Origin: Lachnospiraceae bacterium
GTDB lineage: Bacteria; Bacillota; Clostridia; Lachnospirales; Lachnospiraceae
Direction: 5' to 3'
Assembly: GCA_017617005.1 (NCBI GenBank)
Contig: JAFZWW010000138.1
Coordinates: forward strand, 1-59,573
DNA length: 59,573 nt
Numbering within the stretch: position 1 is the stretch's first letter; the number at the start of each line of letters is the position of its first letter. This document shows positions 1 to 59,573 of this stretch, one piece after another. The position numbers and the translations under genes were made by a program. The notes beneath the pieces were generated by a model. The model was not told where the DNA came from and ran no database searches. It was given only the letters and a program-made list of their open reading frames with translations.

Positions 1-31
1 CCTGTTCACCCACCCCCTGTTCATCCTGTTG

Positions 32-40
32 TGGTATAAT
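32..40 (+). promoter_or_regulatory. extended -10 promoter, no visible -35
   Basis: TGG followed by a perfect TATAAT (35-40) is an extended -10 element. No good -35 hexamer is visible 17 nt upstream. Initiation about 7 nt downstream would fall within a few bases of the ATG at 50, so the following gene may have a leaderless mRNA. Confidence 0.5.
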
Positions 41-49
41 ATACGCGTT

Positions 50-883
50 ATGACATTCGAATTACTTGTTTCGTGCGTGAAGAAAGATCCGCATGAACTC
101 GCTACTCAAATGAATATAGCATCGGATGCCGTTATCGTATCCCAGCTTGAAGAGAAAGATTCCGAGGAGACTTTTGAGCTTGCCGGAAATGTGGTGCGTG
201 CCATAAAGTCGGCAACACGCGGAGTCGGACTCAACCGCAACATCTGCATCGAGAACTCGACCGCGGATGTCATTCTTTTTTCGGACGAGGATATCGTTTA
301 TGAAAAGGAATACGCTTATACGGTGATGAGGGAGTTTGATGCCCATCCCGAAGCGGACATTCTTCTTTTCAATGTTAAGGTGTGCGATGAAAGGCGTACC
401 TATTGGAATGAAGATTTCCGGCAGGTCAAATGGTACAACTGCGGAAGATACCCCGCGTACAGCATCGCGGCAAGAGCTTCGGCGCTGAAGATGTCGGGTG
501 TGAAGTTCAGTCTTCTTTTCGGAGGCGGGGCAAAGTATTCGAACGGTGAGGATTCCCTTTTCCTTAGCGACTGCCTGAAGGCGGGACTTAAGCTGTATGC
601 AACACCCGTCTGCATCGGTGAGGAGATCCCGAGACCCTCGACCTGGTTTAACGGCTACAACGACAAATTCTTCTACGATCGCGGAGTGCTCTATCTTTTC
701 CTCTACGGAAAAACCGCGAAGCTCTGGGGATACAGATGGCTCCTTAAGATGAAGCCGCAGTACTCAGGAGATATCACATTTGATAAGGCCAAAAGACTTC
801 TCTTTCTGGGCATTGCAGACGGAGACGATGTCGACAGGGAATTTGATGAAGAAGGAAATATGACGGACACGGATGGGAATTGA
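50..883 (+). CDS. family-2-type (GT-A) glycosyltransferase
   Basis: This 277-residue soluble protein is probably a GT-A fold sugar transferase using a nucleotide-sugar donor. Near residues 70-90 a conserved-looking Gly-Leu-Asn-Arg-Asn segment precedes an acidic SDED stretch that fits the metal-binding DxD position. A glycine-rich GGGAKYSNGEDSLF segment near residue 165 resembles the acceptor and base region of GT2 enzymes. The ATG at 50 was chosen; the upstream TTG at 29 would start inside the -10 box and neither has a Shine-Dalgarno sequence. It sits just before another GT2 gene, so both probably serve a surface glycan. The acceptor is unknown. Confidence 0.7.
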   Translation: MTFELLVSCVKKDPHELATQMNIASDAVIVSQLEEKDSEETFELAGNVVRAIKSATRGVGLNRNICIENSTADVILFSDEDIVYEKEYAYTVMREFDAHPEADILLFNVKVCDERRTYWNEDFRQVKWYNCGRYPAYSIAARASALKMSGVKFSLLFGGGAKYSNGEDSLFLSDCLKAGLKLYATPVCIGEEIPRPSTWFNGYNDKFFYDRGVLYLFLYGKTAKLWGYRWLLKMKPQYSGDITFDKAKRLLFLGIADGDDVDREFDEEGNMTDTDGN

Positions 884-914
884 ATGATTTCCGACGGATC
901 TGTCGCTGAATACC

Positions 915-1733
915 ATGAAGTTTTCGATTATCACCGTATCGTTAAATGCGGGCGACAAACTTATACAGACCGTGGAGAACATCCTTGCCCAGAAGGATGC
1001 CGAATTTGAGATCGTCATCAAGGACGGTCTTTCTTCGGATGGATCCGTTGATAAGGTAAGGGCACTTAACGATCCACGCATCTGCATCTTTGAACAGAAG
1101 GATACCGGTATCTATGACGGAATGAACCAGGGCATATCGCATGCCACGGGTGATTTCTACATCTTCATGAACTGCGGCGATCATTTCTATGATGACGAGG
1201 TCCTGAAGCGTTTCGAAAAAGCCGCATCGGAATATATCGCAGAGAATGGTTCACCGACAGAGTCAAAACCGCTCATCGTTTACGGAAGCAGATATTCTTC
1301 CCTGAATGAGAGCATCGAATATATCTCACCGAAGATCACACCGCTCGTCTGCTTCCGCAACATCCCCTGCCATCAGGCGATAATGTATTCGAAGGAGTGC
1401 TTTGCAAAGCGCCTCTACAGACCCGAGTACAAGGTGCGAGCGGATTACGAGCATTTTCTCTGGAGCGTTCTCAAGAATAATACACAAACGGTTTACGTCG
1501 AAGAGCCTGTCTGCAGATATGAGGGCGGCGGTTATTCGGAATCTCCTAAATCGGTAAAAAGATCCGCTGCGGAGCATAAAGAGATCACAAAAATGTATCT
1601 TACGAAGTGGCAGCTTTTCTACTGTCACCTGTATATGATCGTCACACTTCAGCCGCTCAGGGCGTCACTTTCGAGCGGACCGCTCTCAGGTCTTTACAAC
1701 GGACTTGTGAAGAGGATATATCACAGAAAGTAA
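915..1733 (+). CDS. glycosyltransferase family 2
   Basis: A 272-residue GT2 enzyme. The N-terminus (FSIITVSLNAGDKL) is the classic first beta strand and nucleotide-binding loop of the GT-A fold. A D-G-S-DGS stretch follows near residue 40, and MNCGDHF near residue 80 holds the acidic metal-binding position (CGD instead of DxD, as in many WcaA-like enzymes). The C-terminus has a short hydrophobic segment followed by basic residues, possibly for membrane association. It follows the preceding glycosyltransferase by 31 nt and probably shares its transcript. Donor and acceptor cannot be told from the sequence. Confidence 0.85.
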   Translation: MKFSIITVSLNAGDKLIQTVENILAQKDAEFEIVIKDGLSSDGSVDKVRALNDPRICIFEQKDTGIYDGMNQGISHATGDFYIFMNCGDHFYDDEVLKRFEKAASEYIAENGSPTESKPLIVYGSRYSSLNESIEYISPKITPLVCFRNIPCHQAIMYSKECFAKRLYRPEYKVRADYEHFLWSVLKNNTQTVYVEEPVCRYEGGGYSESPKSVKRSAAEHKEITKMYLTKWQLFYCHLYMIVTLQPLRASLSSGPLSGLYNGLVKRIYHRK

Positions 1734-1852
1734 AACCGGCGGGTGACGGCAGATACTTGTTTTGCCGTACCTCACCGAACTATGTCGTTTGGCAAAAAAA
1801 ATCGTGGATTTTTCGATCGCGTTATTTTTCTTATTTTGGGAGGATTTTTGTT

Positions 1853-2449
1853 TTGAAAAAGGATGCTTTTCTGAATGAACTCAGAAACAGACTGTCCGGA
1901 CTGCCTCAGAGTGACATCGAAGACCGCATTGCGTTTTTCGGTGAGATGATTGATGGCCGCATGGAAGACGGAATGAGTGAAGAGGATGCGGTCGCCGCAA
2001 TGGAACCGATCGATACCATAGTCGGTCAGATCATGTCGGAGATCCCTCTTTCGCAGCTTGTCAAGACCAGGGTAAAACCTGAGAAAGGGCATAAAGCCTG
2101 GAAGATAGTTCTTCTCATCTGTCTTTTCCCCATCTGGTTTCCTCTTCTCATCGCATTCGGATCGGTACTGTTCTCACTTCTTGTTGCGGTCTGGTCGGTC
2201 ATCTTCAGCTTTTACATCGTTGCGGGTTCGCTTGTGATCGCATCATTCGCATGCATTATAGCTACGGGTGCGTATTTCGGAATAGGCAGGATCCTTGCGG
2301 GTGTCGGAGGCATTGGTGCGATATTCGTGTGCATCGGATTGTCCATCCTTTTCTTCCTGCTTTCCATGGCAATGACAAAGGGTATGGTATTGCTTACGCG
2401 GAAGATTTTTATCGGATTCAAAACTTCGTTTGTGGGTAAGGAGGCGTGA
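1853..2449 (+). CDS. DUF1700 family membrane protein
   Basis: A 198-residue protein whose first 75 residues are a helical, charged cytosolic domain (FLNELRNRLSGLP and EDAVAAM motifs typical of DUF1700). Four hydrophobic segments follow. The TTG at 1853 was chosen because it lies 8 nt after GGGAGGA and starts exactly at the family's usual beginning; the frame is open upstream only as a spurious extension. DUF1700 proteins are normally encoded with a PadR regulator and a DUF4097 protein and are thought to be envelope-stress related. Here no padR gene precedes it and the DUF4097 partner seems reduced to the next small ORF. Confidence 0.8.
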   Translation: MKKDAFLNELRNRLSGLPQSDIEDRIAFFGEMIDGRMEDGMSEEDAVAAMEPIDTIVGQIMSEIPLSQLVKTRVKPEKGHKAWKIVLLICLFPIWFPLLIAFGSVLFSLLVAVWSVIFSFYIVAGSLVIASFACIIATGAYFGIGRILAGVGGIGAIFVCIGLSILFFLLSMAMTKGMVLLTRKIFIGFKTSFVGKEA

Positions 2450-2450
2450 G

Positions 2451-2591
2451 ATGAAAAGATCGACAAGCTGGCTCATCGCAGGCCTTGTGTTTTTCTTTGC
2501 GGGCGTGATCATCTGCGGTATCGCATCGGTTCTGATGGGATTTGATTATACGCAGATGGAGATTTATATTCCCGGAGGCTTTATATTTTGA
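2451..2591 (+). CDS. 46-residue single-pass membrane protein, probable DUF4097 N-terminal remnant
   Basis: This short ORF encodes basic residues, one long membrane segment (residues 8-30) and a tail ending in GGFIF. Its start and layout resemble the N-terminal anchor of DUF4097 adhesin-like proteins that usually follow DUF1700 genes, but the beta-rich domain is absent. The ATG is 1 nt after the DUF1700 stop and the ORF contains GGAGG, which acts as ribosome binding site for the HD-GYP gene; the stop overlaps that gene's TTG. It may therefore survive as a coupling peptide. The DUF4097 link is inferred from context and the N-terminal pattern. Confidence 0.55.
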   Translation: MKRSTSWLIAGLVFFFAGVIICGIASVLMGFDYTQMEIYIPGGFIF

Positions 2592-4300
2592 TAACGCTTT
2601 ACTACGGCCTTGTCCTTGCGGCATCGCTTGTTTGCACAACCATATATATGTACATGTGGCATAAGCATTTCGATACGAACTTTACGCTTATCTTTACGTT
2701 CGTACCCGTCGCATGCATCGGATATTTCTTTTCATCCATCGCTCAAAATCTGGGTGAAGCTCTTTTTGCGCAGAGGATCACATATCTCGGTGCATGCTTC
2801 CTGCAGCTTTTCATTGTGGAGAGTATATTCAATCTCTGCAGAATAGAGATCGGCAAATGGGTCAGGACCGCAATGTTCCTTCTCATTACTGCCGTCTATG
2901 CACCGGTATTGAACGTCGGCTTCGGTACTTCTTTTTACAGAAGTGCATCCTTCGAGATCGTTAACGGCCGTGGCATACTGACCAGGGAATACGGTCCCGC
3001 ACATACCGCGATCTATATTGTGTACATGCTCTTTTTCATCATCGGCATGTCCGCCATCTTCTATACCTGGATCAAAAAGAGACAGGTTTCGAGAAACGTG
3101 CTCAGCCTTCTCGTTCTTCCGTATGTCATAACGGTGCTTTTCTTTTTCGTGATCAGGAAGATCATCTCCGAGATCGATCTTGTTCCGGTCGGATATGTCC
3201 TGGCGGAGATCATTTATATCATCATCGCGTACAGGGTCAATCTCTACAACGTAAGCGATACCGTCATCGATTCGATGGTGCGTGACCGTGAGATAGGATA
3301 CCTGTCCGTAGATTTCAGGCGTAGGTTCCTAGGAAGTAACTCTACCGCAAGGAAGATCATTCCCGAACTCAGGGACAAGATCATCGATGAAGTCCTCGGC
3401 TACAAGCCTGCGGAAAGAAAGATCCGCCACTTCCTCGACAGCTTTGAAAAGGACGAAAAAGACAATACCTTCGCCTACACACTTCACGCGGAGTCCGGCA
3501 ATCCCGATGACGACAGGATCTTCAATGTCAATGTCGGATACTTGTACGATGGCGGAAGAAAGAGGGGCTATATCATCACGTTCACCGATGATACCGCCAA
3601 CAGAAAGTACATCCGCCTGCTTGATACATATAACGAAAAGCTTCAGAGCGAAGTGGATGAAAAGACGGCTCACATCGTCGAGATGCATGACAACCTGATC
3701 ATGAGTCTTGCGATGATGGTTGAAAGCCGCGACAATTCCACGGGCGGCCATATCAAGAGAACCAGCGAGGGCGTAAGGATACTGATCGAAGAGATCCTTG
3801 CGGAAAATGCGATGGAGCTCGATCCCGAATTCTGTAACGATGTCATCAAGGCGGCTCCCATGCACGACCTCGGTAAGATCGCAGTCGATGATGCGGTATT
3901 AAGAAAGCCCGGCAGGTTCACGGACGAAGAGTACAAGGAAATGCAGAAACACGCCGCAGAGGGTGCACGCGTTATCCATGAGATCCTTTTAAATACCGAG
4001 GATGAATCCTTCAAGGCAGTCGCTGAAAATGTCGCTCATTACCATCACGAAAGATGGGACGGAAGCGGATATCCTGAAGGAATCATGGGCCTGGATATAC
4101 CTGTTGAAGCACGTATTATGGCGATCGCCGATGTATATGACGCACTTGTTTCAAAGCGTGTCTACAAGGAAGCGTTCGATTTCGAAAAGGCTGACCGCAT
4201 CATAATGGAGGGTATGGGCACCCAGTTCGATCCCGCCCTCGAACCCGTCTACGTCAATGCCCGTCCCAAGCTGGAAGCCTACTACAAAAATCAGGGATAA
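2588..4300 (+). CDS. 7TM-sensor HD-GYP domain cyclic di-GMP phosphodiesterase
   Basis: A 570-residue membrane sensor that should hydrolyse c-di-GMP. Residues 1-230 hold seven hydrophobic segments like the histidine-kinase N-terminal 7TM domain. Residues 235-345 look PAS-like, then a short coiled coil leads into the HD-GYP domain. The metal-binding HD is in MHDLGKI (about 425-426), and HHERWDGSGYPEG (about 484-496) carries the GYP signature, so catalysis seems intact. The TTG start at 2588 lies 9 nt after GGAGG and overlaps the stop of the preceding small ORF. Its position beside flagellar genes fits control of motility versus sessility, though that is inference. Confidence 0.88.
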   Translation: MITLYYGLVLAASLVCTTIYMYMWHKHFDTNFTLIFTFVPVACIGYFFSSIAQNLGEALFAQRITYLGACFLQLFIVESIFNLCRIEIGKWVRTAMFLLITAVYAPVLNVGFGTSFYRSASFEIVNGRGILTREYGPAHTAIYIVYMLFFIIGMSAIFYTWIKKRQVSRNVLSLLVLPYVITVLFFFVIRKIISEIDLVPVGYVLAEIIYIIIAYRVNLYNVSDTVIDSMVRDREIGYLSVDFRRRFLGSNSTARKIIPELRDKIIDEVLGYKPAERKIRHFLDSFEKDEKDNTFAYTLHAESGNPDDDRIFNVNVGYLYDGGRKRGYIITFTDDTANRKYIRLLDTYNEKLQSEVDEKTAHIVEMHDNLIMSLAMMVESRDNSTGGHIKRTSEGVRILIEEILAENAMELDPEFCNDVIKAAPMHDLGKIAVDDAVLRKPGRFTDEEYKEMQKHAAEGARVIHEILLNTEDESFKAVAENVAHYHHERWDGSGYPEGIMGLDIPVEARIMAIADVYDALVSKRVYKEAFDFEKADRIIMEGMGTQFDPALEPVYVNARPKLEAYYKNQG

Positions 4301-4371
4301 TAAATTTTCGTTTCCCCCTAAACAAAATAATCAATATCTCCGATATACATTCTGTAAGGATAACTATACTC

Positions 4372-4411
4372 AAAAATGCATGGAAGCAATCATTGATTTC
4401 CATGCATTTTT
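4372..4411. terminator. bidirectional intrinsic terminator
   Basis: A perfect 14-bp stem (4372-4385 with 4398-4411) encloses a 12-nt loop. The stem starts with five A and ends with five T, so it can work on both strands. It lies 72 nt after the HD-GYP stop. The stem core is AT-rich, so it may be leaky. Confidence 0.65.
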
Positions 4412-4431
4412 GCATTCTGAAGTCATCTGTA

Positions 4432-4659
4432 AGGCGTTTGGCTCATATATCTGTTTCTGTGAATATAGAGTGAGCCGAGACAGTTCTTGAGAATGCATAC
4501 ATGAGCAAGCGAAGTTTTGCCCGGATGGCAAAACTAGCGAACACAAAGACAGGATGTCTTTTGTGAGCGGCGCTGTGACGTGCATGGGATGATGAGCATT
4601 CTCTAGAAATGTCCGGCGCAACGGCCATGAACAGAAACAGATATATGAGCCGAGCGCTT
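4432..4659 (+). ncRNA. candidate structured RNA element, copy 1
   Basis: The ends pair in a 29-bp stem (4432-4460 with 4631-4659); 21 bp are perfect Watson-Crick and the outer part uses three G-U type pairs. An inner 18-position stem (4479-4496 with 4596-4613) has two mismatches. Two hairpins sit inside: 4514-4521 with 4527-4534 (loop CGGAT) and 4542-4551 with 4555-4565 (GGA loop, ACAGGATGT). A third GGA lies at 4587-4589. The same layout recurs at 20341-20562 with different stem sequences that still pair. Strand is a guess: the wobble pairs suggest transcription in the + direction. No ORF is present. Confidence 0.6.
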
Positions 4660-4714
4660 GGGCTGTATGACACAATGTCAACAAAAAACGCTGTTATTTT
4701 TCGGTAAAATCGGA

Positions 4715-4720
4715 TATAAT
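4715..4720 (+). promoter_or_regulatory. probable mbl -10 box
   Basis: TATAAT lies 48 nt before the mbl ATG and just after the structured element. No strong -35 is visible. A 5' UTR of about 40 nt would include AAAGGGG as ribosome binding site. Confidence 0.45.
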
Positions 4721-4767
4721 AAATTGATTATTTATGTAAAGATTTATCCGAAAGGGGTTTTAAAGAA

Positions 4768-5766
4768 ATGGCAGCACTGGACATTGGCATCGATCTCGGA
4801 ACGGCATCCGTTCTGGTTTATATAAAGGGCAAGGGCGTTGTCCTCAAGGAGCCCTCGGTCGTAGCAATAGATAAGAACACCAAAAAGGTCAAAGCGATCG
4901 GTGAAGACGCAAGACTTATGCTCGGACGTACACCCGCGAACATCGTTGCGGTAAGACCTCTCAAGCAGGGAGTTATCTCGGATTACCAGGTAACCGAGAA
5001 GATGATGAAATACTTCGTACAGAAGGCAGTCGGACACAGACTTTTAAGAAAGCCCAGGATTGCCGTCTGCGTACCTTCCGGAGTTACCGAAGTCGAGAAG
5101 AAGGCGGTTGAGGACGCAGCTTACCAGGTAGGCGCAAGAGAGACCCTCATCATCGAGGAGCCCATCGCGGCAGCCATCGGTGCGGGAATCGACATCTCCA
5201 AGCCCTGCGGAAACATGATCGTAGACATCGGCGGCGGTACCACCGATATCGCAGTCATCTCACTCGGAAGTGCCGTAGAGAGTGCATCCCTCAAGGTTGC
5301 CGGAGATGATTTCAACGACGCGATCGTTAAATACATGAGAAAAAACCACAGCCTCAGCATCGGTGAAAGAACCGCTGAGGACGTGAAGATCAAGATAGGA
5401 ACATGCTTCAGAAGACCTGAAGTCGACAAGATGGAAGTCAAGGGACGTCACATCGTAAAGGGACTTCCCACATCCATCGAGGTTACAAGTGAAGAGATGG
5501 AAGAGGCACTTGAGGATTCCACCAACAGCATCGTTGAGGCAATCCACTCCGTGCTTGAGAGAACTCCCCCCGAGCTTTCGGCAGATATTGCAGACCGCGG
5601 AATCGTTCTTACCGGAGGAGGATCACTCTTAAGAGGCCTTGAAGATCTCATCACCGACCGTACCGGAATCACCTGCATGACCGCAGAGGATCCCATGACC
5701 GCAGTTGCGATCGGTACCGGAAAGTACGTCGAGTTCATCTCAACCTTCAGAAGCTCCATCGAGTAA
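4768..5766 (+). CDS. mbl: MreB/Mbl-family actin-like rod-shape protein
   Basis: This 332-residue bacterial actin forms membrane-associated filaments that guide lateral cell wall synthesis. It has the phosphate-1 motif (DIGIDLGTASV, residues 4-14), phosphate-2 (DIGGGTTDIAVISLG, about 153-167) and an adenosine-binding GGGSLLRGL (about 288). Its length matches Mbl/MreB. It is followed by two flagellar rod genes exactly as in Bacillus subtilis mbl-flhO-flhP, which supports the Mbl paralogue rather than MreB of the mreBCD cluster. No mreC or mreD is nearby. Ribosome binding site AAAGGGG is 11 nt upstream. Confidence 0.88.
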   Translation: MAALDIGIDLGTASVLVYIKGKGVVLKEPSVVAIDKNTKKVKAIGEDARLMLGRTPANIVAVRPLKQGVISDYQVTEKMMKYFVQKAVGHRLLRKPRIAVCVPSGVTEVEKKAVEDAAYQVGARETLIIEEPIAAAIGAGIDISKPCGNMIVDIGGGTTDIAVISLGSAVESASLKVAGDDFNDAIVKYMRKNHSLSIGERTAEDVKIKIGTCFRRPEVDKMEVKGRHIVKGLPTSIEVTSEEMEEALEDSTNSIVEAIHSVLERTPPELSADIADRGIVLTGGGSLLRGLEDLITDRTGITCMTAEDPMTAVAIGTGKYVEFISTFRSSIE

Positions 5767-5788
5767 GACTAAACTCAGGAGAGGATTT

Positions 5789-6565
5789 ATGGTCAAGGGA
5801 TTATATACAGCTTATACGGGAATGATCAACGAGCAGAACCGTATGGACGTTCTCAGTAACAATATGGCCAACGTCACGACCGTCGGCTTCAAGAAGGAAG
5901 GCTCAACCAGCCAGACCTTTGATGAAGTACTCGATCTTAAGATCAAGGATTCGACCGTAGGCTATAATCTCGCAACCAGGGAAGGCTATAACAGCAGGGG
6001 TGTCAAGATCGGTGAGAACTACACCGACTGGTCCCAGGGTTCGTTCAGGATCACGGGCAACACCTATGACATCGCAATCGGCGGAGACGGATTTTTCGCA
6101 ATAGAATTCACCAACAAGGCCGGACAGACCAGCACCAAGTATTCGAGGGCGGGCGAGTTCCAGCTCGACGAGACCGGAACCATCGTCACACACGAAGGAG
6201 ACTATCTTCTCGATTCGAACGGAAAGCATATCACCATCGATCCGTTAAAAGAAACAACGATCGACAGGGCGGGAAGGGTAATGCAGGACGGTAAAGTCCT
6301 TGCGACCATCCAGCTTCAGGATTTCGAGAATTACGATTATCTGAAAAAATACGGCGAGACCTATTGGGAGCCGATAGAGGGTGCACAGTTCAAGAAGGCT
6401 TCGGGCCAGCTCTACAGCGGATACCTTGAGGCATCGAATGTGCAGACCGTTACCGAGATGGTTAACCTGATCACCATCTCAAGACAGTACGAGAGTAACC
6501 AGAAGATAATCCAGACGATCGATTCGACTCTTGAAAAAGCAGTCAATCAGGTAGGAAGAGTCTGA
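5789..6565 (+). CDS. flhO: flagellar basal-body rod protein, FlhO/FlgF-like
   Basis: A 258-residue distal-rod protein of the flagellar axial family. The N-terminal MVKGLYTAYTGMINEQNRMDVLSNNMANVTTVGFKK carries the rod signature with the N-N-MANV-T-G-F pattern, and the C-terminal EASNVQTVTEMVNLITISRQYESNQKII helix is the matching axial heptad. The ATG at 5789 is preferred over an upstream in-frame start because AGGAGAGG lies 5 nt before it. It is 22 nt after mbl and 25 nt before the next rod gene. FlgF and FlgG types are hard to tell apart; FlhO is assigned from gene order. Confidence 0.88.
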   Translation: MVKGLYTAYTGMINEQNRMDVLSNNMANVTTVGFKKEGSTSQTFDEVLDLKIKDSTVGYNLATREGYNSRGVKIGENYTDWSQGSFRITGNTYDIAIGGDGFFAIEFTNKAGQTSTKYSRAGEFQLDETGTIVTHEGDYLLDSNGKHITIDPLKETTIDRAGRVMQDGKVLATIQLQDFENYDYLKKYGETYWEPIEGAQFKKASGQLYSGYLEASNVQTVTEMVNLITISRQYESNQKIIQTIDSTLEKAVNQVGRV

Positions 6566-6590
6566 TAGCTAGTTTCTTAAGGAGGAAGAT

Positions 6591-7409
6591 ATGGTAAGAA
6601 GTTTATGGACCGGCGCAACCGGAATGCTCGCACAGCAGACCAGTCTCGATACTATCGCTAATAACCTTGCCAACGTCAACACGACCGGATTCAAATCCCA
6701 GTCGGTTGAATTCAAGAATCTGCTCTATCAGACACTCCAGACAAAGACCACATCCGCAAACGGCGATACCAAGCCCGGAAGCGCACAGGTAGGTCTCGGA
6801 ACAAGAGTATCTTCGCTCAACACGAGCTTCACACAGGGTGCGTTCTTCGCATCCGAATCACCCACCGCATTCGCTATCGGCGGATCCGGCTTCTTCGGTG
6901 TAAAGGGTGCCGACGGAACCACCTACTATACCAGAAACGGTAACTTCGGATGGACCCTCGCTTCAGGCGGAGGCAACATGCTCGCAACAAGCGACGGATA
7001 TCCCGTTCTCGACACGAGCGGAAATCCCATCATACTCGATTCGAAGTATGTTACCAGCAGGATCACCGTTACAAGCGACGGACAGATCTGCTATCCCGAT
7101 GACAAGAATAATCCCCAGCCCATCGGTAAGACGATCGGACTGTGGCAGTTCAATAACCCCGTAGGTCTTAACCGTGAAGGCGAGACTCTCTTCAAGGAGA
7201 CCGCAGCCAGCGGAAGACCCATCAACGAGGCGACCGACAAGAATCTCAAAAAGAGTACCGTTAACCAGGGATACCTTGAAGGCTCCAATGTTCAGGTTGC
7301 GGATGAGATGGTCAACATGATCACCACCCAGAGAGCTTACGAGCTCAACTCCAAGGTAATCACCACTTCCGATACCATGCTTGAGGAAGCCAACAATCTC
7401 AGGAGATAA
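6591..7409 (+). CDS. flhP: flagellar basal-body rod protein, FlhP/FlgG-like
   Basis: This 272-residue axial protein has the rod signature at residues 15-35 (LAQQTSLDTIANNLANVNTTGFK) and the conserved C-terminal EGSNVQVADEMVNMITTQRAYELNSK helix. Between them lies the FlgG-type D1 region (GSGFFGVKGADGTTYYTRNGNF). The subunit is exported by the flagellar type III apparatus and builds the distal rod. A strong AAGGAGG sits 8 nt before the ATG. The preceding paralogue and the FlgJ-type gene that follows by 4 nt suggest one flagellar transcript from mbl onward. Confidence 0.9.
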   Translation: MVRSLWTGATGMLAQQTSLDTIANNLANVNTTGFKSQSVEFKNLLYQTLQTKTTSANGDTKPGSAQVGLGTRVSSLNTSFTQGAFFASESPTAFAIGGSGFFGVKGADGTTYYTRNGNFGWTLASGGGNMLATSDGYPVLDTSGNPIILDSKYVTSRITVTSDGQICYPDDKNNPQPIGKTIGLWQFNNPVGLNREGETLFKETAASGRPINEATDKNLKKSTVNQGYLEGSNVQVADEMVNMITTQRAYELNSKVITTSDTMLEEANNLRR

Positions 7410-7413
7410 TTAA

Positions 7414-7824
7414 ATGGATATGTCGGGCATCACAAATCTTACGGATTATTACACTTCCGTTACCGGACAGGCTAAGGCTACGGAGCTTGCAAACTCTTTG
7501 TCGAGCAAGGCTGAAAATGCCAAGACCGACGACGAGCTGATGTCCGTATGCAAACAGTTTGAAAGCTACCTGCTCGAACAGGTCTTCAAGAACATGGAAA
7601 AGACCGTTGTCAGAAACGGTGATGAAAGCAAAGATTCTTCTACAGAAAATCTTGTGGATTATTTCAAAGGTCAGGCTCTTCAGGAAATCTCTTCCCAGTC
7701 GACCGAAAAACAGGGACTCGGCATTGCGCAGCAGCTTTACGAGCAGCTCCGCCGCAATTACGGTCTCGATGAAAATTCCATTCCCGCAGATCAGGTTGTA
7801 TCTATGAACGCTCGTAAGAATTAA
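7414..7824 (+). CDS. flgJ: FlgJ-type rod-binding protein (no muramidase domain)
   Basis: A 136-residue protein matching the rod-binding domain that forms the N-terminal half of proteobacterial FlgJ. The core CKQFESYLLEQVFKNMEKTV (about residues 48-67) and the later FKGQALQEISSQSTEKQGLGIAQQLYEQL (about 88-116) fit the rod-cap motif. The glucosaminidase domain of FlgJ is missing, as is usual in clostridia, so wall cutting must come from another enzyme. The ribosome binding site is AGGAG, within the end of flhP. It probably caps the growing rod. Confidence 0.82.
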   Translation: MDMSGITNLTDYYTSVTGQAKATELANSLSSKAENAKTDDELMSVCKQFESYLLEQVFKNMEKTVVRNGDESKDSSTENLVDYFKGQALQEISSQSTEKQGLGIAQQLYEQLRRNYGLDENSIPADQVVSMNARKN

Positions 7825-7829
7825 AGGTC

Positions 7830-10064
7830 TTGGATTTTTCTGAAAAAGCAACAATAAAAGGATATGTGGATCATGTCATCTTTGAGAGCCGCGAAACAGG
7901 ATTTAAAGCGCTGGCTCTTATTTCCGATGGTTTCGATGAAACCGTGGTCGGACGAATGCCCGATGTATCGAAGGGTGACACGGTCGAGGTTACGGGTGAG
8001 TACACGGATCACCCGCGTTTCGGCGTGCAGTTGAAAGTTACTTCGTACAAGATCATCCCTCCCGCCGATTCCCAGGCGATGGAGAGATATCTAGCCTCCG
8101 GTGCTGTCACCGGGGTCGGTGAAAAACTTGCATCCCGCATCGTCAGTAAGTTCGGAGACGATACCTTCAGGATCATAGAAGAGGAGCCCGAAAGGCTCGC
8201 GGAGATCAAGGGAATAAGCAAAAGGAAAGCCATGGAGATTGCTGTCGCCATGGAGGAAAAGAAGGACCTCCGCGATGCGATGGTAACGATGCAGGGACTC
8301 GGTATCTCGCAGACCATGGCTGTCAGGATATATGACAATTACGGTCCCGGATATGCGAATATACTCCGTACGAATCCTTACAAGCTCGCTGAGGATATCA
8401 GGGGCATCGGCTTTAAGACTGCGGACGAGATAGCATTCAGGGAGGGCATGGATCCCGCAAGCGAGGACAGGTGCAAAGCCGCACTCATGTACGTCCTTTC
8501 CGACGCATCCGCGGAGGGGCATTGTTATCTTCCGGAGGAGATGCTTGTAAAGCTTACCACGGAACTTCTCGGCGAAGAGCATGCGGATGTTCCGAAGTCT
8601 CTTAAGGATATGGTCCACGCAGGCAAGCTTAAGAAGGACAAGGACCGCATCTACCTGCCCGCATTTTACTATGCCGAGATTTCCTGTGCGAGGATGCTCG
8701 CGGAGAAGAACATCCCGATGATGAAGGATCTTCCAGGAATTGATGAGAAGATCGACCGCGATGTCAAAAGGATCGCTGAGGCAAACGGAATGCAGACCGA
8801 TCCTCTCCAGATATCCGCGGTACGCGAATGCATTAAGAACGGACTTTTCATTCTGACCGGAGGACCCGGAACAGGTAAGACCACGACAATAAACATGATC
8901 ATCAGGTATTTCCTCGACCAGGGTCTCGAGATAGTTCTGGCTGCCCCGACCGGAAGAGCCGCAAAGAGGATGACCGAGACGACCGGATATGAAGCCGCAA
9001 CGATCCACAGACTTCTGGGTGTTGCATCCATACAGGACGAGACCGGCAGCAGCGTCATATTCCAGAAGAATGCCGAAGAGCCGATAGAAGCGGATGTCAT
9101 AATTATTGACGAAATGTCAATGGTGGATATCATGCTCTTCAAGGCACTCCTTTCTGCCGTTCCCGTGGCATCAAGGCTTATCCTCGTCGGCGATGCATCA
9201 CAGCTTCCGAGTGTGGGTCCCGGTACGGTGCTCAGCGATATCTGCTCATGTCCTTCTTTTCCGACGGTCAAGCTCGAGAAGATATTCCGCCAGGATGAGA
9301 CGAGCAACATCGTCATCAACGCGCACAAGATAGACCGCGGTGAGCATATAGAACTGTCGTCCTCCATTAAGGATTTCATTTTCCTTGAGAGGGACGATTC
9401 GAATGTCATAAAGCAGACGATCGGATGGATGATCTCCGACAAGCTTCCCGCATATGTCGGATGCGGTCCCTTTGACGTGCAGGTCCTTACGCCGATGAAA
9501 AAGGGAGCGCTCGGAGTTTACGAACTGAACAGATTCCTGCAGCAGGTCCTTAACCCCGCTTCGCATGAAAAGAGCGAGTACCTTTACGGGGATACCCTCT
9601 ACCGCGAGGGCGACAAGGTCATGCAGACGAAGAACGACTACCAGCTCGAGTGGACGACCGATGAGGCTCTCAGTTCGCTTGCACAATCGGGAAGCGGAGT
9701 GTTCAACGGGGATCTCGGAAGGATCAGAAGGATCGATGAAGCTTCGAGAAACATGACCGTTCTTTTCGACGACGGAAGGATCGTGAAGTATTCTTTTTCG
9801 GACCTGGATGAGCTCGACCTTTCCTATGCGATGACGATCCATAAATCCCAGGGAAGCGAATACCCGGCTGTCATAATCCCGATACTCGACCCCTCGGCTC
9901 CGCTCGTCTACAGAAACCTTCTCTATACGGGGATCACCAGGGCTAAGTCCTGCGTCGTGCTCCTCGGAAGCTCGGGAACGATCTGCCGTATGATCGATAA
10001 CAGGGGTAGCAATGAAAGATTTTCTTCTTTTGCCGAAAGGCTTCTTGAAGCGTGCGCTCACTAA
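7830..10064 (+). CDS. recD2: RecD2-type ATP-dependent DNA helicase
   Basis: This 744-residue superfamily 1B 5'-3' helicase acts in DNA repair and recombination without RecBC. Residues 1-75 form an OB-like N-terminal domain (GYVDHVIFESRETGFKAL), residues 90-200 contain helix-hairpin-helix segments, Walker A (GGPGTGKTT) is near 345, Walker B (IIDEMSM) near 427, and motif VI region AMTIHKSQGSEYPAVIIPI lies near 670. The TTG start follows AAAGG by only a few bases, so initiation may be weak; no in-frame ATG is nearby. The end overlaps comF by 53 nt. It lies inside a flagellar transcript. Confidence 0.9.
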   Translation: MDFSEKATIKGYVDHVIFESRETGFKALALISDGFDETVVGRMPDVSKGDTVEVTGEYTDHPRFGVQLKVTSYKIIPPADSQAMERYLASGAVTGVGEKLASRIVSKFGDDTFRIIEEEPERLAEIKGISKRKAMEIAVAMEEKKDLRDAMVTMQGLGISQTMAVRIYDNYGPGYANILRTNPYKLAEDIRGIGFKTADEIAFREGMDPASEDRCKAALMYVLSDASAEGHCYLPEEMLVKLTTELLGEEHADVPKSLKDMVHAGKLKKDKDRIYLPAFYYAEISCARMLAEKNIPMMKDLPGIDEKIDRDVKRIAEANGMQTDPLQISAVRECIKNGLFILTGGPGTGKTTTINMIIRYFLDQGLEIVLAAPTGRAAKRMTETTGYEAATIHRLLGVASIQDETGSSVIFQKNAEEPIEADVIIIDEMSMVDIMLFKALLSAVPVASRLILVGDASQLPSVGPGTVLSDICSCPSFPTVKLEKIFRQDETSNIVINAHKIDRGEHIELSSSIKDFIFLERDDSNVIKQTIGWMISDKLPAYVGCGPFDVQVLTPMKKGALGVYELNRFLQQVLNPASHEKSEYLYGDTLYREGDKVMQTKNDYQLEWTTDEALSSLAQSGSGVFNGDLGRIRRIDEASRNMTVLFDDGRIVKYSFSDLDELDLSYAMTIHKSQGSEYPAVIIPILDPSAPLVYRNLLYTGITRAKSCVVLLGSSGTICRMIDNRGSNERFSSFAERLLEACAH

Positions 10065-10755
10065 TGCGCTGACGCTTCTCTATCCGTCCAGATGTCCGGT
10101 CTGTGACAGACCCGTCTGGCCTCCGGGCGAAAGGATCTGCCTTTCGTGTCTCAAAAGCTTAAAACCGATAAATGATCCTTTCTGCGAAAAATGCGGAAAG
10201 AAAGTAAATGCCGGGATCAGGTTCTGTACCGATTGCGGTAAGGTTAAGCATGCCTTCGTGCGAAGCAGGGGAGCATTCGAATACGGCCCCTTAAGCAAAG
10301 CCATGTACAGGTACAAATACCTCGGAAGACGTGAATATGCGGACATTTTTGCCGATTTGACTTATAGTCAATTAGCGGATTATATACACGGGGTCCGTCC
10401 CGATATCATTGCCGCTGTCCCCGTCTCGAAAAAGAAGCTCTTAAAGAGGGGTTACAACCAGGCCGCAGAGGTTGCAAAACGGCTTGCCGGGCTTTCCGGA
10501 ATACCGTTTGAGAGCGGTGCGCTTTTCCGTGTCAGAGACACTTCTCCGATGAAGCTTTTGAGCCCTTCGGAAAGGCAGAAAAATCTCAAAAATGCTTTTA
10601 CCGGAGGCCAAAATGTAGTAAAATCAAAGCGTATATTGTTGGTGGATGATATCTATACTACCGGCTCGACTATGGACGAATGTTCGCGGGCTTTACTTGA
10701 GGCGGGTGCCGAGAGCGTATACGGCCTCAGCATTGCTTCGGGAACGGGAGTATAG
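10012..10755 (+). CDS. comF: ComF family amidophosphoribosyltransferase-like protein
   Basis: A 247-residue protein with an N-terminal zinc-ribbon region: four CxxC pairs occur between residues 28 and 75 (CPVC, CLSC, CEKC, CTDC). A phosphoribosyltransferase fold follows, with the PRPP-binding motif ILLVDDIYTTGST near residue 205. ComFC supports natural DNA uptake and recombination in Bacillus. comFA is not present. It overlaps recD2 by 53 nt and the YvyF-like gene follows by 16 nt, matching the Bacillus comFC-yvyF order. Competence itself is not shown by this gene alone. Confidence 0.88.
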   Translation: MKDFLLLPKGFLKRALTNALTLLYPSRCPVCDRPVWPPGERICLSCLKSLKPINDPFCEKCGKKVNAGIRFCTDCGKVKHAFVRSRGAFEYGPLSKAMYRYKYLGRREYADIFADLTYSQLADYIHGVRPDIIAAVPVSKKKLLKRGYNQAAEVAKRLAGLSGIPFESGALFRVRDTSPMKLLSPSERQKNLKNAFTGGQNVVKSKRILLVDDIYTTGSTMDECSRALLEAGAESVYGLSIASGTGV

Positions 10756-10771
10756 CAGGGGAGGATTTCGG

Positions 10772-11179
10772 ATGAATATTAGGAATTGCAAGAACTGCGG
10801 CAAGATGTTCAACTATATCACAGGTCCCGTTGTCTGCCCGAATTGCAGGGAAGCGGTAGAAGCGAAGTTCCAAGAGGTAAAGGAGTACATCAGGGAACAC
10901 AAGGGTGTGGGTATTGCCGAGGTATCGGAAGCCTGCAGCGTTGATCCCGGACAGATCCGTCAGTGGCTCAGGGACGACCGTCTCGAGGTCACCGAAGATT
11001 CCGCACTGATGCTCAACTGCGAAGGCTGCGGAGCACCGATCAGATCCGGCAAGTACTGTGACAGGTGCAAGGCCAATATGACCAACTCCTTCAACAGCAT
11101 CTTAAATGCCAACAGACCCAAGCCCGAGATCAGAAAGCCCGAGAAGGATTCTCCCAAGATGAGATTCCTCGATCAATAA
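10772..11179 (+). CDS. YvyF-like flagellar operon zinc-ribbon protein
   Basis: This 135-residue protein starts with a zinc ribbon (CKNCGKMF near residue 5 and CPNC near 22), then a helix-turn-helix-like segment (IAEVSEACSVDPGQIRQWLRDDRLE, about 48-72) and a second ribbon (CEGCGAPI near 84, CDRC near 97). This arrangement and its place after comF match the flagellar operon protein family represented by Bacillus YvyF, usually followed by flgM, flgN and flgK. Those genes do not follow here. The ATG at 10772 follows GGGGAGG by 8 nt. A regulatory role in late flagellar expression is possible. Confidence 0.8.
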   Translation: MNIRNCKNCGKMFNYITGPVVCPNCREAVEAKFQEVKEYIREHKGVGIAEVSEACSVDPGQIRQWLRDDRLEVTEDSALMLNCEGCGAPIRSGKYCDRCKANMTNSFNSILNANRPKPEIRKPEKDSPKMRFLDQ

Positions 11180-11186
11180 GAAAACA

Positions 11187-11232
11187 GTGAAACAGGGGTG
11201 AAACAGGGGGACGGTTCCTCTGTTTCGTTCAC
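11187..11232. repeat. GTGAAACAGG / GGGGACGG-type dispersed clostridial repeat
   Basis: GTGAAACAGG occurs twice in tandem (11187 and 11198) and is followed by GGGGACGGTTCCTCTGTTTC. The GAAACAG and CTGTTTC parts can pair. This wording recurs in many clostridial genomes and is often associated with REP-like elements mobilised by Y1 (RAYT) transposases; that link is from memory. No transposase is in the window. The first 30 nt of the window carry similar CCTGTTCACC and CCCCCTGTTCA words on the opposite strand. Confidence 0.5.
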
Positions 11233-11251
11233 CCAAGCGAAATGTAATGTG

Positions 11252-11287
11252 AAGTCACCTGCGACTTTTCACAAGTGCAGGTGACTT
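11252..11287. terminator. strong hairpin, possible terminator without a T-run
   Basis: A perfect 11-bp stem (11252-11262 with 11277-11287) encloses a 14-nt loop. It is followed by GTGTTTGT rather than a clean T-run. It separates the yvyF-like gene from the membrane-protein and cdaA operon. Confidence 0.4.
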
Positions 11288-11324
11288 GTGTTTGTAAAGG
11301 AGTGCGGCAAGTCCGCGACAGGCT

Positions 11325-11714
11325 ATGTTAGATAAAGACAGAGTCATTCTGATGACCAGGATGGCCTCATACGAGGAAGGTGACGGAAAAAAGCATATGA
11401 ATGTCGTCAGGTTTTTTAAGGGCGACTATATCGCGGTGGGAATTCTCAAGGCGATCATCTGTGCTACCCTTTCCTTCGGCCTCATCCTCGCTCTTTATGT
11501 ATATTATAATTTTGACGTATTCATGAGCAGCATCTATGACATGGACATCCTTGCCTTTGTCAGGAGCATTCTCACGAAGTACGCCTGGTTTGTCGGCATC
11601 TACGTAATGATCACCTATGTCGTATGCACGATCACATATAATTCGTCGCGCAGAAAGCTCAAGAGATATTTCAAGAATCTCAGGGTGCTCAAGAAGATGT
11701 ATGACAGACAGTAA
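11325..11714 (+). CDS. two-pass membrane protein of unknown function
   Basis: A 129-residue protein with a charged N-terminus (about 40 residues), two membrane segments (about 41-62 and 87-108) and a very basic C-terminus (RRKLKRYFKNLRVLKK). I do not recognise a family. It is 9 nt upstream of another membrane protein and in the same transcript as cdaA, cdaR and glmM, so a role in the cell envelope or c-di-AMP control is possible. Its best ribosome binding site (AAAGGAG at 11296-11302) is 22 nt from the ATG with a small hairpin between them, so the start is less certain than for its neighbours. Confidence 0.65.
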   Translation: MLDKDRVILMTRMASYEEGDGKKHMNVVRFFKGDYIAVGILKAIICATLSFGLILALYVYYNFDVFMSSIYDMDILAFVRSILTKYAWFVGIYVMITYVVCTITYNSSRRKLKRYFKNLRVLKKMYDRQ

Positions 11715-11723
11715 GGATTTATT

Positions 11724-12770
11724 ATGACAAGGCTTTTAGAAATACGAGACAATATCAAAGTTCTTTTTTCAAAGTACGACGTGTTCATCATCCCCGTTCT
11801 GAAGTTCCTGCTTGCACTCGTCATGCTCATCATGATAAACGGCAAGCTCGGATACATGAGCAAACTGGGAAATCCCGGAATAGTGATCATCGTGGCACTT
11901 GCATGTTCATTCCTTCCCACCGGAGCGATCCTTCTTTTCGGCGGACTCTTTTCGATGGGACATGTATTCGCGCTCTCACCTGAGGTCGCAATAGTGGTCG
12001 GTGTCATCTTCCTTCTCATCTATCTGCTCTACTTAAGATTTACTCCCGGTGAGTCACTCTGCGTGGTTGTAACACCCATGCTCTTCGTGTTCCACGTTCC
12101 CTATGTGATCCCCGTGGTAATGGGACTGATCGGCGGACCTGCTTCCGCACTTTCCGTCGTATGCGGAGTCATCATCTACTTCACCCTTCATGTCGTAACA
12201 CAGAATGCTGCGAACGTTTCGGGCGACCTGTCCGACATAATGGCACAGATAAGACTCATCATCGATTCGCTTCTGGGCAATAAGCAGATGCTCGTTCTCT
12301 GTGTGGCATTTGCCGTTGTCACCATCGCCGTTTACATCATCAGAAGACTTCCCATCGAGCACTGCTGGATGATTGCAATGATCTCCGGTGCGGTACTCTG
12401 CATGGTCATCACCCTTATCGGCGGACTTGTCACCAATGCGGGATTTTCGATCCTCGGCATCATCTTCGGATGCATCCTTTCCGTGGGTGTCGGCAAGGTA
12501 ATAGAATTCTTTAAGTTCTGCGTGGACTACACGCGGACGGAACGCGTACAGTTCGAAGACGACGAATATTATTACTACGTCAAGGCCGTTCCCAAGATGA
12601 ATGTTTCCGCACCCGAGGTTAAGGTCAAGAACATCAACAGGTCCCGTGTGAGACGTCCCATCCGTCCGATAGCCGAACCCGAGGAGAGCGCTCCCATGGA
12701 TACGGCGGAGATGGATACTACCGAGCTGGATTCATCATATTTCGGAGACACCACCGAACTCGACGAGTGA
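11724..12770 (+). CDS. polytopic membrane protein with acidic C-terminal tail, unknown function
   Basis: This 348-residue protein has about eight hydrophobic segments between residues 20 and 260 and a cytosolic C-terminal tail of about 85 residues. The tail goes from basic (NRSRVRRPIRPI) to acidic and Thr-rich, with a short repeat (DTAEMDTTELD, FGDTTELDE). I do not recognise the family and see no transporter motif. It follows the 129-residue protein by 9 nt and precedes cdaA by 19 nt. The Thr/Asp tail could be a phosphorylation or protein-docking segment, which is inference only. Confidence 0.7.
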   Translation: MTRLLEIRDNIKVLFSKYDVFIIPVLKFLLALVMLIMINGKLGYMSKLGNPGIVIIVALACSFLPTGAILLFGGLFSMGHVFALSPEVAIVVGVIFLLIYLLYLRFTPGESLCVVVTPMLFVFHVPYVIPVVMGLIGGPASALSVVCGVIIYFTLHVVTQNAANVSGDLSDIMAQIRLIIDSLLGNKQMLVLCVAFAVVTIAVYIIRRLPIEHCWMIAMISGAVLCMVITLIGGLVTNAGFSILGIIFGCILSVGVGKVIEFFKFCVDYTRTERVQFEDDEYYYYVKAVPKMNVSAPEVKVKNINRSRVRRPIRPIAEPEESAPMDTAEMDTTELDSSYFGDTTELDE

Positions 12771-12789
12771 TTTTTGAGAGCTGAAGGAT

Positions 12790-13659
12790 ATGCAGTTTTT
12801 TGACGAAACAATCAAATATCTGAACAGCTTCAGTACCTACATGGGTACCATTGAGTGGCAGGATTATGCGGAGATAATTCTTATCGCCGTACTCTTGTAT
12901 TACATTTTCAAGTGGGTCCACAACACCAGGGCATGGTCACTTTTGAAGGGCCTTGCCGTGATCCTTATCTTCCTGATCATCGCGAACGTATTCCACATGG
13001 ATACCATTTTGTGGATCGCGGGAAATGTACTCCAGTTTGCGGTCATCGCATTCATAGTTGTGCTTCAGCCTGAGCTCAGAAAAGCTCTTGAGGTTCTCGG
13101 AAAGAGCAACTTCTTCGGATCGTTTTCTATTTTCGGTCAGCAGATCAACAGCCGTGAGATAACCGAGGACAGCATCAGGGAGATCGTAAAGGCTTGCTCG
13201 CAGATGTCCTGGGTACGTACCGGTGCACTGATAGTCATTGAGAACAAGGAATCCCTTGCACGTATCGACGAGACAGGTATCAGGATCGATGCGGAGATCA
13301 CATCACAGCTTCTCATCAACATATTTGAAAAGAACACTCCGCTTCACGACGGAGCTGTTACCATACGCGGAAACAGGGTTTCGGCAGCAACCTGCTACCT
13401 TGACCTTACCAAATCACAGGTTGTAAGCAAGGAACTCGGAACCAGGCACAGGGCGGGCATCGGCGTATCCGAGGAGGCTGACTGTGTTGCGATAATTGTT
13501 TCCGAAGAGACCGGAAAGATAGCTGTGGCTCATGACGGACAACTTGAAAGAAATCTTACTGAAGAGTCACTCAGACAGTATCTTACTTCTACACTCACAA
13601 CGCCCGAGGAGAAAGAAGAGAACAATCAGGGTAAGAAGAGGAGGCGCAAAAAAGCATGA
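12790..13659 (+). CDS. cdaA: CdaA-type diadenylate cyclase
   Basis: This 289-residue membrane enzyme makes c-di-AMP from two ATP. Three membrane segments occupy residues 25-95. The DAC domain follows with catalytic DGA at 187-189 (TPLHDGAV) and RHR at 219-221 (GTRHRAGIG), so activity is expected. A basic Lys/Arg tail ends the protein. The order cdaA, cdaR (4-nt overlap), glmM is the conserved Firmicutes operon linking c-di-AMP to peptidoglycan precursor supply. Confidence 0.95.
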   Translation: MQFFDETIKYLNSFSTYMGTIEWQDYAEIILIAVLLYYIFKWVHNTRAWSLLKGLAVILIFLIIANVFHMDTILWIAGNVLQFAVIAFIVVLQPELRKALEVLGKSNFFGSFSIFGQQINSREITEDSIREIVKACSQMSWVRTGALIVIENKESLARIDETGIRIDAEITSQLLINIFEKNTPLHDGAVTIRGNRVSAATCYLDLTKSQVVSKELGTRHRAGIGVSEEADCVAIIVSEETGKIAVAHDGQLERNLTEESLRQYLTSTLTTPEEKEENNQGKKRRRKKA

Positions 13660-14936
13660 TATTCTTAAAGCGTCTTGGAAAGACCCTTACCAACAACATA
13701 TGGCTCAAAGTACTTGCACTCGTGCTCGCATTCGTTCTCTGGGTGCTTGTTGCACAGATCAACAATCCCGTAAGGACGCTCACCTACAATAATGTCAAGG
13801 TTACGCTTGTCGGAACCAATATCCTCGAGGCCGAGGGCAAGGTTTACCAGATACTTGATAATTCCAATATCGCCAAGGTAACCGTCAGGGCTCCCGAATC
13901 GGTGATCAGTTCCATCACTGCTGCGGACATCAATGCGATCGCCGATCTTTCCCAGTTAAATGAGGATGGCACCGTTCCCATCGTATACACCCTCGACAGG
14001 GCGGAGAGCATCACGGCCGATCATGACGTTCTTACCATAAGCGTCGAGAACAAGGTCACCAAGTACGTCAACATCTATTCGCAGACCGTAGGCTCCGTCG
14101 GAGAGGGCTGCGTGCAGGGCAAGGTCAATCTCGAGAGAAACAGGATCGAGATCTCGGGTCCCGAATCAGAAGTCAACAGGGTATCCTATGCGCAGGTCAC
14201 CATCGATCTTGACGGTGCGCTCAAGACTATATCCGCTGATATGGAGATAATCCTCTACGATACCAAAGGTAACCGTGTCGAGAGCGATACGATAACCAAG
14301 CAGACCGATTACGTTACCACAACCGTCACCGTTCTTTCGACCAAGACGGTTCCCGTTTATGCATCTACGACCGGCGAGCCCGCTGCGGGATTTATATTTA
14401 CAGGTAACATCACCGTCAATCCCGGAGTCGTCACCATAGCCGGAGATACAAGCGTGCTCAACAACATCACGAGGATCGACATCACGAATCCCGTTGATAT
14501 AACAAATGCCAAGAGCGATACCAAGGCAGCATATTCGCTTACCGAATTCCTTCCTGCGGGAGTTACATTCGAGGATCCCGAATTCGATGACGAAGTAACG
14601 GTAACCGCATTTGTCGAAAAGAAAGCAGAGAAGACCCTGACCGTATCCACGGATCATTTCACTCTTACCGATATACCCGATGGATATGAGGCGGAGATAG
14701 TGGGTGAGGAAGAGATCAGTGTAAGGCTTACCGGACTTGAGACAGAGCTCAACGCGGTCAGTGCGGAATCGATAAGAGGCCTGATAGAGGTTGATTCGTA
14801 TCTTTCCTCTGTTTACGGAGATGATTACAGCGGCATCACATTTGCCAACATTCCCGTAAAATTCATCCTCAGCGAGCATGTTGAAGCGGATCCCGTTTAC
14901 ATCCGCATCCAGCTTACCGCAAAAGACGAAACTTAA
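13656..14936 (+). CDS. cdaR: YbbR-domain regulator of CdaA
   Basis: A 426-residue protein anchored by one N-terminal membrane helix (about residues 13-33), with an extracytoplasmic part made of about four YbbR repeats rich in beta strands (repeated V-T-V-R, A-T-V-x-V and LT-D-I patterns). CdaR binds and modulates CdaA at the membrane. The gene overlaps cdaA by four bases (ATGA), indicating coupled translation, and precedes glmM by 23 nt. No catalytic motif is expected or seen. Confidence 0.9.
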   Translation: MIFLKRLGKTLTNNIWLKVLALVLAFVLWVLVAQINNPVRTLTYNNVKVTLVGTNILEAEGKVYQILDNSNIAKVTVRAPESVISSITAADINAIADLSQLNEDGTVPIVYTLDRAESITADHDVLTISVENKVTKYVNIYSQTVGSVGEGCVQGKVNLERNRIEISGPESEVNRVSYAQVTIDLDGALKTISADMEIILYDTKGNRVESDTITKQTDYVTTTVTVLSTKTVPVYASTTGEPAAGFIFTGNITVNPGVVTIAGDTSVLNNITRIDITNPVDITNAKSDTKAAYSLTEFLPAGVTFEDPEFDDEVTVTAFVEKKAEKTLTVSTDHFTLTDIPDGYEAEIVGEEEISVRLTGLETELNAVSAESIRGLIEVDSYLSSVYGDDYSGITFANIPVKFILSEHVEADPVYIRIQLTAKDET

Positions 14937-14959
14937 AGTTTTTGGGAGATATATAAGAA

Positions 14960-16309
14960 ATGTCCAGAATGTTCGGAACAGACGGTGTAAGAGGAATCGC
15001 CAACGAAGAACTTACTCCGGATCTTGCAATGAAACTCGGAATGGCGGGCGCATATGTGCTCACCAGAAAGCAGAACCATAAGCCCACGATCATGGTCGGA
15101 TGCGACACCAGAATCTCGGGAGACATGCTTGCAAATGCCCTTATGGCAGGTGCGTGCAGCGTAGGCGCAAACTGTGTTTACGTAGGTGTTGTACCCACTC
15201 CCGCTGTTGCATATCTTACGAGAAAGCACATGATGGATGCGGGCGTTGTCATTTCCGCTTCCCACAATCCCGTGGAATTCAACGGCATCAAATTCTTCGA
15301 CTGCGACGGATTCAAGCTTCCCGATGCACTCGAGGATGAGATAGAGGACCAGATCAAGAGGAATATGGAGGATATCAAATTCCCCATCGGACCCGGAGTG
15401 GGCAAGATCAAGCTCCGCACCGATGCCAAGGAAGAATATATCAACCATTCCGTAAGAAGCGTTCCCGTCGATCTGTCCGGACTTAAGATCGTTACCGACT
15501 GTGCAGAGGGAGCATCACACTACACCTCAGTCGAGGCACTTGAAAAAGCCGGCGCACATGTCATCGCGATCCACAATCATCCCGACGGGACCAACATCAA
15601 CGCAAACTGCGGATCGACCCATATGGAAGAGCTCTGTGCGAGGGTCGTATTCGAAAAGGCGGATGTCGGACTTGCATTCGACGGAGATGCCGACAGGCTC
15701 CTTGCGGTTGATGAGAACGGAAACATTGTCGACGGTGACCAGATCATGGCCATCATCGGAAGAAATATGAAGGATAACGGCATCCTTAAAAAGGATACGA
15801 TCGTTGCCACGGTAATGAGTAATCTCGGATTCTCTCTTGCCTGTGAAAGAGAGGGTATCAATCTCGAAAGAACCGCCGTGGGAGACAGATATGTTCTTGA
15901 GAGAATGAAGGAGATCGGTGCATCGCTCGGCGGAGAGCAGTCCGGACACATCATCTTTCTTGACGAGAACACGACCGGAGACGGACTCCTCAGCGCACTT
16001 CACCTTCTCAAGGTAATGGTCGATTCCGGCAAGAAGCTTTCGGAGCTGGCACAGATAATGGAGGTGCTTCCCCAGGCTCTCGTCGGTGCGAAGGTTGCCA
16101 ACCACAAGAAGGATAAGTATCTCGAATATCCCGAGATAGCGGATGCGATAAAGGCGCTTGAAGCAAAGTTTGCGGGAGAGGGAAGAGTCCTTATCAGACC
16201 CTCCGGAACCGAGCCTCTCGTAAGGGTCATGATCGAAGGAAAAGATCAGAAAATGATACAGGAGGAGGCCGAAAAACTCGCCGCACTGATACAGGACAGG
16301 ATGTTCTGA
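14960..16309 (+). CDS. glmM: phosphoglucosamine mutase
   Basis: This 449-residue cytosolic enzyme converts glucosamine-6-phosphate to glucosamine-1-phosphate, feeding UDP-GlcNAc. The catalytic serine is in ISASHNP (Ser101), the metal-binding loop DGDADR is near residue 243, and the phosphate-binding RPSGTEPLVR loop is near residue 413. The length is normal. GlmM is known in other Firmicutes to be bound and inhibited by CdaA, which fits its position. Ribosome binding site GGGAGA lies about 12 nt upstream. Confidence 0.95.
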   Translation: MSRMFGTDGVRGIANEELTPDLAMKLGMAGAYVLTRKQNHKPTIMVGCDTRISGDMLANALMAGACSVGANCVYVGVVPTPAVAYLTRKHMMDAGVVISASHNPVEFNGIKFFDCDGFKLPDALEDEIEDQIKRNMEDIKFPIGPGVGKIKLRTDAKEEYINHSVRSVPVDLSGLKIVTDCAEGASHYTSVEALEKAGAHVIAIHNHPDGTNINANCGSTHMEELCARVVFEKADVGLAFDGDADRLLAVDENGNIVDGDQIMAIIGRNMKDNGILKKDTIVATVMSNLGFSLACEREGINLERTAVGDRYVLERMKEIGASLGGEQSGHIIFLDENTTGDGLLSALHLLKVMVDSGKKLSELAQIMEVLPQALVGAKVANHKKDKYLEYPEIADAIKALEAKFAGEGRVLIRPSGTEPLVRVMIEGKDQKMIQEEAEKLAALIQDRMF

Positions 16310-16340
16310 TATTATTGTAAAAATATACGTTATCTGTTAT

Positions 16341-16346
16341 TATAAT
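16341..16346 (+). promoter_or_regulatory. -10 box for ptsH
   Basis: TATAAT lies 59 nt before the HPr start. The expected -35 region is AT-rich with no good TTGACA; a TTGTAA at 16315 is 20 nt away. In the resulting leader, GGGC (16374-16377) can pair with GCCC (16384-16387) just before AAAGGG, the likely ribosome binding site. Confidence 0.4.
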
Positions 16347-16404
16347 TGTCAGAAAAATCAACTTTACGGGGTAGGGCTTAACGGCCCAAAGGGTACTGGA
16401 ATAA

Positions 16405-16671
16405 ATGGTCACTCAAAAGGTTTTGATTAAAAATCCCACAGGCCTTCATCTGAGACCTGCCGGAATTCTTTGTAAAGAAGCAATGCAATACAAATCACTG
16501 ATCACTTTCAGATTCGGTGATGATAATACGGCAAATGCCAAATCCGTACTCAGTGTTCTCGGAGCATGCATTAAATGCGGAGATGAGATCGAATTCGTCT
16601 GTGAAGGCGAAGATGAAGACAAGGCTCTTGCGGCTCTTGTTGCAGTGGTTGAGAGCGGACTTGGCGAATGA
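16405..16671 (+). CDS. ptsH: HPr phosphocarrier protein
   Basis: This 88-residue protein carries phosphate from Enzyme I to sugar permeases of the PTS and, in Gram-positive bacteria, acts in carbon catabolite control. His15 of the active site is present in GLHLRPAG, which distinguishes it from Crh. The regulatory serine lies in NAKSVLSVLGA (Ser47, equivalent to Ser46), so HPr kinase control is expected. It is a single gene without ptsI, between glmM and a terminator. Confidence 0.92.
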   Translation: MVTQKVLIKNPTGLHLRPAGILCKEAMQYKSLITFRFGDDNTANAKSVLSVLGACIKCGDEIEFVCEGEDEDKALAALVAVVESGLGE

Positions 16672-16691
16672 TCTTATAAAACGTATCTGCT

Positions 16692-16720
16692 GCAGCGAAG
16701 CTCTGAGGCTTCGCTGTTTT
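16692..16720 (+). terminator. intrinsic terminator after ptsH
   Basis: An 8-bp perfect stem (16694-16701 with 16708-16715) with a 6-nt loop is followed by GTTTT. It lies 20 nt after the ptsH stop and separates it from the polysaccharide region. Confidence 0.75.
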
Positions 16721-16745
16721 GCTATAAAGCCCGCCGGAGGAAAAG

Positions 16746-17681
16746 ATGTCAGAACTTACGGTAATAGTTCCATGCAAAAATGAAGAAGAGGCGATACCTC
16801 TTTTTTATGATGAGCTGATAAGGAACACCGCATTTCTCGAAAAGAGGAATGTGGCTCTTAAAGTGCTGTTCATCGACGACGGATCGACGGACGGAACCGT
16901 TTCGGTGGTAAGGTCACTTAATGAGAAGGACCCCAGGGTGCACCTTATTTCTTTTTCGAGGAATTTCGGAAAAGAGGCCGCGATGTATGCGGGACTCAAA
17001 GCAGCGGACTCGGACTATGCCGTGATAATGGATGCGGATCTCCAGGATCCCCCTTCACTCCTCGAGGAGATGTTCGGATATCTCGACGAGGGCTATGATT
17101 CGGTGGCAACAAGGCGCGTTACCAGAAAGGGCGAGCCTCCCATAAGAAGCTTTTTTGCAAGGCGTTTTTACAGGCTGATGAAGAAACTTTCCGATGCACA
17201 GATCATGGACGGAGCCAGGGATTACAGGCTCATGACAAGGCAGTTCATCGATGCCGTTCTTGCAATGACCGAATACAACCGCTTCACCAAAGGTATCTTC
17301 GGGTGGGTCGGATACAAGACCAAATGGATCGATTTTGAAAATGTTGACCGCGCCGCGGGCAAGACCAAGTGGAGCTTCTGGGGGCTGGTTGTTTACTCCC
17401 TTGAAGGCATCACCGCTTTTTCGACAAAGCCCCTTGTTCTCAGTTCCCTCATAGGCGTGATCATGTGCTTTGTTGCATTTGTAATGATCCTGTTCATAAT
17501 CGTAAGGTGGCTTCTGTTCGGCGATCCCGTAGACGGATGGCCGAGCCTTATGACGGTCATCGTATTTATAGGCGGATTACAGTTTTTCTGCACGGGAATC
17601 CTCGGACAGTACATTGCCAAAGCTTACCTTGAGGTAAAGAAACGTCCCCTATATCTCAGGGATGAGAAAAACTGCTTCTGA
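16746..17681 (+). CDS. GtrB/ArnC-type polyprenyl-phosphate glycosyltransferase
   Basis: A 311-residue GT2 enzyme of the dolichol-phosphate mannose synthase class. The GT-A domain covers residues 1-225 with IDDGSTDGT near 42, DADLQDPP near 97 as metal site, and a second amphipathic element. Two membrane helices follow (about 232-258 and 266-290). Such enzymes transfer a sugar to undecaprenyl phosphate on the inner face. It starts the polysaccharide region with a good ribosome binding site (GGAGG). The membrane proteins that follow could be users of the lipid-linked sugar. Confidence 0.88.
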   Translation: MSELTVIVPCKNEEEAIPLFYDELIRNTAFLEKRNVALKVLFIDDGSTDGTVSVVRSLNEKDPRVHLISFSRNFGKEAAMYAGLKAADSDYAVIMDADLQDPPSLLEEMFGYLDEGYDSVATRRVTRKGEPPIRSFFARRFYRLMKKLSDAQIMDGARDYRLMTRQFIDAVLAMTEYNRFTKGIFGWVGYKTKWIDFENVDRAAGKTKWSFWGLVVYSLEGITAFSTKPLVLSSLIGVIMCFVAFVMILFIIVRWLLFGDPVDGWPSLMTVIVFIGGLQFFCTGILGQYIAKAYLEVKKRPLYLRDEKNCF

Positions 17682-17695
17682 CAGGAATAGGCTCT

Positions 17696-18694
17696 ATGGT
17701 TAAGACGATCATCCTGATAATGTTTCTTGCTATAGTGTCCGCCTTTTCCGGAAGGACACTGATGCTTTTGTCCGGTATCTTTTCAAAAAAGGATACCGAT
17801 CTGTTTTCAACATTTTCCGCAGGCTCACTGCTCGTCATTGTCATCTCCTTCGTCTCACATTTTCTGACGCTCGCAGGTGACGGACTCATCTCCACGGAAA
17901 AAAGATACAGCGGAATACTCATGGTCGTAGCGATGACCGTGGGTTATTTTGCGTTCGTTATCCTTACCGTCATAAAGGGTAAGAAGGAAAAAGAGAAAAA
18001 GGAAAAAGAGAAAGTAAAGGGCGCCGCGGTACTATTCTGTCTGGCAGCGGTCGTTCTTTCGGTCGCATGCTTCATTACGGTCGTGCAGGGCGGGAGAATC
18101 AATTCGACAGGCGATGAGACTTTTGAGACTGTTGTGACTTTCCTTAAGGGAGAACCGATGTACACCATTGATCCCATTACGGGATCTGCTTATACGGAGG
18201 GACTTCCTTCGAGATATAAGATACTCTGCCTGAGCGGTTTTTATTCCGTTCTCTGTGAGGCTTTCGGTACCGCTCCCGATCTGCTCCTTCATTCGATAAT
18301 GCCGGGCTTTTGGTTTGTGTCGGGATTATGTGCGATGACCGCCCTTTCGGGCGCACTGTTCAAGGGCTTGAAGGATGCACTTTTAAAAAGGTCCGTGCTC
18401 GTATCTTCGGCGATCCTCTTCATCTTCGCTGCGGACCTTTCGTCATATGCTCAGGGCTTTGCTGTTCTGTCTGCGATGTGGACCGGCGGAGCGATAAGAG
18501 GCTGGGTGCTCATTCCTTTCCTGCTATACTGCCTCTTTGACGGAAGATATTTGATCGCACTTCTTCCCGTTATCTGCGAAGCTTTCATCTGCAGGACACA
18601 GTACGGCATAGGATTCTGCGCATGCGTTTATGTGGGATTCATTCTGTTTATGTTCATTTTGAAAAGGAGGTCTAAATGCTCAGAGGCCTCATAA
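17696..18694 (+). CDS. polytopic membrane protein, possible GT-C-like, unknown function
   Basis: This 332-residue protein has about eight hydrophobic segments. A highly charged KEKEKKEKEK loop sits near residue 98 between segments 3 and 4. A DETFETV motif in an extracytoplasmic loop (about 140-146) resembles the acidic loop of GT-C enzymes using polyprenyl-phosphate sugars, but this is weak. The next gene overlaps its end by 19 nt and could be the second half of a protein that is single-chain elsewhere. It is 14 nt after the GtrB-like gene, so a shared pathway is likely. Confidence 0.6.
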   Translation: MVKTIILIMFLAIVSAFSGRTLMLLSGIFSKKDTDLFSTFSAGSLLVIVISFVSHFLTLAGDGLISTEKRYSGILMVVAMTVGYFAFVILTVIKGKKEKEKKEKEKVKGAAVLFCLAAVVLSVACFITVVQGGRINSTGDETFETVVTFLKGEPMYTIDPITGSAYTEGLPSRYKILCLSGFYSVLCEAFGTAPDLLLHSIMPGFWFVSGLCAMTALSGALFKGLKDALLKRSVLVSSAILFIFAADLSSYAQGFAVLSAMWTGGAIRGWVLIPFLLYCLFDGRYLIALLPVICEAFICRTQYGIGFCACVYVGFILFMFILKRRSKCSEAS

Positions 18695-19521
18695 ATGATC
18701 ACATACTTCATCTCAGGGAATGCATGATGATAAGCTCGAGTCTTCTGGTCTCACTTTCTGCGGGCTTTGCATGCCTTGTACTTTCGGGAAAGAAGACCGA
18801 CGTGAGGATAAGGGCACTCCTTGGTTATATCACAGCAGCTTTGATTGTCCTTGTATGTCCGGTCACTGCATCGGTGTTAAGAATAGTTACGGGAACATAT
18901 TATGACTCGCCCGATATGTGGAACATTATTCCCCTGATCCCGGTCGGTGCCGTAATGACTGCGGTGCTTTTTGACGAGCTTTATTCAAGGGAAAAGAAGA
19001 TCTCGTTACTTGCGGTAGTACTCTTTACGGTGGCGATCCTTTTGTGCGGTTCGCTCGGAAGAGTCACCGGGAATTCATCCGGAAGACCCGAGAATGCAGG
19101 CACTGATGAAAAGATGATCGCAGAGATGATCTTCGAAAAGAAACTGCTTGGCGGCAACCAGACGATACTTGCACCCGATGATGTTATCGCCTACCTGCAT
19201 GTTTATTCCGCAGATGCGAGAACTCTTTACGGGCGCGATATGTGGGACGGAAGGCTTACCAAGAACAGGTACGGCTTCTATTCACAGGAACTTACAGATA
19301 TCCATGAAGATATGATAAAAGTATCGAACGGAGAAAAGGAACTCTGTGCGGATCTTTGCCGGAGGGCCTTCGAACAGGGTGCAACTGTTGTGATCCTGCC
19401 TCCGAACGGATATGATGTAGATGTGCTCACTGAAGGGGGATGTGCGCCGATTATTCTTGCGACGGGAAGTGACGGCAGCGGATACGCACTCGTCACGCCT
19501 GTGGATCCGTTTGAAGGATGA
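18676..19521 (+). CDS. membrane protein with C-terminal extracytoplasmic domain, unknown function
   Basis: A 281-residue protein with four hydrophobic segments up to about residue 130 and then a soluble domain of about 150 residues that should lie outside the cell. That domain contains LAPDDVIAYLHVYSADARTLYGRDMWDG and an ATVVILPPNGYD strand, of a kind often found at the end of large bacterial GT-C membrane proteins. With the preceding gene (19-nt overlap, AAGGAGG ribosome binding site) it may form a split version of such a transferase. No family is claimed. Confidence 0.6.
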   Translation: MLRGLINDHILHLRECMMISSSLLVSLSAGFACLVLSGKKTDVRIRALLGYITAALIVLVCPVTASVLRIVTGTYYDSPDMWNIIPLIPVGAVMTAVLFDELYSREKKISLLAVVLFTVAILLCGSLGRVTGNSSGRPENAGTDEKMIAEMIFEKKLLGGNQTILAPDDVIAYLHVYSADARTLYGRDMWDGRLTKNRYGFYSQELTDIHEDMIKVSNGEKELCADLCRRAFEQGATVVILPPNGYDVDVLTEGGCAPIILATGSDGSGYALVTPVDPFEG

Positions 19522-19572
19522 TCTTTGCCATGCGACACAGGTTTGAGTTTTTGTTTTTGGAATCTGAGGATT

Positions 19573-20322
19573 ATGGTCAGCGTAATAGTACCGGTTTATA
19601 ACCTCGAAAAGTATATATCGGCTACTTTGGACAGCATCACTTCCCAGGGAATTCCCGATATGGAAGTGCTGCTTGTTGACGATAAAAGTACGGATTCTTC
19701 CGTTTCGGTCATCAATGATTACATTGCATCACATCCGGATGCGGGAATAAGGCTCATCGAGCCCGAGGGAAAGCTCAAGGCATGCGGAGCAAGAAATCTG
19801 GGTATCCGTGAAAGTAAGGGAAAGTACATCGCCTTTCTCGACGGAGACGACCTCTGGGTGAAGGAAAAGTTAAAGCACCAGCTTGCATTCATGGAAGAGA
19901 AGGGCTGCGGTTTTTCTTTTACCGGATATGAATTCGCGGACGAAAACGCCTGTCCCATGGGCAAGATCGTCAGGGTGCCGGAGACCATTTCATATTCGCA
20001 GGCACTCCGCAACACCACGATCTTCACATCGACCGTCATTTTCGATACGGAGATCGTGAAAAAGGAAGACATAGTCTTCCCCGACATCCTTTCCGAGGAT
20101 ACCGCCCTCTGGTTTGCACTCCTCAGGAAGGGCTATAAGGCATGCGGCTTGAACGAGAATCTGACGCTCTACCGCCGCACGGGCAACTCACTTTCCTCCG
20201 ACAAGAAGGATGCCGCCCGCCGTATCTGGAACCTTTACCGCCGCTCCGAAAAGCTGTCGCTTTCGCGCAGCATTTTCTCTTTCATCGGCTGGGGCTTCAA
20301 CGCCGTTAAACGCAGAATATAA
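19573..20322 (+). CDS. glycosyltransferase family 2
   Basis: A 249-residue GT2 enzyme: VSVIVPVYNLEKYI at the N-terminus, VDDKSTDSS near 37, an ARNLG motif near 75 and the metal site DGDDLWV near 91. The acceptor loop SEDTALWFALL lies near 172. The ATG at 19573 was chosen because it begins the GT-A fold directly; an upstream TTG at 19525 would add a Cys-rich extension. Only a short GAGG precedes it. It is followed by a structured intergenic element rather than a simple terminator. Confidence 0.82.
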   Translation: MVSVIVPVYNLEKYISATLDSITSQGIPDMEVLLVDDKSTDSSVSVINDYIASHPDAGIRLIEPEGKLKACGARNLGIRESKGKYIAFLDGDDLWVKEKLKHQLAFMEEKGCGFSFTGYEFADENACPMGKIVRVPETISYSQALRNTTIFTSTVIFDTEIVKKEDIVFPDILSEDTALWFALLRKGYKACGLNENLTLYRRTGNSLSSDKKDAARRIWNLYRRSEKLSLSRSIFSFIGWGFNAVKRRI

Positions 20323-20340
20323 TAATTGTATGTATCTCAT

Positions 20341-20562
20341 GGCCTTGGACACATATATGCATTTTTGTGAATAAAGTGAGCCGTAGTATTTCTTGGGAAT
20401 TTATATATCCTAAGTGGCATTTTGCCCGGATGGCAAAATGAGTGAACAGCAGACACGGATGGCTGCTGTGAACGACACGTAATTTGCCTGATATTCGGCA
20501 AATTCCTTAGAAATACAAGGCGAACGTCCGTTGAACAAAAATACATATATGTGTCCAAGGCC
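20341..20562 (+). ncRNA. candidate structured RNA element, copy 2
   Basis: The ends (20341-20368 and 20535-20562) form a 28-position stem with one mismatch. An inner stem (20386-20402 with 20500-20516) has one T-T mismatch at the same place as one of copy 1's mismatches. Hairpin A is 20418-20426 with 20432-20440 (loop CGGAT). Hairpin B is 20446-20455 with 20460-20469 (loop CGGA). Conserved unpaired words shared with copy 1 are GTGAATA, AGTGAGCCG, GGCG and TGAACA. An alternative hairpin (20481-20488 with 20497-20504) competes with the inner stem. No ORF is present. Confidence 0.6.
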
Positions 20563-20572
20563 TGTGTATATA

Positions 20573-20581
20573 TGGTATAAT
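20573..20581 (+). promoter_or_regulatory. extended -10 promoter for leaderless gene
   Basis: TGG precedes a perfect TATAAT at 20576-20581. The next gene's ATG is at 20591, about where transcription should start, and no ribosome binding site can fit. The same arrangement occurs at 32-50. Confidence 0.5.
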
Positions 20582-20590
20582 TAATTGATT

Positions 20591-21577
20591 ATGGGCAACG
20601 CACTGATATCCATCATAATACCCGTCTACAATGCCGCGGAATACCTCGAGCGGTCGATCGGCAGTGTCCGCAACCAGACCTACAAAAAACTCGAGATAAT
20701 CACGGTCGATGACGGTTCGAAGGATGACAGTCTGAAGCTCTTGAATTCCTTTGCGTCAGCGGACAGCCGCATCAAGGTTATCAGTAAGGAAAACGGCGGA
20801 TCTTCCACGGCAAGGAATGCCGGTTTAAAGCAGGCAACGGGTGAATACATCGGATTCATCGATGCGGACGATTATATTGAGCCCGATATGTATGAGAACC
20901 TGGCGAAGATCCTCGACGAGGATCCGAAGGCAGACGTTTCCCAGATCCTTTCGTGCGAAGAGAACGAAAAGGGAGAACCCATAAAGGCATTCGGTGAAGA
21001 CTTCCTTCCTGATGATGAATTTACAGGCAAGAGTTTTTTCAGAGCGCTTCTCCTTCATCAGGGCGACAGCTCCTTTTGTACGAAGCTTTTCAGAAAGGAA
21101 TTCTTCGAAGGCTTTTCTTTTCCGGAAGGAAGGCTGAACGAGGATTTCGATCTGCTCGTGAAGATGAGCGAAAAGCTGGAGCTTCTGAAGGTCTGCAAAA
21201 AGCCCGGCTATCATATAATCCTCAGCACCGAGAGCAACACGAGGGGCACGTACAGACAGTCCTTCTATGAAAACTCGATGGAAAATGCCGAGAAGATGAT
21301 GGCGCTTGCCGCGAAGAAATATCCTGAGCTCAAACAGGAAGCGGCACACTTTTATCTCGTGCAGGCAATGTGGCTTCTGCTTCACATCCCCGTTTCGGAG
21401 ATGAACAAAGAAAACGAGCTGTACACAAGGGTCTACGGAAAAGTTAAGGCCCATAAGGGCTTCATCCGCAGGGATCCTTACCTTACGAAGAAGCAGAGAA
21501 GAAACCTTTTGATATTTGCATACCTTCCCGCAAAGAGCGTTAAGAAGCTCTTCGGAATGATAAAGAAGACGAAATGA
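20591..21577 (+). CDS. glycosyltransferase family 2
   Basis: This 328-residue GT2 enzyme has ISIIIPVYNAAEYLERSI at the start, VDDGSKDDS near 38, GGSSTARNAG near 67 and DADDYIEPD as metal site near 92. A basic C-terminal tail (KSVKKLFGMIKKTK) may bind the membrane. The ATG at 20591 lies 9 nt after TATAAT with no ribosome binding site, so the mRNA may be leaderless. The stop overlaps the following sugar transferase start (ATGA), so the two are translated together and probably add the first and second sugars of one glycan. Confidence 0.85.
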   Translation: MGNALISIIIPVYNAAEYLERSIGSVRNQTYKKLEIITVDDGSKDDSLKLLNSFASADSRIKVISKENGGSSTARNAGLKQATGEYIGFIDADDYIEPDMYENLAKILDEDPKADVSQILSCEENEKGEPIKAFGEDFLPDDEFTGKSFFRALLLHQGDSSFCTKLFRKEFFEGFSFPEGRLNEDFDLLVKMSEKLELLKVCKKPGYHIILSTESNTRGTYRQSFYENSMENAEKMMALAAKKYPELKQEAAHFYLVQAMWLLLHIPVSEMNKENELYTRVYGKVKAHKGFIRRDPYLTKKQRRNLLIFAYLPAKSVKKLFGMIKKTK

Positions 21578-23019
21578 TATTAGACGAAAAGCAAAAGAAA
21601 AAAGCGCAGTTAATGGAGAGCACCAAGCGGATCATCAACCTTTCGCTTGTGATGGGATGCCTTGCCCTCGAGATAGCATCCTTCGGTTTCCATTGGTATT
21701 TCCATTTCCGTCACAGTGTAGTTGAACCTCTGAGATATTTCTATTTCAAGGGACACGTTCTCGAGATCATGGTCTACGGCATCATCCTCTTTCTGATCTC
21801 GAACATGTACGGCGGAATGAGACTCGGGTATCTGAAGAATTCCGAGATCGTATTCTCGCAGCTCTTCTCGACCGTGCTTGCGGATATCTTCATCTGGGGC
21901 GAGCTTTCGCTTCTTGCAAACCAGCCCTTCAAGCTTCCGTACTTTCTCATGATGGGAACGGAGCAGCTCATAATCGTGCTGATCTATATACCCATCGCGA
22001 ACAAGATCTACAGACATATCTTCCCTCCGAGAAAGCTTCTGCTAATCTACGGCAGTGCCAATAAGGATACGCTTTCCGAAAAGTTCGAGACCAGGAAGGA
22101 TAAGTATGTCATCACCGACCGCATCAAGGCCGAGGAAGGCTACGATGCGATCGTAAAACGCATCAGGGACGGATTTTCCACCGGCAAGATCAACGCCGTT
22201 GTCATAGGCGATATGTCCGTCGCACAGAGAAAGCCTCTGATCAAATACTGCTACGGCAATTCCATCAGGTTCTATATGCTTCCCAAGATAGGGGATGTCA
22301 TCCTTTCCGGAGCGGAAGAGCTTCACGTATTCGATTCACCCATACTCCTTACGAGGGAGTATTCGCTTACGGTCGAGCAGAGAGTCATCAAGCGTACGAT
22401 CGATATCGTATTTTCGCTTCTGCTCATAATCCTTACATCACCCTTCATGCTCCTTACCGCGATCGCGGTCAAGCTCTGCGACAGGGGCCCCATCCTCTAC
22501 AGGCAGATCCGCTGCACAAGGGATGCAAGGGAATTTACTATTTACAAGTTCAGGTCGATGAGAGTCGATGCCGAGAGTGACGGTGTCGCAAGACTTGCGA
22601 GCAAGGGCGATACTCGTATCACTCCCGTCGGTAAGTTCATCAGGAAATGCAGACTCGATGAGCTTCCCCAGCTCTTCAACATTCTTAAGGGCGATATGTC
22701 CTTCATAGGACCCAGACCCGAGCGCCCCGAGATCATACAGCAGTATGTCGAAGTCATGCCCGAGTTCGCATACCGCATGAAGGTCAAGGCCGGGCTTGCG
22801 GGCTTTGCACAGGTCTACGGAAAATACAACACAACTCCTTACGACAAGCTCAAGCTTGATCTGATCTATATCGAGCAGTATTCACTTATGCTCGATCTTA
22901 AACTTATGCTTCTTACTCTTAAGGTCCTTATGTGGCCCGATTCGACCGAAGGTGTCGAGAAGGAACAGATAACGGCTCTTAAGAACGGTCAGGACGATTC
23001 ATATAAACAGGAAGACTGA
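21574..23019 (+). CDS. undecaprenyl-phosphate sugar-1-phosphate transferase (initiating)
   Basis: A 481-residue polyprenyl glycosylphosphotransferase that starts a polysaccharide by moving a sugar-phosphate to undecaprenyl phosphate. Residues 15-150 have four or five membrane segments, 155-265 a nucleotide-binding-like soluble domain, then a membrane helix (about 275-297) and the catalytic bacterial sugar-transferase domain: YRQIRCT, YKFRSMR, the LDELPQLFN core (about 364) and FIGPRPERPE (about 382). All catalytic landmarks are present. It overlaps its neighbours by 4 bases (start) and 1 base (end), so it is in a tight operon with three GT4 genes. Confidence 0.92.
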   Translation: MILDEKQKKKAQLMESTKRIINLSLVMGCLALEIASFGFHWYFHFRHSVVEPLRYFYFKGHVLEIMVYGIILFLISNMYGGMRLGYLKNSEIVFSQLFSTVLADIFIWGELSLLANQPFKLPYFLMMGTEQLIIVLIYIPIANKIYRHIFPPRKLLLIYGSANKDTLSEKFETRKDKYVITDRIKAEEGYDAIVKRIRDGFSTGKINAVVIGDMSVAQRKPLIKYCYGNSIRFYMLPKIGDVILSGAEELHVFDSPILLTREYSLTVEQRVIKRTIDIVFSLLLIILTSPFMLLTAIAVKLCDRGPILYRQIRCTRDAREFTIYKFRSMRVDAESDGVARLASKGDTRITPVGKFIRKCRLDELPQLFNILKGDMSFIGPRPERPEIIQQYVEVMPEFAYRMKVKAGLAGFAQVYGKYNTTPYDKLKLDLIYIEQYSLMLDLKLMLLTLKVLMWPDSTEGVEKEQITALKNGQDDSYKQED

Positions 23020-24293
23020 TGAAGGTATTGTGGCTCTGTAATATCATACTTCCGAAAGTCGCGGCAAAAATGGGACTTAAAGCCTCCAACAAGGAAGGGT
23101 GGCTTTCGGGTGCCGTAAGCGTCGCGGAAAAAGGCGGTGAGTTCGAGCTCGGTGTCTGTTTTCCCGTCGGAAAAGAAAACGACGGATTTTACCTTGAAGA
23201 CGGAGTGAAGTATTACGGATTCTACGAAGACACATCGGCTCCCGAGGTCTACGATCCTTCTCTTGAAGACAGACTTTCTTCCATAGTCGAAAAGTTTCAG
23301 CCCGATATAGTCCACATATTCGGAACGGAATTTCCCCACACCCGTGCGATGGCACAGGTCATGAAGGACCGCCCCGAGCGTATCCTCATCGGTATCCAGG
23401 GAGTTCTCGATATCTACAAGGATCACTTCTTTGACGGACTTCCCGAAAGAGTTATTAACCGTGTGACATTCAGGGACTTTGTAAAAAAGGATTCCCTTAA
23501 GATCCAGCAGAGAAAGTTCGCACTCCGTGCGGTAAATGAGATAGAGGCGCTTAAGATCGCAGGAAACGTTACCGGAAGAACTCCTTTCGATAAGGGATTT
23601 ACTTCCAAGGTTAATCCTGAGGCTAAGTATCATTTTATGAATGAAACGCTCCGTGCGGACTTTTATGAGCGCTCCCTTGCGGGCGGCGCGGAAAGACCCG
23701 AAGTCGAAGCCCATTCAATATTCCTGAGCCAGGGCAATTATCCCATAAAGGGTGCGCATATGATGATCGCCGCACTCGCCAAGCTGAAGGAAAAATATCC
23801 GGATGCTAAGGTTTACATTGCCGGCGACAATGTGACAAAGCATTCGACGTTTAAGGAGAGGCTGAAGCTTTCTTCGTATGATAAATATCTCCTCGAGCTT
23901 ATCGGTGAATATTCACTTGAAGATTCGGTCATATTTACGGGAAGTCTTGCGGTTTCCGATTATATAGACAGGCTTTCGAAGAGTAATGTCTTCGTATGTC
24001 CTTCATCCATCGAAAATTCTCCCAATTCGCTCGGCGAAGCGATGATGCTCGGTGTTCCCTGCGTATCGGCAAATGTCGGAGGCGTATCGGGGATCTTCAA
24101 TGATGGCAAGGACGGAATATTGTATGAGTTTTCGGATGTTGATGCACTTGTGACAGCTGTGTCGGAAATGTTCGATAACCCGGAAAAAGCTGCGGAGTAT
24201 GCGGCAAATGCTTCCGCACATGCAATGGCCACACATAATGCGGCTGTGAATTATTCGAGGCTGGTTGAGATCTACAAAGGAATAGCAGGTTGA
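23019..24293 (+). CDS. glycosyltransferase family 4
   Basis: A 424-residue GT-B fold enzyme. The N-terminal acceptor domain contains HIFGTEFPHTRAM (about 103). The C-terminal donor domain has the loop GNYPIKGAHMMIAALAKL (about 244) and the retaining-enzyme E-x7-E motif in CPSSIENSPNSLGEAMMLGVPCV (about 327-350). It is 1 nt overlapped with the preceding stop and shares its layout and N-terminal MKVLWL start with the gene at 25421, so the two are paralogues. Both likely elongate the glycan started by the sugar transferase. Confidence 0.87.
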   Translation: MKVLWLCNIILPKVAAKMGLKASNKEGWLSGAVSVAEKGGEFELGVCFPVGKENDGFYLEDGVKYYGFYEDTSAPEVYDPSLEDRLSSIVEKFQPDIVHIFGTEFPHTRAMAQVMKDRPERILIGIQGVLDIYKDHFFDGLPERVINRVTFRDFVKKDSLKIQQRKFALRAVNEIEALKIAGNVTGRTPFDKGFTSKVNPEAKYHFMNETLRADFYERSLAGGAERPEVEAHSIFLSQGNYPIKGAHMMIAALAKLKEKYPDAKVYIAGDNVTKHSTFKERLKLSSYDKYLLELIGEYSLEDSVIFTGSLAVSDYIDRLSKSNVFVCPSSIENSPNSLGEAMMLGVPCVSANVGGVSGIFNDGKDGILYEFSDVDALVTAVSEMFDNPEKAAEYAANASAHAMATHNAAVNYSRLVEIYKGIAG

Positions 24294-25411
24294 AGACGGT
24301 ATTTATATCCAATTACATAAACCATCATCAGGCGCCGCTTTCGGACAGGCTTTACGAGCTGACGGGAGGTGAATACACCTTCATCCAGACTGAGCCGATG
24401 GAAGAGGAGAGAGTAAAGCTCGGATGGGATTCGTCGCTTGCGGAAAAGCCTTATGTGAAGCTCTATTACAAGGATAAGGAAAAGTGCGACGAGCTGATAA
24501 TGAATGCGGACTGCGCGATCTTCGGCGGATGTGAGGATGCGGAGATCATCATGCCGAGACTCGAAGCCGGAAAGTTCACGCTCATCTATTCCGAGAGGAT
24601 ATACAAGGAAAGCAGGCTTAAGTTCATCTCTCCAAGGGGACTTAAGAAAAAATACCACGATCATGTAAGGTTCAATAACTCACCCGTATACTTACTTTGT
24701 GCCGGAGCGTATGTGAAGGGCGATTTCGATCTGATCGGTGCGTACAGAAACAAGAAATTTAAATACGGATATTTTCCGCAGTGCTTTGAATATGATGATC
24801 TGAACGAACTCCGTAAGGACAATGAAGAACTTCGTATTCTCTGGGTCGGACGTTTCATCGACTGGAAGCATCCCGAGATGATACCTACACTTGCGGATAA
24901 TCTTAGGAATAAAAACATCCCCTTCCATATCACGATGATCGGAAACGGTGTGATGGAGGATGAGATCAAACAGCTGTCCTCGGAAATGAGGCTGATGGAC
25001 AAAGTGGAATTCCGCGGCGGCATGAGACCTGATGAAGTAAGGGAAGAGATGAGAAAGTCCGATATCTTCATCTCGACATCGGACAGGCTTGAAGGCTGGG
25101 GAGCGGTCGTGAACGAAGCAATGAACTCCGGCTGTGTGACGATCGCATCAAAGAGCATAGGAAGTGCCCCGTATCTTATCCGCGACGGTGAGAACGGATA
25201 TATGTACAGATCCTGCAACGATGATGAGCTTTTGGAGAAGGTGCTTCTTGGAAGCGATAAGGAGAATGCCGTAAGGATCGGTAAGGCCGCATACGATACG
25301 ATAAAGGATCTGTGGAATGCGGATATTGCTGCCGAAAGGATCATGGCATTTGCGGGTGATCCGGAGCACAGGATTCCCGATTATGAGGACGGCCCCTTAA
25401 GCAGGGCATGA
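24290..25411 (+). CDS. glycosyltransferase family 4
   Basis: This 373-residue GT-B enzyme has NYINHHQAPLSDRLYELT at the N-terminus, where the HH pair fits the acceptor-side loop. WVGRFIDWKHPEMIPTLA (about 185) is the donor-site loop, and STSDRLEGWGAVVNEAMNSGCV (about 263-284) carries the conserved E-x7-E. It starts with a TTG that overlaps the previous stop by 3-4 bases, which suggests coupled translation. It lies between two GT4 paralogues. Confidence 0.85.
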   Translation: MKTVFISNYINHHQAPLSDRLYELTGGEYTFIQTEPMEEERVKLGWDSSLAEKPYVKLYYKDKEKCDELIMNADCAIFGGCEDAEIIMPRLEAGKFTLIYSERIYKESRLKFISPRGLKKKYHDHVRFNNSPVYLLCAGAYVKGDFDLIGAYRNKKFKYGYFPQCFEYDDLNELRKDNEELRILWVGRFIDWKHPEMIPTLADNLRNKNIPFHITMIGNGVMEDEIKQLSSEMRLMDKVEFRGGMRPDEVREEMRKSDIFISTSDRLEGWGAVVNEAMNSGCVTIASKSIGSAPYLIRDGENGYMYRSCNDDELLEKVLLGSDKENAVRIGKAAYDTIKDLWNADIAAERIMAFAGDPEHRIPDYEDGPLSRA

Positions 25412-25420
25412 GGAAATGAA

Positions 25421-26767
25421 ATGAAGGTTTTATGGCTCAGTAATTATATACCCGAAAGGGCGGCAGAGGCTCTCGGTATCGAAGAAAATTCCAAAGCCGG
25501 AATGACGGAGGGAATGCTTTCCGCAATGGCTCTGTATTCCGAAGATGTAGAGCTCGGTATCGCTTTTCCCGTTTCCGAACAGCATGACGGAAAAAGGGGA
25601 TCCTTTAAGCTGTCCGATGACAGTGAGTTTTCGGTTTCGTATTTTCCTTTTTATGAGGATCTTTCCCGTCCCGACTTTTTTGATATAACCATGATCTCTT
25701 CGATGAACAGGATCCTCGATGAGTTCAGGCCCGATGTCATTCACATCCTCGGAACGGAATTCCCCCATGCCCTTGCAATGAGCAGGGCCGTTACCGATGA
25801 TGATTTCCATTACCATCCCGGAAAAGAAAGACTCCTTGTTTCCTTCCGCGGGATCTGTGCCGCGATCGCTGCGGATTATCTCGCATGCCTTCCCGATGAG
25901 ATCGTATCTTCATCGACGCTCAGGGATACGGTAAGAAGGGACAATATCAAACAGCAGCAGGACAAGTATCATAACAGGGCCGTCAACGAGCTTGAAGCGG
26001 TTTCGAGAGCCGGACATATCGGCGGATGCACGGGACTTGAGAAAAAGTGGGCATCGCGCCTGGCACCCGAAGCGACATATCATTACTTAAGCGAAGCGGT
26101 AAAGCCTGTTTTCTATGCACCCGTTCCCGCGGGGAATTCACGTGATGTAAATACGATATTCGTTTCCGGAGCATATTATCCTCTCAAGGGATTCCATATA
26201 CTCCTGAAGGCTCTTAAGGATATCAACTGGCCCGAGCTTAAGATCAGAGTTGCGGGTCCGGATATCGTTTCGCAGAACACCCTCAAGGATAAGGTTCTGA
26301 TCTCGGAATACGGAAAGTATCTCGGTGAACTGATAGAAAGCTGCAATCTTCAGGGTAAGATCACATTCCTCGGAAACATCACTCCCGAGCAGATGAGGGA
26401 AGAATATCTTAAATGCGGAATGTACATATGTCCTTCGACGGTTGAGAATTCTCCGAATCCCGTTATCGAAGCTGCACTTTCGGAAGCGCCCGTGATAGCA
26501 TCGAGAGTCGGAGGAATCCCCGATATCATAGATGACAAGAACCAGTGCCTTCTTTATGACTGCAACGCCAGAAAGCCCATGGATGAGGTTGCGGCATCAC
26601 TCAGGAAGACGATCGAGTTTACCAAGCTTGATTACGACCGTGCGATCGAAAGAGGAAAAGCGGCGAGAGCCAGGGCTCTCAAGGATCATGATCCGAAGGC
26701 CGTAGCCGCAAATCTTACTCAGATTTATAAGGAGATGATCGGCGAAAAAACCGATGCGGAAGAGTAG
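25421..26767 (+). CDS. glycosyltransferase family 4
   Basis: A 448-residue GT-B enzyme closely patterned on the gene at 23019: both start MKVLWL, share GIAFPVSEQHDG or its equivalent near 52-63, an ILGTEFPHALAMSRA segment and CPSTVENSPNPVIEAALSEAPVI as the E-x7-E region (about 344-366). The donor loop is GAYYPLKGFHILLKALK (about 250). The pair probably arose by duplication and then came to use different acceptors or donors. It ends 9 nt before the stop of the convergent protease gene without a visible terminator. Confidence 0.87.
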   Translation: MKVLWLSNYIPERAAEALGIEENSKAGMTEGMLSAMALYSEDVELGIAFPVSEQHDGKRGSFKLSDDSEFSVSYFPFYEDLSRPDFFDITMISSMNRILDEFRPDVIHILGTEFPHALAMSRAVTDDDFHYHPGKERLLVSFRGICAAIAADYLACLPDEIVSSSTLRDTVRRDNIKQQQDKYHNRAVNELEAVSRAGHIGGCTGLEKKWASRLAPEATYHYLSEAVKPVFYAPVPAGNSRDVNTIFVSGAYYPLKGFHILLKALKDINWPELKIRVAGPDIVSQNTLKDKVLISEYGKYLGELIESCNLQGKITFLGNITPEQMREEYLKCGMYICPSTVENSPNPVIEAALSEAPVIASRVGGIPDIIDDKNQCLLYDCNARKPMDEVAASLRKTIEFTKLDYDRAIERGKAARARALKDHDPKAVAANLTQIYKEMIGEKTDAEE

Positions 26768-26776
26768 TATGGGAAC

Positions 26777-28324
26777 TCAGTAAGTATATAACTCTCTGCC
26801 CGTTATCTCTTTATATGCATCCACGATCTCATTCAGCGGAACGGCCCAGTCCCGCTCGGGTGCGACGGAGTATGCAAATGCCATCGCGATGAGCCTGCCC
26901 TCCGGATCGAAGACCGCCGATCCCGAATCGCCTGCTCTGAGCGTAAGTGCCATCTCTGTTTCGATGAACGGTTCAAAGAACGGGAATGTCTGAAGCTTCT
27001 TTACAAGTGAGCCGTATCTGATATGCTCGATATTTCCTGCATCGTCCACTACCTCTATCGCAAGCTCTATCGGTTCGTCATCAAGTTCTTCCCAGTATGT
27101 CATATCTATATGGACGGTATAGAGCACGCTGTCAAACTCCGCGGGAAGGTACATCTTCGGAATCTTTATGACCGCGATATCGTATTCGTCCGCCACGCCG
27201 GCCACCGTTGCATGCGGTACGCATTCCCTGCCCATGAACGTAACGCAGGCTTCCTTGTAATTACCTACCACGTGCTTATTTGTAATGACATAAATGGCAT
27301 CATCCGTTATCTCTGCTATGAATCCGGACCCTATGGTCGAACTTCCGTCATCCTTGAAGATCTGTATGTGAACCAGGGAATGCATAACTCCGTCAAGGGT
27401 ATCCGCCATATCACCTTCCTCAAAGAGTCCGGTGTCGTAAGGGTTGTAAGCCCCGACGATATTGTATTCGGATCTGCTTATCTGCCTTGCACAGATCATT
27501 TCCTGGATCGCATCCGCCGAATCGAAATATGCGGTCCCCTTATCGGTTGTTGTAAAGCCGCATGAATCGGTCACGGTATAGGTGATGCCGACTTCGCCCT
27601 TTTCGGGAAATTCTTCCGTATCGAATTCTATTTCTATGCTGTCTGTCAGGTCCCCGTCCAGGGAATCGTATGCGGATATGAACTCGAGCAGGTCGGGTTC
27701 GGAACCGGAGGATATATAGAAATCCCTTGTTCCACGTATTACGGGTGCATCGTCCACAAGGTAATCCGTAACGGCGATCGAGGTGTTGCCCGACGAATCC
27801 TCCACCATGATCCTTGCCGTATATTCCTTCATTTCCCTGCAGCTTAAGGCACCTGCTTCGATGAGCTGTTCATCAAAAGAAATGTTCAGGAGCTTGTCTG
27901 CATCTTTGACACTTTCAATGAAATCAGAGGGCTGAAGCCTGGTTCCCGGAAGGAAATAAAAGGGTCCTTCTTTTAACGTGATCTCGGGAACCTTCGTGTC
28001 CCTGATGATGATGTCATATGAAAATACCTTGCCGAAGTATACGACGCACATCGGGTACTTTCCGGGCCTTGTTTTATCGACCAGTGAAAAGTCCGCAATG
28101 GCAAGGTGCCTTGCAAGGATTCCCGCATCGATATAATCAGCGGCATCTTCGCTTATGTCATCTCCGAGTTCGAAGGTATATGTTTCCGATGGCTGCTTGG
28201 CGTAAAAGAGTGTATGGATGAGAAAGATGAATCCTGCGATAAAAAAACACAAAGAAAGACCGGCTACGATCTTTCCTTTTGTGTTGAGTCTTCTTTTGGG
28301 TTTTGAATTTTCGGGCTGTGTCAT
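26777..28324 (-). CDS. membrane-anchored trypsin-like serine protease with Ig-like domains
   Basis: A 515-residue protein. Residues 17-39 form a membrane anchor after a basic N-terminus, so the rest is outside. Residues 105-270 contain beta-rich modules, including a cadherin or DUF5011-like domain (AYDSLDGDLTDSIEI, ITYTVTDSCGFTTT). The protease domain covers 315-510 with the triad His351 (TNKHVV), Asp382 (DEYDIAVIKI) and Ser467 (GDSGSA). All three are present, so it should be active, perhaps on surface or secreted proteins. Its start overlaps the upstream SGNH gene stop (ATGA), so both are one operon. These two are the only minus-strand genes in the window. Confidence 0.85.
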   Translation of the reverse strand: MTQPENSKPKRRLNTKGKIVAGLSLCFFIAGFIFLIHTLFYAKQPSETYTFELGDDISEDAADYIDAGILARHLAIADFSLVDKTRPGKYPMCVVYFGKVFSYDIIIRDTKVPEITLKEGPFYFLPGTRLQPSDFIESVKDADKLLNISFDEQLIEAGALSCREMKEYTARIMVEDSSGNTSIAVTDYLVDDAPVIRGTRDFYISSGSEPDLLEFISAYDSLDGDLTDSIEIEFDTEEFPEKGEVGITYTVTDSCGFTTTDKGTAYFDSADAIQEMICARQISRSEYNIVGAYNPYDTGLFEEGDMADTLDGVMHSLVHIQIFKDDGSSTIGSGFIAEITDDAIYVITNKHVVGNYKEACVTFMGRECVPHATVAGVADEYDIAVIKIPKMYLPAEFDSVLYTVHIDMTYWEELDDEPIELAIEVVDDAGNIEHIRYGSLVKKLQTFPFFEPFIETEMALTLRAGDSGSAVFDPEGRLIAMAFAYSVAPERDWAVPLNEIVDAYKEITGRELYTY

Positions 28325-29868
28325 TTCTTAAAATATCTCGCAAGGCCCTGTGCCAGGAGATATCTTCCGTTTTCGCTATAGTGAACTGCATCCGCAGCCG
28401 CATCCAGATAAAAAGGAGCGGTTTCCAGAGTGAATGCAAAATCATCCGTCAGAGACATGAACTGACAGTTCTGCTCCATGGCTACTTCATAGGTTATATC
28501 CCTGTAATCCTGAAGTATACAATGATTGCCGTCCGTTCCGGTATCCTGGTATCCGAATTCAAATGCGGTAACGTATCCGGGAGCAAGGAACAGTATCTGT
28601 GCTTTTGGATATGAGGTCTTTATCGATTCGGCAAAGTAGGTGAGTGCGGCTCTGAAATCATCCTGAGGGAGACCGCTGAAATAATCATTGAGCCCAAATT
28701 CTATTATGAATATAGCATTTTCACCTTCGTTATTGCTTTCTTCCAGTGCCCGTTCTGCCCATGTGTAGTCGGAATAGCTGTAGCTGTAAGAGAACATATC
28801 GATGAATTCCTCTTTATCCCTTCTTCCCATAAGATAATCAAATGCGCATCCTAGGGTAGTTGACGGGTCGGCGGTGCTGACAGCGGACCAGCCGCCCACG
28901 GCAAGATTATAAACGTTGGCACCGGTCATATCCCTGAAAAATGACGGGATTGAAGTGCTGTCACGGTAATTGCCTATTACGGAATCGCCGATGAAGAATA
29001 CATCTTTTCCGGACAGATCTGCATATGAAGCCCTGACCTGTTCATATTCCTCTGATAAATGGATTATGCGGTCCATTTCATCATTTACATTATTCCAGGT
29101 TAGCAGGTTGGACAGGCTGGTTTCCGTAATGTTCAGTGATTGCAGATGGTCGTAAATATCCGGCTTGAGTGGAGTGTCCAAACCTTTTATCCGGATACAG
29201 TCTGAGTAAAGGATCCATTCCAGTGAGGAAATGTAGTACATCATAACATTGGGACGTTCCCGGAAATATCTTACAAAAGTGATATATGAGAGTCTCGCTT
29301 CTCTTTTTTGCTCTTCGGTCAGATTTACCCAATCCATTGCGGAATCTGACGGGAAATATACAATAAACGCCGTTCCGGGATGCTCCTCGGAAAGCTTGTA
29401 TAAAAACTCCAGATTACGTTCAAAGCACTCTTTGTTTGAACATGACTGAAGAAAAGCGGCGTAGGGGTCTATGCCAAGAATAAAATAGCGGGGAAACGCA
29501 TCCTCTGAGAATTGCTCGGAACTGTTAACAATATAGTCACTCATCATCCTGAATGACCTGAAGCGGTCGTTTGCCATGAAATAAGGCACTCCCACTTTCT
29601 CTGAAAAAGTGATGCCGTTCACCGTCTGGTCATACATATATACCGCAACGGCCCCTGCGTCTGTGTCACAAAAGGAGTCATAGTACGGGGTTCTGCCCGT
29701 ATGAACAACCTCCGAAACAAATTTTGCACGGTTGTCGGGAATGGTGATCTTTCGTGGGTGAAGAACCCTGTAGACCATACAGACGATAATTATCGTTAAA
29801 AGCAGGACCGCTGTCGCAATCCCGCCCAAAATGATCATTTTTCTTTTATTTTCTAAGGTTTTTTTCAT
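28321..29868 (-). CDS. membrane-anchored SGNH/GDSL-type hydrolase
   Basis: A 515-residue protein with one membrane helix (about 11-34) and a large external part. The SGNH domain covers about 285-515: Ser296 in IGDSVIGNY, Gly325-326 in AVGGWS, Asn394 in GLND, and Asp493/His496 in DAVHYS. Residues 55-280 look like a separate alpha/beta domain, possibly a degenerate second SGNH fold, with no catalytic motif. ATG 29868 was chosen over 29934 because GGAG precedes it, though very closely. Such enzymes often add or remove acetyl groups on surface glycans, which fits the region. The coding sequence looks more AT-rich than its neighbours. Confidence 0.8.
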   Translation of the reverse strand: MKKTLENKRKMIILGGIATAVLLLTIIIVCMVYRVLHPRKITIPDNRAKFVSEVVHTGRTPYYDSFCDTDAGAVAVYMYDQTVNGITFSEKVGVPYFMANDRFRSFRMMSDYIVNSSEQFSEDAFPRYFILGIDPYAAFLQSCSNKECFERNLEFLYKLSEEHPGTAFIVYFPSDSAMDWVNLTEEQKREARLSYITFVRYFRERPNVMMYYISSLEWILYSDCIRIKGLDTPLKPDIYDHLQSLNITETSLSNLLTWNNVNDEMDRIIHLSEEYEQVRASYADLSGKDVFFIGDSVIGNYRDSTSIPSFFRDMTGANVYNLAVGGWSAVSTADPSTTLGCAFDYLMGRRDKEEFIDMFSYSYSYSDYTWAERALEESNNEGENAIFIIEFGLNDYFSGLPQDDFRAALTYFAESIKTSYPKAQILFLAPGYVTAFEFGYQDTGTDGNHCILQDYRDITYEVAMEQNCQFMSLTDDFAFTLETAPFYLDAAADAVHYSENGRYLLAQGLARYFKK

Positions 29869-29877
29869 GCTCCGGTA

Positions 29878-29886
29878 TGGTATAAT
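29878..29886 (+). promoter_or_regulatory. extended -10 promoter for rightward polysaccharide genes
   Basis: TGG precedes TATAAT at 29881-29886, inside the divergent intergenic region (29869-29969). A second TATAAT occurs at 29917-29922 after an inverted repeat GTTAAG-CTTAAC (29900-29916), a possible operator. Confidence 0.45.
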
Positions 29887-29969
29887 AACTTTGTATGTGG
29901 TTAAGTCATGCTTAACTATAATATCACCAATCATATACCGATGACTATGTTTTTATTTTTGGAGTATTT

Positions 29970-30905
29970 ATGGACAATATAGCAGTTTTGATACCGTGCT
30001 ATAACGAGGCTCAGACCATCGCCAAGGTTATAGGGGACGTTAAAAATGTCCTTCCTGAGGCCGTTATTTACGTATATAACAACAATTCCACCGACGATAC
30101 CGCCAAGATTGCAGAAGAGTGCGGGGCGGTCGTAAGGAACGAATATAAACAGGGTAAGGGAAATGTCATCAGAAGAATGTTCCGTGAGATCAACGCAAAG
30201 TGCTACCTCATGATCGACGGAGACGATACATATCCTCTTGAGAGCGCACCCGAGATGGTAAAGCTCGTTCTTGAGAAGAATTCCGATATGGTGGTCGGAG
30301 ACAGGCTTTCATCCACCTATTTTACGGAAAATAAGAGACCCTTCCACAATTTCGGCAACTCACTCATGAGATGGGGCATCAATCATCTCTTCAGGGCCGA
30401 TATCCGCGACATCATGACGGGATACAGGGCAATGTCCTATGATTTTGTTAAGACCTTCCCCGTTTTTTCCAAGGGCTTTGAGATAGAGACCGAGATGACC
30501 ATACATGCGGTAAATTATGATCTCCAGGTGGACAATGTAGTTGTCGAATACCGTGACAGACCCGTCGGAAGCGAGAGCAAGCTCAATACCCTTCCCGACG
30601 GATTTAAGGTCATCCGCAAGATGATGTCTCTTTACAGAAATTACAGACCCATGCATTTCTTTGGTCTTATCGCTTGCTTCCTTATGCTGGCCAGCCTGAT
30701 CTTCATGGTCCCCATCATAAGCGATTATGCGACCACCGGACTTGTTCCGAGATTCCCCACGCTTATCACATGCGGATTTGTGTTCATGGCAGGCCTTCTT
30801 TCTCTTTTTACCGGACTGGTATTAAAGGTCGTGGATTCCAAGGACCGCAAGGATTTCGAGTACAGGCTCACACGTATCCACGACAGATTCAACGAAAACA
30901 GATAA
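29970..30905 (+). CDS. GT2 polyprenyl-phosphate-type glycosyltransferase
   Basis: This 311-residue protein has AVLIPCYNEAQTIAKVI at the N-terminus, YNNNSTDDT near 38 and MIDGDDTYP (about 76) as the metal site; the NNNS variant is typical of one DPM1-like subgroup found with O-antigen loci. Two membrane helices near 233-255 and 266-290 end the protein. It probably loads a sugar on a lipid carrier. The gene follows the divergent promoter region with GGAG 7 nt upstream and precedes another lipid-linked transferase by 48 nt. Confidence 0.85.
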   Translation: MDNIAVLIPCYNEAQTIAKVIGDVKNVLPEAVIYVYNNNSTDDTAKIAEECGAVVRNEYKQGKGNVIRRMFREINAKCYLMIDGDDTYPLESAPEMVKLVLEKNSDMVVGDRLSSTYFTENKRPFHNFGNSLMRWGINHLFRADIRDIMTGYRAMSYDFVKTFPVFSKGFEIETEMTIHAVNYDLQVDNVVVEYRDRPVGSESKLNTLPDGFKVIRKMMSLYRNYRPMHFFGLIACFLMLASLIFMVPIISDYATTGLVPRFPTLITCGFVFMAGLLSLFTGLVLKVVDSKDRKDFEYRLTRIHDRFNENR

Positions 30906-30953
30906 TGCTCACCGGTTGATCCCGGCGAAGCGGAAAACTACAGGCATACATCT

Positions 30954-31892
30954 ATGGAAAAGATCAGTTTTATAATTCCCTGTTACAGATCCGAACATAC
31001 TCTTCCCGCAGTTGTGGATGAGATCAGGACAACCATGGCCGGAATGAGTGACAGGTACACATTTGATATCTTTCTTGTCAATGACTGCTCACCCGACGGA
31101 ACCGCGCAGACGATAAAAAAGCTCTGCGAGGAGGATGACAGGATCAGCGGTATTTCTTTTGCGAGAAATTTCGGACAGCACGCGGCACTTATGGCGGGCT
31201 TCAGATATTCCGACGGTGACATCTGCGTATGCCTTGATGATGACGGACAGACTCCGGCGGACCAGGTGGGAAAGCTCCTGGAGAAGATCGACGAAGGCTA
31301 TGATGCAGTCTACGCAAGGTATGACCACAAGAAACATTCAGGCTTCAGGAATTTCGGAAGCCGTGTAAATGATATGATGCTCCGTGTGATGCTCAGTAAG
31401 CCCAAGGAGCTTTTCGTGTCGAGTTATTTTGCTGTAAAGCGTTTTATCGTTGAGGATATGATCAAGTATGAGAATTCATATCCTTACGTCATCGGACTTG
31501 TGCTCCGTTCAACCACAAGGATCACCAATGTTCCCATCGATCACAGGGACAGAATGGAAGGAACGAGCGGATATACACTCAAGAAGCTTCTTAACCTCTG
31601 GTTTAACGGCTTCACCGCTTTTTCCGTAAAGCCCCTCAGGATAGCAACCTTCATCGGCGGATTCTCTGCCGTGGCCGGACTTTTATACGGAGTATTTGTC
31701 GTCGTAAGAAGACTTCTATTCCCGGAAAATTCCGTGATGGGATATGCTGCGATCATGAGCTCCATCGTATTTTTCGGCGGAATGATCCTGCTCACCCTCG
31801 GACTTATCGGAGAGTACATCGGCAGGATGTACATCAGCATGAACAATTCTCCGCAGTATATAATCCGTGACAGTTGGAATATTGATAAATGA
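30954..31892 (+). CDS. GtrB-type bactoprenol glucosyltransferase
   Basis: A 312-residue GT2 enzyme of the GtrB/YkcC class: ISFIIPCYRSEHTL at the start, VNDCSPDGT near 42, ARNFGQHAALMAGF near 68, and DDDGQTPAD (about 95) as metal site. Two membrane helices follow (about 231-255 and 265-288). Gtr systems need a GtrB that makes undecaprenyl-phosphate-glucose and a specific membrane transferase. The GtrII-like gene at 33543, two genes downstream, fits that need. Its stop overlaps the next start (ATGA). Confidence 0.88.
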   Translation: MEKISFIIPCYRSEHTLPAVVDEIRTTMAGMSDRYTFDIFLVNDCSPDGTAQTIKKLCEEDDRISGISFARNFGQHAALMAGFRYSDGDICVCLDDDGQTPADQVGKLLEKIDEGYDAVYARYDHKKHSGFRNFGSRVNDMMLRVMLSKPKELFVSSYFAVKRFIVEDMIKYENSYPYVIGLVLRSTTRITNVPIDHRDRMEGTSGYTLKKLLNLWFNGFTAFSVKPLRIATFIGGFSAVAGLLYGVFVVVRRLLFPENSVMGYAAIMSSIVFFGGMILLTLGLIGEYIGRMYISMNNSPQYIIRDSWNIDK

Positions 31893-33556
31893 AGAAGGAT
31901 TTTTTAAAGAACCCCAGGGTTATTAATCTCATATGCACCGCGGTTCTGGGACTCCTTCCCTTTATTTATGTACTCGTTAAACTGATCATCGATCCGACGC
32001 CCGTGTCCCTTATCACGAGTGAGTGGAACGATGAGCTTTTTTATTTCAAACAGGTTGAAGCGATCATCGATCACGGATACCCCTTAGGCTATTACGGCTT
32101 CAATGACGGACATGCGCTTTCCTTAAGCTTTGCCGCATGGAGTCCCGTTCTCGTCTGGCCCTGGGTCGTTCTGGGTTTTATCTTCGGATGGACAATGAAA
32201 TCCGTTTTCGTATATAACGCGATCATCTATTCGGTCGCGCTGATCCTCTTCGGCGTTATGACAAAGCCGTCGGTAAAGCAGACCATCGCGATCTCTGTAT
32301 GGTTCTTCGCGTTCTTTCTTAACCTCAGATATATCTATTCATGCATGCCCGAGGTCATATGCTTTGCGCACCTTCTCGTGTTCTGGGGATGCATGCTCGC
32401 CTATTTCAGAACATCGAAAAAAAGATACATCGTCACCGCGATAGTACTCGGATCCCTCATGACATGGATGAGACCGTACATGATCCTGTTCCTTGTGTTC
32501 GCACTTCTTGTGATGTTCTTTAAAGCCTCCGGCAAAAAGAATAAGATCATCGCTTTTAGTATCTCTTTTGCCGTCGTCGGATTCACCGCGTTCATCTATT
32601 ATCTGCTGAATCATTTTCTTTCGGCGGAATATTTCATGCCGTTCTTCTATACCGACTTTATCACCACATTCTTTACGAGCGGATTTGGGGCCGGCGTACA
32701 CAACCTGTTCGGAACCCTTTATTACAAGGGCATGGATTTCTACAGGTTCATGAAGGATGCGTTCTATATCGACAGTGCTCCCGGAATGTTCTTCGACATA
32801 TATCTGTTCATGATGGCGGTACAGGCGGTGCAGCTGATCGCAGAAAAGAAAATCTCAGAGAAGGCTGCGGAAAAGAGTGCCGAAAAATCCGATGAGAACG
32901 TATCGGAAGAATCTTCCGGAAAAGCTTCGAAGAGATCGTCACTAAAGAAGCTGATCCCTGCTCTCGACGGCGACTTTTACTGCAGGCTGTACATGCTCTT
33001 TGCCGATTTTGCACTTCTCATCGCGATACTCCTTATGTACAAGCTCATCGAGGGGAGCAAGCACCTTCTTACCTTTATCGCAGTCGGTGTCATCCTCATG
33101 ATCGTAAAGAAAGAAAAGTCATGGATCTGTGCACTGCTCATGAGCCTGTGCCTTATCTATTTCGGAGTGTTCCATGCGATCGGAAATGATTATGATTTCG
33201 GAATCCCGAAAACCACTGCGGAATCCGAATCAAGGTACGAATATTTCAGAAGCACATTCGAAAGGGAGATCGTTCTCGACGAAACGAATGTCCCTTCATA
33301 TGACAATGCCGTGATCTGGGAGTTCAGGGATGTGGTCGACGGCGAAGACGTTACCACCGACTGGCAGATGCTCTATGCGGTTCCTTCGGGAATGGGCATC
33401 AATTGCTGCTTTGATTATTCGGCTGACAATTTCGATACTCTTAAGACCAGATACATATCAGCACCTTCCGGCGGAAGGATAGAACAGCTCTGTATCGAAA
33501 ACGGATACGGACTTATCGCTAAAGATGAGAGGTTCTGTGTTTATGCAAGATATTAA
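31889..33556 (+). CDS. GT-C-like membrane glycosyltransferase candidate
   Basis: A 555-residue protein with about ten membrane segments. The first external loop has SEWNDELFYFKQVEAI (about 44-59), where the acidic DE pair matches the catalytic loop of GT-C transferases that use polyprenyl-phosphate sugars. A charged Lys/Glu/Ser-rich cytosolic loop (about 315-350) splits the membrane part, and the C-terminal 100 residues form an external domain. It overlaps the GtrB-like gene by 4 bases, so it likely uses that enzyme's product. The exact family is uncertain. Confidence 0.68.
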   Translation: MKKDFLKNPRVINLICTAVLGLLPFIYVLVKLIIDPTPVSLITSEWNDELFYFKQVEAIIDHGYPLGYYGFNDGHALSLSFAAWSPVLVWPWVVLGFIFGWTMKSVFVYNAIIYSVALILFGVMTKPSVKQTIAISVWFFAFFLNLRYIYSCMPEVICFAHLLVFWGCMLAYFRTSKKRYIVTAIVLGSLMTWMRPYMILFLVFALLVMFFKASGKKNKIIAFSISFAVVGFTAFIYYLLNHFLSAEYFMPFFYTDFITTFFTSGFGAGVHNLFGTLYYKGMDFYRFMKDAFYIDSAPGMFFDIYLFMMAVQAVQLIAEKKISEKAAEKSAEKSDENVSEESSGKASKRSSLKKLIPALDGDFYCRLYMLFADFALLIAILLMYKLIEGSKHLLTFIAVGVILMIVKKEKSWICALLMSLCLIYFGVFHAIGNDYDFGIPKTTAESESRYEYFRSTFEREIVLDETNVPSYDNAVIWEFRDVVDGEDVTTDWQMLYAVPSGMGINCCFDYSADNFDTLKTRYISAPSGGRIEQLCIENGYGLIAKDERFCVYARY

Positions 33557-35060
33557 GTCCCGAAAATTAAAAGACATTCTTTTATATTCCGTGATCCTCT
33601 GGATGGCGGCGCACGGTTACAGATTCATGAACAACCTGTACACCGCGGATACGCTCGGAAGTATCTTCCAGGATGACATTATCTGGCAGCGCTCGCTCGG
33701 AAGATTTATGCAGACTGCTTCCATGGTATTGCGCGGCTGTATTGTTTCACCATGGTTTCTCGGAGTTATATCGATCGTTGTGTTTTCTTTTGCTGTTTAT
33801 CTCATTTCCGAGCTATTTGAGATAGAAGATAAGATCATCCTCTTTTTCATATGCGGGATACTTGCCTGCAATATTACGATCACCTGCGCTCTTGCCTGTT
33901 ATACTCCATGGATTGATATCTATATGTCGGCGCTTTTCTTTGCCGTACTTGGAGTTTATCTGTTCGTTAAGGACAAGCCACTATGCTATATTCTCGGAAT
34001 GATTTCTTTTGTAGTGAGCATGGGATTCTATCAGGCATACATCTGTACGGCATTTATGCTGTTTGCACTCGTTTATATGAAGGAACTTTCGGAAAAGAAG
34101 CCTGATAAAGCCTTCTGGATCAGAATCGGAAAGACAGTTGCCGGGGTTATATTTTCGGGTGCTCTGTATTACGGAGCATATAAGGCTGTCCTTGCCATCC
34201 ATCATGTCGCCGAGGCGATGAGTTACAACAGCCTTGCAAACATGGGTGCGAAGGAGGGCGTCACATTCGGAAGTCTTCTGGCCGGAACCTACGAAAGGTA
34301 TTTTCATTACCTTACCCATCAGGGCACATTCGTTTCAACATACCTTCTCGGAAAGAAGGTCGATGGCGCTTGGGATATTCTGATCATGCTCTGCGTGATC
34401 GCTATTTTGGTCATGACGGTCGCGGGTCTGTTTATCATCAATAAAAAGAATAAGTCGTCGGTTCTTCAGGTCGTTCTTCAGGCCGTTATCTTTCTTCTTT
34501 TTCCTCTCTTTTCGAATGTTATCTATATCCTCTCAAACGGATTTGAGTATGATACGATGATTTACGGCATTTATTTTGTTTACGTACTCTTTGTTATGAT
34601 TCTTATGAGAGTCATCGATAAAAAGACGACACTGATCATCGCACTGATACCTGTTGCATTGATCATATGGCACTCGGTAGTTTTCAGCAATCAGGTTTAT
34701 ATGAAGCTTGATATGGAAGACCGCGAGGCACTTTCAATCTGCACAAGGATAGCGGATGATGTGTGCGAAATGGAAGGCTACGATCCCGGCGTTACTCCCG
34801 TTAAGATAATCGGTGCGCTCGAGTTCAACGAACACCACGGTCCCGTGATCTATCTGCAGGACATCAATATCCATGGAAATTTCAACACGCCGTTCAATTA
34901 TGTCAGGTCCTTTCCATTCTATATGAATTATTATCTGAATGAAGATATGAACTTTACCGGGAGGGATGTTTCGGAGGATGTAACGGACGGTATGCCTCAG
35001 TATCCCGAAGAAGGATCCATCGCATTTGTTGACGATGTGCTTGTTATAAAACTTTCATAA
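33543..35060 (+). CDS. GtrII-like membrane glucosyltransferase
   Basis: This 505-residue protein has about eleven membrane segments. The N-terminal part has the pattern of the GtrII family: a first helix, HGYRFMNNLYTADTLGS, then QDDIIWQRSLGRFM (about 40-53), in which the acidic pair and the GRF are conserved. Members add glucose to surface polysaccharide from undecaprenyl-phosphate-glucose. The ATG at 33543 was preferred over 33525 because GAGAGG precedes it. It overlaps the preceding gene by 14 nt and ends 3 nt before dnaE. Confidence 0.75.
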   Translation: MQDIKSRKLKDILLYSVILWMAAHGYRFMNNLYTADTLGSIFQDDIIWQRSLGRFMQTASMVLRGCIVSPWFLGVISIVVFSFAVYLISELFEIEDKIILFFICGILACNITITCALACYTPWIDIYMSALFFAVLGVYLFVKDKPLCYILGMISFVVSMGFYQAYICTAFMLFALVYMKELSEKKPDKAFWIRIGKTVAGVIFSGALYYGAYKAVLAIHHVAEAMSYNSLANMGAKEGVTFGSLLAGTYERYFHYLTHQGTFVSTYLLGKKVDGAWDILIMLCVIAILVMTVAGLFIINKKNKSSVLQVVLQAVIFLLFPLFSNVIYILSNGFEYDTMIYGIYFVYVLFVMILMRVIDKKTTLIIALIPVALIIWHSVVFSNQVYMKLDMEDREALSICTRIADDVCEMEGYDPGVTPVKIIGALEFNEHHGPVIYLQDINIHGNFNTPFNYVRSFPFYMNYYLNEDMNFTGRDVSEDVTDGMPQYPEEGSIAFVDDVLVIKLS

Positions 35061-35063
35061 AAT

Positions 35064-38000
35064 ATGAGCTTCGTTCATCTGCATACCCATACCCAGTATT
35101 CGCTCCTGGATGGGTCCAACAGAATAAAGGATTACGTGGCACGGGTCAAAGAACTCGGTATGAATGCTGCGGCTATAACCGATCACGGCGTAATGTACGG
35201 CGTGGTCGATTTTTATGATGAATGTAAAAAACAGGGCATCAGACCTATCATCGGATGCGAGGTTTATGTCGCACCCGGTTCGAGATTTGATAAGAACGCA
35301 AGGGATGAGAAATATTATCACCTGGTCCTTCTTGCCGAGAATAATACGGGTTACGGAAATCTTCTGAGGCTTGTAAGCCGCGGCTTTACGGAAGGTTTCT
35401 ACTACAAGCCCAGGATAGATAAGGAACTTCTCAGGCAGTGCCACGAGGGACTCATCGCATCGAGTGCATGTTTAAACGGTGAGATCGCATCGCTTATAAC
35501 TCACGGCTTCAATGAAAAGGCGCTTGAGGCTGCTCTCGAATATAAGGAGATCTTCGGTGAGGGCAATTTCTTCCTTGAACTCCAGGATCATGGCATCGCG
35601 GAAGAAACCCTGGTCAATACCGAACTTCTTTCCATCAGCAGGAAAACGGGAATTCCCCTCATCTGCACCAACGACTGCCACTACACATATGCATCGGATA
35701 CGGATGCGCATGACGTCCTCCTTTGCCTTCAGACGGGTGCGCGCATTTCCGATGAGGACAGGATGCGTTATAAGCCCGGCGAGTTTTTCGTGCGCTCGGA
35801 AGATGAGATGAGGGCGCTCTTTAAATACGCTCCCGAGGCACTCGAGAACACGCAGAAGATCGCCGACAGATGTAATGTAGAGATGCAGTTCGGAGTAACG
35901 AGACTTCCCGATTATAAAGTGCCCGAAGGCTACGACGGATATTCGTATCTCAAGCACCTATGCTATGAAGGCCTTACATGGCGCTACGGCGGGGAGCATT
36001 CGGATATAAGGGATTCTTCAGGCAGGACGCTCGAAGAAAAGATGGAATATGAACTCGGTGTCATTTCCGATATGGGATATGTCGAGTATTTCCTGATCGT
36101 CTGGGATTTCATAAATTATGCAAGAAAGAATCACATAAGTGTAGGCCCCGGAAGAGGTAGTGCTGCGGGCAGCATTGTTTCCTATTGCCTCGGAATAACC
36201 GAAATTGATCCGGTCAGATACGATCTTGTCTTCGAAAGGTTCTTAAATCCCGAGCGTGTGTCGATGCCCGATATCGACGTGGACTTCGCACCCGAATCGC
36301 GCCAGGAGATGTTCGATTACGTTTCCCGTAAATACGGAAAAGAAAACGTGGTCCAGATAGTCACATTCGGAACACTTGCCGCAAAGGGTGTTGTAAGGGA
36401 TGTCGCAAGAGTCATGGACCTTCCCTACGCTTTCGGTTCCGAGATCAGTAATCTGATCCCCAGGGAACTCGGCATTACTCTTGATGAAGCACTCGAGTCG
36501 GTTCCGGAACTTAAGAAAAGATACGACGAAGACCCCGATGTCAAGAAGGTCATCGATATGTCGAAGAAACTCGAGGGACTTCCGAGACATTCTTCGACCC
36601 ATGCCGCGGCCGTTGTCATATGCCGCGACGAAGCGGAAAAGTATGTACCTCTCTGCCTTGGCACCGAGGATAATATCCAGTCTCAGTACACCAAGGAGCC
36701 TCTCGAAAAGCTCGGACTTCTCAAGATGGATTTCCTTGGCCTCAGAAACCTTACCGTAATAGAAGATACGATAGAAAAGGTCCGTGAAAACACCGGTACT
36801 GAGATCGATTTTTCCAAGATGGATTTTGATGACAGAAAGGTCTTCGAGTCTCTCTGGGAAGGCGCGACCGACGGAGTGTTCCAGCTTGAATCCCGCGGCA
36901 TGAGGATGTTCATGAGAGCACTCAGGCCCGAATCTCTCGATGACGTCATCGCAGGCATCGCCCTCTTCAGGCCCGGTCCGATGAAGTCCATCGACGACTA
37001 TATCCGCGGAAAAGAAAACAAGGCTTCTGTTTCTTACCTTTGTCCCGAACTTGAATCCATACTCAAGCCTACGAACGGCTGCATAGTTTACCAGGAGCAG
37101 GTCATGCAGATCGTTGTAAAGCTTGCCGGCTACAGCGTAGGCCGAAGTGACATCGTGCGTGCGGCCATGAGTAAGAAGAAGGCATCCCTTATGGAATATG
37201 AAAGGGATATCTTCATAAACGGTAACGAAAGGGAGATCGAAGAAAAAAGGGCAGCAGGCGTTCCCGAGGACAAGCTTCCCGCACCCGTTCCCGGCTGTAT
37301 CAAGAATGGCATAAAGCCTCAGGTTGCCGGGGAGATATATAACAGGCTGATGGAATTTGCTTCCTACGGCTTCAACAAGTCCCACGCTGTATGCTATGCA
37401 TATCTCGCATATGAGACCGCATGGCTCAAATACCATTATCCCCTTGAGTTCATGGCATCCCTTCTTTCATCGGAAATAGGAAATGTCGGAAAACTCAGCG
37501 GTTACCTCTTTGCCGCAAGGCAGCTGGGTATTAAGATCCTTCCTCCCGATGTGAACAAGAGCTCCGGATTTTTCGAGACGGAAGACGGATGCATCAGGTT
37601 CCCGCTGACCGCGATCAAGGGAATAGGATACCCCGTTGTTGCGGCTGTTTCGAATATGCGTGCTTCCGGCGGGGACTTTACCGATTACAGTGATTTCCTC
37701 AGAAGGGTTTCGGGGTCGCAGGTTTCCAAGAATGCGGTAGAGGCTATGATCAAGGCCGGCGCGCTTTCGGAGATCGCACCCAACAGAAAGCAGTGCCTCG
37801 AGACCTTCGAGAGCATTATGGATTCCTTCGTGAATATCAAAAGAGGTCAGATCGAAGGGCAGATGTCACTCTTTGACCTTGACGATGCGACCGACGGAAG
37901 CGAGAAGGATGTGTCGGATATGGGTTCGCTTCCCGACATCCCTGATTACGATAACGAGACAAGGCTTCTTCTCGAAAAAGAAGTCCTGGGCATCTATGTG

Positions 38001-38780
38001 AGCGGTCATCCCCTGGATGAGTGGGCACCTCTTATAAAGAAGTACATAACCGCGGATTCGTCTTCTTTTGCCGCATCATCCGATGATGAGGAGGATGACG
38101 GCAGAAACGAAAGAAGCGTAAAGAACGGCGACTTCATAACCGTCTGCGGAATGACGCGTGACGTAAACTTGCGTACCACCAGGAACGGCGATATGATGGC
38201 GACCTTTGTGCTCGAGGACCTTAACGGTGATATGAGCGCGGTCGCATTCCCCAAGACATATGAAAAATACCGCGCCCTGATAAAGGATGACGAGAAGCTC
38301 TTCATAAGGGGCAGATTCGATGACACAGATGACAGGGGATCCAAGATCATCGCATCGGACATCGTTTCCTTCGAAGAGGCATCGCAGCCCGGTTTCAGAG
38401 GGTTTGCGAGACAGAACAGAGGCTATGATCAGGCGGCTCAGCACAATATCGTTCAGAATGCCGCACGGCCCGCGGATAAACCCGTCGACATGCAGGCTAT
38501 CGCAGACAAGGCTTTCGGCAGGACTCCTTCCGCTACTGCAAGCACAAGTGTTGTTCCCTCGAAGGGCCTCTTTGTCAGATTCGAAAACAGGAATGCCTGC
38601 ACCTCGGGTCTTTCAATGCTGCGTGAAACTCTGAAGGCATATCCCGGTGAAGAACCCTGCGTGATCTTCATCAAAGAAGAGAAGCTCCTCAAGACGCTGG
38701 AGGAAAAGGTGAGCATCTCCGAGGACCTTCTCCAGAGTCTGTATGTATGCTTCGGCAGGGACAACGTGGCCGTAAAGTAA
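35064..38780 (+). CDS. dnaE: DNA polymerase III alpha subunit, DnaE type
   Basis: A 1238-residue replicative polymerase subunit. Residues 1-205 are the PHP domain (FVHLHTHTQYSLLDG, ITDHGVMYG), the catalytic PDIDVDF is near 401-407 with the fingers and the helix-hairpin-helix region following, and an OB-fold is near 1020-1100. The linker 985-1010 and the segment after the OB-fold are rich in charged or Gln/Ala residues and explain the slightly large size. It has only 3 nt to the GtrII-like gene and no clear ribosome binding site, so it may be partly co-translated with it. pfkA follows, as in many Firmicutes. Confidence 0.95.
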   Translation: MSFVHLHTHTQYSLLDGSNRIKDYVARVKELGMNAAAITDHGVMYGVVDFYDECKKQGIRPIIGCEVYVAPGSRFDKNARDEKYYHLVLLAENNTGYGNLLRLVSRGFTEGFYYKPRIDKELLRQCHEGLIASSACLNGEIASLITHGFNEKALEAALEYKEIFGEGNFFLELQDHGIAEETLVNTELLSISRKTGIPLICTNDCHYTYASDTDAHDVLLCLQTGARISDEDRMRYKPGEFFVRSEDEMRALFKYAPEALENTQKIADRCNVEMQFGVTRLPDYKVPEGYDGYSYLKHLCYEGLTWRYGGEHSDIRDSSGRTLEEKMEYELGVISDMGYVEYFLIVWDFINYARKNHISVGPGRGSAAGSIVSYCLGITEIDPVRYDLVFERFLNPERVSMPDIDVDFAPESRQEMFDYVSRKYGKENVVQIVTFGTLAAKGVVRDVARVMDLPYAFGSEISNLIPRELGITLDEALESVPELKKRYDEDPDVKKVIDMSKKLEGLPRHSSTHAAAVVICRDEAEKYVPLCLGTEDNIQSQYTKEPLEKLGLLKMDFLGLRNLTVIEDTIEKVRENTGTEIDFSKMDFDDRKVFESLWEGATDGVFQLESRGMRMFMRALRPESLDDVIAGIALFRPGPMKSIDDYIRGKENKASVSYLCPELESILKPTNGCIVYQEQVMQIVVKLAGYSVGRSDIVRAAMSKKKASLMEYERDIFINGNEREIEEKRAAGVPEDKLPAPVPGCIKNGIKPQVAGEIYNRLMEFASYGFNKSHAVCYAYLAYETAWLKYHYPLEFMASLLSSEIGNVGKLSGYLFAARQLGIKILPPDVNKSSGFFETEDGCIRFPLTAIKGIGYPVVAAVSNMRASGGDFTDYSDFLRRVSGSQVSKNAVEAMIKAGALSEIAPNRKQCLETFESIMDSFVNIKRGQIEGQMSLFDLDDATDGSEKDVSDMGSLPDIPDYDNETRLLLEKEVLGIYVSGHPLDEWAPLIKKYITADSSSFAASSDDEEDDGRNERSVKNGDFITVCGMTRDVNLRTTRNGDMMATFVLEDLNGDMSAVAFPKTYEKYRALIKDDEKLFIRGRFDDTDDRGSKIIASDIVSFEEASQPGFRGFARQNRGYDQAAQHNIVQNAARPADKPVDMQAIADKAFGRTPSATASTSVVPSKGLFVRFENRNACTSGLSMLRETLKAYPGEEPCVIFIKEEKLLKTLEEKVSISEDLLQSLYVCFGRDNVAVK

Positions 38781-38842
38781 ACGGCTTGCTACAAAAAAAT
38801 CGGTTTTTGCGCCTTTAATTGAGTATTTTCCTTAATTTTCCA

Positions 38843-38871
38843 TTGAATTATGGGAAAAATGATAATAAAAT
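38843..38871 (+). promoter_or_regulatory. sigma-A promoter for pfkA
   Basis: TTGAAT (38843-38848) and TAAAAT (38866-38871) are separated by exactly 17 nt. Transcription would start about 50 nt before the pfkA ATG. This is one of the clearest vegetative promoters in the window. Confidence 0.75.
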
Positions 38872-38926
38872 ATTTTGGGTACAGTTGGGAAAGTTATGGG
38901 GATATCGTTAATACCCGGAGGAATAT

Positions 38927-39901
38927 ATGGCTAAGGAAGTTAAAACAATCGGCGTACTTACAAGCGGCGGTGACGCGCCCGGAATGAACGCAGCCATCAG
39001 AAGCGTTGTCCGTGTTGCACTTGCAAGAGGACTTAAGGTAAAGGGAATCAAGAAGGGATATCAGGGCCTTTTGAACGAAGAGATCTTCGATATGCAGGCT
39101 CATGATGTTTCCGATATCATACAGCGCGGCGGTACCGTACTCGGAACAGCAAGATGTCTTGAGTTCAAGACTCTTGAGGGACAGCAGAAGGGTGCAGATA
39201 TCTGCCGTAAGCACGGAATCGACGGAATGGTCGTTATCGGCGGAGACGGTTCCTACAGAGGAGCACAGGCTCTTTCAAGACTCGGCATCAACACCATCGG
39301 TCTTCCCGGAACCATCGACCTTGATATTTCCTGCACCGATTACACCATCGGATTCGATACCTCCGTTAATACCGCAATGCAGGCTATCGACAGGGTCAAG
39401 GATACTTCCTCATCCCATGAGAGATGCTCAATCATCGAAGTAATGGGCAGAAATGCCGGATATATCGCTCTCTGGTGCGGAATCGCTAACGGTGCAGAGG
39501 ACATCCTCATTCCCGAGAAGTACGATTTCGACGAGCAGAAGATCATCAACAACATCATCCTTTCACGTAAGAAGGGTAAGACCCACCACCTCATCATCAA
39601 CGCAGAGGGAATCGGACACTCCGCTTCCATGGCAAGACGTATCGAGGCAGCTACCGGTATCGAGACCAGAGCAACCATCCTCGGATACATGCAGCGTGGA
39701 GGATCACCCACCGCGAAGGACAGATATTATGCTTCCATCATGGGTGCAAGAGCCGTTGACATCCTCATCGAAGGAAAGACCAACAGGGTTGTCGGCTACA
39801 AGGACGGCAAGTTCATGGACGTTGACATCGAGGAAGGCCTTGCAATGACCAAGAACATTGATGAGTACGAATACGAAGTGGCAAGACTTCTTTCACTTTG
39901 A
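38927..39901 (+). CDS. pfkA: ATP-dependent 6-phosphofructokinase
   Basis: This 324-residue glycolytic enzyme phosphorylates fructose-6-phosphate. The ATP site has SGGDAPGMNAAIR (about 13-25) and GGDGSYRGA (about 105), where the glycine after GGD predicts ATP rather than pyrophosphate use. The catalytic loop reads PGTIDLDISCTDYTIGFDT; most homologues have TIDND, so the Asn to Leu change stands out, although I recall it in other Lachnospiraceae. Ribosome binding site GGAGG lies 6 nt upstream. A terminator follows. Confidence 0.95.
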   Translation: MAKEVKTIGVLTSGGDAPGMNAAIRSVVRVALARGLKVKGIKKGYQGLLNEEIFDMQAHDVSDIIQRGGTVLGTARCLEFKTLEGQQKGADICRKHGIDGMVVIGGDGSYRGAQALSRLGINTIGLPGTIDLDISCTDYTIGFDTSVNTAMQAIDRVKDTSSSHERCSIIEVMGRNAGYIALWCGIANGAEDILIPEKYDFDEQKIINNIILSRKKGKTHHLIINAEGIGHSASMARRIEAATGIETRATILGYMQRGGSPTAKDRYYASIMGARAVDILIEGKTNRVVGYKDGKFMDVDIEEGLAMTKNIDEYEYEVARLLSL

Positions 39902-39920
39902 TTTTTCTTTTCGCTATATG

Positions 39921-39952
39921 AAGGGGATGGTTCCGATGCCATTCCCTTTTTT
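39921..39952 (+). terminator. intrinsic terminator after pfkA
   Basis: A 10-bp stem (39921-39930 with 39939-39948) with one G-T pair and an 8-nt loop is followed by a T-run (39947-39952). Confidence 0.85.
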
Positions 39953-39983
39953 AAAAGAAGTAAACATATAAGGGAGGATGGAT

Positions 39984-40628
39984 ATGGCTAACACGGTTTC
40001 ACCCGCATCACAGTCTGCATGGTTCACACAGTACGAAAAAGAAGTAACTGCAAAAAGAAATGCAAGCGGCAGCAATAAGAAGATCCTGGTCATCATACCC
40101 GTCCTGCTGATCGGTGCGATGATCGCCATTATGATAAAAAATGGTGCGCTTGCAGATGAACAGGCAAAGGGCGGACTCTATGCCCTCATCGGCATAGCGG
40201 TATTTATAGTTCTTCTCGTACTTATACTTACGGGAAAAGGAAAGAAGATCGATCCGGCTGCGGTTACCAGAAAGGATCTCGATGCACTTTTAAAGACACC
40301 CGGGGATGCAAAGGAATTCGATGCACAGATCGGTGCAGAGCCGGTTTTTAAGATCGAGAATTCCAAGGATGAATACATCTTCGCAACGAAGGATTATTTC
40401 GGAACACGCTTCACCTATCTCGGGGATCTGACCTACAGGTTCATCAGGATCAGTGATATATCCCTCCTTCATGCTATCCTTTACAAGAAGGGGTCATGCG
40501 ATGTGGAGTTCCGCAATGAAAAGGGTGATGTGCTGCTGATCTGGGTTGCCGATGACAAGAAGAAGGTAGACGAGCTCAAAGCGGCAATGCCGAGCGTAAA
40601 TATCGAACTTATACCTGCCAAGGAATAA
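39984..40628 (+). CDS. two-pass membrane protein of unknown function
   Basis: A 214-residue protein with a 35-residue soluble start, two membrane helices (about 34-55 and 65-83) and a cytosolic domain of about 130 residues with alternating strands and helices (EYIFATKDYFGTRFTYLGDLTYRFIRISDISLLHAI). That region resembles small PH-like domains in general pattern only. ATG 39984 was preferred to 39978 because GGGAGG lies 7 nt before it. It precedes a GntR regulator by 21 nt. I do not recognise the family. Confidence 0.65.
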   Translation: MANTVSPASQSAWFTQYEKEVTAKRNASGSNKKILVIIPVLLIGAMIAIMIKNGALADEQAKGGLYALIGIAVFIVLLVLILTGKGKKIDPAAVTRKDLDALLKTPGDAKEFDAQIGAEPVFKIENSKDEYIFATKDYFGTRFTYLGDLTYRFIRISDISLLHAILYKKGSCDVEFRNEKGDVLLIWVADDKKKVDELKAAMPSVNIELIPAKE

Positions 40629-40649
40629 ATTTAAGGATGCAAAGCTAAA

Positions 40650-41327
40650 ATGGAAATCTATCCCAGACTCAGAAAAGAAAGCGCAAGGGACTATGCCCTG
40701 AAGGTTCTCAAAGGAAATATCACTTCTCTCGATCTTGCACCGGGAACCGCTATTTCGGAAAATGAACTTGCCGAAAAGCTCGGAATCTCGAGAACGCCGG
40801 TAAGGGAAGCCATCATCGAACTGGCCAAGGCATACCTCATCGAGATATATCCCCAGAGGGGAAGCTTCGTTTCGCTTATCGATCCGAAGATGGTAGAAGA
40901 AGCAAGATTCCTCAGAAGGGTAATGGACGTTGCCGTCATCCGCGAAGCCTGTGATGTAGCGGACGATGAAGGCATCGCAAAGCTCGAAGAGAACGTATCC
41001 CTCCAGGAGTTTTACCTTTCAAGGGAGATGACCGACAAGATCTTCGACCTCGATAACAAGTTTCACCGCGATATTTACAGGGTCGCACAGAAGGACATCA
41101 TCTATGAGATCCACTCGACCATGATGATCCACTTCGACAGGGTAAGAAATCTTTCTGTCGAGACCGTCAAGGATTTCAAGGTTGTTAACGATCACAGGGC
41201 GATGCTCGAAGCCATCAAGGCCAAGGACAAGGATACCGCGTCGGCACTTGTCGAAAAGCACCTGAACCGTTACAGGATCGACGAAGAACAGATCCGCAGC
41301 GGAAGACCCGAATACTTCAAAGCATGA
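40650..41327 (+). CDS. GntR-family transcription regulator, FadR/FCD type
   Basis: This 225-residue regulator has an N-terminal winged helix (about 8-72; ISENELAEKLGISRTPVREAIIEL is the recognition region) and a C-terminal FCD domain of helices. Asp and His residues at about 133 (DNKFHRDIY) and in the later VNDHRAMLEAI and VEKHLNRY segments match FCD metal or ligand positions. FCD members usually respond to small carboxylic acids. The target is unknown; proC follows by 24 nt and could be regulated. Confidence 0.88.
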   Translation: MEIYPRLRKESARDYALKVLKGNITSLDLAPGTAISENELAEKLGISRTPVREAIIELAKAYLIEIYPQRGSFVSLIDPKMVEEARFLRRVMDVAVIREACDVADDEGIAKLEENVSLQEFYLSREMTDKIFDLDNKFHRDIYRVAQKDIIYEIHSTMMIHFDRVRNLSVETVKDFKVVNDHRAMLEAIKAKDKDTASALVEKHLNRYRIDEEQIRSGRPEYFKA

Positions 41328-41351
41328 TTCTTTTTCAAAGGAGATAAACAA

Positions 41352-42149
41352 ATGAAAATAGGATTCATCGGACTCGGAAATATGGGCGGAGCCATCATCG
41401 GCGGCATCATTAAGAGCGGTCTTTTTGCTCCCGAAGATATATACGGATTTGATAAGTCGGCGGATATGGCCGCAAGCGTCAGGGATAAGTACGGCATCAA
41501 TATCGGAAAGAACAATCCCGATGTTGCCAAGAAGGTTGATGTCCTCGTTCTTGCCGTAAAGCCCATCTTTGCCAAGGAAGTGATCAGCGAGATCGCAATG
41601 GATACAAGCGAAAAGACACTGATCATCAGCATCATGGCAGGAAAGACCCTTGAATTCATCGAGAAGGCATTCGGCTCGAGCAAGGCGAAGATCGTCCGTG
41701 CAATGCCCAATACCCCCGCACTCGTAGGGGAAGGCTGCACCGCACTCAGCCCCAATGCCAATGTAACCGAAGAGGAGAGCGAGCTTGCACTTAAGATCGC
41801 AAGGTCGTTCGGAAAGGCATCGATCGTTCCCGAAAGACTCATGGATGCGGTTGTTGCGGCAAGCGGTTCGTCTCCCGCATTCGTATTCATGTTCATCGAG
41901 GCTCTGGCAGATTCCGTGGTCGAAGCCGGAATGCCCAGAAGCCAGGCATATCTGTTTGCAGCCCAGACAGTTCTCGGAAGCGCAAAGCTCATGCTCGAGA
42001 CGGGTCGTCACCCCGGAGACCTCAAGGATATGGTCTGCTCACCCGGCGGAACCACCATCGAGGGTGTGAGAGTTCTTGAAGAAAAGGGCTTCAGGGCCGC
42101 AGTCATCGATGCCGCCAAAGCAGTTGCGGAAAAGTCCGCCAAGCTCTGA
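41352..42149 (+). CDS. proC: pyrroline-5-carboxylate reductase
   Basis: A 265-residue enzyme for the last step of proline synthesis. The Rossmann start is IGFIGLGNMGGAIIGGII (about 3-20), RAMPNTPALVGEG (about 117-129) is the conserved middle motif, and the C-terminal HPGDLKDMVCSPGGTTIEGVRVLEEKGFRAAV (about 221-252) is the family signature. Ribosome binding site AAAGGAG is 9 nt upstream. It sits after a GntR regulator and directly before an RNA methyltransferase. Confidence 0.95.
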   Translation: MKIGFIGLGNMGGAIIGGIIKSGLFAPEDIYGFDKSADMAASVRDKYGINIGKNNPDVAKKVDVLVLAVKPIFAKEVISEIAMDTSEKTLIISIMAGKTLEFIEKAFGSSKAKIVRAMPNTPALVGEGCTALSPNANVTEEESELALKIARSFGKASIVPERLMDAVVAASGSSPAFVFMFIEALADSVVEAGMPRSQAYLFAAQTVLGSAKLMLETGRHPGDLKDMVCSPGGTTIEGVRVLEEKGFRAAVIDAAKAVAEKSAKL

Positions 42150-42150
42150 T

Positions 42151-42972
42151 ATGAGAGATATCACTTCTCCTTCCAATGAAATAATCAAAAAGACAGTTCA
42201 GTACGCTTCAAAAGCTTCCGCCAGAAAAGAGGACGGAGTGTTTGTTGCGGAAGGGACCAAGCTTGTTACCGAAGCGCCTTCTTCATCCGTAAGAAGGCTC
42301 TTTGTTTCCGAAAGCTGTCTTTCGGATCTGCAAAAAGAAAAAGGAAGGCTCCCCGAAGCCTTCGAAAAACTGTGCGCGTCACTTGACAGCGGTGATGTCA
42401 TAAAACTTCCTGATCATGTTTTCGAGAAGCTCTCTACGATGAAAACTCCGCAGGGCATGCTGGCAGTGATCGATGCTCCTTCTTTTACGGAAGATGATGT
42501 GTGCGGAAAAGGAGTACCTCTGATCCTCGTACTCGAGGATATCCAGGACCCGGGAAACGTGGGGACGATCTTCCGGACGGCGGAGGCAGCCGGCGTGAGC
42601 GGAATTATCCTTACTCCCGGATGCGCCGATCCCTTAAGCCCCAAGGTTGTACGTTCATCCATGGGTGCGATCTTCAGGGTTCCCTTCATAATAGAAGATG
42701 ATCTCCCCGGATGCATTTTGCGTCTCGAGGAAAAAGGAATAAACTGCTTCGCCGCAAGACTTGATGCCGCGGAGAGTTATGATAAGTGTGATCTTGCCGC
42801 TCCCTGTGCCCTTCTTATAGGAAATGAGGGGAACGGTTTATCAAAAGAAGTTATTGACAAAGCGTCAAAAGGTATTTTCATCCCGATGAGCGGCAAAACG
42901 GAGAGTCTGAACGCCGCGGTATCGGCATCCATCCTTTCATATGAAGCAAGGAGGCAGAGAAGTAATGACTAA
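42151..42972 (+). CDS. SpoU/TrmH-family RNA 2'-O-methyltransferase
   Basis: This 273-residue enzyme methylates a ribose in rRNA or tRNA using S-adenosylmethionine. Residues 1-100 are the substrate-binding domain (SKASARKEDGVFVAEGTKLV). The knotted SPOUT domain has EDIQDPGNVGTIFRTAEAAGV (about 129-149), LIGNEGNGLSKEV (about 227) and SLNAAVSASILSYE (about 252-265), which are motifs 1-3. The exact nucleotide is not evident. ATG 42151 was chosen as it starts the family's usual N-terminus, 1 nt after the proC stop. Confidence 0.9.
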   Translation: MRDITSPSNEIIKKTVQYASKASARKEDGVFVAEGTKLVTEAPSSSVRRLFVSESCLSDLQKEKGRLPEAFEKLCASLDSGDVIKLPDHVFEKLSTMKTPQGMLAVIDAPSFTEDDVCGKGVPLILVLEDIQDPGNVGTIFRTAEAAGVSGIILTPGCADPLSPKVVRSSMGAIFRVPFIIEDDLPGCILRLEEKGINCFAARLDAAESYDKCDLAAPCALLIGNEGNGLSKEVIDKASKGIFIPMSGKTESLNAAVSASILSYEARRQRSND

Positions 42973-43084
42973 AGAAGACAGACAGCTTCTTGAGATGGCC
43001 AAGGTCTTCCATATGCCTAAGCTCAGGATCTTCAAATACATCATCCTTCCCGCCCTTTTCAGAAAGAAGGGAGGTCAGTCATGA
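42965..43084 (+). CDS. 39-residue ABC permease EAA-loop micro-ORF
   Basis: The peptide has E10, A12, I26, L28 and P29 at the exact spacing of the EAA loop of ABC importer permeases (EAA-x3-G-x9-I-x-L-P), with M11 for Ala and H16 for Gly. No membrane helix remains. AAGGAGG lies 10 nt before the ATG, and the stop overlaps the ATPase start as ATGA, so translation and coupling seem kept. It also contains the GGGAGG site of the ATPase gene. It may be a remnant permease tail that still lets the ATPase be translated, or a functional docking peptide. Confidence 0.55.
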   Translation: MTKEDRQLLEMAKVFHMPKLRIFKYIILPALFRKKGGQS

Positions 43085-43662
43085 CCATTGAAGTTGAAAA
43101 TGTCTGCCTCCGGATCGAAGGCAGGGATATTCTCAAGGACATCACCTGGGAGATATCCTCGGATGATACCTGGCTCCTTACCGGACCGGCAGGTTCCGGA
43201 AAGAGCGCTCTTATTTCCATAATAATAGGAATACTTGCTCCCACCTCCGGAAGGGTAAGACTCCTCGGCGATTACAAATATGACAGGGTAAATGCCGGAG
43301 TCGTATTCCGGGAGGACAGACTTATCGAAAATCTTACCGCAGCGGAGAATGTTGCGGTCATCAGACCCGAAACTTCGCCCGCAGTAGCTGCGGAAGAGCT
43401 GGAAAAACTGATTGACAAAGAGTCAATAAACATTCCCGTAAGTGAGCTTGATCCCGTAAAACGCCGTATTACCGCCATTGTAAGGGCCTGCTCGGTGCCT
43501 TCGGACATCCTTATCCTGGACGAACCCTTCCTCGGAATGGACGAAAATATGCGGAAAAAGGCGTTTTCTTACATAAAAGAGACCGCCGGACACAAGGGAA
43601 TCGTAATATCTACGCGGCTTCCGGAGGGTTTGCCCCCCCTGAGGACCTTCAGTTTGACATAA
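43081..43662 (+). CDS. degenerate ABC transporter ATP-binding protein
   Basis: A 193-residue nucleotide-binding protein shorter than the usual 230-250. Walker A is intact (GPAGSGKS, 35-42), as are Walker B and its glutamate (ILILDEP, 143-149). The Q-loop glutamine is replaced (VVFREDRL, Arg77), the signature LSGGQ reads LDPVK (123-127) and the H-loop histidine is missing (ISTRLPEG). It should bind ATP but may not hydrolyse it normally. It resembles SsuB/TauB importer ATPases. Its permease partner is reduced to the EAA micro-ORF and no binding protein is present. Confidence 0.75.
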   Translation: MTIEVENVCLRIEGRDILKDITWEISSDDTWLLTGPAGSGKSALISIIIGILAPTSGRVRLLGDYKYDRVNAGVVFREDRLIENLTAAENVAVIRPETSPAVAAEELEKLIDKESINIPVSELDPVKRRITAIVRACSVPSDILILDEPFLGMDENMRKKAFSYIKETAGHKGIVISTRLPEGLPPLRTFSLT

Positions 43663-43682
43663 ATTTTCTATTTTGCTATCAT
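43654..43682 (+). promoter_or_regulatory. sigma-A promoter for the cell wall hydrolase gene
   Basis: Perfect TTGACA (43654-43659), 17-nt spacer and TATCAT (43677-43682). The -35 overlaps the end of the ABC gene. Expected start is near 43689, about 35 nt before the ATG. Confidence 0.8.
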
Positions 43683-43723
43683 ACCTTCGCCGTAACAATT
43701 CCGTAATAATTCGGCATGAAAGT

Positions 43724-44788
43724 ATGAGCAAAAGAAATCTTTCCAAGTTCATAATTGCATCATTTGTTTTTGGAACCGTCCTCTTTTCCGGGAAGGCCGC
43801 CCTTAAGGTAAGTGCGAACCCCCTGGATGAAGCAAGGGGCGGCGCTTCGGGTGTGCTCAATTCCTACAATGCATCCCAGGTGATCGATAACACCATCGCA
43901 GAGCTGAAGATCGTATTTCCCGATGAGTTCGATTACGACGATCTCGTCATGGTCGACATCAGGAACTACGTAAATGTAAGAAGTGAGGCGACGGTCGATT
44001 CCGAGAAGATGGGCGTTCTTTACAAGGACTGCGGCGGAACCCTTATCGAAGAGGGAGAGGAGTGGTCACTCATCCAGTCGGGTGAACTGGTCGGATGGGT
44101 CGAGAACAGCTACCTCCTTTTCGGTGACGAGGCCAAAGAGATGGCATCCGATGTCGGAATGACTTTCGCTGTCGTCAACACCAGATCGCTCAGACTTCAC
44201 ACCGAGGCATCACTCGACAGTGAGGTTCTTGCGATAGTTCCCGAAAACGAGATCATGGAAGTCGTGGATCAGTCCGATCCCGACTGGATATATGTCGACT
44301 ACGGCGAGTGGGACGGATATGTCTCCGCCGAGTACGTCGATATCAATTTCGAGGTTGATGCGGGCGAGACCATGTCCCAGATAAGGGCAAGGGAAGCGGC
44401 AGAGGCCGAAGCAAGAAGACATCAGAACTACGGAGCTTACATGACCGATGCCGACGATCTCCTTTTACTTGCGGCGCTCATCCAGTGCGAAGCCGGCGGA
44501 GAACCATACGAAGGTCAGGTTGCGGTCGGTGCAGTCGTCATGAACAGAGTCCGTTCCGCAGCATACCCCAACACCATCCACGGCGTCATCTATGCATCCG
44601 GTCAGTTCACTCCCGCGATGACCGGAAGACTCAACCAGGTCTACAATTCCGGCAACATCCGCCCGAGCTGCATCCAGGCAGCGCAGGAAGCGTTGAACGG
44701 AACCTCGAACGTCGGAGCGTTCACACACTTCCGTACCAACAACGGAGCACATACCGGTATCGCTATCGGACATCATATATTCTATTAA
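43724..44788 (+). CDS. secreted SH3-domain cell wall hydrolase, SleB type
   Basis: A 354-residue protein with a signal peptide (SKFIIASFVFGTVLFSGKAALKVSA region, about residues 7-33). Two bacterial SH3 domains follow (about 82-140, with VNVRSEATVDSEKMGVLYKDCGGTL, and 158-220, with NTRSLRLHTEASLDSEVLAIV), then a short Ala/Glu-rich linker (about 230-242) and the hydrolase domain (about 250-354; catalytic glutamate in LIQCEAGGEPYEGQVAVGAVVMNRV). SleB-type enzymes cut cortex or cell wall peptidoglycan. A strong promoter and terminator frame it as a single gene. Whether it acts in spores cannot be told. Confidence 0.9.
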   Translation: MSKRNLSKFIIASFVFGTVLFSGKAALKVSANPLDEARGGASGVLNSYNASQVIDNTIAELKIVFPDEFDYDDLVMVDIRNYVNVRSEATVDSEKMGVLYKDCGGTLIEEGEEWSLIQSGELVGWVENSYLLFGDEAKEMASDVGMTFAVVNTRSLRLHTEASLDSEVLAIVPENEIMEVVDQSDPDWIYVDYGEWDGYVSAEYVDINFEVDAGETMSQIRAREAAEAEARRHQNYGAYMTDADDLLLLAALIQCEAGGEPYEGQVAVGAVVMNRVRSAAYPNTIHGVIYASGQFTPAMTGRLNQVYNSGNIRPSCIQAAQEALNGTSNVGAFTHFRTNNGAHTGIAIGHHIFY

Positions 44789-44821
44789 GGCTGTGACCGA
44801 CAGATCAATCACGTTTGTACT

Positions 44822-44860
44822 TACCCTCTTTTCCGGATTTCCGGGAAGGAGGGTATTTTT
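44822..44860 (+). terminator. intrinsic terminator after the hydrolase gene
   Basis: Stem 44822-44828 with 44849-44855, an inner TTCCGG/CCGGGAA pairing, and TTTTT at 44856-44860. Confidence 0.85.
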
Positions 44861-44928
44861 ATTTCATTTCACATATATTTGTAGAAATATGGTAAAATAT
44901 ATCTGATTTTTGTTTAGGAGGAATGCCT

Positions 44929-45441
44929 ATGAGCTCACAGTTTATTTTCTGGCTTGTGATCGTTGCTGCCTGTGTCATTGTAGAAATCATGACTCTGGGA
45001 CTTACCAGCATCTGGTTTGCGGCCGGCGCACTTGTTGCGGCGATCTGTTCGCTTTTTGTTCCTTATTTCTGGATTCAGATCGTGATATTTGTGGTTGTCA
45101 GTGTACTGCTTCTCATATTCACGAAACCTATCGCCGTTAAGTTTTTCAAGATCGGAAAGTTCAAGTCAAACGCAGAGAGCCTTGTCGGCAAGCGTGCGAT
45201 CGTTGCTTCCGAGATCGATAATCTCAAGGAGATCGGAGAGGTTACCATTCAGGGTCTTGACTGGAGCGCAAGAACCGAAAAGGACGGAGTGGTGATCCCG
45301 AAGAATGCCGTTGTTGTGATCAAAAGGATTGAAGGAGTAAAGCTCATCGTCGATCTGGATGAATCCCTCAAGAATGTGATTCAGCTCGAAGAATCCGATG
45401 CAATGCTCAATCCCGAGATCATTGAAGAACAGGATGACTGA
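44929..45441 (+). CDS. NfeD-family membrane protein
   Basis: A 170-residue protein with three or four membrane segments in the first 75 residues and a C-terminal OB-fold (about 82-150: NAESLVGKRAIVASEIDN, GEVTIQGLDWSAR). The GEVTIQGLDWSAR pattern is the NfeD hallmark. NfeD proteins work with SPFH proteins in membrane organisation or quality control; the SPFH gene follows by 35 nt. ATG 44929 was preferred to 44923 because AGGAGGA lies 6 nt before it. TGGTAAAAT at 44891-44899 is a possible extended -10. Confidence 0.85.
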   Translation: MSSQFIFWLVIVAACVIVEIMTLGLTSIWFAAGALVAAICSLFVPYFWIQIVIFVVVSVLLLIFTKPIAVKFFKIGKFKSNAESLVGKRAIVASEIDNLKEIGEVTIQGLDWSARTEKDGVVIPKNAVVVIKRIEGVKLIVDLDESLKNVIQLEESDAMLNPEIIEEQDD

Positions 45442-45476
45442 CACTGTTAATAATATTTCTGTAAAGGAGAAATAAT

Positions 45477-46478
45477 ATGGAACCGTTTGTAATCTTTATT
45501 CTTATCGCTGTTTTCCTTGGAGTGTTTGTAAGCTGCATCAAGGTCGTACCCCAGGCAAATGCTTACATCGTTGAGAGACTCGGAGCTTACCAGTCCACAT
45601 GGTCCGTAGGTCTCCACATCAAGCTTCCTTTCTTTGATAAGGTTGCAAGAAAAGTTAATCTTAAGGAACAGGTTGCGGATTTCCCTCCCCAGCCCGTTAT
45701 CACCAAGGATAACGTTACGATGAGAATCGATACCGTCGTCTTTTACCAGATCACCGATCCAAAGCTCTATGCATACGGCGTAGAGAATCCCATGCAGGCT
45801 ATCGAGAACCTCACCGCAACAACTCTTCGTAACATCATCGGTGACCTCGAACTCGATGAAACCCTCACCTCCCGTGAGACCATCAATACCAAGATGAGAG
45901 CAACCCTCGACGTTGCAACCGACCCTTGGGGAATCAAGGTTAACCGTGTCGAGCTCAAGAACATCATTCCTCCCGCTGAGATCCAGAATGCGATGGAGAA
46001 GCAGATGAAGGCAGAGCGTGAAAGACGTGAAGCCGTAACAAGGGCAGAAGGTGACAAGAAAGCAAGGATCCTCGAGGCAGAAGGTAACAAGGAATCCGCA
46101 ATTCTTAACGCAGAAGCTGAAAAGCAGGCAATGATCCTTCACGCAGATGCTCATAAGCAGAAGATGATCCTCGAAGCAGAAGGTCAGGCAGAAGCTATCC
46201 TCAAGGTCCAGCAGGCTAAGGCAGACGGTCTCAAGCTCCTCAAGGATGCAGGCGCAGACGGAGCCGTTCTCAAGCTCAAGAGCCTCGAAGCATTCGAGAA
46301 GGTTGCTGACGGACGTGCTACCACCATCCTTCTTCCTTCAGATCTTTCCGGTATCGCAAGCATGGGTACCGCATTTACCGAAGGCATGAAGGTTGCAAAT
46401 AACGCAAAGGGCGGAGAAGGATTTAAGAACGAGTGCACCGATCCCCATACCGGATTTGAGGATTGCCCCGCTGAATAA
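45477..46478 (+). CDS. SPFH/stomatin-like membrane protein
   Basis: This 333-residue protein has one N-terminal membrane helix (about 3-22), the SPFH domain (about 22-185; [29 protein letters not shown]) and a long Ala/Glu/Lys coiled coil (about 180-270; repeated [18 protein letters not shown]). It matches QmcA/stomatin proteins that oligomerise into rings and shape membrane microdomains. With the NfeD partner just upstream it forms a conserved two-gene unit. The C-terminus carries Cys residues (NECTDP, FEDCP). Confidence 0.9.
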
Positions 46479-46489
46479 GGAATTTTGAA

Positions 46490-47479
46490 ATGGTGAATTT
46501 AAAAGGCCGTGATCTGCTGAAGATGAAAGACTTTACCGCAGAGGAGATCGAATACCTCGTGGACCTTGCGGCAGATCTCAAGGATAAAAAGAAAAAAGGG
46601 ATATCGGTCGCTGACCGTCATCCCGGCAAGAACATAGCTCTGATTTTTGAAAAGACAAGCACCAGGACCAGATGCTCATTTGAGGTCGCAGCTCATGACC
46701 TCGGAATGCATGTGACTTACCTCGATCCCGCGGGATCGCAGATCGGTAAGAAGGAGTCCATCGCCGACACCGCAAGAGTCCTTGCCGGAATGTTCGACGG
46801 TATCGAGTACAGGGGATTTGAGCAGTCGATAGTAGAGGAACTTGCTCACTACTCCAAGGTGCCCGTATGGAACGGACTTACCAATGAGTCACATCCTACC
46901 CAGATGTTCGCAGACCTTCTTACCATCCGCGAGCACTTCGGATATCTGAAGGGCATCAAGCTCGCATATATGGGTGATGCCCGTTACAACATGGGCAATT
47001 CCCTTATGGTCACCTGTGCAAAGATGGGTATGCATTTTGTCGCATGCACCTCACCCAAGTACTTTCCCGATGAAGCACTTGTCGCAGAGTGCAAGGAGAT
47101 CGCAGCTCAGACAGGCGGAAGCGTAACCCTTACCTCAGATGCGATGGAAGGAACCAAGGGTGCCGATGTCGTCTATACCGATGTATGGGTATCAATGGGC
47201 GAGCCCGAAGCCGTATGGGCAGAGCGTATCCCCGAGCTTTCACCCTACCAGGTAAATAAAAAGATCATGGACAATGCAGGTCCAAAGGCGATATTCCTTC
47301 ACTGCCTGCCCGCATTCCACGACCTCAAGACCAAGATCGGCGCACAGATGGGAGCACGCTTTAATCTCACCGAGATGGAGGTTACCGATGAGGTATTCGA
47401 ATCGGAACAGTCACTCGTATTTGAAGAAGCCGAGAACCGCATGCATACGATCAAGGCGATAATGGATGCAACCCTGTAA
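46490..47479 (+). CDS. argF: ornithine carbamoyltransferase
   Basis: A 329-residue cytosolic enzyme that joins ornithine and carbamoyl phosphate to make citrulline, either for arginine synthesis or for the arginine deiminase pathway. STRTRCSFE (about 55-63) binds carbamoyl phosphate, and SMGE (about 235) and HCLPAFHD (about 270-277) are the ornithine-side motifs. No arc genes are next to it, so biosynthesis seems more likely. AAGGAA lies about 8 nt upstream. birA follows by 2 nt. Confidence 0.95.
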
Positions 47480-47481
47480 TA

Positions 47482-48534
47482 ATGAAAGCTAAGATATTGG
47501 AGCTCCTGCGCCGGAAAGGTGATTACGTATCCGGCCAGGAGCTTTGTGAATTGAATAATGTTTCGCGTACCGCAGTCTGGAAGGCCATCAAGGCTCTGGA
47601 AAAAGAAGGCTATCACATCGAGGCCGTAAGAAACAGAGGCTACAGGCTGGTGGAGGATGAGGATGCTTTGGGTGATGACGAAGCGGCCGATATCTTCTCG
47701 AAGAGCGAGATATCGAGCAGGCTTGATGAGGCAGCAGGCGTAAAGGAAGTCGTCTTTTTACCCTGCATTGACTCGACCAATTCGGAAGCCGCTAGGAGAG
47801 CGGAAAACTCTGACGGCGGAGTGCTTGTGGTAAGTGAGGAACAGACTGCCGGAAGAGGAAGAAGAGGAAGAAGCTGGAATTCACCCGCGGGTTCGAATGT
47901 TTACTTTTCCCTTATGATCAAGCCGGATCTTGCCACGGATGTAGCGCCGATGCTGACTCTTATCATGGCTCTTGCCGTATGCAGGGGAATGGAGAAGGTA
48001 CTTTCCGGCGAAGCGGTCGGCACATCCGGAAGGAAAGGTGCATCAAGACCCGAAGAGCTTCCGATGATCAAGTGGCCCAACGATATTGTGCTCGGAGGAA
48101 AGAAATGCTGCGGCATGCTGACCGAGATGAGCTGCGAGGAAGACCGCATTAAGTACGTTGTCATCGGCGTCGGCATCAATGTCAGGGAGCAGGATTTCCC
48201 GGATGAGATAAAAGAGACCGCGGTATCGCTTGAAGGCGCATGCGGAAAGAAAATCAAAAGAAGCATTCTCGTAGCCGGGATAATGAATGAATTCGGTCCG
48301 CTCTATGAAAGTTTTCTTGAAGAGCGGGATCTGAATTTTGTAAGGAAGGCATACTTTGACCGCCTGATCAATTCGGGAAGGAAGGTCAGGGTGCTCGATC
48401 CGAAAGGCGAATACGAAGGAACATGCAGAGGCATCAGTGAAAGAGGCGAACTGCTTGTAGAGGTTGAAGACGGTAACATTGTTAAGGTTAATTCCGGAGA
48501 GGTTTCCGTCAGAGGAGTATACGGATATGTCTGA
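47482..48534 (+). CDS. birA: bifunctional biotin ligase/repressor BirA
   Basis: This 350-residue protein has an N-terminal winged HTH (about 1-60; SGQELCELNNVSRTAVWKAIKALEKEGY), a biotin-ligase catalytic domain (about 85-300; GRGRRGRSWNSP near 128 and KWPNDIVLGGKKCCGML near 198) and the C-terminal domain that supports dimer formation. The HTH means it may also repress biotin genes, none of which are in the window. A loop of about 15 residues near 175 (GEAVGTSGRKGASRPEELP) is longer than usual. It overlaps the next gene by 8 nt. Confidence 0.93.
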   Translation: MKAKILELLRRKGDYVSGQELCELNNVSRTAVWKAIKALEKEGYHIEAVRNRGYRLVEDEDALGDDEAADIFSKSEISSRLDEAAGVKEVVFLPCIDSTNSEAARRAENSDGGVLVVSEEQTAGRGRRGRSWNSPAGSNVYFSLMIKPDLATDVAPMLTLIMALAVCRGMEKVLSGEAVGTSGRKGASRPEELPMIKWPNDIVLGGKKCCGMLTEMSCEEDRIKYVVIGVGINVREQDFPDEIKETAVSLEGACGKKIKRSILVAGIMNEFGPLYESFLEERDLNFVRKAYFDRLINSGRKVRVLDPKGEYEGTCRGISERGELLVEVEDGNIVKVNSGEVSVRGVYGYV

Positions 48535-48916
48535 AGAACTTGAAAACTCAGTGATCGATGACGGCATGGACGGGGACCTTATGGTTCTGTGCGGTGCCAA
48601 TTCATACGATAAGAAATATTATTTCAATAAAAGGTTCGAGAAGATCCCGGATTCCATTCAAAAGGACCTTCATATCATCTGTGTTCTTTTCACCGAAGAG
48701 GTCGGCGGAATATTTACGATCTCCTTTGACGAGGACGGGGAGATAATCCTGGACAACAGATGCGATGAGAGTGACATCGTGTACGACGAGGTTTCCGCGG
48801 GACTTCTTATCGGACAGATCAGAAAGAACCGCGCCGAGCTTTTTGAGTCGCTCAAGGCATATTACAGGGTGTTGATACTCGGAGAAGATGTGGATACGGT
48901 TCTCTCGGAGGATTAG
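48527..48916 (+). CDS. small conserved Lachnospiraceae protein (DUF6145-like)
   Basis: A 129-residue acidic soluble protein with the conserved run MVLCGANSYDKKYYFN (about 20-35), then HIICVLFTEEVGGIF, ESDIVYDEVSAG and LKAYYRVLILGED. I recall these from a Lachnospiraceae-restricted family numbered DUF6145, though I cannot verify the number. Function unknown. It overlaps birA by 8 nt with GAGGAG as ribosome binding site inside birA. dusB follows by 48 nt. Confidence 0.75.
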   Translation: MSEELENSVIDDGMDGDLMVLCGANSYDKKYYFNKRFEKIPDSIQKDLHIICVLFTEEVGGIFTISFDEDGEIILDNRCDESDIVYDEVSAGLLIGQIRKNRAELFESLKAYYRVLILGEDVDTVLSED

Positions 48917-48964
48917 ATTTCTGTCTGAAGGCAGAATGATGATACAGAGATCTTGTGAGAATGA

Positions 48965-49963
48965 TTGACGGATCTGCGCGAGACGCAGGGCTTTGGTATA
49001 GATGATTTGAAGATCGGTAATGTTGAACTGAAAAATGATTATATTCTCGGTCCCATGGCCGGGGTTACGGATACGGCTTTCCGCATCGTCTGTTCGGAGC
49101 TCGGCGCGGGACTTGTATGTGCGGAGATGGTCAGTGCAAAGGCTGTTTCCTTTCACAACAAGAATACCGTCTCGATGCTTGAGACGGACGGATCTGAACA
49201 TCCCGTGAGCATGCAGCTTTTCGGATCCGAGCCGGATATTCTCGGTGAGGTTACGGCGAGCTTACAGGATCATGATTTCGAGATAATCGATTTCAATATG
49301 GGATGTCCCGTTCCCAAAGTTGCGGGAAACGGTGAGGGAAGCGCACTTATGAAGGATCCCGAGCTTGCGGGAAAGATCCTGAAGGCAATGGTCGACAATT
49401 CCCCGAAGAAGCCCGTTACCGTCAAGATCAGGAAGGGCTGGGATGCCGAGCATATCAATGCGGTTGAAGTTGCTAAGATCGCAGAGGATGCGGGAGTTGT
49501 CGCAATAGCCGTCCACGCAAGGACCAGGACTCAGTATTATTCCGGCGAGGCCGACTGGGATATCATCAGGCAGGTCAAGGAGGCTGTGAAGATCCCCGTC
49601 ATCGGAAACGGTGATGTGGTCGCACCCGAAGACGCACTCCGGATGAAAAAAGAGACCGGATGCGACGGTGTTATGATCGCCAGGGCCACAAGGGGTAATC
49701 CCTGGATCTTCAGACAGATCTGCGACCTTGAGGCGGGAAGGGAAGTTTATATCCCGGACAACGAAGAGAAGAGGCGAGTTGCGAGAATGCACGGAGAGCT
49801 TCTCCTTAAGTACAAGGGTGAATATACTGCTGTCAGGGAAATGAGAGCTCATCTTGCCTGGTATACGCACGGCATGCCCGGTGCGTCGAAGCTCAGGGGC
49901 AGGGTGTCACAGATGCTCTCGATGCAGGATCTGTTTGATGCGATAGAGGAAATATTTCCGTGA
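48965..49963 (+). CDS. dusB: tRNA-dihydrouridine synthase, DusB type
   Basis: This 332-residue flavoenzyme reduces specific uridines in tRNA. The FMN site starts with LGPMAGVTDTAFRIV (about 29-43), the catalytic cysteine is in FNMGCPVPKVAGNGEGSALM (about 113-132), and VKIRKGWD and VHARTRTQYYSGEADW follow. The TTG at 48965 has no good ribosome binding site; another in-frame TTG at 49007 would start at KIGNVELKN, the usual DusB N-terminus, so the true protein may be 14 residues shorter. The stop overlaps the next gene. Confidence 0.9.
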   Translation: MTDLRETQGFGIDDLKIGNVELKNDYILGPMAGVTDTAFRIVCSELGAGLVCAEMVSAKAVSFHNKNTVSMLETDGSEHPVSMQLFGSEPDILGEVTASLQDHDFEIIDFNMGCPVPKVAGNGEGSALMKDPELAGKILKAMVDNSPKKPVTVKIRKGWDAEHINAVEVAKIAEDAGVVAIAVHARTRTQYYSGEADWDIIRQVKEAVKIPVIGNGDVVAPEDALRMKKETGCDGVMIARATRGNPWIFRQICDLEAGREVYIPDNEEKRRVARMHGELLLKYKGEYTAVREMRAHLAWYTHGMPGASKLRGRVSQMLSMQDLFDAIEEIFP

Positions 49964-51150
49964 AGGTTTTATTCTACAGATACAACAGCATATGTGAGCC
50001 GGATTATATCGAGGCATTTAAAAAGGCGGGCCTTGAGGTTACCGAGATCACCGAGGAGATGCACAGGAAGAGCATTCCGGGTGAGGAGAGAGCAAGGATC
50101 CTTCTTGAGGGGATTGCCGAACATAAGCCTCTGTTTGTCTTTTCCATAGATTATTTTCCGTTCATCTCGATCGTCTGTGAAAGGATGAACATTACCTATG
50201 CCGCACTGTCGGTTGACTGCCCGGTGGCGGAGATCTATGACCCTGCCATAAGGAAGTCCTGCAACAGAGTTTTTCTTTTTGATAAGGACCAGTATGACAG
50301 TATAAAGGATGAAAATCCCGGGAATATCCGCTACATGCCTCTCGGTGCGGCGGTTGAAAGGCTGGACAGTCTTCCTTTTCCCGAAATGTATGAGTATCCC
50401 GTGAGCTTTATCGGTTCGCTCTACAACGAAAAGGACAGATATGAGAACCTGAAAAAGAGCGGCGCGCTCTCGGCGGAAGCGGCGGCTCATATGGATGAAC
50501 TTATCGAGGCACAAAAAGGCGTGCCCGGACTTGATATCATAAGAGATGGGATAGTGTTCGAGGATGTTGCCGCGCTTAAGGCTGCCGATCCTTCCTTTTA
50601 CACTGCAAAGGATGCGGTGTGCGATCTCGATACATTCGTTGCGATAAATAATTACATCGGAAACCATCTGACTTATCTAGACAGGGTGAAGGCGCTGAAC
50701 CTGCTTGCGGAAAAGCTTCCCGAGGGCAGCGTGCATCTGTTCACAAGGTCGGATACGGCGGCATTGGATAAGAGGGTTGTGGTCCACGGCGGCGTCGAGA
50801 GCCTTAAGGAAATGCCGGATGTGATCAGAAAGTCATGCATCAACCTTAACCTGACATCTCGTACGATAACCAACGGACTTCCACAGAGAATATGGGATAT
50901 CCTCGGATGCGGCTCCTTTGTTCTGACCGATAAGGTGCCTGCGCTTGAGGAGGTTCTGGAAGCACCGAAGATGCTGGATGTCTTTTCATCCTATGAAGAG
51001 CTGGCGGATAAGTGTGCGTATTATCTCGAGAACAGTGAGATCAGGGAAGATGCCGTGGCTGAAGGCTACAGGGCTGTGGCGGCTCAGCATACGGTACTCT
51101 TGAGGGCGCTTGAGATAGTGAAGACCGTTCTGAGCGGAAAACTTGGTTAA
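49960..51150 (+). CDS. CgeB-like GT-B glycosyltransferase (DUF3880 plus glycosyltransferase domain)
   Basis: A 396-residue protein. The N-terminal half (MKVLFYRYNSICEPDYIEAFKKAGLEV, VFSIDYFPFISIVCE, FDKDQYDSI) has the pattern of DUF3880. The C-terminal half (SCINLNLTSRTITNGLPQRIWDILGCGSFVLTDK, about 291-324) matches the CgeB/spore maturation glycosyltransferase domain. The GTG start overlaps the dusB stop. CgeB acts on the spore surface in Bacillus, but in clostridia similar proteins also occur beside flagellar and surface glycan genes. The downstream acetylation and flagellar genes favour the latter. Confidence 0.75.
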   Translation: MKVLFYRYNSICEPDYIEAFKKAGLEVTEITEEMHRKSIPGEERARILLEGIAEHKPLFVFSIDYFPFISIVCERMNITYAALSVDCPVAEIYDPAIRKSCNRVFLFDKDQYDSIKDENPGNIRYMPLGAAVERLDSLPFPEMYEYPVSFIGSLYNEKDRYENLKKSGALSAEAAAHMDELIEAQKGVPGLDIIRDGIVFEDVAALKAADPSFYTAKDAVCDLDTFVAINNYIGNHLTYLDRVKALNLLAEKLPEGSVHLFTRSDTAALDKRVVVHGGVESLKEMPDVIRKSCINLNLTSRTITNGLPQRIWDILGCGSFVLTDKVPALEEVLEAPKMLDVFSSYEELADKCAYYLENSEIREDAVAEGYRAVAAQHTVLLRALEIVKTVLSGKLG

Positions 51151-51226
51151 GCCTTTAGGGAGGAAAAACGGCCTTACATTAATGAATTCTTAACCCCCGA
51201 AAGGTGCTAAAAAACTGAAAATGTAG

Positions 51227-51269
51227 TATAATAAACTGTCTGCGTATGTATACTTGCAGGCAGTTTTTT
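51227..51269 (+). terminator. intrinsic terminator overlapping a -10 box
   Basis: Stem 51235-51243 with 51256-51264 has one T-G pair and is followed by TTTTTT to 51269. TATAAT lies at 51227-51232, so a transcript starting near 51239 would lack most of the 5' arm and escape termination. The element may stop transcripts from upstream while letting the acetylation genes begin a new one. Confidence 0.65.
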
Positions 51270-51293
51270 AAATCTTTTTGACACCGGTGAAAT

Positions 51294-52688
51294 ATGCTTT
51301 TCAGCTCACTCATTTTTATAATGGTCTTTCTGCCCGTGGTCTTCATCGGCAGCAGGATCCTTCATAAAAACAGATATGTGAACGTATTTCTGCTCCTTGC
51401 CAGCCTGTTCTTCTATGCCTGGGGAGAGCCGATCTATGTTCTGCTCATGCTCGCATCGATAATCGTCAATTACTTTGCGGGGCTTCTTCTCGATAAGCAC
51501 AGAAAGCAGGGAAAGCTCATCCTGGTTCTTGACCTTATCTTCAACCTCGGACTCCTTGGATTTTTCAAATATGCGTCCTTCGGAAGCGTGGTGCTGGTAA
51601 ATTACCTGCACGTTCCGATGACTTCGCTTTCGATATCGCTTCCCATCGGTATTTCCTTTTTCACATTCCAGATAATGTCCTACACGATCGATCTGTACAG
51701 GGGCAAGTTCCCGGTTCAGAAGAATATCATCAATCTGGCGCTTTACATTTCGTTCTTCCCCCAGCTTATTGCGGGACCCATAGTCAGATACGAGGATATC
51801 AATGAACAGCTTGAAAACCGTACCGTGACGATTGAAAAGTCGGTTGCGGGAATCGAGAGGTTTATCATCGGTCTCGGAAAGAAGGTCATAATCGCAAACA
51901 CCGTGGCAGAGGCTGCAGACAGGATCTATGCTTACGATCCTTCACGTATGGCGGCATCGACGGTATGGGTTGCATCGATCCTCTATACACTTCAGATCTA
52001 TTATGATTTCTCGGGATATTCGGATATGGCAATCGGACTCGGCAAGATGTTCGGCTTCGAATTCCTTGAGAACTTTAATTACCCCTATATGTCAAAGTCG
52101 ATTTCTGAGTTCTGGAGAAGATGGCATATCTCACTCGGAACCTGGTTCAGGGAGTATCTCTATATTCCTCTCGGCGGAAACCGCAAGGGCAAGTTCAGGT
52201 CCTATGTGAACCTGATGATCGTATTTTTCCTTACCGGCTTCTGGCACGGTGCGGGCTTTACCTTCATCTTCTGGGGACTATACCATGGATTCTTCCGCGT
52301 CATAGAGCGTTTGGGCTTTTCAAAAGTACTGGAGAAGTGCAAGCCCCTGGCCTGGATCTACACGTTCTTTGTAGTCAATCTCGGCTGGGTATTCTTCCGT
52401 GTCGGCGGACTCAAGAATGCGTTCATCATCGCTTCGAAGATGTTCACCCCCGGACTTACCAGGTACTATTCACTCGGTGAGATGATGTCCCGAAGATGCA
52501 TGATCATTGCGGTGCTCGCTATCCTCGGTGCAGGTATCCTTCAGCTGATCCCCGCAAAGGTTCCCGCTGTAAAGAAGGTTATCGAGAACCCTGTCGTAAG
52601 ATACATCTGGTGTGCGTTTGTTTTCGGAACCTGCATCATGCTCCTTGCAAGCAATACATATAACCCGTTTATCTATTTCAGATTCTAG
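51294..52688 (+). CDS. MBOAT-family membrane O-acyltransferase
   Basis: A 464-residue membrane enzyme of the AlgI/DltB class with about ten helices. The conserved core is YYDFSGYSDMAIGLGKMFGF (about 235-254), SISEFWRRWHISLGTWFREYLYIPLGG (about 265-291) and FWHGAGFTFIFWGLYHGF (about 314-331), which holds the catalytic histidine near 316. It moves acyl groups across the membrane to a partner transferase. The AlgJ-like SGNH protein at 53720 is the likely partner, as in alginate acetylation. Confidence 0.92.
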   Translation: MLFSSLIFIMVFLPVVFIGSRILHKNRYVNVFLLLASLFFYAWGEPIYVLLMLASIIVNYFAGLLLDKHRKQGKLILVLDLIFNLGLLGFFKYASFGSVVLVNYLHVPMTSLSISLPIGISFFTFQIMSYTIDLYRGKFPVQKNIINLALYISFFPQLIAGPIVRYEDINEQLENRTVTIEKSVAGIERFIIGLGKKVIIANTVAEAADRIYAYDPSRMAASTVWVASILYTLQIYYDFSGYSDMAIGLGKMFGFEFLENFNYPYMSKSISEFWRRWHISLGTWFREYLYIPLGGNRKGKFRSYVNLMIVFFLTGFWHGAGFTFIFWGLYHGFFRVIERLGFSKVLEKCKPLAWIYTFFVVNLGWVFFRVGGLKNAFIIASKMFTPGLTRYYSLGEMMSRRCMIIAVLAILGAGILQLIPAKVPAVKKVIENPVVRYIWCAFVFGTCIMLLASNTYNPFIYFRF

Positions 52689-52696
52689 GAGGGCAT

Positions 52697-53686
52697 ATGA
52701 GTTCGGGAAAACTGGTAAGTGTTATAGTTCCGGTCTACAATGCCGTGAATACACTTGAAAGATGCATAAACAGCATACTGAGACAGACATACCACAACCT
52801 GGAGATCATAATGGTTGATGATGCATCTACCGATTCTTCCAGGGAGCTGATGCTTAAGCTGGAACAGACCGATCCCGAAAGAATCATGGTCATATGTAAT
52901 GACGTTAATCATGGAGCGGGTGGAGCAAGGAATATTGCTCTTGAATACGCCCGCGGTGACTATCTTGCCTTTGTAGACAGCGATGATTACATTCATTCAT
53001 CTTTCGTAGAACTGCTTGTGGCAGAAATGGAAAAAGGCGGTCACGATTTCGTGGACTGCGGATATTTTGACGAAAGAAAAGACAGAGCAATTCTTCATAC
53101 CGATCGTAATATGAGAGGTATTTTAAGTGATGATACCAAATGCAATATGATCGCTGTTGGTGGGTATCTTTGCACGAAGCTTTTCAGAAGGGAACTCTTT
53201 TACGATCACAACGTCAGATTCCGTGAGAAATGCATTCTTGAAGATTCCGAGATCATGGTTGAAATGATCGCATATGCAAAATCTGTGGGGGCTGTTGAAG
53301 AAACTATGTATTGGTATACGGCTTCCCCTTCATCTACTTCAAACGGCCAGGCTGCGGCGTCTTATGTGAAGAATATTTATGAAGCAATGAGTGCTTTTGT
53401 CGGTTTGAAGGAAAAACTGGAGAATTATGAAGCACTTCGGCCGGCGATAGAATACATAATGATCCAGATGTATGATTACGGCGTTCATAAAGTATTGTCG
53501 GATCTCCAGAGAGATCATGTGATGGACAGTTTTCGGGAACTGAATAAATTGAGATATCTGCGCTTGGAAAATATAACTGAGGGATATAACAACAAGCATA
53601 TCCTTGCCAGGATCAAGAAAGCAGAACTTGATGTGATGGCTTTAAATGACAAGGATCCCCAAAAACTTATAAACAAATACAAATAA
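52697..53686 (+). CDS. glycosyltransferase family 2
   Basis: This 329-residue GT2 enzyme has VSVIVPVYNAVNTLERCI at the start, VDDASTDSS near 41, GGARNIALEYARGDYLAFVDSDDYIH (about 75-100; DSDD is the metal site) and LEDSEIMVEMIAY near 180 as acceptor loop. It lies 8 nt after the MBOAT gene and 33 nt before the AlgJ-like gene, so sugar addition and acetylation are probably parts of one pathway. Its closest relative in the window is the gene at 54927. Confidence 0.87.
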   Translation: MSSGKLVSVIVPVYNAVNTLERCINSILRQTYHNLEIIMVDDASTDSSRELMLKLEQTDPERIMVICNDVNHGAGGARNIALEYARGDYLAFVDSDDYIHSSFVELLVAEMEKGGHDFVDCGYFDERKDRAILHTDRNMRGILSDDTKCNMIAVGGYLCTKLFRRELFYDHNVRFREKCILEDSEIMVEMIAYAKSVGAVEETMYWYTASPSSTSNGQAAASYVKNIYEAMSAFVGLKEKLENYEALRPAIEYIMIQMYDYGVHKVLSDLQRDHVMDSFRELNKLRYLRLENITEGYNNKHILARIKKAELDVMALNDKDPQKLINKYK

Positions 53687-53719
53687 CGTAGTATTGTTCC
53701 GTTATTTTTCGACACGTAC

Positions 53720-54862
53720 ATGAAAGAAAAAAGCAGTAAAAAACTGAATATGCGGTTCGTTTTTGTGCATATCACTTTCTGGGGATTCATCATCGGATTC
53801 CCGATCCTTTATATGCTCATCGGGTCGAAGGTGGATACCGTTAACTTTGAGAACAGGAACCTTGCGGAAAAGCCTGTCTTTTCTTTTGAGACGATCGATG
53901 ATTATCCGCTTGAGTATGAGGCATATTATAACGATAACTTCCCGTTCAGGAGCAAACTCATAACTCTCAACAGCAGGATTTCTTACCAGATCCTCGGAGA
54001 GGGAAGTGCTGCTACGATCGTTGGAAAGGAAGGATGGCTGTTCTATAATGCCGAGAATATCGGTAACGGAACAAGCATCGGACAGTTCAAGGGAATTGAA
54101 AAGTTCACCGATGAGGAGCTTGCACAGGCTGCGGCAAGTCTCGAAGCAACCAAGGCTTGGTGTGATGAGCACGGATGTGAATTTGTCCTTTTCATAGCTC
54201 CCAATAAAGAGCGAGTTTACAGCGAGTATATGCCCGATGAATATCAGACCTACAGACAGGGTGATGGCTGCAATACAGACCAGCTCGTGGATTATCTCAG
54301 GACAAATAGCGATATCCGTGTCGTATGGGCATATGAGGATATGCTTGATTACAAGGAGGGACATCCCGATGAGCCTATGTACTACCATCTGGATACTCAC
54401 TGGAACTATCTGGGCGGATATGTCGGTTCAAGGGCACTTCTAAGAGAACTCGGTATAGAGATACCTCCGGCAGATGAAAGGGATATTGAAAGAGTTGAAA
54501 GATACCAAACCTGGGGTGATCTGACCAATCTTATGAATCTCGGGGCCAGCGACCTCTTTAACGATACGGATTACGTATTTCATGGGTATCCCGTCGAAGG
54601 AATGCAGATCATTTCGGATGATGTGAACGGAATTGTCGGATATATGAACCCCGGCAGGGATAGCAGGAATGTTGTGATCTACAGGGATTCATTCTGCAAT
54701 ATCATGAGATACTTCCTGGGTGAGCATTTCAATACCATCAGGATGGTTCCGAAGGAGTACTGGGATCCGTCCATTCTGGAGGAAAATCCCCCTGATGTGC
54801 TGGTCATAGAGCTTACGGAACGCTTTGTGGACATACTGATTGATGAGCATATACAGCCATAA
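53720..54862 (+). CDS. AlgJ/AlgX-like SGNH O-acetyltransferase (DHHW type)
   Basis: A 380-residue protein with one membrane helix (about 14-35) and an external SGNH-like domain. The signature LDTHWNYLGG (about 223-232) matches the DHHW motif of alginate acetylation proteins, and the late VIYRDSFCNIMRYFLGEHF segment (about 313-331) holds the nucleophile serine in RDSF. It should accept acetyl groups from the MBOAT protein and place them on a polysaccharide or glycan outside the membrane. No strong ribosome binding site is visible before the chosen ATG. Confidence 0.85.
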   Translation: MKEKSSKKLNMRFVFVHITFWGFIIGFPILYMLIGSKVDTVNFENRNLAEKPVFSFETIDDYPLEYEAYYNDNFPFRSKLITLNSRISYQILGEGSAATIVGKEGWLFYNAENIGNGTSIGQFKGIEKFTDEELAQAAASLEATKAWCDEHGCEFVLFIAPNKERVYSEYMPDEYQTYRQGDGCNTDQLVDYLRTNSDIRVVWAYEDMLDYKEGHPDEPMYYHLDTHWNYLGGYVGSRALLRELGIEIPPADERDIERVERYQTWGDLTNLMNLGASDLFNDTDYVFHGYPVEGMQIISDDVNGIVGYMNPGRDSRNVVIYRDSFCNIMRYFLGEHFNTIRMVPKEYWDPSILEENPPDVLVIELTERFVDILIDEHIQP

Positions 54863-54926
54863 CATAAAAGCAGAGTATATATGGTCTTTTTGCGACTTAA
54901 TAAGATAACGGTGTAACGGAGTGGTT

Positions 54927-55970
54927 GTGAAGAAAAAAGTCTCGATAATTATTCCATGTCATAATTGTTCAGAGAGTCTTGGAATGACGTGGGATTCCAT
55001 AAAAGCTCAGAATATGAATATGGATGAGCTTGAATGTATATTCGTGGATGATGCTTCGGATGATGAAGGAGCTACCATGGATATGCTTGTTGAGATTGAA
55101 AATGAAGCTCCTGAAAGCGTTATGGTTGTTCAGCTTGATAAGAATGTTCGCCAGGGTGGGGCGAGAAATGTTGCTTTGCAATATGTTAGCGGTGAATATA
55201 TCCTTTTTTTGGATGCGGATGACACAATAAGAAAGGATACATGTGACTCTTTATATGAAAAGGCAATTGAGTATGACTGTGATCTCATACAGTTTAAACA
55301 CAGGCATATAAAAGAAAACGAAAGCCTGAAGGGAGTGCCTGAAAATGGCATAATAACGGGAACTGAGATCCTATACGACCTTGCTGACGAGGATACCAGA
55401 AAGTGTCTGCTCACGCTTTCCATAGGCAGTGCCGGATGTACCAATAAATTCTACAAAGCAGAACTTGTTAAAAAATGTGCATCATCATATGCCGAGAATC
55501 TGATATACGAAGAACCTAAGTTCGTTTATCCGATGTTTTTATATGCCAACAAGCTGTTGATGCTGGACGAGGATTTCTATGAATACCGGTGGCGTGCCGA
55601 TTCTACCATGACGAGCCAGCTTGGAAGAAGACTCCTGGATCACCCGAGAGTTCAGCTTGAACTTCTTGAGGATCTGCTTGCCAGAACCGACGAGTACAAG
55701 AAGTATCATGACGAGATAGAGTATTATTTTATTAAGTCGTTTTACATTGAAACTCTCGTGTTTGCGTATACGAACAGAGGAACTATTCCACCGGAATTTA
55801 TGGCTTACATGCAGTCTGTATGTAAAACGTTCTTTCCTGAATCGATCAAAAACAAATATATTAAGGCCGATGAAGTGTTTACGGAAGCTCTGAGTTCACT
55901 GAATAAGGAGTTTGACGACATCCGGAAGCTTGAACTGTTTGAAAAACAGTTGACCGAAAAACTCATATAG
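54927..55970 (+). CDS. glycosyltransferase family 2
   Basis: A 347-residue GT2 enzyme: VSIIIPCHNCSESLGMTW at the start, VDDASDDEGA near 40, GGARNVALQYVSGEYILFLDADDTIRKD (about 77-104; DADD metal site) and LIYEEPKFVYPMFLY near 190. GTG 54927 was preferred over GTG 54921 because CGGAG lies 5 nt before it. The base composition is more AT-rich than the polysaccharide genes to the left. It is the last gene before the sigma-D flaG promoter, so it may belong to filament glycan synthesis. Confidence 0.87.
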   Translation: MKKKVSIIIPCHNCSESLGMTWDSIKAQNMNMDELECIFVDDASDDEGATMDMLVEIENEAPESVMVVQLDKNVRQGGARNVALQYVSGEYILFLDADDTIRKDTCDSLYEKAIEYDCDLIQFKHRHIKENESLKGVPENGIITGTEILYDLADEDTRKCLLTLSIGSAGCTNKFYKAELVKKCASSYAENLIYEEPKFVYPMFLYANKLLMLDEDFYEYRWRADSTMTSQLGRRLLDHPRVQLELLEDLLARTDEYKKYHDEIEYYFIKSFYIETLVFAYTNRGTIPPEFMAYMQSVCKTFFPESIKNKYIKADEVFTEALSSLNKEFDDIRKLELFEKQLTEKLI

Positions 55971-56076
55971 CATTCAAAAGGAGTATTTTTGGGTGTTGTT
56001 TAATGATGATCAGGAAGAAAAAAGAGCGAAAGCATAAAATATCAGTAGATATTAAATAAAATTATAGATTTAGGGG

Positions 56077-56104
56077 TAAATATTCGGTCATAGTATGCCG
56101 ATGT
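56077..56104 (+). promoter_or_regulatory. sigma-D (sigma-28) flagellar promoter for flaG
   Basis: TAAA (56077-56080), a 16-nt spacer and GCCGATGT (56097-56104) match the sigma-D consensus TAAA-N15-GCCGATAT with one change. Transcription would start near 56111, giving a leader of about 115 nt. Confidence 0.8.
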
Positions 56105-56155
56105 AAAGTTCAGAAAAGTATCTTCAGCATCATTTTGCATGCCGGAGCATATAAC

Positions 56156-56221
56156 ATGAAGAATGAAACCATAAACCCTAAGGATGAGAAGGAAAACATC
56201 CGACATATCACACGGAGGTGA
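56156..56221 (+). CDS. 21-residue upstream ORF in the flaG leader
   Basis: ATG at 56156 has GGAG 8 nt upstream and runs for 21 charged codons. Its TGA (56219-56221) lies inside the flaG ribosome binding site GGAGGTGATC, so ribosomes finishing here would be next to the flaG start at 56227. This could couple or modulate flaG translation. It may be chance, since the product has no recognisable features. Confidence 0.35.
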   Translation: MKNETINPKDEKENIRHITRR

Positions 56222-56226
56222 TCAAA

Positions 56227-56652
56227 ATGGCACTTGAACCTATTAACAGCGTAATGAGCCTTCAGCAGCAGACCTATTCTGCTCCCAAGGCTGTTCAGCC
56301 TGCAGAGGCTTCCGAACCTGTACGCAGCGAGAATACTGCAGCTACTATCCTCGAGGATGTTGCTGTTGTTGAAAATGCTTCAGCTAAGGGAAATGCCGAT
56401 TATCAGGATAATGCGGAAGACCAGCAGACTACTCCTGAACAGCTCAAAAAGGCAGTTGAACAGCTTAAGAAAGGTCAGCTCGAGAATTCCGAGGCTGTTT
56501 TCGGATTCCATGAAGAGACCAACAGAGTAACCATTAAGATAGTTGACAAAGAGACCAAGAAGGTCATTAAGGAGCTTCCTCCCGAGAAGACGCTTGATAT
56601 GATCGCCAAGGTATGGGAGCTTGCAGGCCTTATGGTCGATGAGAAGAGATAA
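56227..56652 (+). CDS. flaG: flagellar protein FlaG
   Basis: A 141-residue protein with a low-complexity Glu/Ala/Gln-rich first half and the conserved FlaG C-terminal domain (about 75-141; FGFHEETNRVTIKIVDKETKKVIKELPPEKTLDMIAKVWELAGLMVDEKR). FlaG limits filament length in other flagellates. An ideal GGAGGTGATC ribosome binding site precedes the ATG; the GTG at 56218 lies within that site. It heads the filament operon flaG-fliD-fliS-fliT under the sigma-D promoter. Confidence 0.92.
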   Translation: MALEPINSVMSLQQQTYSAPKAVQPAEASEPVRSENTAATILEDVAVVENASAKGNADYQDNAEDQQTTPEQLKKAVEQLKKGQLENSEAVFGFHEETNRVTIKIVDKETKKVIKELPPEKTLDMIAKVWELAGLMVDEKR

Positions 56653-56663
56653 GGAGGGAAGCT

Positions 56664-58211
56664 ATGTCTGATAAATTAAGAATGAGCGGACTTATATCCG
56701 GCATGGATACGGATTCCGTAATAGAAGCCCTCGTAAGCACAAAAAGACAAAAGGTTACCACTGCCAAGAACGACCAGAAGAAGCTTGAATGGAAGCAGGA
56801 TATATGGAAGGGCATAAATACCAACATTAAAGGCTTGTTCCAGTCTCATGTTTCCAAAATGAGATTCACTTCGGCATATAGCAAGAAGACTACTTCTGTG
56901 TCAAATTCATCTGTGGCAAGCGTTATCACCGGAGATGGTGCTGTTGATGCAACTCAGAAGCTTCGTGTAGAGAAACTTGCAAAGAGCGCTTATCTTACCG
57001 GCAAGGATCTTAACGGGGACAGTAACGAGAAAACTTTTACCGCTTCCAGCACCCTTGCAGACCTTGGTTTTGAAGGCGGAAGTGACACTATAAGTCTCAA
57101 TATCGGAGGCGTGGATCAGGAACCTCTTGCAGTTGACGGTTCCACAACCATTTCCGATGTTCTTACTTATCTTAAGGGTGCCGGACTTAATGCATCCTTT
57201 GATGAGGACTCACAGAGATTCTTCGTAAGTGCTAAGTCTACCGGTGCGTCACATGACTTTACGCTTTCCGACGGAGGAAACGGAGCTCTTGCAGCGCTCG
57301 GACTTAAGCTGGCTACCGCATCCGAGAAGGAAGCTGAGGATTTTGACCAGTCTGATTACGCTACCAAGATAGACGGATCCAATGCCGTTATTTATCTTAA
57401 CGATGCAAAATTCACCGGAGATACCAATACATTTAAGATCAATAATCTTACAATCACCGCTCTTGATGAGACCGGTGATAAGGAGATCACTCTTACCACA
57501 ACAACCGATACGAGTGGTATATACGGAATGATCAAGGATATGATCAGCCAGTATAATAAGTCTATCAATGAGATAGATAAGTATTATAATGCCGACTCCA
57601 TAAGGAAGTACTCCATGCTTACCGACGAAGAGAAGGAAGCAATGAAGGATAAGGAAGTTGAAGAGTATGAGAATAAGATTAAATCAGGACTTCTCAGAAG
57701 CGATGGTAATCTTTCATCACTCAGAACCCTTTTCACAGGAGTGATGTCCAGCGGTATTGAGATTGATGGTAAGACTTATTATCTGTCGGATTTCGGAATC
57801 GGTACCGGCAATTACTTTACAACTGCGGATAATGAGAAGCATGCTCTTCACATTAACGGTGATAAGGATGATTCCACTGTCAGTGATAAGGCCGATAAGT
57901 TATCCGAGATGATCGCATCCGATCCTGAACTGGTCACCCAGTTTTTCAGTAAGCTTTCTCAGGAACTGTATTCAAAACTGGATGATGCCTCCAAGTCTGT
58001 CCAGGGTTATAGAAGCTATGGAAGTTTCTATGACGACAAGAAGATGAAATCCGATTATGACGGATACAAGACCACTATCAAGAACCTTGAAGATAAGGCA
58101 AATGACTATGAAGACAGGCTGTACAAGCAGTTCTCATCCATGGAAACCGCACTTGCAAATCTTCAGAAAAAGAGTTCGGCATTAGCCGGCCTCCTCGGAA
58201 CGAGTTCGTGA
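56664..58211 (+). CDS. fliD: flagellar filament cap protein FliD (hook-associated protein 2)
   Basis: A 515-residue protein that caps the filament and helps flagellin fold at the tip. The N-terminal FliD domain starts with MSGLISGMDTDSVIEALVSTKRQKV (about 7-31) and runs to about 100; the C-terminal FliD domain covers about 230-500 and ends in a coiled coil (LEDKANDYEDRLYKQFSSMETALANLQKKSSALAGLL). The variable middle region carries Ser/Thr-rich strands. AAGGAGGGA lies 7 nt upstream. Gene order with flaG and fliS is typical. Confidence 0.95.
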   Translation: MSDKLRMSGLISGMDTDSVIEALVSTKRQKVTTAKNDQKKLEWKQDIWKGINTNIKGLFQSHVSKMRFTSAYSKKTTSVSNSSVASVITGDGAVDATQKLRVEKLAKSAYLTGKDLNGDSNEKTFTASSTLADLGFEGGSDTISLNIGGVDQEPLAVDGSTTISDVLTYLKGAGLNASFDEDSQRFFVSAKSTGASHDFTLSDGGNGALAALGLKLATASEKEAEDFDQSDYATKIDGSNAVIYLNDAKFTGDTNTFKINNLTITALDETGDKEITLTTTTDTSGIYGMIKDMISQYNKSINEIDKYYNADSIRKYSMLTDEEKEAMKDKEVEEYENKIKSGLLRSDGNLSSLRTLFTGVMSSGIEIDGKTYYLSDFGIGTGNYFTTADNEKHALHINGDKDDSTVSDKADKLSEMIASDPELVTQFFSKLSQELYSKLDDASKSVQGYRSYGSFYDDKKMKSDYDGYKTTIKNLEDKANDYEDRLYKQFSSMETALANLQKKSSALAGLLGTSS

Positions 58212-58237
58212 TAATATCACCTTAAGGAGATAAAGGA

Positions 58238-58624
58238 ATGCCTTTACCTAACGCATATCAGCAATATGCCAACAACAGGATACTGACTTCTTCGCCTGCC
58301 GAGCTTACCCTTATGCTCTATGATGGGGCTATTAAATTCCTTAATATAGCACTTGGCGCTATAGAGGAGAAAGATATCCAGAAGGCTCACACTAATATCC
58401 TCAAGGCAGAGCACATCATTGATTATCTGAGACAGACTTTGGATATGAAGTATGCCGTGGCACAGGATTTCGAAAATATTTATTCGTATCTTTCCCAGAG
58501 ACTGATCGAAGCTAATCTTAAGAAAGATCCTGAAATCCTTGAGGAAGTAAACGGACATCTCCATTCCGTAAGGGATACCTGGAAGGAAGTTATGAAGCTT
58601 AACGGCATAACCTGGAGAACCTGA
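58238..58624 (+). CDS. fliS: flagellin export chaperone FliS
   Basis: This 128-residue helical protein binds the C-terminus of flagellin to prevent early polymerisation. The N-terminus PNAYQQYANNRILTSSPAELTLMLYDGAIKFLNIA (about 4-38) is the FliS signature, followed by KAHTNILKAEHIIDYLRQTLD. In Gram-positive bacteria FliS also works with FliW and CsrA to set flagellin level. AAGGAG lies 11 nt upstream. Confidence 0.95.
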   Translation: MPLPNAYQQYANNRILTSSPAELTLMLYDGAIKFLNIALGAIEEKDIQKAHTNILKAEHIIDYLRQTLDMKYAVAQDFENIYSYLSQRLIEANLKKDPEILEEVNGHLHSVRDTWKEVMKLNGITWRT

Positions 58625-58634
58625 AGGAGGCATG

Positions 58635-59114
58635 ATGGAAGATTATCTGGATCTGCTGGAAGAGTCACTTATTAAAAAGTCGGCTATCCTCGATAAAATA
58701 GAAGAATTTAATCTGAAACAGAGAGATATCTTTTCCGGAACCGGTGAGAATCCCGATTTTGACAGATTCGATTCCTATGTTGAGGAAAAAGGCAAACTGA
58801 TAAACGAATTGAATGCTCTCGACAACGGTTTTGAAACACTCTATGAAAGAGTAGCTGATACTCTTAAGGAGAACAAGAAGGATAACGCCGGTAGGATTGC
58901 AAGGCTTCAGGATCTTATCAGAGAGATAACAGACAAGAGTTCGTCATTGCAGTCCCAGGAGAGGACAAACAGGGAACTGATGCAAGATTACTTCCAAAAT
59001 GCCCGCGAGCAGATAGGTAAGGGACGAAATTCATTGAATGCTGCCTATAGTTATTTTCAAGCACAGCGTGGATCCGGTAACACTGAGTCACTTTACGTGG
59101 ATTCAAAGCAGTAA
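58635..59114 (+). CDS. FliT/FlgN-like flagellar export chaperone
   Basis: A 159-residue, highly charged, all-helical protein with coiled-coil character (DLLEESLIKKSAILDKIEEFN; ARLQDLIREITDKSSSLQSQERTNRELMQDYF). It follows fliS by 10 nt where fliT usually lies, though the length and the C-terminal EQIGKGRNSLNAAYSYFQ also suit FlgN. ATG 58635 was chosen since AAGGAGG lies 4 nt before it; the ATG at 58632 is too close. It probably guides FliD or hook-associated proteins to the export gate. Confidence 0.75.
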   Translation: MEDYLDLLEESLIKKSAILDKIEEFNLKQRDIFSGTGENPDFDRFDSYVEEKGKLINELNALDNGFETLYERVADTLKENKKDNAGRIARLQDLIREITDKSSSLQSQERTNRELMQDYFQNAREQIGKGRNSLNAAYSYFQAQRGSGNTESLYVDSKQ

Positions 59115-59130
59115 AAATCAATATTTCTAT

Positions 59131-59159
59131 AAAAAAGAGCAGATTTTCTGCTCTTTTTT
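59131..59159 (+). terminator. strong terminator of the flaG operon
   Basis: A perfect 12-bp stem (59131-59142 with 59148-59159) with a 5-nt loop ends in TTTTTT. The A-run on the other side also makes it usable on the minus strand. Confidence 0.92.
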
Positions 59160-59182
59160 AATATTTTTTTAATATTAGGGGT

Positions 59183-59209
59183 TAAGTTTTTGAAATGTGG
59201 TCCGATATA
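59183..59209 (+). promoter_or_regulatory. sigma-D (sigma-28) promoter for flagellin
   Basis: TAAG (59183-59186), a 15-nt spacer and CCGATATA (59202-59209) match the sigma-D consensus. Expected start is near 59215. Confidence 0.85.
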
Positions 59210-59214
59210 ATGAG

Positions 59215-59322
59215 TGTAAGCGGAAAGAAAACAGAAAAAACCGCTACATATTGAAAAAGGTTAACTGGTAATGCCCCGCCAAAAATGAGAGGGGCGAGGG
59301 CAAACTCAAGGAGGATAATATT
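59215..59322 (+). promoter_or_regulatory. flagellin mRNA leader with two hairpins
   Basis: The first hairpin, GTA-GCGG (59216-59223) with CCGCTAC (59241-59247), lies at the predicted 5' end and has a 17-nt purine loop. The second, GCCCC (59273-59277) with GGGGC (59291-59295), lies 15 nt before AAGGAGGATAAT. The GGA in the ribosome binding site and the GCGGA in the first stem-loop are possible CsrA contacts, as known for hag in Bacillus. Confidence 0.5.
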
Positions 59323-59573
59323 ATGGTAGTACAGCACAATCTTACAGCAATGAACTCTAACAGAATGCTTGGTCTTACAACAAGTTCACTTGGTAAGTCA
59401 ACTGAGAAGCTTTCTTCCGGATATAAGATCAACCGTGCAGCAGATAATGCAGCAGGTCTCGCAATCTCCGAGAAAATGAGACGTCAGGTAAGAGGACTTA
59501 CCCAGGCATCTACCAACGCACAGGACGGCATTTCCGCAGTACAGACCGCTGAAGGTGCACTCAATGAAGTACA
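59323..59573 (+). CDS. fliC: flagellin, N-terminal part (cut by window end)
   Basis: The first 83 residues of a flagellin are present and the frame is open to the window end. The D0/D1 signature is intact: [16 protein letters not shown] at the start, then [37 protein letters not shown] and [22 protein letters not shown]. It is exported and forms the filament with FliD as cap and FliS as chaperone, both encoded just upstream. AAGGAGG lies 8 nt before the ATG. The codons are strongly biased, as expected for a highly expressed gene. Confidence 0.95.

Follow-up and report, generated by a model that had tools for sequence, protein, structure and literature searches.

CsrB, CsrC, RsmX, RsmY and RsmZ are small RNAs that sequester CsrA by way of GGA (ANGGA) sequences in hairpin loops. 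A similar role for the clostridial TwoAYGGAY RNA was put forward in a paper that we take to be the work of Gardner and Eldai. TwoAYGGAY was first described in 2010, according to the accessible part of that report (PMC2864571), and the available portion of the later paper (PMC4333381) matches it to the CsrA-binding motif and proposes, from motifs and without validation, that CsrA-sequestering small RNAs exist in Clostridia. The CsrA-decoy idea is therefore already published from motif matches, and the accessible parts of the literature on TwoAYGGAY or RF01731 contain no test of function. As a measure of what a good binding site looks like, the available text of PMC4005645 gives the high-affinity RsmE/CsrA site as an ANGGAX hexaloop placed directly on a stem, with departures such as dropping the N costing 10- to 1000-fold in affinity, and that of PMC6692469 gives (A/U)CANGGANG(U/A) as the consensus. 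TwoAYGGAY resembles the Csr and Rsm RNAs in presenting GGA (ANGGA) in hairpin loops, in having sites that are summed over copies, and in co-occurring with csrA. It differs in enclosing two sites per RNA in a long closed helix, in its many scattered gene copies, in CsrA binding that is only predicted, and in having no known upstream control.

The window considered here, meaning the whole stretch of 59,573 nucleotides of a Lachnospiraceae bacterium (contig JAFZWW010000138.1), holds two elements that an initial annotation had placed at 4432-4659 (copy 1) and 20341-20562 (copy 2), and both are present at those positions. The annotation had matched them to no known RNA family and had proposed a comparison with Rfam; that comparison (cmscan, Rfam 15, gathering score 43 bits) identifies both as TwoAYGGAY (RF01731, a member of clan CL00106), with copy 1 scoring 68.3 bits and copy 2 scoring 56.4 bits. 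These are the only two matches in the window above the gathering score; TD-1 on the reverse strand, ZMP/ZTP and the others in the scan fell below the cut-off and were treated as chance. The two copies share 69% identity across 211 bases (BLAST), and their genome (G000) has six TwoAYGGAY copies. Family membership, a paired fold and selection on pairing establish both elements as genes for TwoAYGGAY RNA. What the annotation saw is right, and its novelty is not, the RNA family being already known. The features of the two copies, all on the forward strand, are as follows.

4432..4460, forward strand: copy 1 outer closing helix, 5' arm; 29 bp, from the fold and orthologue covariation, outside the Rfam model
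4464..4627, forward strand: copy 1 TwoAYGGAY core; RF01731 model 1-168, cmscan 68.3 bits
4513..4535, forward strand: copy 1 hairpin A, from predicted folds; loop CGGAT at 4522-4526, its GGA a candidate CsrA contact
4542..4565, forward strand: copy 1 hairpin B, from predicted folds; loop GGA at 4552-4554, closed by ACA/TGT
4631..4659, forward strand: copy 1 outer closing helix, 3' arm; from the fold and orthologue covariation
20341..20368, forward strand: copy 2 outer closing helix, 5' arm; 19 bp, one mismatch, 8 bp, from the fold
20370..20531, forward strand: copy 2 TwoAYGGAY core; RF01731 model 1-168, cmscan 56.4 bits
20418..20440, forward strand: copy 2 hairpin A, from the fold; loop CGGAT at 20427-20431
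20446..20469, forward strand: copy 2 hairpin B, from sequence and fold; CACGGATG at 20454-20461, which fits CANGGANG
20535..20562, forward strand: copy 2 outer closing helix, 3' arm; from the fold

Fold and pairing

The predicted fold of copy 1 reaches -109.9 kcal/mol (z -12.4), where 200 dinucleotide shuffles average -62.0 +/- 3.9; that of copy 2 reaches -94.5 kcal/mol (z -10.1), where the shuffles average -51.6 +/- 4.2. None of 200 shuffles is as low in either case. The common fold described in the initial annotation, with a closing stem, an inner stem and two GGA-loop hairpins, is predicted in both copies. Both match the full Rfam model, which includes the inner stem and the two hairpins; they depart from it in the outer helix, which covaries and which the model omits, and in hairpin B of copy 1, where a bare GGA triloop stands in place of AYGGAY. 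The corresponding loop of copy 2 is CGGA. Beyond the model, the outer helix comprises 29 bp in copy 1, and 27 of 28 positions are paired in copy 2.

Stems that change in sequence and yet stay paired had been read as a mark of selection on structure, and this reading is borne out by four orthologues of copy 1, whose comparison reveals compensation stronger than two copies alone could show. When window positions 4200-4830 were searched against 31 genomes of the genus, copy 1 turned up in G701, G697 and G116 as well, always at the matching site that separates mreB from the upstream gene. On the copy 1 fold, a reference structure derived from one of the tested sequences and so biased in its favour, 90.7% of 344 alignment cells are paired against 86.0% in shuffles, and 17 of 87 pairs are changed on both sides against 7.3 +/- 1.8 in shuffles (0 of 500 as high). 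Slid structures, used as a control, gave only 1 to 4 doubly changed pairs. Further pair types were no more numerous in these four sequences than in shuffles, of which 208 of 500 reached at least the same count. By helix, 8 of 31 pairs of the outer helix are changed on both sides with 99.2% of cells paired, and 4 of 9 pairs of the hairpin A stem are doubly changed with 100% paired; hairpin B has no compensatory change among the four orthologues, and pairing is poorly preserved in helix 3 (67.5% of cells) and helix 6 (25%).

Wider comparisons drew on a set of 206 copies from 72 genomes, made up of 115 of about 150 places in a family sample and part of the longer phylum and genus lists. In 56 genus copies anchored by GA/GA (19 of the 206 copies lacked the anchor and were left out of this analysis), the six most frequent base combinations include all four Watson-Crick pairs at 11 of the outer helix's first 20 positions, and two or three of these pairs at the remaining nine. 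Over the first 18 positions of the same copies, 83% pair with their own partner against 51% with that of another copy. Arm pairing in 124 copies with 60-nt flanks (1 of 125 was left out for short flanks) has a median score of 32.5, where mismatched arms give 11.5. Some mismatched arms score high, to a maximum of 38.5 that is exceeded by 10 of the 124 true arms, because copies within one genome can share arms. The mismatched-arm controls rule out chance inverted repeats as the source of the arms. The outer closing helix outside the Rfam model is real and, since it covaries, the RF01731 model is too short.

Distribution, csrA and loop motifs

Further homologues, for which the initial annotation had suggested a search, were found in many Clostridia. 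At E <= 1e-3 the RNA is present in 45 of 299 genomes of the family sample, of which 43 have it over the cut-off and 14 have at least nine matches. It is also present in 51 of 398 genomes of the phylum sample (34 over the cut-off; 25 family codes) and in 17 of 31 genomes of the genus, where contig C1 of G692 carries three copies. The downstream gene, scored for 178 copies (28 of the 206 were left out for short flanks), is on the same strand in 53, on the opposite strand in 67 and undecided in 58. This lack of orientation bias favours a trans-acting RNA, and without a fixed neighbour orientation the Rfam label "cis-reg" is doubtful.

Twelve pairs of copies lie within 600 nt of one another among the 206, of which 11 are divergent (head to head) and one is tandem. 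Seven of the 11 are in the window's own genus, with a spacing of 126-177 nt, so the divergent pairs are not independent. Outside that count, four more close pairs occur, divergent ones in G702, G707 and G479 and a tandem one in G479. Head-to-head pairs of this kind resemble divergent genes. At loci L226, L212, L213, L240, L241 and L153, in several species of the genus, head-to-head copies have a near-constant spacing of 126-138 nt, and inspection by eye suggests inverted homology between the centres of the G704 and G716/G692 pairs, which have GGGACGGTTCTG-like words. No shared promoter was obvious by eye in the middle of six divergent pairs. In a pattern scan upstream of 194 copies (12 of the 206 were left out), the strict sigma-A pattern was not enriched (3 of 194 against 6, 12 and 7 in three control stretches), and a sigma-28 pattern was not found before copies in general. 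Eight copies in G066 (L027, L128, L135, L139, L141, L142, L147 and L149) have imperfect inverted repeats across all 160 nt examined per side, lengths that come from a permissive stem-extension procedure; four of these copies have flanks that extend to TAGGGACGGATACC-like words.

The gene csrA, detected as PF02599, accompanies the RNA in most genomes. In the family sample it is present in 43 of 45 genomes with the RNA against 110 of 254 without it (Fisher p 4e-12); for the phylum sample the figures are 48 of 51 with the RNA and 236 of 347 without (p 4e-5). Five genomes sit in both samples (G000, G180, G207, G257 and G261). Restricting the counts to RNA matches over the cut-off leaves csrA in 41 of 43 and 32 of 34, respectively. 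The genus itself shows no association, with csrA in 15 of 17 genomes that have the RNA and in 12 of 14 that do not, and it is uninformative on this point because csrA is nearly fixed there (27 of 31). A quick RpoB tree was built for 70 genomes from a sample enriched for the RNA, which 39 of them have and 31 do not (10 of 80 genomes, G000 included, had no RpoB-domain match and were left out); on this tree the RNA changes at least 19 times. The tree-corrected csrA test, on 14 independent pairs, averaged 3.9 the same way and 0.0 opposite, with a median sign-test p of 0.125, which is not significant. In addition, csrA marks motile genomes, and the effects of motility and of the RNA are unseparated in the counts. 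The raw association is strong and nearly always in one direction; it is not proven free of ancestry or motility.

Five genomes have the RNA and no csrA match: G000, G168, G479, G532 and G707. The window's own genome, G000, is an assembly 86.8% complete in which the RpoB-domain match is likewise absent. G479 is 94% complete with 12 RNA matches (4 over the cut-off), and 7 of 8 of its hairpin loops keep GGA, hairpin picking being rough for hairpin B. G532 is 75% complete with RNA below the cut-off, and G707 is 90% complete.

The CsrA-like motif is found on a single strand of the core. The 206 cores (33.6 kb) contain 227 instances of CANGGANG, where mononucleotide shuffling gives 9.0; the 78.1 kb of flanks hold 28, and the cores read on the reverse strand have none. 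Of the 206 copies, 199 have one or more of CANGGANG, CAGGANG and CCCGGAYGG in the core, in searches that favour GGA loops because the Rfam model was trained on them. GGA in hairpin loops more than once per RNA is a property of the window copies and of other copies. In the window GGA is in both loops of both copies, with exact CANGGANG only in hairpin B of copy 2; the hairpin motifs of copy 1 are CCCGGATGG and ACAGGATGT, and the whole window set is CCCGGATGG twice, ACAGGATGT and CACGGATG. By the rules in the accessible text of PMC4005645, these hairpins would range from good to weak CsrA sites.

A different loop word, CACGATG, is found in 27 of the 206 copies, seven of which have none of the three GGA types. 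Genomes G008, G241, G694 and G096 include copies without any GGA type although csrA is present, and in G008, whose CsrA has no visible change, only one of five copies keeps a GGA type. In 19 CsrA proteins of genomes with the RNA (19 of 21 loci; G004 and G122 were left out as unread), the residues aligned to L4, R6 and R44 are conserved, and an altered CsrA was not seen among eight proteins from CGA-loop lineages, one of them cut short.

Mobile copies and the mreB locus

The initial annotation had set identical-ended transposable repeats against the RNA idea. This holds in part for genus g176, where copies are MITE-like repeats, and not for the window's own genus, where the element is inherited at the mreB site with compensation. 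Like bacterial MITEs, the g176 copies form a unit of ~312 bp with sharp ends, GATTCGGGTGTCAAAAGG/CCTTTTGACACCCGAATC, that are terminal inverted repeats, and at least 15 matches to L104 in G176, the query itself apart, cover this one unit (starts at query 358-378, ends at 691-708). They also have apparent 9-bp target duplications: with unit ends set by eye, the 9-nt flanks of nine copies are alike at 6.3 of 9 positions within a copy against 4.0 between copies (permutation p 1.6e-4; a smaller set of five copies gave p 0.008), and two of the nine (1 and 4 of 9 matching) have no duplication. The L104 flanks stand nearer each other, without the unit, in G734, G726 and G747; a difference in the spacer prevents nucleotide-level alignment of the empty site in G734/G747. 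G122 and G060 also have ends of the form GATTNGGGTGTCAAAAGG, nearly as in G176, yet only 13 of 205 copies carry such ends on both sides (1 of the 206 was left out). Unlike MITEs, the window copies have no shared ends, and their arms vary in sequence and stay paired; no shared terminal inverted repeats were seen by eye among the six G000 copies. Part of the TwoAYGGAY family thus travels as a MITE-like element, and nothing in the window copies points to this at present. Because copy 1 was inherited at one mreB site with compensatory changes, mobility does not remove the RNA reading.

The history of copy 1 can be followed at that site. The mreB upstream regions of G706, G707, G717, G713, G704, G696, G692 and G705 are without the full element, and six of the eight hold no trace of it scoring above shuffles. 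In G704 a 32-nt stretch (27 of 32 identical) resembles the 3' end of the element and scores above 300 of 300 shuffles, and a weaker match in G713 is also above 300 of 300. Since stretches like the element are present in these two genomes, they may as well have lost an older copy by decay as the others may have gained one by later insertion. From 4664 onward, G706 and the window share 99% identity. A promoter-like TATAAT at 4715-4720, downstream of copy 1 and before mreB, is common to the eight species without the full element, and a terminator-like hairpin ends ~20 nt before the left arm of copy 1. A copy 1 transcript could come from read-through or from a promoter inside the arm.

Further upstream of mreB (4768), window positions 4319-4411 form a block conserved in 12 of 12 aligned genomes of the genus. 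It contains a sigma-28-like promoter (TAAN-N16/17-CCGATATA), followed in most genomes by TGTAAGGATAAC or a near variant and then by a terminator-like hairpin with CAYGGANG in its 5' arm (CATGGAAG in the window, at 4379-4386). The promoter is named for its likeness to the sigma-28 consensus. Upstream of mreB/mbl in named Lachnospiraceae and relatives (76 loci; 4 of 80 were left out as too short), CANGGANG is found at 53 loci against 5.2 expected from shuffling, 1 on the reverse strand and 12 in an equal gene stretch. The promoter pattern is found at 37 of the 76 against 0.5 expected, the two occur in order at 32, and a terminator-like hairpin follows the promoter at 31. Judged from these patterns, the promoter-hairpin block could be a CsrA-responsive terminator before mreB and the flagellar rod gene; no literature on CsrA attenuation of flagellar genes in Lachnospiraceae was found. 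The rod gene (FlgF/FlgG type; Pfam Flg_bb_rod, Flg_bbr_C) lies at 5705-6562, directly behind mreB, and marks the genome as that of a flagellated lineage, though no csrA was found in its incomplete assembly. Copy 2 lies within a polysaccharide cluster at 17696-24290 with glycosyltransferases, a bacterial sugar transferase and DUF6077.

Readings of the element

We consider it somewhat more likely than not that TwoAYGGAY RNA acts as a CsrA decoy, the most probable of the readings compared here and one in which the separate transcript, the binding of CsrA and the regulatory outcome are all predicted. The long outer helix and inner stems would hold up and protect two hairpin loops presenting GGA, commonly as CANGGANG, and a CsrA dimer would bind the two hairpins. 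Several copies per genome would add up to a CsrA sponge, which would relieve CsrA repression, in Clostridia mainly of flagellar genes. In favour of this reading are the RF01731 matches, the enrichment of CANGGANG on one strand, the conserved CsrA residues, the co-occurrence with csrA, the lack of orientation bias and the mostly head-to-head close pairs. Counting against it are the tree-corrected result, the five genomes without a csrA match, the CACGATG loops, the unenriched sigma-A pattern and the stretch of only ~20 nt by which the terminator-like hairpin is set off from the left arm of copy 1.

The sharp-ended unit of G176 raises the alternative that the element is primarily a non-autonomous MITE-like mobile element, whose fold serves transposition or its own persistence and from which the host gains nothing. 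The likeness of the 9-nt flanks in nine copies with ends chosen by eye, the closer L104 flanks in three genomes without the unit, and the nearly identical ends in G122 and G060 all speak for it. We nevertheless consider it unlikely, given how few copies have such ends on both sides, the lack of common ends in the window's own genus, and the shared site of copy 1 in four species, among which 17 pairs are changed on both sides. Compensation that keeps pairing is not expected of a pure insert, and the CsrA-like motif is confined to one strand of the core. A quite improbable reading is that of a cis-acting leader or intergenic processing element, the Rfam type "Cis-reg", governing the stability or translation of neighbouring transcripts. 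It would suit the same-strand genes that flank each window copy, the capacity of a long intergenic hairpin to stop RNases, and an origin of copy 1 by read-through or from a promoter within its arm. The counts of 53 same-strand and 67 opposite downstream genes among 178 copies show no fixed orientation, copy 1 lies upstream of the promoter-like site kept in eight species without the full element, and the 2010 discovery table, in the part of PMC2864571 available, gives cis-reg as "n". Cis-regulation of mreB by copy 1 is disfavoured by that downstream site and the orientation counts.

It is also doubtful, to about the same degree as a purely mobile element, that the AYGGAY/ACGAU loops bind another protein or RNA and not CsrA. 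Recurrent CACGATG loops in lineages with ordinary CsrA, the RNA in a few genomes without a csrA match, and a tree-corrected csrA test short of significance are what such a partner would explain; CsrA itself is favoured by most loops, which match its consensus closely, and by csrA in 43 of 45 and 48 of 51 genomes with the RNA.

The proposed decoy mechanism, already published, gains support together with some counter-evidence from these comparisons. New here are the support from csrA co-occurrence, an outer helix that extends the structure beyond the Rfam model, and orientation counts that go against the "cis-reg" label. With csrA co-occurrence and enrichment of CsrA sites on one strand, what had been a motif-based guess becomes testable in a culturable relative. 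If correct, the decoy reading would provide a CsrA sponge outside Gammaproteobacteria, spread partly by mobile elements. A broader and more speculative picture, which we put forward tentatively and rate as rather improbable in its entirety, is that of a mobile CsrA sponge: MITE-like decoy carriers would spread in motile Clostridia, multiply, and then become fixed by the host as a dispersed array with dose set by copy number, the copy that precedes mreB and the flagellar rod gene here being an example. Since copy 1 follows closely on a sigma-28-like promoter and a terminator that may respond to CsrA, it would then close a feedback loop.
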